This document shows positions 1 to 28,508 of a stretch of 28,508 nt of DNA, piece after piece. The stretch spans positions 1 to 28,508 of the IMG/VR virus record IMGVR_UViG_3300034198_002272; one strand, given 5' to 3'. Source of the stretch: a virus. Both the position numbers and the translations under genes were made by a program. Position 1 is the first letter of the stretch, and each line of letters starts with the position of its first letter. The notes beneath the pieces were generated by a model, which worked only from the letters and a program-made list of their open reading frames with translations, was not told the DNA's origin and searched no databases.

Positions 1-3000
1 ATTGGTTATCAAAAGCGCCAATATCTTGAGAATATTATTCAAGACGATGTGTCAGAGTTTAAGTTCTACCAAGGTATGATTATTGAAAAAGGCACACAGA
101 ATGTGCTGACTAAACTATTTGATGTACTAAGCGCAGAGGGCGAAGAAAGTCTTAAGTTTTTTGAAGAATGGGCAGTGCGTGTTGGACAATACGGCGCAAC
201 TGCGGCCTTTGAAGAAATAGAATTTATTTTAGACGAATCTAAGTTTAAAAATAATCCACAAGGCTTTGAACTAGTAAATGCGATTGACGATACTAAGATT
301 GATTTTATCATAAGACAAACATCTAATGACATTTATTTAAAACCATTAGGTTATAATAATTCGCCTTGGCCACTGAAACAGATAGATAATCCTTACTTAA
401 GAACACCGGGGTATGTAAGAGCAGACGAAGTTTTATATACTATTAACTCAATAGAAAATATTACAGATGTCGATGCTAGTGGCAATCCTTTGTACCCAGT
501 ATCGTCCTTTGTTGATGGAACATATATTTGGTGCGGCTTTGAAGGAAGGGGCTGGAATGTTTATAGATTTACAGATGCTCCTTACAAGATTTTAGATGCA
601 ACATATTCTAATTCAACACTTACTATTAAAACTGATAAACAAGTTAGACTTCCAGTAGGTACATGGGTAGCATTTGATCAAGTTACAGGATTCTCTGGTT
701 TTTATAAAATTAAAAAAGTTACGTTAGATTCGTTTACTGTTTCTGCAACATTAAAAACACCTCCAGGAAATCCATTTGCAGAACAAAGTACTGCACTTAT
801 GGCGTATCTATCAAGCCAACGAGTAGAATCAATCGACTCTGCAAATTTAATCTTGACTCGCAGATTAAACAATAATGAAAAATTGTGGACCGACAAAACT
901 TCAACGGCAAACTCTTGGGCAGTATGGGAATATTCCCCAGTTTATGCACGTAAACAAATCAACGACCCAACACCGACTGCCGATGGAAAATTTGGTCGTT
1001 CGATCTCTGTAAGTAAAGACGGGTTGTTTGCTATTGTATCAACTGCTAATAAAGTTGTTATTACATATGATAAAGTCCCTGGCACATCTTTATGGCTACA
1101 AAGACAAAGTGTGTTTATACCTTTTATTCATCGAATAGCTGATCAGAATCTGCAACAAGATGGATTCTTTGCAGAAATAACATCAATATCACCTGATTCT
1201 AGTTGGGTAGCATTTGGATCACCTAACACCTCTGCAGCCGCAAGTGCTTATGTTGGTGTATTTGATGTAGGTACAGGGTATACATTAGGAAACATTGTTG
1301 TAGATGATTCTACTTTAACAGCATGGGAAGCTAAAAAAGCAGTCCCTGCAGGGTCGATGTTAACTGATACTCAGTACTGGAAACAGCTTAACTATATTTC
1401 AACAAGTATAACAGGCAGTTCTTCGGGATTGCTAGCACAAGGTGCAGTATCGTTGTACCAAAAAGATACGTCAAACACAATAGCATTGATAGCCACCGTT
1501 GTTAGTCCTCTACCTACACAGAACGAATACTTTGGTTCAAACTTATTATTTGGTAATAATAATTTATTTGTAACAGCAAAAGGTGCAGGCTCGTCAGGTA
1601 GGATATATCAATACACATATACATCGGGGCTTGGTTGGGTGTTTGCATCAGTAATAGAGTGCCCAGGTCTTGTCTCTGGAGCTGAGTTTGGATACAGCAT
1701 GTCTATATCTACAGACGGCACATTGGCAGTTTCAGCACCAGGAATTAACACAGTCTTTATCTATTCAGCAGATGATTACACTGTTCCCGCAAAGACATTG
1801 ACATTGCCAGTAAACTTGTCAGTTGAAGATTCTCCAAGATATGGAGAGGCAGTGGCAATATCTGACTCTGGAACATACTTGGCTGTTGGTATACAACAGT
1901 TTGACCTAACAAAGATTGATCAAGGCGAAGTTAGAGTGTACGACTTGTCAGTAACAACTCTTTTAGTAGATTCACCGTATCAAACATTATTAAGCCCACG
2001 CCCAGAAGCAAGCGAATACTTTGGGTCTAAAGTTGCGTTTATGAATAACGAAGAAACCATTGTGATTTTTAGTCCCAATGGAGATAGTCTACTTGAAACA
2101 ACTTTTAATATTGATGGAATAACAACATTTGATAATCGTACTTTACGTTTATTTGAAACTGATATTGATAGCGGTCGAGTTGATGTTTTTGATAGATATA
2201 TCAATAACTGGGTATATAGCGAGTCCATTGATCCAGGAACAGATCCTGTGACAGGGGAGTTTTTAATATCAAGTAACGATAAATTTGGATCAGGATTTGC
2301 AGTTGCAAACAATAGTATTATTATTGGAGCTCCTGGTAACACATCAAATAATGTGAGATCCGGAAAAGTTTATAGTTATATTAAACCGGTAAACACATTA
2401 TCTTGGGAAGTGATACAAGAAGCAGTACAAAAACCTGATTTGTCAAAGATTAAAAAAGCATTCTTATATAATAAAAAGACAAATAAACTAGTATCATACT
2501 TAGATGTTATTGATCCAGCACAAGGAAAGATTCCTGGAGTTGCAGATCAATATTTAAAATATAAAACATTCTTTGACCCAGCTGTTTATTCAGTAGGAAC
2601 AACAGATGTTACAGTTGACGACGGCCAATCTTGGACTGATAGTCAAGTTGGCACTCTCTGGTGGGACCTACGACCTGCTAAGTTTATTGATAGTTACGGC
2701 GGTGATGTAGTATATAGAAATAGCACATGGAACACGTTATTCCCAACTGCTACTATTGACATTTATGAATGGGTAAAAACAAAATATCTACCAGCTGAAT
2801 GGGACAAGATTGCAGATACAGAAGCAGGATTAACCAACGGCATTAGTGGGAAATCATTATACGGTAATACTGTTTACAGTGTGAAAAAACGCTATGACAG
2901 TATCAGTCAGTCGTTTAAGAATACTTACTATTATTGGGTTAAGAATAAAAAAACTATTCCTTCTATTGGTGATAGATCTTTATCAGCATCAGATATTTCT

Positions 3001-6000
3001 CTGTTAATAGCAAATCCTAAAGGGCAAGACTACAAGTATATTGCATTGACTAGTGCCAACTCTTTTAGTATTGTTAATGCACAATCTTTATTAAATGATA
3101 AAGATGTTGTATTGTCAGTGCAGTATTGGACCACTGAACAAACTGATCAAAATATTCACAGTGAGTGGAGATTAATCAGCGAAGATACAAATAGCTTTTT
3201 GCCAAAACATATTGAAGAAAAATGGTTTGATAGTTTATGTGGTAAGGATAGTAACGAGCGTGTGGTCCCAGACCTTGATCTTCCACCAAAATTAAGATAC
3301 GGTGTAATGTCGCGTCCGCGACAAAGCATGTTTGTTAACAGATTTGAAGCATTAAAACAACTAATAGAACGTGCAAATACAACATTATTAGAAACATTGA
3401 TTGTTAATAATAAAGATATTTCAGATCTAAACTCATATGATCTAGAACCAAGTGTTGTCACCGGTCTGTACGATTTTGTAGTAGACACAGATGCTGAGTT
3501 AAGATTTTCAAATGTATCGGCTGTAAAGTTAGCAGTCATCACACCAATAGTTAGTAACAACGGATATATTACAGGCATTACCATTATAAATCCTGGTAAC
3601 GGATATATCAATGCTCCCTATATTACTGTTCGTGGAAATGGTACAGGTGCATCTTTAAAAGCTATAATAAATGCTAAGGGACAAATTACTGGCGCAACAG
3701 TTATTAGTAAAGGTCAAGGCTACGATTCATATACCACAGTTGAAATAAGAAATTATTCAGTATTGGTACATAGCGACAATCAAGCATTAGGACGTTGGAG
3801 TATCTATGCATATGATCCAACATTAAAGATCTGGGAACGCTCTAGATCGCAGGCCTACGATGTTAGAAAATATTGGAGTTACGCTGACTGGTATGCAACA
3901 GGATTTAATCAGTTTACATTAGCTGATTTTTCAGTAGATACTATATCTGCTATTTCAACTATTAATGTTAGCATTAATCAGTTAGTTAAAGTAAGAACGT
4001 CTGGGTCAGGCGGCTGGATTTTGTTGAAAAAATATGCCGACTCTGAATCAATCGATTGGACTCAAAGTTATACAGTTGTAGGTACAGAATCAGGAACAAT
4101 TCAGTTGAGCAACGAACTGTACAAGTTTGCCAATACTACTTTAGGATACGACGGATCGTTATTTGACGGTGATACGTTTGATAACACTGCTGTTAAAGAG
4201 TTAAGAATTATTTTAGATAGTTTAAAAAATAAAATCTTTATAGATGACCTACGTCAGATTTATTTAGATCTATTCTTTACTTGTTTACGATACGCATTTG
4301 CCGAGCAAACATATTTAGATTGGGCATTTAAAACTAGTTTTGTAAGAGCACAACATAACGTTGGCGCACTAAAACAAAAAACAACTTATAATAATGACAA
4401 CCTAGCAGACTTTGAAGCCTACATTGAAGAAGTTAAACCATATAGAACAAAGATTAGAGAATATGTAAGTAGCTACACAGGAGTCGACACTAGCGAGTTA
4501 TCAGTTACTGATTTTGACATTTTACCAGTAAAAGAAAATGGTCAATATGCGCAAATGACATTGTCAGTAGTTGACGGGCAAGTAAATGCAACACATCCAG
4601 AAATATTATCTTACCCATGGAAACATTGGTTAGACAATGTTGGATTTGAAATAACTGAACTTGTTTTAACAGATAGCGGATCTGGTTACATAACACCGCC
4701 GGTTGTTCGCTTCCAAGGCGGATATGGGTCAGGTGCTGAAGCTAAGGCCTTTATTGCAAACGGTAAAGTTAATAGAATCTTATTAGTTAGCCCTGGAGAA
4801 AAGTTTTATTCAGCACCAACAGTTATACTAGATGGCGGTGTGGGTGTTGACGGAACATCAGCTAAAGCTATAGCAAAGATTGGAAATAGTGTTGTTCGAT
4901 CAAGTTTAATTAAAATGAAGTTTGATCGTGTAAGCAGAACTTATTTTGTAACAGAGTTAACTGAAAATGAAACATTTACAGGAACTGGCAATAAGACACA
5001 GTTTTTATTAAAGTGGGGTCCTGATGTCCGCATAGGAAAGAGTACAGTAACCGTTGACGGAGTAGATATACTACGAGATAGTTATGTTCTAACTATAGCT
5101 AAAAATACAACACGTGGTTATACTGCGTATTACGGAACAATAACATTTGATACACCACCTGCAAAATCTAGCATAATAAAAGTTTCTTATATTAAAGATT
5201 GGTCATTGTTAAATGCCCCGGACCGTATTCAATATTACTACAATCCCACTACTGGGCAAGTAGGAAAAGACTTGTCGCAACTTATGACAGGTGTTGACTA
5301 CGGCGGCACTATTATTACTGGATTAGATTTTAATGTATCATCTGGCTGGGATAGTTTGCCTTATTTCTCCGATGGATGGGACTCCATTGATCCAACATTT
5401 GATGATTACATTATTAGGGCAGGGTTAAATGCTAATGTATTTGAGTTGCCATATATACCAGAAGCTGGAGTTGAGATAAACATATACCATAACAGCACAA
5501 GGATTGACGATCTAAACTACGGAACATCAGAACCTGTAGTAAATCTTAATGCTACGATGCAGACATTTGTTGGAGATGGTATTAACAGTACTATTACATT
5601 GCCATCAATATCTGTGACCAAACCAACATCTGCAATAGTTAATAATAATACAAATGTAATAACATTGCCTGTAGTTGACGATATTCAAGTTGGTAGTTTA
5701 TTGCTATCACCTGATGTAATACCTACCGGAACATCGGTTGTTGCAGTTACTAGCAACTTAGTAGCTATAACACAAACTGGATCTATTAGCGGAACTACAT
5801 TAACTATGTCTGGGCTAACAGACTCTTATATAGGTATGTTAGTAACAGGTGCGGGAGTACAACCTAATACATATATCACTAGTGTTGACCTTGCTATTAT
5901 CGCGCAAGCAGAAGTTCAAAAGATAGATGTATCAGGAGTTGCAACAGACCAAGTAAGTTTCTTAGGCCAACCGGTATTATATTCTGCAGAAGATGACATG

Positions 6001-9000
6001 GCATCGGACACTGTTATTAAAATTGCTGCCGACCGAGATGCAATTATTGAAACTTGGAATACTGCAAACCCCGATAAACAGATTGCAAATATTGAAATAG
6101 ATTTCACTAATCAGGATGCCGGAGGTAATCTTTCTGGAGTTGGAGCAGATGCAGAAACTGGACAGTTCTCTTGCTTATATACTCGAATAGTAATAGGACA
6201 ACCGATAATGGTTGTTGGCAATCTTACAGGAACAGCAACTATTGATGGCTATGTAAACCCAACAGTGTATTATGTTGTTGATACTAACGGAACTACAACC
6301 TTTACTATTTCTGCTATTGTTGGCGGAAGTCCTGTGTCTACTACTGCTGGAACAACCAGCGGGTTGACCTTTACTAAGCTAGCTATTAACTCTACTACTT
6401 TAAAAATTACCTATGCAGATAACGCAGGGGATGTACCAGTTATATCGTCAGCAACTAGTAACGGTATAACATTTAGTGAAAGTACTAGTCTTAACATTGG
6501 AGTTGAAGGTGCAATATCAACGGCACAGGTTACAGTAAGTCAAACAGTAGCATCAACTAGTCTCGTATTTAGACCAGTAGTAGAACTATCAAACTCTACC
6601 CTGTCTGCTATTGCTGACGGTAAAGAAATATATTTTGGATTGGAGCCACAGTTTACCTATGGAATACAACCTAAAGGTACAGACAAACTAATAATGAGTT
6701 CTGTATTTGGTATTCATATTGGAGATATACTAACAACTTCTGTACCATTTTTAACTACTTCAGGTATACCTGTTAATACAACAGTAACCGCTATAGATAT
6801 TGTAGCTAGCACAGTGACATTATCTAATAATGTTACTGCATCTATACCGGTAGGAACAGAGTTGACATTCGGTTACAACAGATTATACTTCCGTAAGAGC
6901 ACTAGCGATGGTAGTATTAAACCGTTAGAAACTGATTATGATACTGCCCTGTCCGGCGGAGCATTTGAAGGCACTGCGTTAACCAGTGCATCTGGATTAG
7001 CCGCTGATGACATTATTCTCGACGGCGATGATTTTATTACCCCAACAACGAGTCCAGCAACTGAAGAAGTAGTGCCAGGCCAAATTACAGATGCGGTAGC
7101 AATCAAAGTATTTTACAGACCAACCAGCGGATCTGCTAACATTAAAGTTGACAACTATCGTGCAGACGGTGAAACTTTAACTTTTGGTATTTCTCAATAT
7201 CCAAATAGCAATCAAGCAATAATAGTTAAACTAAATCATCAAGTATTAAATCCGTCAGAGTTTACATTAGACTATAGAAACAAAACAGTAACATTAAATG
7301 TAACTCCGGTTGCCGATGATACAGTTTCTATATTCAGCTTTGGATTTAATGGTGACGGTGTATTAGATATTGACTATTTTGTAGGCAATGGTTCAACTTA
7401 CGAGTTTATTACTAAAGCACCGTGGGTAGACTCAACAACATCGTTGATCTATGTTGATGGAGAGCCTGCGGTTTGCGAACTATTTAAAACAGATCAAACT
7501 TATGACATTGATAGTTCTGTTGGAATACGATTTGCTGTACCTCCTGCTCAAAATGCAGTTGTTAACTATGTAATCGTTAACGGTTCACAACAAACATTCT
7601 CAGTAACAAAATCAGAATCTTTTATTGCCGACGGCGATACGTCATTGTTTACTACTGCAAACAAGATTGGTGAAAAGTTACCACTAGAACAAAATATTTT
7701 TGTTAAAGTCAATAGACAAATTCTAGCACCGGCAAATGTAGCATATTTTAAACTTGCAAGAAACAAGCTAACTTATACTATTGATCAAAGTATAGCATTG
7801 CCATATACACCCGATATTAGAAATATATCAGTGTTTGTTGACGGGACACTTTTATCTACAGGAGTTGATTACTTGGTTGATTTAAGTGTAATATCTATTA
7901 CTATTACAAAAGGCGAATATCAAACTTATAAAGGTAAAACTTTAATGGTTAGTATAAGCACTGATCAGCAATATACCGCTACGACTAACTCAGTATCGTT
8001 TATTAACAAACCATCGGATGGGTCAGTTGTAGAAATTATTACAGCATACAATCATGATATATTAGATATTCAAAGAGCAGGATATACAATCAACTCAACT
8101 TTAGATTACACACCAGACACACCAGAATATTACACATATACTGGATTAAGTAATGGTTATTTTGAGTTAGGTAGATCAGTTATTAGCAGTGAGTATGTTT
8201 TTGTTATTAAAAATAAAAATCTACTAACTCCGGCTATTGACTATGTGCTAAACAGTGACAATCAAAGTATTACACTTGCGGAAACACCGGATGTTAATGA
8301 CAAATATGAAGTTATGACCTATAGTGGTAATATTCATAAATCAACTGTTAGTTACATGCAGTTCAAAGATATTTTAAACAGGACTCACTTTAAACGATTA
8401 AGTTTGAGAAAACAGGCAAAGCTAACTCAAACTTTACATTATACTGATACTGTTATTCATGTAGATGATGCCAGCAACTTTGATATTCCAAACAGAGATC
8501 AAAATCATCCAGGCATCATTGAAGTTAACGGTGAGCGTATCGAATATTTTATCAAAGACGGAAATACCCTACGTCAGTTACGTCGAGGCACGTTAGGAAC
8601 TGGAGTACGACCAGTTAACACAGTTGGAACCGTTGTTCAAGATATTGGCCCATCGGAGACAATACCTTATAAAGATACAAACATAATAACTCAAGTTAAA
8701 TCAGCAGGAACTAACATTGTACCTTTGAACTATGTACCTACTAAAGATACAGTTGTTTGGCAGTTTGCTAATGGTTTTGTTTCAAGTATACCGTCAGGCT
8801 ACGGTCAATCTAATGATGTTGAAGTATTTGTTGGCGGATATAATACAGATAGCATTTGGTTACCAAACACTGAATACCAAGTTAACGACATTGTAAATGT
8901 TGGTAGTTATACATTTAGAGCCATTGTAAAGCATAGGGGTTCCAGCACATTCAGCAGTACAGTTACAACCCTTGATAGCCAAGGTGCTGACATTGAGTCA

Positions 9001-9489
9001 GGTGTTGCATCTGCTAGTGTATGGAAGTTTTTTATTGGCAATATACGACTAAAGAAACATCCGTTTAGTGCGCACAATGTTAACATCCATCCTGAAAGCA
9101 CAGAAGGTGACGTTCAACTAGACCCAGACTTTTCAGTTGACGGCACTTCAAAGTCTTTAAGATTAACGCACACACTAGATGAAGGTACAAATGTAACTGT
9201 TGTTAAGAAAGTAGGCACAATGTGGAATGAAATTAATTTTGTTCCGCAAGCATCTTCTTTTGATAGCAATACATTTACAATCGATAATGGTTACACTACA
9301 TTTGATAATAAAAATGCAACATTGCTACAAAATAGCAATAAGGTAATTTCGGAGTTCTTGAAAGCAACCCCGGGAGCATGGTATACACATAACGCTAAAT
9401 ATGGAAACGAAACAGTTATAACATCGTCAACATTTGACAGCTCATCGTCAACGTTTGATGGGTCTAACTCAACATTCGATCAAGGATAA
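1..9489 (+). CDS. Giant virion structural protein, tail/baseplate periphery (5' partial)
   Basis: The reading frame is open from base 1, so the true start lies outside the window; 3,162 residues are visible. A GTG at 49 is in frame, but the codons before it (reading IGYQKRQYLENIIQDD) continue the protein. The order of parts is: an N-terminal alpha/beta region; about six FG-GAP-like blades at bases 985-2380, each with an F/Y-G-x-x-hydrophobic start, which suggests a beta-propeller; two glycine-rich modules with G-x-G-Y and P-x-V/I motifs at 3559-3750 and 4663-4890; a long beta-rich, Thr/Val-rich middle; a module at about 6890-7480 of a kind recurrent in marine T4-like structural proteins; a GERIEYF...RRGTLGT module near 8480-8620; and a C-terminus with repeated TFD motifs. 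No enzyme motif is seen. Fibre genes follow 5 nt later. I infer a tail-associated or baseplate-periphery adhesin or scaffold. The structural role is fairly sure; the exact position in the virion is not. Confidence 0.8.
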   Translation: MGYQKRQYLENIIQDDVSEFKFYQGMIIEKGTQNVLTKLFDVLSAEGEESLKFFEEWAVRVGQYGATAAFEEIEFILDESKFKNNPQGFELVNAIDDTKIDFIIRQTSNDIYLKPLGYNNSPWPLKQIDNPYLRTPGYVRADEVLYTINSIENITDVDASGNPLYPVSSFVDGTYIWCGFEGRGWNVYRFTDAPYKILDATYSNSTLTIKTDKQVRLPVGTWVAFDQVTGFSGFYKIKKVTLDSFTVSATLKTPPGNPFAEQSTALMAYLSSQRVESIDSANLILTRRLNNNEKLWTDKTSTANSWAVWEYSPVYARKQINDPTPTADGKFGRSISVSKDGLFAIVSTANKVVITYDKVPGTSLWLQRQSVFIPFIHRIADQNLQQDGFFAEITSISPDSSWVAFGSPNTSAAASAYVGVFDVGTGYTLGNIVVDDSTLTAWEAKKAVPAGSMLTDTQYWKQLNYISTSITGSSSGLLAQGAVSLYQKDTSNTIALIATVVSPLPTQNEYFGSNLLFGNNNLFVTAKGAGSSGRIYQYTYTSGLGWVFASVIECPGLVSGAEFGYSMSISTDGTLAVSAPGINTVFIYSADDYTVPAKTLTLPVNLSVEDSPRYGEAVAISDSGTYLAVGIQQFDLTKIDQGEVRVYDLSVTTLLVDSPYQTLLSPRPEASEYFGSKVAFMNNEETIVIFSPNGDSLLETTFNIDGITTFDNRTLRLFETDIDSGRVDVFDRYINNWVYSESIDPGTDPVTGEFLISSNDKFGSGFAVANNSIIIGAPGNTSNNVRSGKVYSYIKPVNTLSWEVIQEAVQKPDLSKIKKAFLYNKKTNKLVSYLDVIDPAQGKIPGVADQYLKYKTFFDPAVYSVGTTDVTVDDGQSWTDSQVGTLWWDLRPAKFIDSYGGDVVYRNSTWNTLFPTATIDIYEWVKTKYLPAEWDKIADTEAGLTNGISGKSLYGNTVYSVKKRYDSISQSFKNTYYYWVKNKKTIPSIGDRSLSASDISLLIANPKGQDYKYIALTSANSFSIVNAQSLLNDKDVVLSVQYWTTEQTDQNIHSEWRLISEDTNSFLPKHIEEKWFDSLCGKDSNERVVPDLDLPPKLRYGVMSRPRQSMFVNRFEALKQLIERANTTLLETLIVNNKDISDLNSYDLEPSVVTGLYDFVVDTDAELRFSNVSAVKLAVITPIVSNNGYITGITIINPGNGYINAPYITVRGNGTGASLKAIINAKGQITGATVISKGQGYDSYTTVEIRNYSVLVHSDNQALGRWSIYAYDPTLKIWERSRSQAYDVRKYWSYADWYATGFNQFTLADFSVDTISAISTINVSINQLVKVRTSGSGGWILLKKYADSESIDWTQSYTVVGTESGTIQLSNELYKFANTTLGYDGSLFDGDTFDNTAVKELRIILDSLKNKIFIDDLRQIYLDLFFTCLRYAFAEQTYLDWAFKTSFVRAQHNVGALKQKTTYNNDNLADFEAYIEEVKPYRTKIREYVSSYTGVDTSELSVTDFDILPVKENGQYAQMTLSVVDGQVNATHPEILSYPWKHWLDNVGFEITELVLTDSGSGYITPPVVRFQGGYGSGAEAKAFIANGKVNRILLVSPGEKFYSAPTVILDGGVGVDGTSAKAIAKIGNSVVRSSLIKMKFDRVSRTYFVTELTENETFTGTGNKTQFLLKWGPDVRIGKSTVTVDGVDILRDSYVLTIAKNTTRGYTAYYGTITFDTPPAKSSIIKVSYIKDWSLLNAPDRIQYYYNPTTGQVGKDLSQLMTGVDYGGTIITGLDFNVSSGWDSLPYFSDGWDSIDPTFDDYIIRAGLNANVFELPYIPEAGVEINIYHNSTRIDDLNYGTSEPVVNLNATMQTFVGDGINSTITLPSISVTKPTSAIVNNNTNVITLPVVDDIQVGSLLLSPDVIPTGTSVVAVTSNLVAITQTGSISGTTLTMSGLTDSYIGMLVTGAGVQPNTYITSVDLAIIAQAEVQKIDVSGVATDQVSFLGQPVLYSAEDDMASDTVIKIAADRDAIIETWNTANPDKQIANIEIDFTNQDAGGNLSGVGADAETGQFSCLYTRIVIGQPIMVVGNLTGTATIDGYVNPTVYYVVDTNGTTTFTISAIVGGSPVSTTAGTTSGLTFTKLAINSTTLKITYADNAGDVPVISSATSNGITFSESTSLNIGVEGAISTAQVTVSQTVASTSLVFRPVVELSNSTLSAIADGKEIYFGLEPQFTYGIQPKGTDKLIMSSVFGIHIGDILTTSVPFLTTSGIPVNTTVTAIDIVASTVTLSNNVTASIPVGTELTFGYNRLYFRKSTSDGSIKPLETDYDTALSGGAFEGTALTSASGLAADDIILDGDDFITPTTSPATEEVVPGQITDAVAIKVFYRPTSGSANIKVDNYRADGETLTFGISQYPNSNQAIIVKLNHQVLNPSEFTLDYRNKTVTLNVTPVADDTVSIFSFGFNGDGVLDIDYFVGNGSTYEFITKAPWVDSTTSLIYVDGEPAVCELFKTDQTYDIDSSVGIRFAVPPAQNAVVNYVIVNGSQQTFSVTKSESFIADGDTSLFTTANKIGEKLPLEQNIFVKVNRQILAPANVAYFKLARNKLTYTIDQSIALPYTPDIRNISVFVDGTLLSTGVDYLVDLSVISITITKGEYQTYKGKTLMVSISTDQQYTATTNSVSFINKPSDGSVVEIITAYNHDILDIQRAGYTINSTLDYTPDTPEYYTYTGLSNGYFELGRSVISSEYVFVIKNKNLLTPAIDYVLNSDNQSITLAETPDVNDKYEVMTYSGNIHKSTVSYMQFKDILNRTHFKRLSLRKQAKLTQTLHYTDTVIHVDDASNFDIPNRDQNHPGIIEVNGERIEYFIKDGNTLRQLRRGTLGTGVRPVNTVGTVVQDIGPSETIPYKDTNIITQVKSAGTNIVPLNYVPTKDTVVWQFANGFVSSIPSGYGQSNDVEVFVGGYNTDSIWLPNTEYQVNDIVNVGSYTFRAIVKHRGSSTFSSTVTTLDSQGADIESGVASASVWKFFIGNIRLKKHPFSAHNVNIHPESTEGDVQLDPDFSVDGTSKSLRLTHTLDEGTNVTVVKKVGTMWNEINFVPQASSFDSNTFTIDNGYTTFDNKNATLLQNSNKVISEFLKATPGAWYTHNAKYGNETVITSSTFDSSSSTFDGSNSTFDQG

Positions 9490-9494
9490 TACAA

Positions 9495-10634
9495 ATGACA
9501 CAGCAGGTAATTAATATTGGTAACGAAGTCAACGACGGTACAGGGGATACACTTCGTACTGGCGCATCAAAGATAAATCAAAACTTTGATGAAGTTTATA
9601 CAGCATTAGCCAGTCGAGGGCCTCAACAACCAGCAGATTGGAGCGCCACTACCGGTGTTACTCGAATCCTTAACAAGCCAACAATACCTGCGGCACAAGT
9701 AAGCAGTGATTGGAACGCAACATCTGGAGTTGCTCAAATATTAAATAAACCCCCATTGTTTAGTGGGGATTACAATGCATTAGACAACAAGCCAACAATA
9801 CCGCCAGCACAAATAAACAGTGACTGGTCAGAAGGTAATCCATCATCAAAGGCTTTTATTGCCAACAAGCCAACAATACCTGCGGCTCAACTACAAAGCA
9901 ACTGGAATGAAACAAATCCTGCTTCAAAGGCTTTTATCGCCAACAAACCAACAATACCAGCCGCCCAAATACAAAGCGATTGGGCTGTGACACAAGATAA
10001 TCGTTTAGATTTTATTAAAAATAAACCAGTATTATTCAGCGGTGACTACAATGATTTAAGCAATCTTCCAACACTTCCAAGCCCTCAAGTGCAAAGTGAT
10101 TGGAATGAAACTAATAATGCGTTAAAATCTTTCATTGCAAATAAACCAACTATCAACACTCTTGTACCAACACAAACTGGCAATCCGGGCAAGTTTTTAA
10201 CTACAAACGGTTCAACAGTATCGTGGGCAACCGTTACTGGCACTGGCCTTACCAGTAGAGCTACTCCGAGTGTAACAACTTCTAGTTTGGTATCCGGTGC
10301 ATCTGCCAATGCTGTGATTACTGGATTTAAAGGTTATGCACTTCTTGGAATAACTGTAACTGCTGGCGCATGGGTAACTGTATATAACAGTACAACTACT
10401 AGGTCAGCAGACGCTGGAAGATCTATTACTACTGACCCAAGTCCAAACTCAGGTATCATTGCAGAAGCTATTAGTACTGGTGCTAGTGCATCAACTACTT
10501 ATTTTACTCCTGCGGTTATAGGTTTTAGTGCTGAAAATTCACCAACAACTAGCATCCCAATAAAAGTTTATAATAATAGCGGATCAACAAATGCTATTAC
10601 AGTAACATTAATATTGTTACAACTAGAGGCATAA
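9495..10634 (+). CDS. Tail fibre protein with tandem SDW...NKPTIP repeats
   Basis: This 379-aa protein begins with a motif common at the N-termini of phage fibre proteins (IGNEVNDGTGDTLRTGASKI, then NQNFDEVYTAL, residues 8-38), probably an attachment or trimer-initiation segment. Residues 47-220 hold six repeats, each starting (S/A)(D/N)W and ending NKPTIPAAQ or a variant, with the Trp at 49, 73, 111, 137, 163 and 203. Two units carry an extra FSGDYNxLxNxPT insert. The C-terminal part (about 225-379) is Ser/Thr/Gly-rich, beta-type and not recognised; it may be the receptor-facing tip. There are no membrane segments or signal peptide. ATG starts 5 nt after the giant gene, and the next ATG (sedolisin) follows 1 nt after the stop. 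The repeat type is well known in T4-like tail fibres; the target is unknown. Confidence 0.8.
   Translation: MTQQVINIGNEVNDGTGDTLRTGASKINQNFDEVYTALASRGPQQPADWSATTGVTRILNKPTIPAAQVSSDWNATSGVAQILNKPPLFSGDYNALDNKPTIPPAQINSDWSEGNPSSKAFIANKPTIPAAQLQSNWNETNPASKAFIANKPTIPAAQIQSDWAVTQDNRLDFIKNKPVLFSGDYNDLSNLPTLPSPQVQSDWNETNNALKSFIANKPTINTLVPTQTGNPGKFLTTNGSTVSWATVTGTGLTSRATPSVTTSSLVSGASANAVITGFKGYALLGITVTAGAWVTVYNSTTTRSADAGRSITTDPSPNSGIIAEAISTGASASTTYFTPAVIGFSAENSPTTSIPIKVYNNSGSTNAITVTLILLQLEA
9633..10154 (+). repeat. Six-unit coding repeat in fibre gene
   Basis: Tandem protein-level repeats with Trp-to-Trp spacings of 24, 38, 26, 26 and 40 residues. At DNA level the 23-base string at 9672-9694 recurs exactly at 9864-9886, with near copies near 9785 and 9943. 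The third and fourth units both carry an (S/A)SKAFIANKPTIPAAQ stretch, indicating recent internal duplication. Confidence 0.8.
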
Positions 10635-10635
10635 T

Positions 10636-12279
10636 ATGTCAACTGATTTATCACCCGCAGACAATCAGCTAATGATCAGTATCTATCTTAAACGAGATAA
10701 GCACGAGAACGGTATGACGTTAGAAGAATATGCAAATGGTGTTATTGCAGGCACATTTCCTGCTCTTGACCATGATGCATTTGTTTATCAGTTTGGCGCA
10801 GTTGAAGATCAAGTTGCTCTTGTAGTCGAGTGGGCAGTTACAAATAATTTAGAAGTAGTAGAATTGTCTCAAGGAACTGCATCGGTTAAAGTAAATGGTA
10901 CCGTAGAACAGTTTAATAATATTTTTAATATTACATTACAAACAGTTACTGAAAATGATAGAACTTATTATACACATGACGGCGATATAACACTACCGTC
11001 TGAAATAAATGATGTTGTACAATCAGTTATTGGTTTAGATAATACTGTATCGTTTAGAAATAATGCAATTTTAGATACATCAACTCCTGGGGATTTAGAA
11101 CCAAACTTAATTTCAAACCCTTCCCCTGTTGATCTTTCATATGCATATAAATTTCCTAGCGGGTCAGGAACATATCTATCACAAGGAAAAGGTTCATGCG
11201 TTGGCATTATATCTCTTGGCGGTGGATATACTACGCAGAACTTAACCAGTACATTTAGTAGAATAAGCCAACCAAACCCAACAGTTGTTGATGTAGGAGT
11301 TGACGGTGCAACTAATAGCCCCAACTATGATCCGTACGGCGGCAACGGTGAAAACATGTTAGACATATATTGTTCAGCATCGGTTGCGCCGTCTGCAAAA
11401 ATTGTTATGTATTTTGCGCCTAATAGTTTTCAAGGATTTATTGATGCAGTGGCCGCAGCCACAAATGATTCAACAAACAATCCCAGCGTGATTAGTATTA
11501 GTTGGGGAACAACTGATTCTAACTTTGTTTATTATGGCTTATTATCTCCATTTGAGATAGCATTACAAGCCGCGGTAGTTAAAGGTATCACAGTATTTGT
11601 GGCCGCCGGAGATTTTGGAGTAAGGGCTGTTAATGGTGGCGCCACTTACACCGTTCAATATCCAGCAACAAGCCCCTATGTAATATGTGCCGGCGGCACA
11701 GTCATGTCTATTAACAACGATTATTCTATAGCTAGCGAAGTTCCTTGGGGAACTAGCGGTGGAAGTTATGCGGGCGGCGGAGGTGTTAGTGCAGTGTTTA
11801 GTGTGCCAAGTTGGCAAACAGGATTCAATAGTAAACTGTACCCAGGCGGAACTGTATCATCCTTAACTGGTAGAGGAATACCCGATGTATCTGCACATGC
11901 TACGGGTTATTTTTTCTATTATGGGCCAAGTAATGCTAGCGGAAGTTTTGTTGGAACAAGTGCAACAGCCCCATTACTAGCAGGCATGATGGCGCGATTA
12001 AATCAGTTAACAGGTAGACGTATAGGATTTGTTAATACTGATTGGTATAGTGCTATAAGCTCTGCATTTAATGATCAAATAACCGGAGACAATCACGGCG
12101 GCAATACTGTAGGCTATTCAGCTACAGCAGGTTGGGATGCTTGTACAGGATTAGGCAGTCCAAAAGGTACAGAACTTTATAAGTTGTATAAAACTGGAAC
12201 AACTTTTCCTAGGCGCAACGATGGTTTTAGACCCTCTACCGGAGCTGTTTATCCAAGAAATGTTTTGGGCATAAGATAA
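10636..12279 (+). CDS. S53 family serine-carboxyl peptidase (sedolisin/kumamolisin type) in tail operon
   Basis: At 547 aa the length fits a full sedolisin: an activation propeptide (about 1-160) and a catalytic domain (about 163-515). All signature elements are visible when compared with the kumamolisin pattern: Glu239 and Asp243 in GENMLD (catalytic Glu and helper Asp), Trp290 in ISWG, Asp326 in AAGDFG (oxyanion Asp), and Ser442 in GTSATAP (nucleophile). The C-terminal calcium-site region contains FNDQITG (Asp480) and GWDACTGLGSPKG. The usual SGTS reads VGTS here, but the Ser is kept. There is no secretion signal or membrane segment, and a 30-residue tail (RRNDGFRPSTGAVYPRN) extends beyond the catalytic domain. 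ATG lies 1 nt after the fibre stop with an AGAGG ribosome site, so it is co-translated with structural genes. Known family members are acid-active, self-processing proteases. Here I infer a virion-borne enzyme or a processor of fibre proteins; the family is sure, the substrate unknown. Confidence 0.93.
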   Translation: MSTDLSPADNQLMISIYLKRDKHENGMTLEEYANGVIAGTFPALDHDAFVYQFGAVEDQVALVVEWAVTNNLEVVELSQGTASVKVNGTVEQFNNIFNITLQTVTENDRTYYTHDGDITLPSEINDVVQSVIGLDNTVSFRNNAILDTSTPGDLEPNLISNPSPVDLSYAYKFPSGSGTYLSQGKGSCVGIISLGGGYTTQNLTSTFSRISQPNPTVVDVGVDGATNSPNYDPYGGNGENMLDIYCSASVAPSAKIVMYFAPNSFQGFIDAVAAATNDSTNNPSVISISWGTTDSNFVYYGLLSPFEIALQAAVVKGITVFVAAGDFGVRAVNGGATYTVQYPATSPYVICAGGTVMSINNDYSIASEVPWGTSGGSYAGGGGVSAVFSVPSWQTGFNSKLYPGGTVSSLTGRGIPDVSAHATGYFFYYGPSNASGSFVGTSATAPLLAGMMARLNQLTGRRIGFVNTDWYSAISSAFNDQITGDNHGGNTVGYSATAGWDACTGLGSPKGTELYKLYKTGTTFPRRNDGFRPSTGAVYPRNVLGIR

Positions 12280-12306
12280 ACATTAAACTAGTAGTTAATA
12301 AACATT

Positions 12307-12314
12307 GATAAATA
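12307..12314 (+). promoter_or_regulatory. T4-type late promoter box
   Basis: GATAAATA lies in the 57-nt gap between the sedolisin stop and the next gene, one base off the T4 late consensus TATAAATA. The start codon is 23 nt downstream, leaving room for a short leader with an AAAGAGAG ribosome site at 12323-12330. The same octamer recurs in the gap at 16966, which supports function. Confidence 0.65.
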
Positions 12315-12336
12315 TTAAAAATAAAGAGAGATTACT

Positions 12337-12945
12337 ATGCAGAGTAAAGATTTAACGGGGATTCATGTAGAAGGACATATTAAAATATGGGACCCTTCTA
12401 CGAATGAAGTACTCATTGACAAACGTAATGCTATTCATTATGAAAATATCAGTATCGCATTGGCACAAAGTATTGCTAATAGCGGTCAAGGATTTATATA
12501 TCAAATGGCATTTGGCAATGGCGGTACTGCCATCGATCCTACAGGTATTATTACATACTTAACTCCAAATAGTAGCGGAGCAAATGCTAGTCTTTATAAC
12601 GAAACATATACTAAAGTAGTTGACGATAGATCAAGCAATAACACTGATCCAACACGCAACTACATTGAAACTCGTCATGTAACTGGAACAAACTATACAG
12701 ATGTTTTTATTACATGCCTTTTAGACTACGGCGAACCTGAAAATCAGCTAGCATTTGATAATACAACTGATAATCAAGGAACTTTTGTTTTTGACGAATT
12801 AGGTTTAAAAAGCTATAGTTCAACTGGCAATCAGTTATTGCTAACTCATGTTATTTTTCATCCAGTACAAAAATCATTGAACAGATTAATACAGATTGAC
12901 TATACTGTTCGTATACAAAGCCTTACTGGCCTAGCGGGAGTATAA
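12337..12945 (+). CDS. Conserved phage structural-type protein, 202 aa
   Basis: No named domain is recognised. The sequence opens with a conserved-looking block (HVEGHIKIWDPSTNEVLIDK, residues 10-29) and is mixed beta-rich, with a glycine-rich segment (QMAFGNGGTAIDPTG, 58-72) and no transmembrane segment or signal. The final third (FVFDELGLKSYSS, then LLLTHVIFHPVQKS) reads like a beta-sandwich, as in small tail or baseplate proteins. It has its own late-promoter box 23 nt upstream and ends 3 nt before the first of three related fibre genes, so it is probably expressed with them. Candidate roles are a fibre connector or head-tail periphery protein; the sequence alone does not decide between them. 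Confidence 0.7.
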   Translation: MQSKDLTGIHVEGHIKIWDPSTNEVLIDKRNAIHYENISIALAQSIANSGQGFIYQMAFGNGGTAIDPTGIITYLTPNSSGANASLYNETYTKVVDDRSSNNTDPTRNYIETRHVTGTNYTDVFITCLLDYGEPENQLAFDNTTDNQGTFVFDELGLKSYSSTGNQLLLTHVIFHPVQKSLNRLIQIDYTVRIQSLTGLAGV

Positions 12946-12948
12946 TAG

Positions 12949-15108
12949 ATGAGCTATCAAGTTAGATTTAGTGAATCAAACAATCCGCAAAAGTCAACTA
13001 TTGTAGTTGAGGATCAAACTCTTAACACAGAAACTAGTTTAACCTTTGTTGGAAAAAACTATGCAGGATATGCTCAGTTTGTTGCAGAAAACTTTTTACA
13101 CTTATTAGAAAATTTTGCTAAAAACGTAGCACCTTCTAACCCAGTTCAGGGACAGTTATGGTTTGATAATACTGCAGGTGTTAATCAACTTAAAGTATTT
13201 GACGGAACAACTTGGACAGCGGCTGGTAGTGTTAAAAAAGCAACAAGTGCTCCAGCAGTATCAAATAGTATTAGTGGAGATTTATGGGTAGACACTGATA
13301 ATCAACAACTTTATATGTTCTCAGGTTCTAACTGGGTACTTATTGGTCCACAGTTTAGTGGAGGTTTACGAACTGGTCCAGAAGTTGAAAATATTATTGA
13401 TGCATCAAATATCAGTCACGGTGTTGTTTCTCTGTACGCAGACGGCGACCGTATTGCTATTATAAGCAATACAGCCTTTACTCCTAAAGCATTGATCGAA
13501 GGTTTTACCGCAGTTGGCAAAGGTATTAATATAACAACAGTTGGATCGACTAGTTTAACTAACTCAACAAGACTTTGGGGTATAGCTACTGGTGCAGATT
13601 CGTTAGTTGTTAATAATACTTCAGTACCGTCAACTAGTTTCCTACGTTCAGATCAGATCAGTACTACAAACTTTGGATTTAATGTAAGATCTAACAGCGG
13701 TATCGGCCTTGGCGGTGACTTGGGATTTAACATTGGTACCGACACTAACTCTGCAATACTATATCAGAAGACATCCAATAGCGTTATTGATTTCAAGTTA
13801 ACACTTGCAACAGGCGATCCTAAAACAGTTGTTCGTATAAATGCAACTGAAAATACTACATCAGTTGGTATTAACAACACAGCACCACAAGAAGCACTTG
13901 ATGTATCAGGTGTTATTCAAAGTGACACTAGACTAAACATTACTGGAACAGGTTCTACAAGTATATCAACTGCTGGTGGACTAGCAGTTGCAGGAACTTC
14001 TGCATTTAATGATGATTTGACAATAAATGGACAAGTACTTTTTAACTATTTAGATAGTAACGGGAATCCCGTTACAACAAATCCAGTTATAGCCCCATTG
14101 ACTACTGCTGAAAGCGGAAAGTATGATATTGGAGCCCCAGATAAAACGTTTAGAAATATCTACGCTGAAGCATTTGTTGGTAACTTTACAGGGTCATTCA
14201 GCGGAACATTAGCCGGTAATATTAGTGGCTCAGCCGCAAAGTTATCAAGCCCTACATTATTCCAACTGGTTGGTGATGTAACAAGTAATGCTATTAGTTT
14301 TAACGGCCAAACTACTGAAGGAACAGCAATATTTAATACGTCCATTGGACAAGATATTATTTCTGCAAGAGATGAAGTACCTTCATCATACGGAACTGAC
14401 CAGTTTCTCATACTAAGACAGGGTGTTGGCCTAAAAAAGATAACACGTTCTGCAATGTTTTCATCTGCAGCCACAGTACCAACCGGTGCAATATTTCCAT
14501 TTGCAGGAATAACAGTACCGCCGGGGTACTTGTTATGTGACGGCAGTGAAGTTAGACAGTCTCAATATCCTCAGTTATTTGCAGTTATTGGGTATGCATA
14601 CCGTGATATTTCTTTACTAAACGGTGCAAGTACATTTGCACTACCAGATTTACGTGGTCGATTCCCACTAGGTAAAGATAGTATGAATAATAACCTTACT
14701 GTACCAAGTAAGGATAATAGTACAATTTTAATTAATGCGATACCAAATGATCCTGCTGATCGAGTAACAGATGTTACCGCTGATGTAATAGGTGCAGGTA
14801 GCGGATCAGAAGAGATCAATATAGATATTAATAATATTCCAGAACATTCTCATAACTTGCGAGGAACATTGCCAAGTGGAGAAGTTGGAAATCAATATTA
14901 TGCATTTAGAAACGTGCCTGGTTCGCCAGCTGATGTTGATGCCATTCCCGGTAACGGTGCAACTGGTGAAGGCCTTGGACAATACTTAACAGACAGCGGT
15001 GGTATTTTAACCGATGCGTTATCAGTTAAAGATTTAGGAACACCATTTAATGTAATGAATCCATATCAAACTATTAACTATATCATTTATACTGGTATTT
15101 TATCATGA
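12949..15108 (+). CDS. Tail fibre protein with C-terminal phage tail-collar domain
   Basis: 719 aa. Residues 30-135 form the N-terminal module shared with the next two genes: GKNYAGYAQFVAENFLHLLE, then GQLWFD, LKVFDGTTW, GDLWVD and QLYMFSGSNWVLIGP. The middle is a beta-rich shaft with short repeated strand motifs (TLDV/ALDVSG type, near 310-400). Residues about 512-577 match the phage tail-collar family: GAIFPFAGITVPPGYLLCDG, then YPQLFAVIGYAY and FALPDLRGRFPLG. Beyond this come HSH (about 632) and an end of the MNPYQTINYIIYTG type, both usual in collar-domain fibres. Start ATG follows GGGAG (12936-12940). The stop overlaps the next ATG in ATGA. Likely a short- or side-fibre adhesin; the shared module probably docks all three fibres to the same baseplate or fibre partner (inference). 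Confidence 0.88.
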   Translation: MSYQVRFSESNNPQKSTIVVEDQTLNTETSLTFVGKNYAGYAQFVAENFLHLLENFAKNVAPSNPVQGQLWFDNTAGVNQLKVFDGTTWTAAGSVKKATSAPAVSNSISGDLWVDTDNQQLYMFSGSNWVLIGPQFSGGLRTGPEVENIIDASNISHGVVSLYADGDRIAIISNTAFTPKALIEGFTAVGKGINITTVGSTSLTNSTRLWGIATGADSLVVNNTSVPSTSFLRSDQISTTNFGFNVRSNSGIGLGGDLGFNIGTDTNSAILYQKTSNSVIDFKLTLATGDPKTVVRINATENTTSVGINNTAPQEALDVSGVIQSDTRLNITGTGSTSISTAGGLAVAGTSAFNDDLTINGQVLFNYLDSNGNPVTTNPVIAPLTTAESGKYDIGAPDKTFRNIYAEAFVGNFTGSFSGTLAGNISGSAAKLSSPTLFQLVGDVTSNAISFNGQTTEGTAIFNTSIGQDIISARDEVPSSYGTDQFLILRQGVGLKKITRSAMFSSAATVPTGAIFPFAGITVPPGYLLCDGSEVRQSQYPQLFAVIGYAYRDISLLNGASTFALPDLRGRFPLGKDSMNNNLTVPSKDNSTILINAIPNDPADRVTDVTADVIGAGSGSEEINIDINNIPEHSHNLRGTLPSGEVGNQYYAFRNVPGSPADVDAIPGNGATGEGLGQYLTDSGGILTDALSVKDLGTPFNVMNPYQTINYIIYTGILS

Positions 15109-16964
15109 GCTATATTATAAACAAAACAGACGGAACAGTATTAACTGAAGTTGTTGACGGTACTATTGATCAAATAACAACTGATTTAACGCTTATTGGT
15201 AAAAACTCTAGTACCTACGGTGAGTTTTTAAATGAGAACTTTGTAAAACTTTTAGAAAATTTTGCCAATACTAGTTCTCCTACAAATCCTATAACCGGTC
15301 AGCTTTGGTTTGATACAACAGAAAACAGATTAAAAATATATGACGGCAGCGGATTTAGAGTTAGTGGTGGCACACTAGTAGCATCTACCCCGCCTAGCGG
15401 ACTAGTACAAGGTGACATTTGGATTGACAGTAATAGAAAACAGTTATTTTTCTATGACGGTACTCAACTTACATTAGCAGGACCTCCATATACAAACCAA
15501 CAAGGTCTTACTGGTCTTACTATAGAATCAGTATTAGATACAAATCAGATTAGTCATACTGTAGCTTTTTTATATGTTAACCAAACGTTATTGGGTGCAT
15601 TTAGTAAAGACGAGTTTACTCCCGCAACATCGGTTGTAGGCCTTTCTGGAAAAATTTATACTGGATTTACTGCTGGTACATTGTCTGGAATGGAGTTTAA
15701 AACTACAGCAACTAAAGCAAAACAGTTGATTGCTACAGACGGTTCAATATTTACAGCAGAAAGTTTCTTAACAAAAGTTGGAAACGCTACGGTACAAGGG
15801 AAGTTTACTATTTTAAATAGTGTTCCTTTGGTATTAGGCCCTTCTCAAAATACTGAAATCAGAGTAACCGACACTAACTTCAACATAGTAGCCAACAACT
15901 CAGGTCAAGACTTTGCTATAAAAATTAAAAATGGCGCTGTGATTAAATCAGCTATTCAAGTCAAAGCAACTACAGAAAGAGTTGGTATTCTTACAGATGC
16001 TCCTACAGCTACTTTAGATGTTAACGGTGATACTCGTATCAGAGGTAACTTAACAGTAGAAGGTACATCTACTGTTATTCAAAGTTCTACATTATCTGTA
16101 ACTGATAAAAATATTGAACTAGCAAAATCTGATGTTCCAACCGACACACTAGCAGATGGAGGCGGCATTACATTAAAAGGCACATCGGATCACACAATTC
16201 TTTGGTCTAAAGACGCAGTTGATGTTGCAAAAAGCAACTGGACATTTAGTGACCACATTAGTTTAGCTACGGGAAAAACTTATAAAATAAACAACGTTGA
16301 TGTTATAACAGCAACTTCGTTAGGTAATAGTATTGCCAGTGCTCCTGGTTTAAGATCATTAGGTAATCTATTAACATTAACAGTTGATAATATTAGTATT
16401 AATGATAATACAATCAGCGCAAATAATAATGATGGTAATATTGTATTAAATCCGGCTGGTTCAGGTTATATTGATGCATCTAACGCAAAACTTAAAAATC
16501 TAGCAGATCCTGTAGATAATCAAGATGCAGTTACTCTAAAATATTTCAGTGAACATATTACTGGTTTTCCTATTTCAATATCATTAGATATAACAGGATT
16601 ATCGGCAACGACTCCGTTAGTTTATAATCAAATAGCTACAATATTAGGAGATGTATTCCCAACATCAGAGCACCCAGACGGTACACTATGTAGGGTATAT
16701 GCTACAAGACAAGTAATAACATATCCTGCAATATCAGTAACTAAAGGAACAGCAGGATCTGGAGCAGATATTATTGCATCTTTTGTTACTGTAAATAAAG
16801 GCGCATTACAGAATAATCAAACAGTAATGCAAGATTTTTCAATAAATCCGATTAATGCAGGAACAGCTACAACGACATATACAAGAAAACTGTATGTTTT
16901 TAAAACTGTTCTAGGAGATTGGGAGTTCTACGAAGAAACTGCCCTTACTCCGTTGCCCACATAA
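15105..16964 (+). CDS. Tail fibre protein, second paralogue of the shared N-terminal module
   Basis: 619 aa. Residues 28-127 repeat the module of the flanking fibres: LIGKNSSTYGEFLNENFVKL, GQLWFD, LKIYDGSGF, GDIWID and QLFFYDG...LAGP. The shaft carries strand patterns typical of fibre beta-helices, including ATLDVNGDTRIRGNLTVEGT near 303-322, then an NDNTISANNNDGNIVLNPAG block (about 430-450). The C-terminal part from about 485 (FPISISLDITGLS onward) has no collar domain and is not recognised, so it may carry a different receptor specificity. ATG overlaps the previous stop by 4 nt, implying translational coupling. A late-promoter box begins 2 nt after its stop. Confidence 0.83.
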   Translation: MSYIINKTDGTVLTEVVDGTIDQITTDLTLIGKNSSTYGEFLNENFVKLLENFANTSSPTNPITGQLWFDTTENRLKIYDGSGFRVSGGTLVASTPPSGLVQGDIWIDSNRKQLFFYDGTQLTLAGPPYTNQQGLTGLTIESVLDTNQISHTVAFLYVNQTLLGAFSKDEFTPATSVVGLSGKIYTGFTAGTLSGMEFKTTATKAKQLIATDGSIFTAESFLTKVGNATVQGKFTILNSVPLVLGPSQNTEIRVTDTNFNIVANNSGQDFAIKIKNGAVIKSAIQVKATTERVGILTDAPTATLDVNGDTRIRGNLTVEGTSTVIQSSTLSVTDKNIELAKSDVPTDTLADGGGITLKGTSDHTILWSKDAVDVAKSNWTFSDHISLATGKTYKINNVDVITATSLGNSIASAPGLRSLGNLLTLTVDNISINDNTISANNNDGNIVLNPAGSGYIDASNAKLKNLADPVDNQDAVTLKYFSEHITGFPISISLDITGLSATTPLVYNQIATILGDVFPTSEHPDGTLCRVYATRQVITYPAISVTKGTAGSGADIIASFVTVNKGALQNNQTVMQDFSINPINAGTATTTYTRKLYVFKTVLGDWEFYEETALTPLPT

Positions 16965-16965
16965 C

Positions 16966-16973
16966 GATAAATA
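16966..16973 (+). promoter_or_regulatory. T4-type late promoter box
   Basis: GATAAATA sits in the 29-nt gap between two fibre genes, 21 nt before the next ATG, followed by a CGAGGAA ribosome site (16981-16987). It is identical to the box at 12307. It would allow the downstream fibre to be transcribed separately from the upstream pair. Confidence 0.65.
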
Positions 16974-16993
16974 CTAGGAACGAGGAATAAACA

Positions 16994-18472
16994 ATGGCAT
17001 ATACCATTAATCATTACGATCAGTCACAAGTTACTGTAATAGCAGACGGTACTATTGATAACACATTAGATATCAAACTTATCGGCAAGAACTATGCAGG
17101 ATACGGTGAAGTACAAAACGAAAATCTAGTGTTTTTACTAGAAAACTTTGCCAGCGCAACTCCTGGGCCAGCAAAACCTATTAGAGGTCAAATTTGGTTC
17201 GATATTGGCGCAAGTAAGCTAAAGTTTTACGATGAAAACGGCAAGTGGCGTACAACTGGTGGTGCCGAAGTTACTACCGGTACTAGACCGACAGGATTAT
17301 CAACAGGTGATTTTTGGTTCAATGAAACAAATGAACAGTTATATGCTTATGTAAAATCAAGAAACGATTATGTGTTGATTGGCCCACAAGCAGTTGCAGG
17401 TAGCGGTACAACACAGATGATTTCAAGAAGTTTACTTGATGATCAAGATCAACCGCATGCTATTATTGAAGCGGTAGTAGATGATGTTACAGTTTACATT
17501 ATTTCGTCAGATACATTTACTTTAAAAACACCTAATACACCTGCTGGTTTTACAGTTATTAAAACTGGATTAACATTACCATATACTCCCGGATCAGGTG
17601 TAAACTCTGGTGTAACCAGTACAGATGTTAGATTCTGGGGAACAGCAACTAACGCTGATAAACTAGGTGGTGTATCAGCAGAAAACTTTGTTCAAGCAGG
17701 CGATGCTAACTTTAACAGTCAAGTACACTTTGGTGATATTGGTTACTTATTAGGTAACGATAATAGACTTAGAGTTTTTATCGATTCAGGAACACCGGTT
17801 GTACAAAACTTGTTGAGCACAGACATTGTCTTTAAAACTAAAGTTAGTGGAAATGAAAAAACACCATTAAAACTATCTGGATCAGATATGCTGCCAGGTG
17901 CAGACGGTGTGTCTAAAATTGGTTCTGAAAGTTTCCAGTTTGCCAATGTATATTCAAATCTATTTACAGGCCCTGCTACAAAAGCTAACAGTTTACAAGT
18001 TGGTAATGATTATAGAACCGCAAGCATTGCTTCAAGTTCAAATACAGTACCAGTTAGAGATGCAGACGGATTTATATTTGCATCTGAGTTTCATGGAACA
18101 GCTACAGCCGCATACTTTGCTGACTTGGCAGAAAAATATCTTGCTGATGCAGACTACGAAGTTGGTACAGTTGTAGCAGTTGGTGGCGAAAAAGAAGTAA
18201 CAGCATCTAACTATGGCGATCTCGCTATTGGTGTTGTTAGTGCTAACCCAGCGTTTAAAATGAATAGTGAACTTGAAGGCGGTACATATATTGCTCTAAA
18301 AGGTCGTGTTCCTGTTAAGGTAACTGGCGCAGTTCGTAAAGGCCAACGTTTAGTTGCAGCCAATAACGGAACAGCAGTTGCCGCAGTACCTCATGCTAAT
18401 GATGTGTTTGCTGTAGCACTAGAATCTAATGATGCTATAGAAACAAAACTCATTGAATGTGTAATATTATAA
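16994..18472 (+). CDS. Tail fibre protein, third paralogue, with distinct C-terminal domain
   Basis: 492 aa. Residues 28-133 carry the shared module in its clearest form: LIGKNYAGYGEVQNENLVFL, GQIWFD, LKFYDENGKW, GDFWFN and QLYAYVK...VLIGP. The middle has fibre-like text (FWGTATNADKLGGVSAENFV, KIGSESFQFANVYSNLFTG). The last about 120 residues begin ADLAEKYLADADYEVGTVVA and continue with IGVVSANPAFKMNSE and ALKGRVPVKVTGAVRKGQRL. I recognise this as a beta-barrel-like end domain recurrent in phage tail fibres. Some comparable domains are intramolecular chaperone/autocleavage domains, but no catalytic residue can be assigned here. It has its own late-promoter box and ribosome site. Confidence 0.82.
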   Translation: MAYTINHYDQSQVTVIADGTIDNTLDIKLIGKNYAGYGEVQNENLVFLLENFASATPGPAKPIRGQIWFDIGASKLKFYDENGKWRTTGGAEVTTGTRPTGLSTGDFWFNETNEQLYAYVKSRNDYVLIGPQAVAGSGTTQMISRSLLDDQDQPHAIIEAVVDDVTVYIISSDTFTLKTPNTPAGFTVIKTGLTLPYTPGSGVNSGVTSTDVRFWGTATNADKLGGVSAENFVQAGDANFNSQVHFGDIGYLLGNDNRLRVFIDSGTPVVQNLLSTDIVFKTKVSGNEKTPLKLSGSDMLPGADGVSKIGSESFQFANVYSNLFTGPATKANSLQVGNDYRTASIASSSNTVPVRDADGFIFASEFHGTATAAYFADLAEKYLADADYEVGTVVAVGGEKEVTASNYGDLAIGVVSANPAFKMNSELEGGTYIALKGRVPVKVTGAVRKGQRLVAANNGTAVAAVPHANDVFAVALESNDAIETKLIECVIL

Positions 18473-18482
18473 GGATTTAAAA

Positions 18483-19379
18483 ATGGCAGGCGTTGGAACG
18501 TTAATTTCGGCAGCAGAGTATAATAATATTCAAGCAAAAATTTCAGTAGTCCTTGGATCAGGTTCTGGTCAAACTGGCTACGGGCAATCGTTACAAAGCG
18601 GACAAGTGGTCCCCGGCGATAAGATTCGTGTTGGTCAGTGGTTAAATCTTCGTACAGATTTGCTTAAGGCTAGACAGCATCAAACTGGCGCCGACGAGTC
18701 AGGTAACCTAACAATTCCAACTACCAGCATAACAGTATCAGAGGCATTAAGAGTACAGTATAGTGGCTTTGCTGATATAGTTACTACAGATAAATTTATG
18801 ATTGACGGTTCGCAAGCAACTTTAGAACCGTTGATTACTGGTTCAATAGGTACATGGAACGGTGTTAGAACTAACGTTGTTACTATAACTTTTTCTAGTG
18901 CAGATCGAGCAAGAAACTTTTTTAATGCTGGTGGCGACCTAAGAGTAACATCAAGTAGAAGTGGCGGTGGTGGTGGTTCAAAAAATGATACCTGGACAAC
19001 CATGTTAGATCAGTCTGGTTCTGTTATTATTAACTATACTACTACTATTTCAACAGGTTCGTCACCGGGCACAGTGTATAATATTGGTTTTTACGGGCTT
19101 ACTACTTCTAACCAAACTATCTATTGGAAGCCTGCGCCAGCTGGAAACTATGCTGCCAATGATTACTACGTTTATGCTAGAAAATCATCGGATGGTACAC
19201 AAGTTATCATTACATCAGAGTTTAGAGATGACGACACTGGATCTGGTTCAAGTGTATATCCTTCAACACCAGTTGACGAGGATGTAACTGGTACAACATC
19301 CAACACTATCCAGATTTTTAGACCCACTGGTTCAAATGTGTCTGTAGCGGCACCTACTGCAACTAAATCCGGATTCTAA
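18483..19379 (+). CDS. Fibre-associated virion structural protein, 298 aa
   Basis: The N-terminus (AAEYNNIQAKISVVLGSGSG, then TGYGQSLQSGQVVPGDKI, residues 10-48) and a mid-protein block (FSSADRARNFFNAGGDLRVT, 138-157) followed by five glycines (SGGGGGSK) are of a type repeatedly seen beside fibre genes in marine T4-like phages. The C-terminus is Ser/Thr/Asp-rich beta sequence with no enzyme motif. ATG is 10 nt after the previous stop behind AAGGA. It is the last gene before a 53-nt gap containing another late-promoter box, so it closes the fibre block. Probably a tail or fibre-network component; function otherwise unknown. Confidence 0.75.
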   Translation: MAGVGTLISAAEYNNIQAKISVVLGSGSGQTGYGQSLQSGQVVPGDKIRVGQWLNLRTDLLKARQHQTGADESGNLTIPTTSITVSEALRVQYSGFADIVTTDKFMIDGSQATLEPLITGSIGTWNGVRTNVVTITFSSADRARNFFNAGGDLRVTSSRSGGGGGSKNDTWTTMLDQSGSVIINYTTTISTGSSPGTVYNIGFYGLTTSNQTIYWKPAPAGNYAANDYYVYARKSSDGTQVIITSEFRDDDTGSGSSVYPSTPVDEDVTGTTSNTIQIFRPTGSNVSVAAPTATKSGF

Positions 19380-19390
19380 TCCCCTGCTGT

Positions 19391-19398
19391 TCTAAATA
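19391..19398 (+). promoter_or_regulatory. T4-type late promoter box (CTAAATA form)
   Basis: TCTAAATA lies in the 53-nt gap ahead of the glycosyltransferase cassette, 34 nt before the chosen ATG at 19433. The CTAAATA variant is the form reported for marine T4-like cyanophages. It would put the following six overlapping genes on a late transcript. Confidence 0.55.
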
Positions 19399-19432
19399 GA
19401 TAATTACTTGACAAGCTCAAGTGAGGATTACT

Positions 19433-19783
19433 ATGGATGAACGAGTAGAAAAGGCATTTGCTGTTGCCAACTATATGGCAACATTGTCAAATCAAAAACG
19501 CATAATCAAAGAAGAATTTGATCAAAAACTAGCGTTTTACATCAACGGCGGAACTTTCTCAGTAACCCCCGATTTAATAGCATTTACAAAATCGTTGGTT
19601 GATTTGGGTCATACCCAAGAAATTACATTTATTGATCTAAATAAAATGCCCATTATGATAAGTGATGTGCAGAAATTTTTACAAGATATTGTTTCAGTTT
19701 ACTTTGAAGCAGTTAATGAATACAGTTCAAAGCACGCCGAAATTAAATCTAAGAGAAAACTTAGCGATATTGTTGACCTATGA
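19433..19783 (+). CDS. Small conserved phage protein, 116 aa
   Basis: The start is taken at ATG 19433 rather than the in-frame GTG at 19421, because GAGGA at 19423-19427 sits 5 nt before it and the GTG lies in that ribosome site. The protein begins MDERVEKAFAVANYMATLSN and has a charged, mostly helical N-terminus, a central NGGTFSVTPDLIAF segment, and a helical C-terminus rich in Lys and Glu (YFEAVNEYSSKHAEIKSKRK). There is no membrane segment. Its stop overlaps the next ATG in ATGA, so it is coupled to the glycosyltransferase-like genes. Similar small proteins occur near fibre genes in marine T4-like phages, but I know no assigned function. A regulatory or assembly role is possible and not shown by the sequence. 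Confidence 0.75.
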   Translation: MDERVEKAFAVANYMATLSNQKRIIKEEFDQKLAFYINGGTFSVTPDLIAFTKSLVDLGHTQEITFIDLNKMPIMISDVQKFLQDIVSVYFEAVNEYSSKHAEIKSKRKLSDIVDL

Positions 19784-20637
19784 CACACGGCATACTTATT
19801 TTTGCTCAAAATAATAATGCTATTGATTATGTCAAGATGGCAATTTTTTCAGCAAAACAAGCAATCAAACATTTAAATCTTCCTGTTAGTTTAGTAACTG
19901 ACAGCGAAGAATGGTTGCGATCTAACTATCCAGATGATGTAGAGATATTTGATAAAATTCTTCCTATTGAGTGGACAACTACTACACAATCTAAAAGATT
20001 TCATGACGGTTCACTTGCGTCAAGTACATATGAGTGGAAAAACTTATCTAGATCTAGTGTATACGATTTGTCGCCATACGATAAAACGTTAGTGATCGAT
20101 AGCGATTATATTATTAACTCTAATGTATTAGCCGACGCATTTAAAAATGATCATGCATTTCAAATATATCAAAAGTCTGTTGATCTAGCAGGTTGGAGAA
20201 ATACATCTAGTTTTACTAGATTAAATCCTCGATCGATAAAGTTTTACTGGGCCACTGCTTTTGTTTTTGAAAAGAATCCAGTTACAAAATCATTTTTTGA
20301 TTTAATAAATTTTATAAAAGATAACTGGAAGTACTATCGAACATTGTATCATATAGAAACTTCCACATTTAGAAATGATTATGCTTTTAGTATTGCAATA
20401 CATATAATGAACGGCAGCGTTGATTACAGTGACTTTGCAGTACCGCTTCCTGGATCTATGACATATACTCTTGATAGAGATATATTTGTTTCTATGACTG
20501 ATAACAAAATGAAATTTTTAGTTGAAAAGAAAGGTTATCGAGGTGAGTACATTTTTGCTAAAACAACAGGACTTGATGTGCATGTGATGAATAAACATAG
20601 CCTCTCAAGGTTCTTAGACGGAGGTCAAGGTGTCTAA
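19780..20637 (+). CDS. Glycosyltransferase-like protein (GT-A fold type), copy 1
   Basis: 285 aa. It opens with a beta-strand and alpha-helix pattern (GILIFAQNNNAIDYVKMAIF) as in GT-A nucleotide-sugar transferases. It has a DxD-type acidic motif at 107-109 (VIDSDYII), the expected place for metal and nucleotide-sugar binding, and a later FYWATAFVFEKNPVTKSFFD segment. No signal or membrane segment, so it is cytoplasmic. It is clearly related to the next gene (shared ...AQN...DYVK...A start and ...SPYD.T.V.D.D centre), indicating tandem duplication. Coupled by ATGA to the upstream gene. Donor and acceptor are unknown; fibre proteins or host surface sugars are the natural candidates given the location (inference). 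Confidence 0.72.
   Translation: MTHGILIFAQNNNAIDYVKMAIFSAKQAIKHLNLPVSLVTDSEEWLRSNYPDDVEIFDKILPIEWTTTTQSKRFHDGSLASSTYEWKNLSRSSVYDLSPYDKTLVIDSDYIINSNVLADAFKNDHAFQIYQKSVDLAGWRNTSSFTRLNPRSIKFYWATAFVFEKNPVTKSFFDLINFIKDNWKYYRTLYHIETSTFRNDYAFSIAIHIMNGSVDYSDFAVPLPGSMTYTLDRDIFVSMTDNKMKFLVEKKGYRGEYIFAKTTGLDVHVMNKHSLSRFLDGGQGV
20620..20625 (+). promoter_or_regulatory. Ribosome binding site deciding a GTG start
   Basis: GGAGGT, 4 nt before GTG at 20630 and inside the end of the preceding gene. It is the strongest Shine-Dalgarno in the cassette and supports the GTG start in an 8-nt overlap. Confidence 0.6.
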
Positions 20638-21481
20638 AGGTTTCCTAGTAATAGCACAAAATACTGAAAATGTTGACTATGTCAAACAAGCCTATGCATT
20701 GGCATTAAGTATCAAAGCAACTCAAAGTACAGTAACTAACATTTCAGTAGTTACAAATGATCCGGTTCCAGAAGAATACAGAAATGTATTTGATCAAGTT
20801 ATTGAAATCTTATGGTCTGATGATGCAAAAGATTCTAACTGGAAAGTTGAGAATCGTTGGAAAATGTATTATCAATCTCCATATGATGAAACTATTGTAC
20901 TAGATACAGATATGTTATTCCTTGAAGATATTTCTAGTTGGTGGGAACATTGTGAAGGCAGTGACCTTAAATTTTGTTCAAGAATAAAAAACTATAGAAA
21001 TGAGTTAATAGAACAAGATACATATCATAGAAAAGCATTTATTTCAAACGGACTGTCAAATCCGTATACTGCATTACACTATTTTAAAAAATCTGATCTT
21101 GCACTTACGTTTTATAAAGTCTTAACATTTGTGGTTAGAAATTGGCAGTTGTGTTATCAAAAGTTTGCTCCACAAAACTATCAGCCTTGGCTAAGTATTG
21201 ATCTTGCCGCAGCCATTGCTATTGAAATAATGGATGTTGAAAGTTTAGTTATTGACAAATATTCTCCGTTAGAGTTTGTACACATGAAACTACCGTTACA
21301 AGGTGCCGATACAAACAATGCATATTGGCAAGATCTTTTTTATCAACATTTTAATAAGAACTATGATCTTGTTATAGGAAACTATAAACAACAATATCTA
21401 TTTCATTATGTTGAGAAAGATTTTTTAAATGACAACTTAATTTTTAAACTAGAACAAAGGGTAAAAAATGGAAGAACTTGA
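20630..21481 (+). CDS. Glycosyltransferase-like protein (GT-A fold type), copy 2
   Basis: 283 aa, GTG start backed by GGAGGT. Paralogue of the preceding gene: it starts KGFLVIAQNTENVDYVKQAY and has the acidic motif DTD at 92-94 in SPYDETIVLDTDMLFLEDIS, a hydrophobic strand ending in DxD as expected for a sugar-nucleotide transferase. A conserved-looking NYQPWLSIDLAAAIAIEIMD block follows (about 184-203). It ends in charged helices. No membrane segment. It overlaps the upstream gene by 8 nt and the downstream gene by 14 nt. Low identity to copy 1 outside the core suggests different acceptors or sugars (inference). The family call rests on fold pattern and motif, not a full match. Confidence 0.72.
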   Translation: MSKGFLVIAQNTENVDYVKQAYALALSIKATQSTVTNISVVTNDPVPEEYRNVFDQVIEILWSDDAKDSNWKVENRWKMYYQSPYDETIVLDTDMLFLEDISSWWEHCEGSDLKFCSRIKNYRNELIEQDTYHRKAFISNGLSNPYTALHYFKKSDLALTFYKVLTFVVRNWQLCYQKFAPQNYQPWLSIDLAAAIAIEIMDVESLVIDKYSPLEFVHMKLPLQGADTNNAYWQDLFYQHFNKNYDLVIGNYKQQYLFHYVEKDFLNDNLIFKLEQRVKNGRT

Positions 21482-22079
21482 TGATGAAATTGAATATCTT
21501 TCTGAAGAAGAACTTGCACAAGCTCTAGCACTTTGTTCTTTTACAAATACACACTTTGTATATTTTGAAGAAAACGGTGATATAACCTCAATAACAAATG
21601 AGAAAAAACCAGGTAACTCTTCCTACATAGAGTATCGGTACGAAGATGTGAAAGAGTTTTTAACAGGAAAAATAAACCTGTTAGACTACAGGCTAATATT
21701 AAATACCAAACACGAGCCGGTTATCATTAAAAAGACAGCCGAAGCAGACTATGTTACATATAGTTTTAAAGTTATAGAACCTTACACAAAAGATCCAGTT
21801 ATTCTAGTAGTTTGGAATAAAACAGAAAAAATGTGGCATGTATCTATTAATAAACAAATGCCAGTATACTCTGGGATTAATAGTACACTTTCTTTCTTTG
21901 TTACTTTTGAAAAAAATATAGATTTTTTAATACGCTCTTTTCATATAGAAATGAAAGACCTTATTACTAAAGATGTAGTCGATATTCCTTTCACTTCTAA
22001 GTTTGAAGATGATATAGAATCGATATTGCTTACAACTGGAAAGTTTGTACATTCGTATGGATTAGAAATACATGAATAA
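21468..22079 (+). CDS. Unknown protein between glycosyltransferase-like genes, 203 aa
   Basis: I do not recognise a family. The N-terminus is very acidic (MEELDDEIEYLSEEELAQAL). The rest alternates strands and short helices, with an EYRYEDVKEFLTGKINLLDY block (about 51-70) and a VILVVWNKTEKMWHVSINKQ block. No membrane segment, signal or catalytic motif is evident. ATG lies 14 nt inside the previous gene and its stop is 8 nt inside the next one, so it is tightly co-translated with the transferases. It may be a structural or chaperone-like protein, or an accessory of the cassette; there is no direct evidence for either. Confidence 0.7.
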   Translation: MEELDDEIEYLSEEELAQALALCSFTNTHFVYFEENGDITSITNEKKPGNSSYIEYRYEDVKEFLTGKINLLDYRLILNTKHEPVIIKKTAEADYVTYSFKVIEPYTKDPVILVVWNKTEKMWHVSINKQMPVYSGINSTLSFFVTFEKNIDFLIRSFHIEMKDLITKDVVDIPFTSKFEDDIESILLTTGKFVHSYGLEIHE

Positions 22080-22989
22080 GTTAAAAGTTGCTGATTTTGA
22101 TATTATATATCTCAGTTATGATGAACCAAATGCTGAGAAAAATTATGCTGACCTATTGACAAAAGTGCCTTGGGCAAAACGTGTACATGGTGTACACGGT
22201 AGCGATGCCGCACATAAAGCCTGTGCAGAACTTAGTGAAACAGATAGATTTGTTACAGTAGACGGCGACAACATTGTTAGAGAAGAGTTTTTAAATCAAG
22301 AAGTTGATTTTGAAGAACATAAAGATTTAAGCAAGTGTGTTATTAGTTGGGCCGGGTACAATATTATTAATGGATTAATGTACGGCAACGGCGGATTAAA
22401 ACTTTGGCCTAAAGAGTATGTTCTTAACATGCGTACACACGAAAACGCACCCGCTGACGATCTCAACGCCCAAGTAGATTTTTGCTGGGACGCAGAATAT
22501 ATTCAAATGAATAGTTGTTTTAGCGATGTACACAATAATGCCACTGCTTACCAAGCATGGAGAGCAGGATTCCGTGAAGGTGTAAAAATGTCGTTGGATC
22601 GCGGGTTACGTGTTAATCCTCTTAACTTTGAACAAACAATACATTGGAAAAACATGCAAAGACTACTCATTTGGTTAAATGTTGGCGCAGATGTTAAAAA
22701 CGGTTTGTGGGCAATGTTAGGAGCCCGTCATGGTTGTTATAAAACAAATCTATCAAGTTGGGATTATGTAAATGTTCGTGATTTTAAGTTGTTAGATGAA
22801 ATTTTTAAAGAAGATCTAGAAGGTATTACTGACAATAATATTTTAGATAAGATTAACTTTTACGGCACTGAGCTAAAACATCAACTTGATTTAGATTGTG
22901 CTACTCTTGATGCTGATGCAAGTAAGTTTTTTAAAAAAGTTCATTTGAATCAATATCGCAAGGGATTTGGATTTTTGGATAAAGAATGA
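22072..22989 (+). CDS. Glycosyltransferase-like DxD protein, second type
   Basis: 305 aa. Opens with DFDIIYLSYDEPNAEKNYAD (8-27), then a GVHGSDAAHKAC block (40-51), the acidic motif DGD at 64-66 (FVTVDGDNIV), a Gly-rich YGNGGLKLWPK loop (104-114) and an AWRAGFRE motif at 162-169. The same ordered motifs appear in the C-terminal two thirds of the next gene, so the two are paralogues. The strand plus DxD arrangement is GT-A-like, and proteins of this type are usually annotated as glycosyltransferases in marine T4-like phages. ATG overlaps the upstream gene by 8 nt; the stop overlaps the next ATG by 4 nt. Activity is inferred, not shown. Confidence 0.68.
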   Translation: MNKLKVADFDIIYLSYDEPNAEKNYADLLTKVPWAKRVHGVHGSDAAHKACAELSETDRFVTVDGDNIVREEFLNQEVDFEEHKDLSKCVISWAGYNIINGLMYGNGGLKLWPKEYVLNMRTHENAPADDLNAQVDFCWDAEYIQMNSCFSDVHNNATAYQAWRAGFREGVKMSLDRGLRVNPLNFEQTIHWKNMQRLLIWLNVGADVKNGLWAMLGARHGCYKTNLSSWDYVNVRDFKLLDEIFKEDLEGITDNNILDKINFYGTELKHQLDLDCATLDADASKFFKKVHLNQYRKGFGFLDKE

Positions 22990-24101
22990 AAAGAGATATA
23001 TTTTTTTATTGGACTGGTAAAGAACCTATACATAAATTTGAAGGCGTTAGGAGAGTTTTCCCTACAGCTAGATTTATTAAACTTCAAAAAAATCCAGTTA
23101 AAACTGCAAAACATATAGCACACGAATCCAGGACTGTTGAGTTTTGGTTAATGAGTATTGATACAATAGTTGAAAACACTATCGATAAAATAACAATACC
23201 AGAATGGGATCAAAAGTATGTTCACGTATTCAACAATGATTCTGTAACAGCATTTTTAGTGCCCAAGGCTTATCAGTATAATGCATCCGAAATAGAGATA
23301 GGTCATTTTGAAAATAAAAAAATATTTGAATCAACTGACGTAAAAAATAGACCATATGATATATTTTTCTTGTCATACGATGAAGAGTTTGCTGATGATA
23401 ACTGGAAAACTTTAGTAAAAAGATTTCAATATGCAGAACGTATACAAGGTATAACTGGTATTTTTAATGCACACTTAGAAGCGGCAAAGAAATCAACTAC
23501 AGATTATTTTTGGGTAGTTGATGCAGATGCTGCCATTGAAGATACATTTAAGTTTGAATATAAAGTATCAGAGTGGGATTTTGATGTTGTACATATATGG
23601 AAAAGTCGTAATGCAGTTAATGGACTAGAGTACGGCCATGGCGGTGTTAAACTTATTCCTAAGTTTATTTTACTTACAAGAGCAGACAAAAACGCTATCG
23701 ATGTAACTACGAGTATTGGATCAAAAATAACAGTATTTGATGAAATATCAAATACTAACAACTTTGCTGTCACTCCGCTAACTGCTTGGAGAGCTGGATT
23801 TAGAGAAGCCGCAAAATTGACCAGTCAAGTAGTAAGTAGACGCAATGATAAAAATACCGCTACTAGATTAGAAGCATGGTGTAACGTCAATCAAAACCAC
23901 CCGTTAGGTAGTTATGTACTTGCTGGCGCAAGACTTGGAAAAAAGTTTGGTATGCGTAACATCAAAAATAAACCCGAGTTAGCACTAATCAATGATTATG
24001 CTTGGCTCGAGTCTAAGTTTGAAGAGTATATTGTAATGTCTAAGCGTATTGCTGAGTTTATGGAGTTAAACCAGCAGCCAGAGGAAAAATCTCAGCAATA
24101 A
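22986..24101 (+). CDS. Glycosyltransferase-like DxD protein with N-terminal extension
   Basis: 371 aa. Residues about 123-280 parallel the preceding protein: PYDIFFLSYDEEFADDNWKT, then DAD at 179-181 (WVVDADAAI), YGHGGVKLIPK (216-226) and AWRAGFREAAK (267-277). Residues 1-120 are extra and open MKRDIFFYWTGKEPIHKFEG. They include WDQKYVHVFNNDSVTAFLVP and look like a second, degenerate alpha/beta unit without an obvious DxD, perhaps an acceptor-binding or dimerisation part. The Gln- and Glu-rich C-terminus is encoded by DNA that also encodes the antisense C-terminus of thyX (44-bp overlap). Last gene of the plus-strand block. Confidence 0.68.
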   Translation: MKRDIFFYWTGKEPIHKFEGVRRVFPTARFIKLQKNPVKTAKHIAHESRTVEFWLMSIDTIVENTIDKITIPEWDQKYVHVFNNDSVTAFLVPKAYQYNASEIEIGHFENKKIFESTDVKNRPYDIFFLSYDEEFADDNWKTLVKRFQYAERIQGITGIFNAHLEAAKKSTTDYFWVVDADAAIEDTFKFEYKVSEWDFDVVHIWKSRNAVNGLEYGHGGVKLIPKFILLTRADKNAIDVTTSIGSKITVFDEISNTNNFAVTPLTAWRAGFREAAKLTSQVVSRRNDKNTATRLEAWCNVNQNHPLGSYVLAGARLGKKFGMRNIKNKPELALINDYAWLESKFEEYIVMSKRIAEFMELNQQPEEKSQQ

Positions 24102-24738
24102 CTTTTGCACACTCTTTAGCAACTAGTTGGTGCTCAAGTTGTGTACCATTGGCACTACGCAACTCAATAAAATGAATCCAACTGCGTAGTGTTCCATTCA
24201 TATACAAACGACTTTCGATTAATCCCTCAGGCAATACAGCACGGGCCTGTTCTTTAGCAATACCATTTATGATTGCATACTCATATGCTTCTCGACATTT
24301 TCTAATAACTTCACGTTGGATGTTTTCCCAACCTGCGGCTAAGAAACGATCAGCATCGTTATTCAAATCTAATGCTATACTATTTTGTCTATTTTTCTCG
24401 TCTTGGCGTCTTGCTTCGCGTTGTACAAAGTTGAGATCCTTTGTTGGGTCAGCGTAACGCTGGCTAAACTCTTGGAAACTGAAACTTCTGTGGCGCAAGA
24501 TTTGCCTTGCAATATCTCGTGTTGTCGTAATTTCCAAGCAAGCTGATACCATTTCGAGTGGACTCCAATGCTGGTGTTTGACCAGGTACTTGATAAGTTT
24601 TTCGCTTGTTTCGGTGTTGAGTTGATTACTTGGGTTTGATACTCGGGCGCAATAGGCAATGAGTTCTTGCGCATCATCGATCCCTTGATCGGCAAAATCT
24701 TTTGTTGGTTGCGAATAGGATAAGAGTTTAACATTCAT
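24058..24738 (-). CDS. thyX: Flavin-dependent thymidylate synthase ThyX
   Basis: 226 aa, the usual length for ThyX. It carries the family signature RHRX7S as R82-H83-R84 to S92 (RHRSFSFQEFSQRY), plus HWSPLEM (57-63, the substrate-side His/Ser/Glu motif), ARAVLP (165-170) and the C-terminal substrate region RSWIHFIELR (185-194). ThyX makes dTMP from dUMP using FAD, NADPH and methylene-tetrahydrofolate, so it would supply thymidine for phage DNA synthesis. Start ATG at 24738 is 3 nt after the upstream stop with only a weak purine-rich ribosome site. The gene converges on the glycosyltransferase block with a 44-bp overlap. ThyX genes are common in marine T4-like phages; the call is firm. Confidence 0.95.
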   Translation of the reverse strand: MNVKLLSYSQPTKDFADQGIDDAQELIAYCARVSNPSNQLNTETSEKLIKYLVKHQHWSPLEMVSACLEITTTRDIARQILRHRSFSFQEFSQRYADPTKDLNFVQREARRQDEKNRQNSIALDLNNDADRFLAAGWENIQREVIRKCREAYEYAIINGIAKEQARAVLPEGLIESRLYMNGTLRSWIHFIELRSANGTQLEHQLVAKECAKVIAEIFPLAAGLTP

Positions 24739-24741
24739 TGT

Positions 24742-25062
24742 TTATAACTTTCTTTTTTTCAAAAATCTTTTTGTACTTTTTTCAATATCTCGTTTGACTC
24801 TAAAAGTGTCTAACTTAAAATCAATATTTTCGATAGTATCTTCGTATGTTTTAAGTAGTTCAGATAAGTTTCGTTCAAACGGGTCCCAACCTTCTTTTCT
24901 GGTTACACTGGTGATTTTAATCTCCCAAGTTTTTCCGTCTTTAAAATTTACCAGCACAGCATAGAGATAGTTAAGGGGAACTACCCTTAACTTTATCTCA
25001 TTAAATACTTCTGGCCAATGTTCAACTACGTCTTTAGGGAGTAACTTATGACCCGGGCTCAC
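24742..25062 (-). CDS. Small conserved phage protein, 106 aa, GTG start
   Basis: Begins MSPGHKLLPKDVVEHWPEVF and includes VNFKDGKTWEIKITS (48-62), then a charged, mainly helical C-terminus rich in Lys (DIEKSTKRFLKKRKL). The GTG start overlaps the upstream stop as GTGA, with only AAGAAGAA as ribosome site, pointing to translational coupling. Similar basic-ended small proteins recur in marine T4-like phages without known function. The Lys-rich end would suit nucleic-acid or acidic-protein binding, but this is inference. Confidence 0.7.
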   Translation of the reverse strand: MSPGHKLLPKDVVEHWPEVFNEIKLRVVPLNYLYAVLVNFKDGKTWEIKITSVTRKEGWDPFERNLSELLKTYEDTIENIDFKLDTFRVKRDIEKSTKRFLKKRKL

Positions 25063-25676
25063 TTCTTCTTAGTAGGAACTAAATCTTCAGCCATACGTCT
25101 AAATGCCGCGGCTTCTTTAGCCAACTTGTCGGCTTTAGAGCGATATTCCTTAGCTTGTTGCTCTGGGGTTAAGTTTAAGTTTACTGGTTCTTCAGTATCA
25201 TTAATAGAACCAGAAGTTGTTTTTGCACTTGCTGGTTCAGCAATACTAGGCTCACCTAACTCGCGTGTTCTAGGCTCAGCTGGGCGTTCTGGTTGAATAG
25301 TTAATCCATCAACTGCAATACCGCGTTGTTCTGCAATGATTTGATTTAGTTCAGCTAGTGATATTGAAACAGCCGGTGTAGGTTGCATTTCAACTTGATC
25401 AGTGCCAACTTTAACTAATCTATTCTGTGTGTGCAATGCCGAAAGCATAATGCTTCCGTCAGGAAAGTTTGTTCTTGCTAACGCTTCTGCAAACTCGTAT
25501 GAATCTTGTCCTGCTGTACTTTCAACTAGATTAATCAACGAATCGTGATAGCTATCAGGTAAGTTTTCTGTTGGGATTACTAAACAACTATAAGCATCAC
25601 CGGGTAACGTTCTATATGCAACTAGGCATTTTTTATTGGTTGCCTTAATCCTACCTACGTGTTTAATTTCGGACAT
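25059..25676 (-). CDS. Conserved phage protein with Pro/Glu-rich linker, 205 aa
   Basis: Residues 1-110 look folded (MSEIKHVGRIKATNKKCLVA, AYRTLPGDAYSCLVI, LPDSYHDSLINLVES, ARTNFPDGSIMLSALHTQNR). Residues about 128-165 are a low-complexity Pro/Glu/Ser/Thr linker (PERPAEPRTRELGEPSIAEP), and the last 40 form a charged helix (EQQAKEYRSKADKLAKEAAA) that could be a coiled coil. No enzyme motif is seen. ATG shares one base with the upstream stop (TAATG). I know such proteins as conserved hypotheticals in marine T4-like phages. The folded-linker-coiled-coil layout suggests a binding adaptor (inference). Confidence 0.72.
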   Translation of the reverse strand: MSEIKHVGRIKATNKKCLVAYRTLPGDAYSCLVIPTENLPDSYHDSLINLVESTAGQDSYEFAEALARTNFPDGSIMLSALHTQNRLVKVGTDQVEMQPTPAVSISLAELNQIIAEQRGIAVDGLTIQPERPAEPRTRELGEPSIAEPASAKTTSGSINDTEEPVNLNLTPEQQAKEYRSKADKLAKEAAAFRRMAEDLVPTKKK

Positions 25677-25897
25677 TATTTTGCTCCTTCAGTTTGCTTT
25701 GAAACTGTTTCTAAAAATGTAGATAGTTTGATATACGTCTGTCCAACTGCTACCATTTCGTTTGGTTTGAATGCACCTCTAGAGCTAGCAATATCGATAA
25801 TAGTTTTCATTGCATTCAAATCATTGATATTAAGCTCGGCACCTTGTTCTTGTGCAGGTGCTTTTGGTTGTTCTTGATTTTCTACTTGTTCGGTCAT
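25676..25897 (-). CDS. Small conserved phage protein, 73 aa
   Basis: An N-terminal Gln/Glu/Pro-rich tail (1-20) precedes a compact helical domain with NINDLNAMKTIIDIASSRGA (23-42), FKPNEMVAVGQTY and KLSTFLETVSKQ. The start is supported by AAGGAGA a few bases upstream. The stop overlaps the next start by one base. The helical core is of a type conserved in marine T4-like phages with no assigned role. Size, helical nature and pairing with the next gene suggest a partner or subunit of that protein; this is not established. Confidence 0.7.
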   Translation of the reverse strand: MTEQVENQEQPKAPAQEQGAELNINDLNAMKTIIDIASSRGAFKPNEMVAVGQTYIKLSTFLETVSKQTEGAK

Positions 25898-25929
25898 AAT
25901 ATCTCCTTATTCGAAAAGTACTAAGTAAT

Positions 25930-26217
25930 TTATCTAGTTTCTAAATGTGGGCAGGCAATCGTGAAAAAACTGAGTTCTTTCTCTGTTTCAAACCCTACTA
26001 CTGTAGTATAGACAATAGTATTAGTTTTATCAAGTGACAATCCTTGACCTATATAATACCGCCCATTTAAATTAGATTTAATCCACGCATCTAAATTTTT
26101 TAATAATGTTGGATTATATTTGTCAATAGTTGAACTTCGAAAGTGTGGAGCTAGATAATCCACTCTTCGAAGATTAAAAAAGTTTAAAGGGTTTGGCTTG
26201 CCATGCTTTAATGCCAT
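25930..26217 (-). CDS. Small hypothetical protein, 95 aa
   Basis: Basic N-terminus (MALKHGKPNPLNFFNLRRVD), then IDKYNPTLLKNLDAWIKSNL and a hydrophobic strand-rich end (YYIGQGLSLDKTNTIVYTTV, then FFTIACPHLETR). No motif is recognised and there is no membrane segment. The start codon shares one base with the upstream methyltransferase-like stop, with AGGA as ribosome site, so it is co-translated. Unknown function. Confidence 0.65.
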   Translation of the reverse strand: MALKHGKPNPLNFFNLRRVDYLAPHFRSSTIDKYNPTLLKNLDAWIKSNLNGRYYIGQGLSLDKTNTIVYTTVVGFETEKELSFFTIACPHLETR

Positions 26218-26765
26218 TACTTTTTTCCTATAATCATAAACCGTTTATAAGAACTGATTGTTTTTGCACCTTCAAAAAACAACTCTGATAACGGATACAT
26301 TGTTTTTAATCCTTCGATTGTTTTAACGGTGTTAACGTGCTCTGGTATTTCTAAGTTATTAGATTGTATTAAACATATAGTACCAGCAGGAATATTTTCA
26401 AACCAATCGTGTGATTCCATATGTTCCGCACTCGTGTTAATAACACAGTTTACTTCACTAGGATAATCTATTTCATTAACATCTTTAGGGAATGATTTAA
26501 ACTGCCAATCTTTTTGTTCCCATAAGTTATTAATAGTGTTAGCAACAATACATGCCTCGGGATCTAAATCAAAAGATCGGCATGTGTTTATTTCAATGTT
26601 GTCCCTAATCTTAAGAATAAAAAAGAGGGTAGCGTACCACCCTCCTAACAGGTAAACATTTAATGCACCAACATTATTTGTGTTGATGCAGTTTTCTAGT
26701 TCTCTAGCGGCCCATATTTTAGATTTAAGTTGACCTGCTGAAAATGCTTCAGGATTGAGTTCCAT
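26217..26765 (-). CDS. Small SAM-dependent methyltransferase-like protein, 182 aa
   Basis: The start is placed at ATG 26765 because GAGGA (26771-26775) is 5 nt upstream; a longer reading frame upstream adds a spurious hydrophobic segment inside the VWA gene. Pattern of a class I methyltransferase: a strand-loop motif VYLLGGWYATL (37-47) in place of the usual GxGxG, an acidic ribose-binding-type motif SFDLDPEA (64-71), a VNCVINTSAEHM strand and motif IV-like segment (105-116), and GTICLIQSNN (128-137). Phage proteins with this LGGWY motif are usually labelled methyltransferases. Substrate unknown; DNA, RNA, protein or small molecule are all possible. It overlaps the upstream VWA gene by 17 nt. 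Confidence 0.65.
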   Translation of the reverse strand: MELNPEAFSAGQLKSKIWAARELENCINTNNVGALNVYLLGGWYATLFFILKIRDNIEINTCRSFDLDPEACIVANTINNLWEQKDWQFKSFPKDVNEIDYPSEVNCVINTSAEHMESHDWFENIPAGTICLIQSNNLEIPEHVNTVKTIEGLKTMYPLSELFFEGAKTISSYKRFMIIGKK

Positions 26766-27945
26766 TATTTTCCTCGTAATATGCATATTCGCCAAACGGA
26801 GGAACAATAGTGTTATTACCATGAATAATGAATACTGTATCACAGTAGTTTTCATCACCCCACTCACCGTATGGATAACCGTCTGTAAACATGATGAACT
26901 TCTTAGGAGTAATATCCTGTTCTTTCATGTATTCCCAGTTAGCCATAAAATCAGTACCTCCGCCGCCCATGACTTCGTAGTTATCAAACTCGTCTGCACT
27001 GTACCCATCAAAATTGGCTTCGTTGTAAATGTTAGTGTCAAAGCACCAAAGTTTGATCTTGAAATCTTTGTATTCTTGCATAATACCTTTGATTTCACTT
27101 AAGAAGTCTTTTGCTTGATCGTCACCGATAGAACCAGACATGTCAATGCTAACGCAGATATCAATAGTTTCTTCAAAGTTCATTCCTGGCAATACTGCAC
27201 CAATGTGCCAACCTTTACGATTAGGACGTTGGAATGTAAAGTCATTACGGATAGTACTTTGGATCTGTTGGCGCAAAATTTCACGCCAGTTCATTTTAGG
27301 TTCGGTGAGTTCTTTAATCATGCGTTGGATGCTTGCAGGAGTATTGCCTGCACCCGCCGCCTGTGCCGCTTGAATAGTAGCTTCACGAATCTCGTCACGA
27401 ATCTGTTTGAGCTCGTCTTTGGTATAGCTGGGTTTATTACCTTTACCCTTGCCATCTTTATCACCCCAGTCGACGTGATCATCTAGCAGTTGCCCCAATG
27501 CTTCTAACTCTTGCTCATCCATGTCGTCATAGATTTTGTCGTATACTTCTTCCGCACTCATACCGTAATATTTGGTATCGTGAAAAATCTTAATCTCTTT
27601 AGGAGGAACTTCACCGATTCGATCTCGAATCAACTGTCCGTTAACACAATAGTCAGCGGCAATATTAAAAATCTTTCGATTACGACCTTCGTTACGACCC
27701 ATATGGTCAAATACATTATGCAAGATTTCGTGAGCAATAACAAACTCAACCTGTTTAGTAGTAAGGGGAGTAAAAAACTCACGATTGAAGAAAATGCTAC
27801 GACCATCAGTTGCGGCTGTGGCACACCAATCGGATGCATCTACGATTTTAAGGCGAGTAGCTATATTACCAAAAAACGGATGGCGGAGTAGCAAGCCTAC
27901 TCGGGCTACAATAATTTTATCAATAACTGGATCTAAATGCGACAT
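26749..27945 (-). CDS. VWA domain protein with DUF2201-like peptidase domain, MoxR partner
   Basis: 398 aa from ATG 27945, chosen because AGGAG lies 5 nt upstream and an in-frame GTG at 27984 lies upstream of the predicted transcript start. The N-terminal domain has HEILHNVFDH (72-81), a zinc-protease-like HExxH followed by NIAADYCVN (94-102), as in DUF2201-type putative metallopeptidases. The middle is charged (linker about 160-215). The C-terminal VWA-like domain keeps the metal site: DMSGS (D268, S270, S272), GGGGTDF (T331) and FTDG (D355). The gene follows that of a MoxR-like AAA ATPase, a pairing known in bacteria and phages where the ATPase remodels targets brought by the VWA partner. 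Target unknown. Proteolytic activity is possible, not shown. Confidence 0.88.
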   Translation of the reverse strand: MSHLDPVIDKIIVARVGLLLRHPFFGNIATRLKIVDASDWCATAATDGRSIFFNREFFTPLTTKQVEFVIAHEILHNVFDHMGRNEGRNRKIFNIAADYCVNGQLIRDRIGEVPPKEIKIFHDTKYYGMSAEEVYDKIYDDMDEQELEALGQLLDDHVDWGDKDGKGKGNKPSYTKDELKQIRDEIREATIQAAQAAGAGNTPASIQRMIKELTEPKMNWREILRQQIQSTIRNDFTFQRPNRKGWHIGAVLPGMNFEETIDICVSIDMSGSIGDDQAKDFLSEIKGIMQEYKDFKIKLWCFDTNIYNEANFDGYSADEFDNYEVMGGGGTDFMANWEYMKEQDITPKKFIMFTDGYPYGEWGDENYCDTVFIIHGNNTIVPPFGEYAYYEENNGTQS

Positions 27946-27950
27946 ATCTG

Positions 27951-27955
27951 CTCCT
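27951..27955 (-). promoter_or_regulatory. Shine-Dalgarno of the VWA/peptidase-like gene
   Basis: AGGAG, 5 nt before ATG at 27945 on the minus strand. It decides the start in favour of the 398-aa product over longer alternatives. Confidence 0.75.
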
Positions 27956-27974
27956 AAGTGTTTACTATGTATAT

Positions 27975-28003
27975 AGTATAACACCTCCCGTAGGAGGTGT
28001 CAA
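27975..28003 (-). promoter_or_regulatory. Sigma-70-type promoter (TTGACA-17 bp-TATACT)
   Basis: Read on the minus strand, TTGACA (28003-27998) is followed by exactly 17 bases and TATACT (27980-27975): a perfect -35, ideal spacing and a -10 one base from consensus. The start of transcription would fall near 27968, giving a leader of about 23 nt with AGGAG before the VWA gene. Host-polymerase promoters of this kind drive early genes in T4-like phages, so the minus block from the VWA gene to thyX is probably early (inference). Confidence 0.75.
27981..28000. repeat. Perfect inverted repeat filling a promoter spacer
   Basis: ACACCTCC and GGAGGTGT form an 8-bp perfect inverted repeat around a 4-base centre (CGTA on the plus strand), spanning the whole -35 to -10 spacer and the last three bases of the -35 box. 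It lacks a following T-run on either strand, so it does not look like an intrinsic terminator. An operator for a repressor, or a hairpin in read-through RNA from the ATPase gene, are the alternatives. Confidence 0.75.
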
Positions 28004-28019
28004 CTATCCTCAAACCGTT

Positions 28020-28508
28020 TTATCGGCCGTCTTTTTCAGTTGCGGCGCTAATGTACTTACCGAACTTAGCATGGAACTCGTCAAAACATTTAATCTCGTC
28101 TGGATCCAATGGCAGTTTGTAGCTAGACAATGCCAACTTAGTGCCCATAATAACTAGCTCAGTTTCAAAATTATCCATCATAAACTGGAAGAAACAGTTA
28201 ACTTGATCATTCCAGTTTTTGGCTTTTTTGTCGCATGCATCTTTGAGTTCGTAGCAAAGGCTAACAGTCAACGAGTACATTGCTGAAATCTCTTTGGACT
28301 CCATTTTCTTAACTTTGCCATTCAAAATATCACCAGGATTTGGCATCTTGCTAGCAATCTTACGATGTGCCATAAACTTAACAGCCAAACCTTCGCCAAC
28401 TGAACCTGATACCAAATCAGTCATTGTATTTTCGTCAGTGTCATCGTCGTGCAACAACTCGCTAACAAATGACCAGCTACGTGGAGTAGCAAACGAACGT
28501 GAGCTAGA
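28020..28508 (-). CDS. MoxR-like AAA ATPase, C-terminal part (5' partial)
   Basis: The frame is open to the window edge, so the protein begins outside; 162 residues are visible. The first visible stretch reads RSFATPRSWSFVSELLHD, the sensor-2/lid-type TPRSW...S signature of MoxR-family ATPases, where the Arg contacts ATP. The C-terminal helical part (NDQVNCFFQFMMDNFETELV and onward) is the usual lid plus extension. Walker A and B are not in view. A TTG at 28457 is in frame but is not the start, since the lid motif precedes it. Placed directly upstream of the VWA/peptidase-like gene, it is very likely its partner chaperone-like ATPase. The call rests on the lid motif plus context. Confidence 0.7.
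   Translation of the reverse strand, partial: SSSRSFATPRSWSFVSELLHDDDTDENTMTDLVSGSVGEGLAVKFMAHRKIASKMPNPGDILNGKVKKMESKEISAMYSLTVSLCYELKDACDKKAKNWNDQVNCFFQFMMDNFETELVIMGTKLALSSYKLPLDPDEIKCFDEFHAKFGKYISAATEKDGR

Follow-up and report, generated by a model that had tools for sequence, protein, structure and literature searches.

Kumamolisin and kumamolisin-As (PDB 1t1e, 1sio, 1gt9) belong to the S53 family of peptidases, which usually work in acid and carry propeptides that serve both as inhibitors and as folding aids. The protease encoded in the viral DNA analysed here resembles these enzymes in possessing a propeptide, a catalytic domain, the five active-site residues and the Asp/Gly/Asp of the calcium site, but differs in lacking an obvious secretion signal, in being encoded in a phage fibre operon, in carrying an extra conserved C-terminal tail and in having Ser in place of Glu32; furthermore, the phage S53 proteins form a clade of their own. 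Among viral proteins, the strongest structural matches (BFVD) are the S53-like proteins of Homavirus and Barrevirus (~29% identity), which come from giant viruses and are annotated as subtilase-family serine proteases. In gene position, the counterparts are the subtilisin-like proteases of the cyanophages S-CREM1, S-H38, Sf-FR1 and S-RSM4 (phrog_9158), which lie behind the same fibre C-terminal domain, with a tail-pin/fibre gene upstream, and part of which share a related C-terminal tail. These, however, are S8 enzymes (Asp-His-Ser) of T4-like cyanophages, whereas the protease described here is an S53 enzyme (Glu-Asp-Ser) and RaK2-like jumbo phages are the comparison for its carriers. Phage tailspike depolymerases and tip adhesins likewise put an enzyme or adhesin on a fibre and are encoded directly after the fibre gene; here the likeness is drawn in terms of role, and the present enzyme would cut protein, not sugar. 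Sugar-cutting phage tail enzymes are well known; to our knowledge, no such class has been established for general proteases that phages carry against surface proteins, and the papers searched described none. The cyanophage subtilisin-like genes are already known, annotated singly, and in the open-access literature we found no description of S53 peptidases in tailed phages, of a fibre-protease cassette or of a tail that crosses protease families.

The window is the entire stretch of DNA that was analysed, a 28.5-kb IMG/VR fragment of 28,508 nucleotides (Table 1). By sequence comparison, its protease ORF is predicted to encode a full-length S53 pro-protease, and the family membership is secure. 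A phmmer search of the PDB aligned residues 8-516 with pro-kumamolisin 1t1e (E = 1.7e-85), followed by kumamolisin-As, sedolisin (~1e-22) and TPP1 (~1e-17), and none of 50 shuffled copies of the protein matched kumamolisin; Pfam recognised the propeptide alone. In the kumamolisin alignment, Glu239, Asp243, Trp290, Asp326 and Ser442 correspond to E78, D82, W129, D164 and S278, so that the Glu-x-x-x-Asp motif, the catalytic Ser and the oxyanion Asp of S53 are all in place. The first 45 residues show no strong hydrophobicity and thus no obvious Sec signal. The earlier note had described a complete S53 protease with these five residues, a propeptide and no secretion signal, and had proposed a profile check of the triad; it was right on each count, the catalytic residues being aligned with those of kumamolisin and not misplaced. 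Its further claim of an intact calcium-site region holds for Asp480 (D316), Gly499 (G336) and Asp501 (D338) but not for the positions of I317 and G334, which are occupied by Gln481 and Thr497. Kumamolisin Glu32, which we take to be a member of the active-site hydrogen-bond network of that enzyme, is replaced by Ser193. An S8 (subtilase) identity was considered and rejected: the protein has no PF00082 match and carries the S53 Glu/Asp/Ser set instead.

Table 1. Features of the protease locus and adjoining genes in the window
Feature	Position	Strand	Evidence or remark
Fibre gene (379 aa) with an N-terminus like that of T4 gp9/10 at residues 4-40, repeats and the conserved C-terminal domain	9495..10634	+	PF07880, phrog_677/9627/15343
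Fibre C-terminal beta-sandwich domain (fibre residues 240-379), constant partner of the protease slot	10212..10631	+	AF2 pLDDT 93
Junction CTAGAGGCATAATATG; fibre codons L-E-A-stop with AGAGG, 1-nt gap	10620..10638	+	Sequence
S53 (sedolisin/kumamolisin) pro-protease, 547 aa	10636..12279	+	phmmer to 1t1e; active site mapped
Pro-kumamolisin activation domain, residues 8-136	10657..11043	+	PF09286, E = 9.8e-13
S53 catalytic domain, residues 163-516	11122..12183	+	phmmer vs PDB, kumamolisin alignment
C-terminal tail, residues 517-547, ..GTTFPRRNDGFRPSTGAVYPR..	12184..12276	+	Conserved in phage S53s; proposed docking tag
202-aa protein	12337-12945		Downstream of protease
Fibre-like protein (one of three)	12949-15108		Downstream of 202-aa gene
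Fibre-like protein (one of three)	15105-16964		Downstream of 202-aa gene
Fibre-like protein (one of three)	16994-18472		Downstream of 202-aa gene

IMG/VR was scanned with the window protein and its alignment as well as with the tail and fibre domain, and 31 distinct phage S53 sequences were obtained. The Glu/Asp/Trp/Asp/Ser set, the GT preceding the catalytic Ser and the D316, G336 and D338 positions are retained in all 31, and three close pairs show dN/dS of ~0.04-0.06, which indicates strong purifying selection on the phage S53. Glu is present at the Glu32 position in 25 of the 31, and the only other carriers of Ser are five proteins that have lost the propeptide. The latter (L034, L035, L036, L052/L053 and L058) fall into one subclade and have 25-29 residues ahead of the mature start, compared with ~150-175 in the others, while both the tail and the complete active site are retained; for the one that was examined, the best match was still kumamolisin. 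Given that S53 propeptides aid folding, these proteins would need other folding support, which the fibre could conceivably provide.

A quickly built maximum-likelihood tree separates the 31 phage S53s from 37 cellular ones (Pseudomonadota, Acidobacteriota, Bacillota, Chloroflexota, archaea and others) with branch support of 100; since the cellular set was drawn from the best 80 of 574 matches, a closer donor may exist. These 574 relatives came from a genome scan with the core alignment including kumamolisin, and a scan with the phage-specific S53 motifs gave no bacterial relative. A tblastn search detected no S53 in 50,697 phage records, from which records very near the window were possibly left out; the homologue L007 (45% identical), used as the query against the same records, gave no match at E <= 1. 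The search of phage genomes for S53 genes next to fibre genes that the earlier note had proposed was productive in IMG/VR, where nearly all of the 31 are fibre-linked, and empty in the phage records.

The 202-residue protein downstream of the protease is nearest to those of the jumbo phages Phosso and Atu_ph07, followed by RaK2-like phages; the syntenic stretch of Phosso and Atu_ph07 contains no annotated protease. Contigs with related S53 genes are up to 345-355 kb long, and in one of them the region of the gp23 capsid gene shows ~69% DNA identity to BF/RaK2-type jumbo phages. A cyanobacterial host was considered for these phages but is not favoured, given that psbA is missing from 14 related, incomplete S53 contigs and that RaK2/BF-type jumbo phages are the closest by gp23; the host is not obviously a cyanobacterium.

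Upstream of the protease, the window encodes an ORF of more than 3,100 residues, open at the window edge, and the fibre protein, the gene of which ends 1 nt ahead of the protease ATG, as had been noted earlier. An AGAGG formed by the fibre Leu-Glu-Ala codons, which resembles a ribosome-binding site, is located 6 nt ahead of this ATG, and this position within the last fibre codons, together with the 1-nt gap, suggests that translation of the two genes is coupled. The fibre C-terminal domain is confidently modelled as a beta-sandwich (AF2, 43 sequences); it matches cyanophage fibre proteins in BFVD and has no match in the PDB better than E = 6e-3. The three additional fibres previously reported downstream are indeed fibre-like proteins, but one small gene, that for the 202-aa protein, comes first. 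By eye, the N-termini of the three look alike over ~90 residues (..GKN..GY....N...LLENFA..QLWFD..), which would fit attachment to one virion site. Farther downstream, 19780-24101 holds consecutive ORFs to which PHROG assigns no function; one of them, 22986-24101, weakly matches glycosyltransferase-2 and by eye resembles 22072-22989. On the minus strand, 26749-27984 encodes a DUF2201 metallopeptidase-like/VWA protein and adjoins 28020-28508, also on the minus strand, a fragment that matches a PHROG ATPase family; the two are reminiscent of an ATPase-VWA gene pair.

In the first loci inspected, nearly every S53 gene starts 1 nt after a fibre gene with the same conserved last ~140 residues. The exception is L011, where the giant protein is directly upstream and the locus has the protease and its tail but no fibre domain. 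The slot behind the fibre domain was then surveyed by searching with this domain alone and classifying the next ORF for the best 80 of 202 matches. A protease comes next in 62 of the 67 distinct loci among these (S53 in 29 and S8 in 33), counts that depend on the query having been taken from protease-linked fibres. In the same set, 28 of the 29 S53 loci and 26 of the 33 S8 loci have a 1-nt gap, and the remaining five of the 67 comprise three ORF-calling artefacts inside fibre regions, L115:275-2992 and L093, in which the fibre domain is followed by a homologue of the 202-aa protein. As judged from these alignments and gene orders, the slot is modular: S53 and subtilase bodies replace one another, with the fibre domain constant and the tail retained in most cases. 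The window locus fits this fibre-plus-protease cassette, with a clan-SB protease 1 nt behind the conserved domain and the shared tail.

The S8 proteins were assigned by PF00082 for representatives and by a profile for the others. Among the 36 that were aligned, Ser and His are present in all, and the catalytic Asp in 28; the remaining eight have Glu instead and have also lost the usual Asn position. The subgroup with Glu at the catalytic Asp (L126, L132, L135, L137, L139, L115:5395-7644, L069 and L161, the last from S-CAM1) has Ile at the Asn position, with His and Ser kept, and those members that were scanned match phrog_15006, 'tail fiber protein'. In L068:5473-8109, an insert at approximately residues 500-632, inside the subtilase domain, resembles a hypothetical protein of S-SRM01 as well as part of a protein annotated as tail fibre in Stenotrophomonas phage AXL_1.

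The kumamolisin match stops short of the last 31 residues of the window protein, which are conserved among its relatives. A tail is present on every phage S53 with a complete 3' end, typically as G(S/T)TFPKQNYGFRPxTGxxYPRRTTGAR, with a variant form in L010 and L011, and most S8 proteases of the slot have the same ending of ~25 residues (..RPxTGxxYPR..). Apart from S53 proteins, all matches of an HMM built from the S53 tails are S8 proteases behind the fibre domain (e.g., ...TGTAFPKQAIGVRPATGATYPRPRLRRRG, E ~2e-8). Reciprocally, an HMM of the S8 tails matched 83 S53 ORFs (median E 6e-7) among the 3,414 ORFs searched and nothing outside the S53 and S8 sets among these ORFs, and its reversed-sequence control was empty. 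A scan of the collection with the tail alone recovered 33 contigs, all with S53, and no tail was found on the ORFs at 80 bacterial S53 loci (the best 80 of 574). Two S8 subgroups have different C-terminal ends, and in the AF2 model of the window S53 the tail is at low confidence; this model is moderate overall (pLDDT 59.6) and was left out of judging the tail. A short segment common to two unrelated enzyme bodies that occupy one gene slot after one fibre domain is best read as a putative docking tag, which would bind the fibre domain. The idea of a virion-docking tag, already raised in the earlier note, is thus supported as far as the distribution of the tail is concerned, with binding to the fibre being the conditional part.

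The fibre domain was also found in 48 phage records, all from cyanophages or marine viruses. In addition to the four cyanophages mentioned above, a subtilisin-like protease directly follows this domain in S-H9-1, S-WAM2, S-CAM4 and ACG-2014e/h/j by match coordinates and in S-CAM1 by Pfam. The slot is occupied by a different protein in S-BM3, Sf-CH1b, S-SCSM1 and one copy in ACG-2014i, and by a smaller unrelated gene in the siphoviruses S-CRES2 and PSS2. An alternative slot family of 608-905 aa (L165:3882-5852, L162:3823-5649, L163:3877-6174, L167:7366-9696 and L115:275-2992) follows the fibre domain in cyanophages, includes gp140 of S-SCSM1 and mostly ends in ..CARTT or similar, with no Pfam match in the members scanned. 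In the S-SCSM1 record, gp141 (the fibre), gp140 (the slot protein) and gp144 each bear a virion-protein label; gp144 is a separate subtilase, not behind the fibre domain, that combines S8 with Laminin_G/ConA-like (lectin-like) domains. Mass spectrometry identified 45 virion proteins in this phage (PMC9602691), and we infer that the label denotes such detection, since several structural genes in the record do not carry it. For S-CREM1, 14 virion proteins have been reported.

Of the two functions proposed in the earlier note, a virion-carried enzyme that digests host surface protein and a maturation protease for the fibres or the giant protein, the former appears preferable. On balance, we consider it probable, by a modest measure, that the locus is a modular fibre-plus-protease cassette in which an active S53 enzyme is produced together with a tail fibre, is probably mounted on it and digests host surface protein. 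The fibre and the protease would be translated from the coupled genes; by analogy with kumamolisin, the protease would fold with its propeptide and then activate itself. The C-terminal tail may dock it on the beta-sandwich domain of the fibre or an adjacent virion surface, a proposal that derives from the occurrence of this tail on enzymes of both families, S53 and S8, that follow the same fibre domain. The virion would then bring the enzyme to the cell, where cleavage of an S-layer, pilus, outer-membrane or matrix protein may clear or expose the receptor, as a protein-cutting counterpart of the sugar-cutting tailspikes. Several observations count against a fibre-borne enzyme, namely the lack of the fibre domain in L011, the location of gp144 away from this domain, the differing ends of the two S8 subgroups, the low confidence of the modelled tail and the acid preference usual for S53.

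An assembly or maturation protease that trims the adjacent fibre (e.g., a C-terminal chaperone segment), other fibres or the giant protein would also fit the coupled expression and the strict association with a single fibre domain, and phage-assembly proteases are known in general. Yet S53 and S8 enzymes, with their different catalytic machineries, replace each other in one slot, which argues against a protease bound to one cut site; the fibre domain and the protease each occur without the other nearby (L093 and the siphoviruses on the one hand, L011 on the other); and the fibre C-terminus is conserved to the last residues in the relatives, with no obvious common cut site. For these reasons, and because a cyanophage homologue, the subtilase with lectin-like domains, bears a virion-protein label, a surface enzyme of the virion is favoured and we regard maturation as unlikely. 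The same gp144 label weighs against a free protease that acts late inside the cell, degrading host proteins or clearing debris at lysis, with the fibre linkage reflecting late expression only. The late operon position is compatible with such a role, and an intracellular stage is certain in the absence of a secretion signal, but the linkage to a single fibre domain, seen in many loci and with either protease family, and the restriction of the tail to the slot would be left unexplained, so that we find this role decidedly improbable. Finally, phage tips often reuse enzyme folds, and the eight S8 proteins with an altered Asp and Asn as well as the Ser at the Glu32 position of the window protein could point to a non-catalytic adhesin or a structural cap at the fibre tip in which the enzyme fold has been retained. 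The intact active site throughout the phage S53 set and the invariant Ser and His of the S8 proteins make this very improbable.

A broader form of the fibre-borne surface protease proposal can be put forward, which we would place somewhat short of probable: in at least two lineages of tailed phages, one fibre domain would dock interchangeable active S53 and S8 proteases via a single C-terminal tag, the virions would cut surface proteins at adsorption, and the propeptide would have been lost in one lineage, perhaps because docking supports folding. The present findings extend the S53 family to tailed phages, and the propeptide-free subclade bears on the folding of S53 enzymes. Should the cassette work as proposed, host recognition would gain a route open to testing, enzymes could be attached to phage fibres by means of a portable tag, and many of the cyanophage genes currently labelled hypothetical or subtilisin-like would have a likely function.
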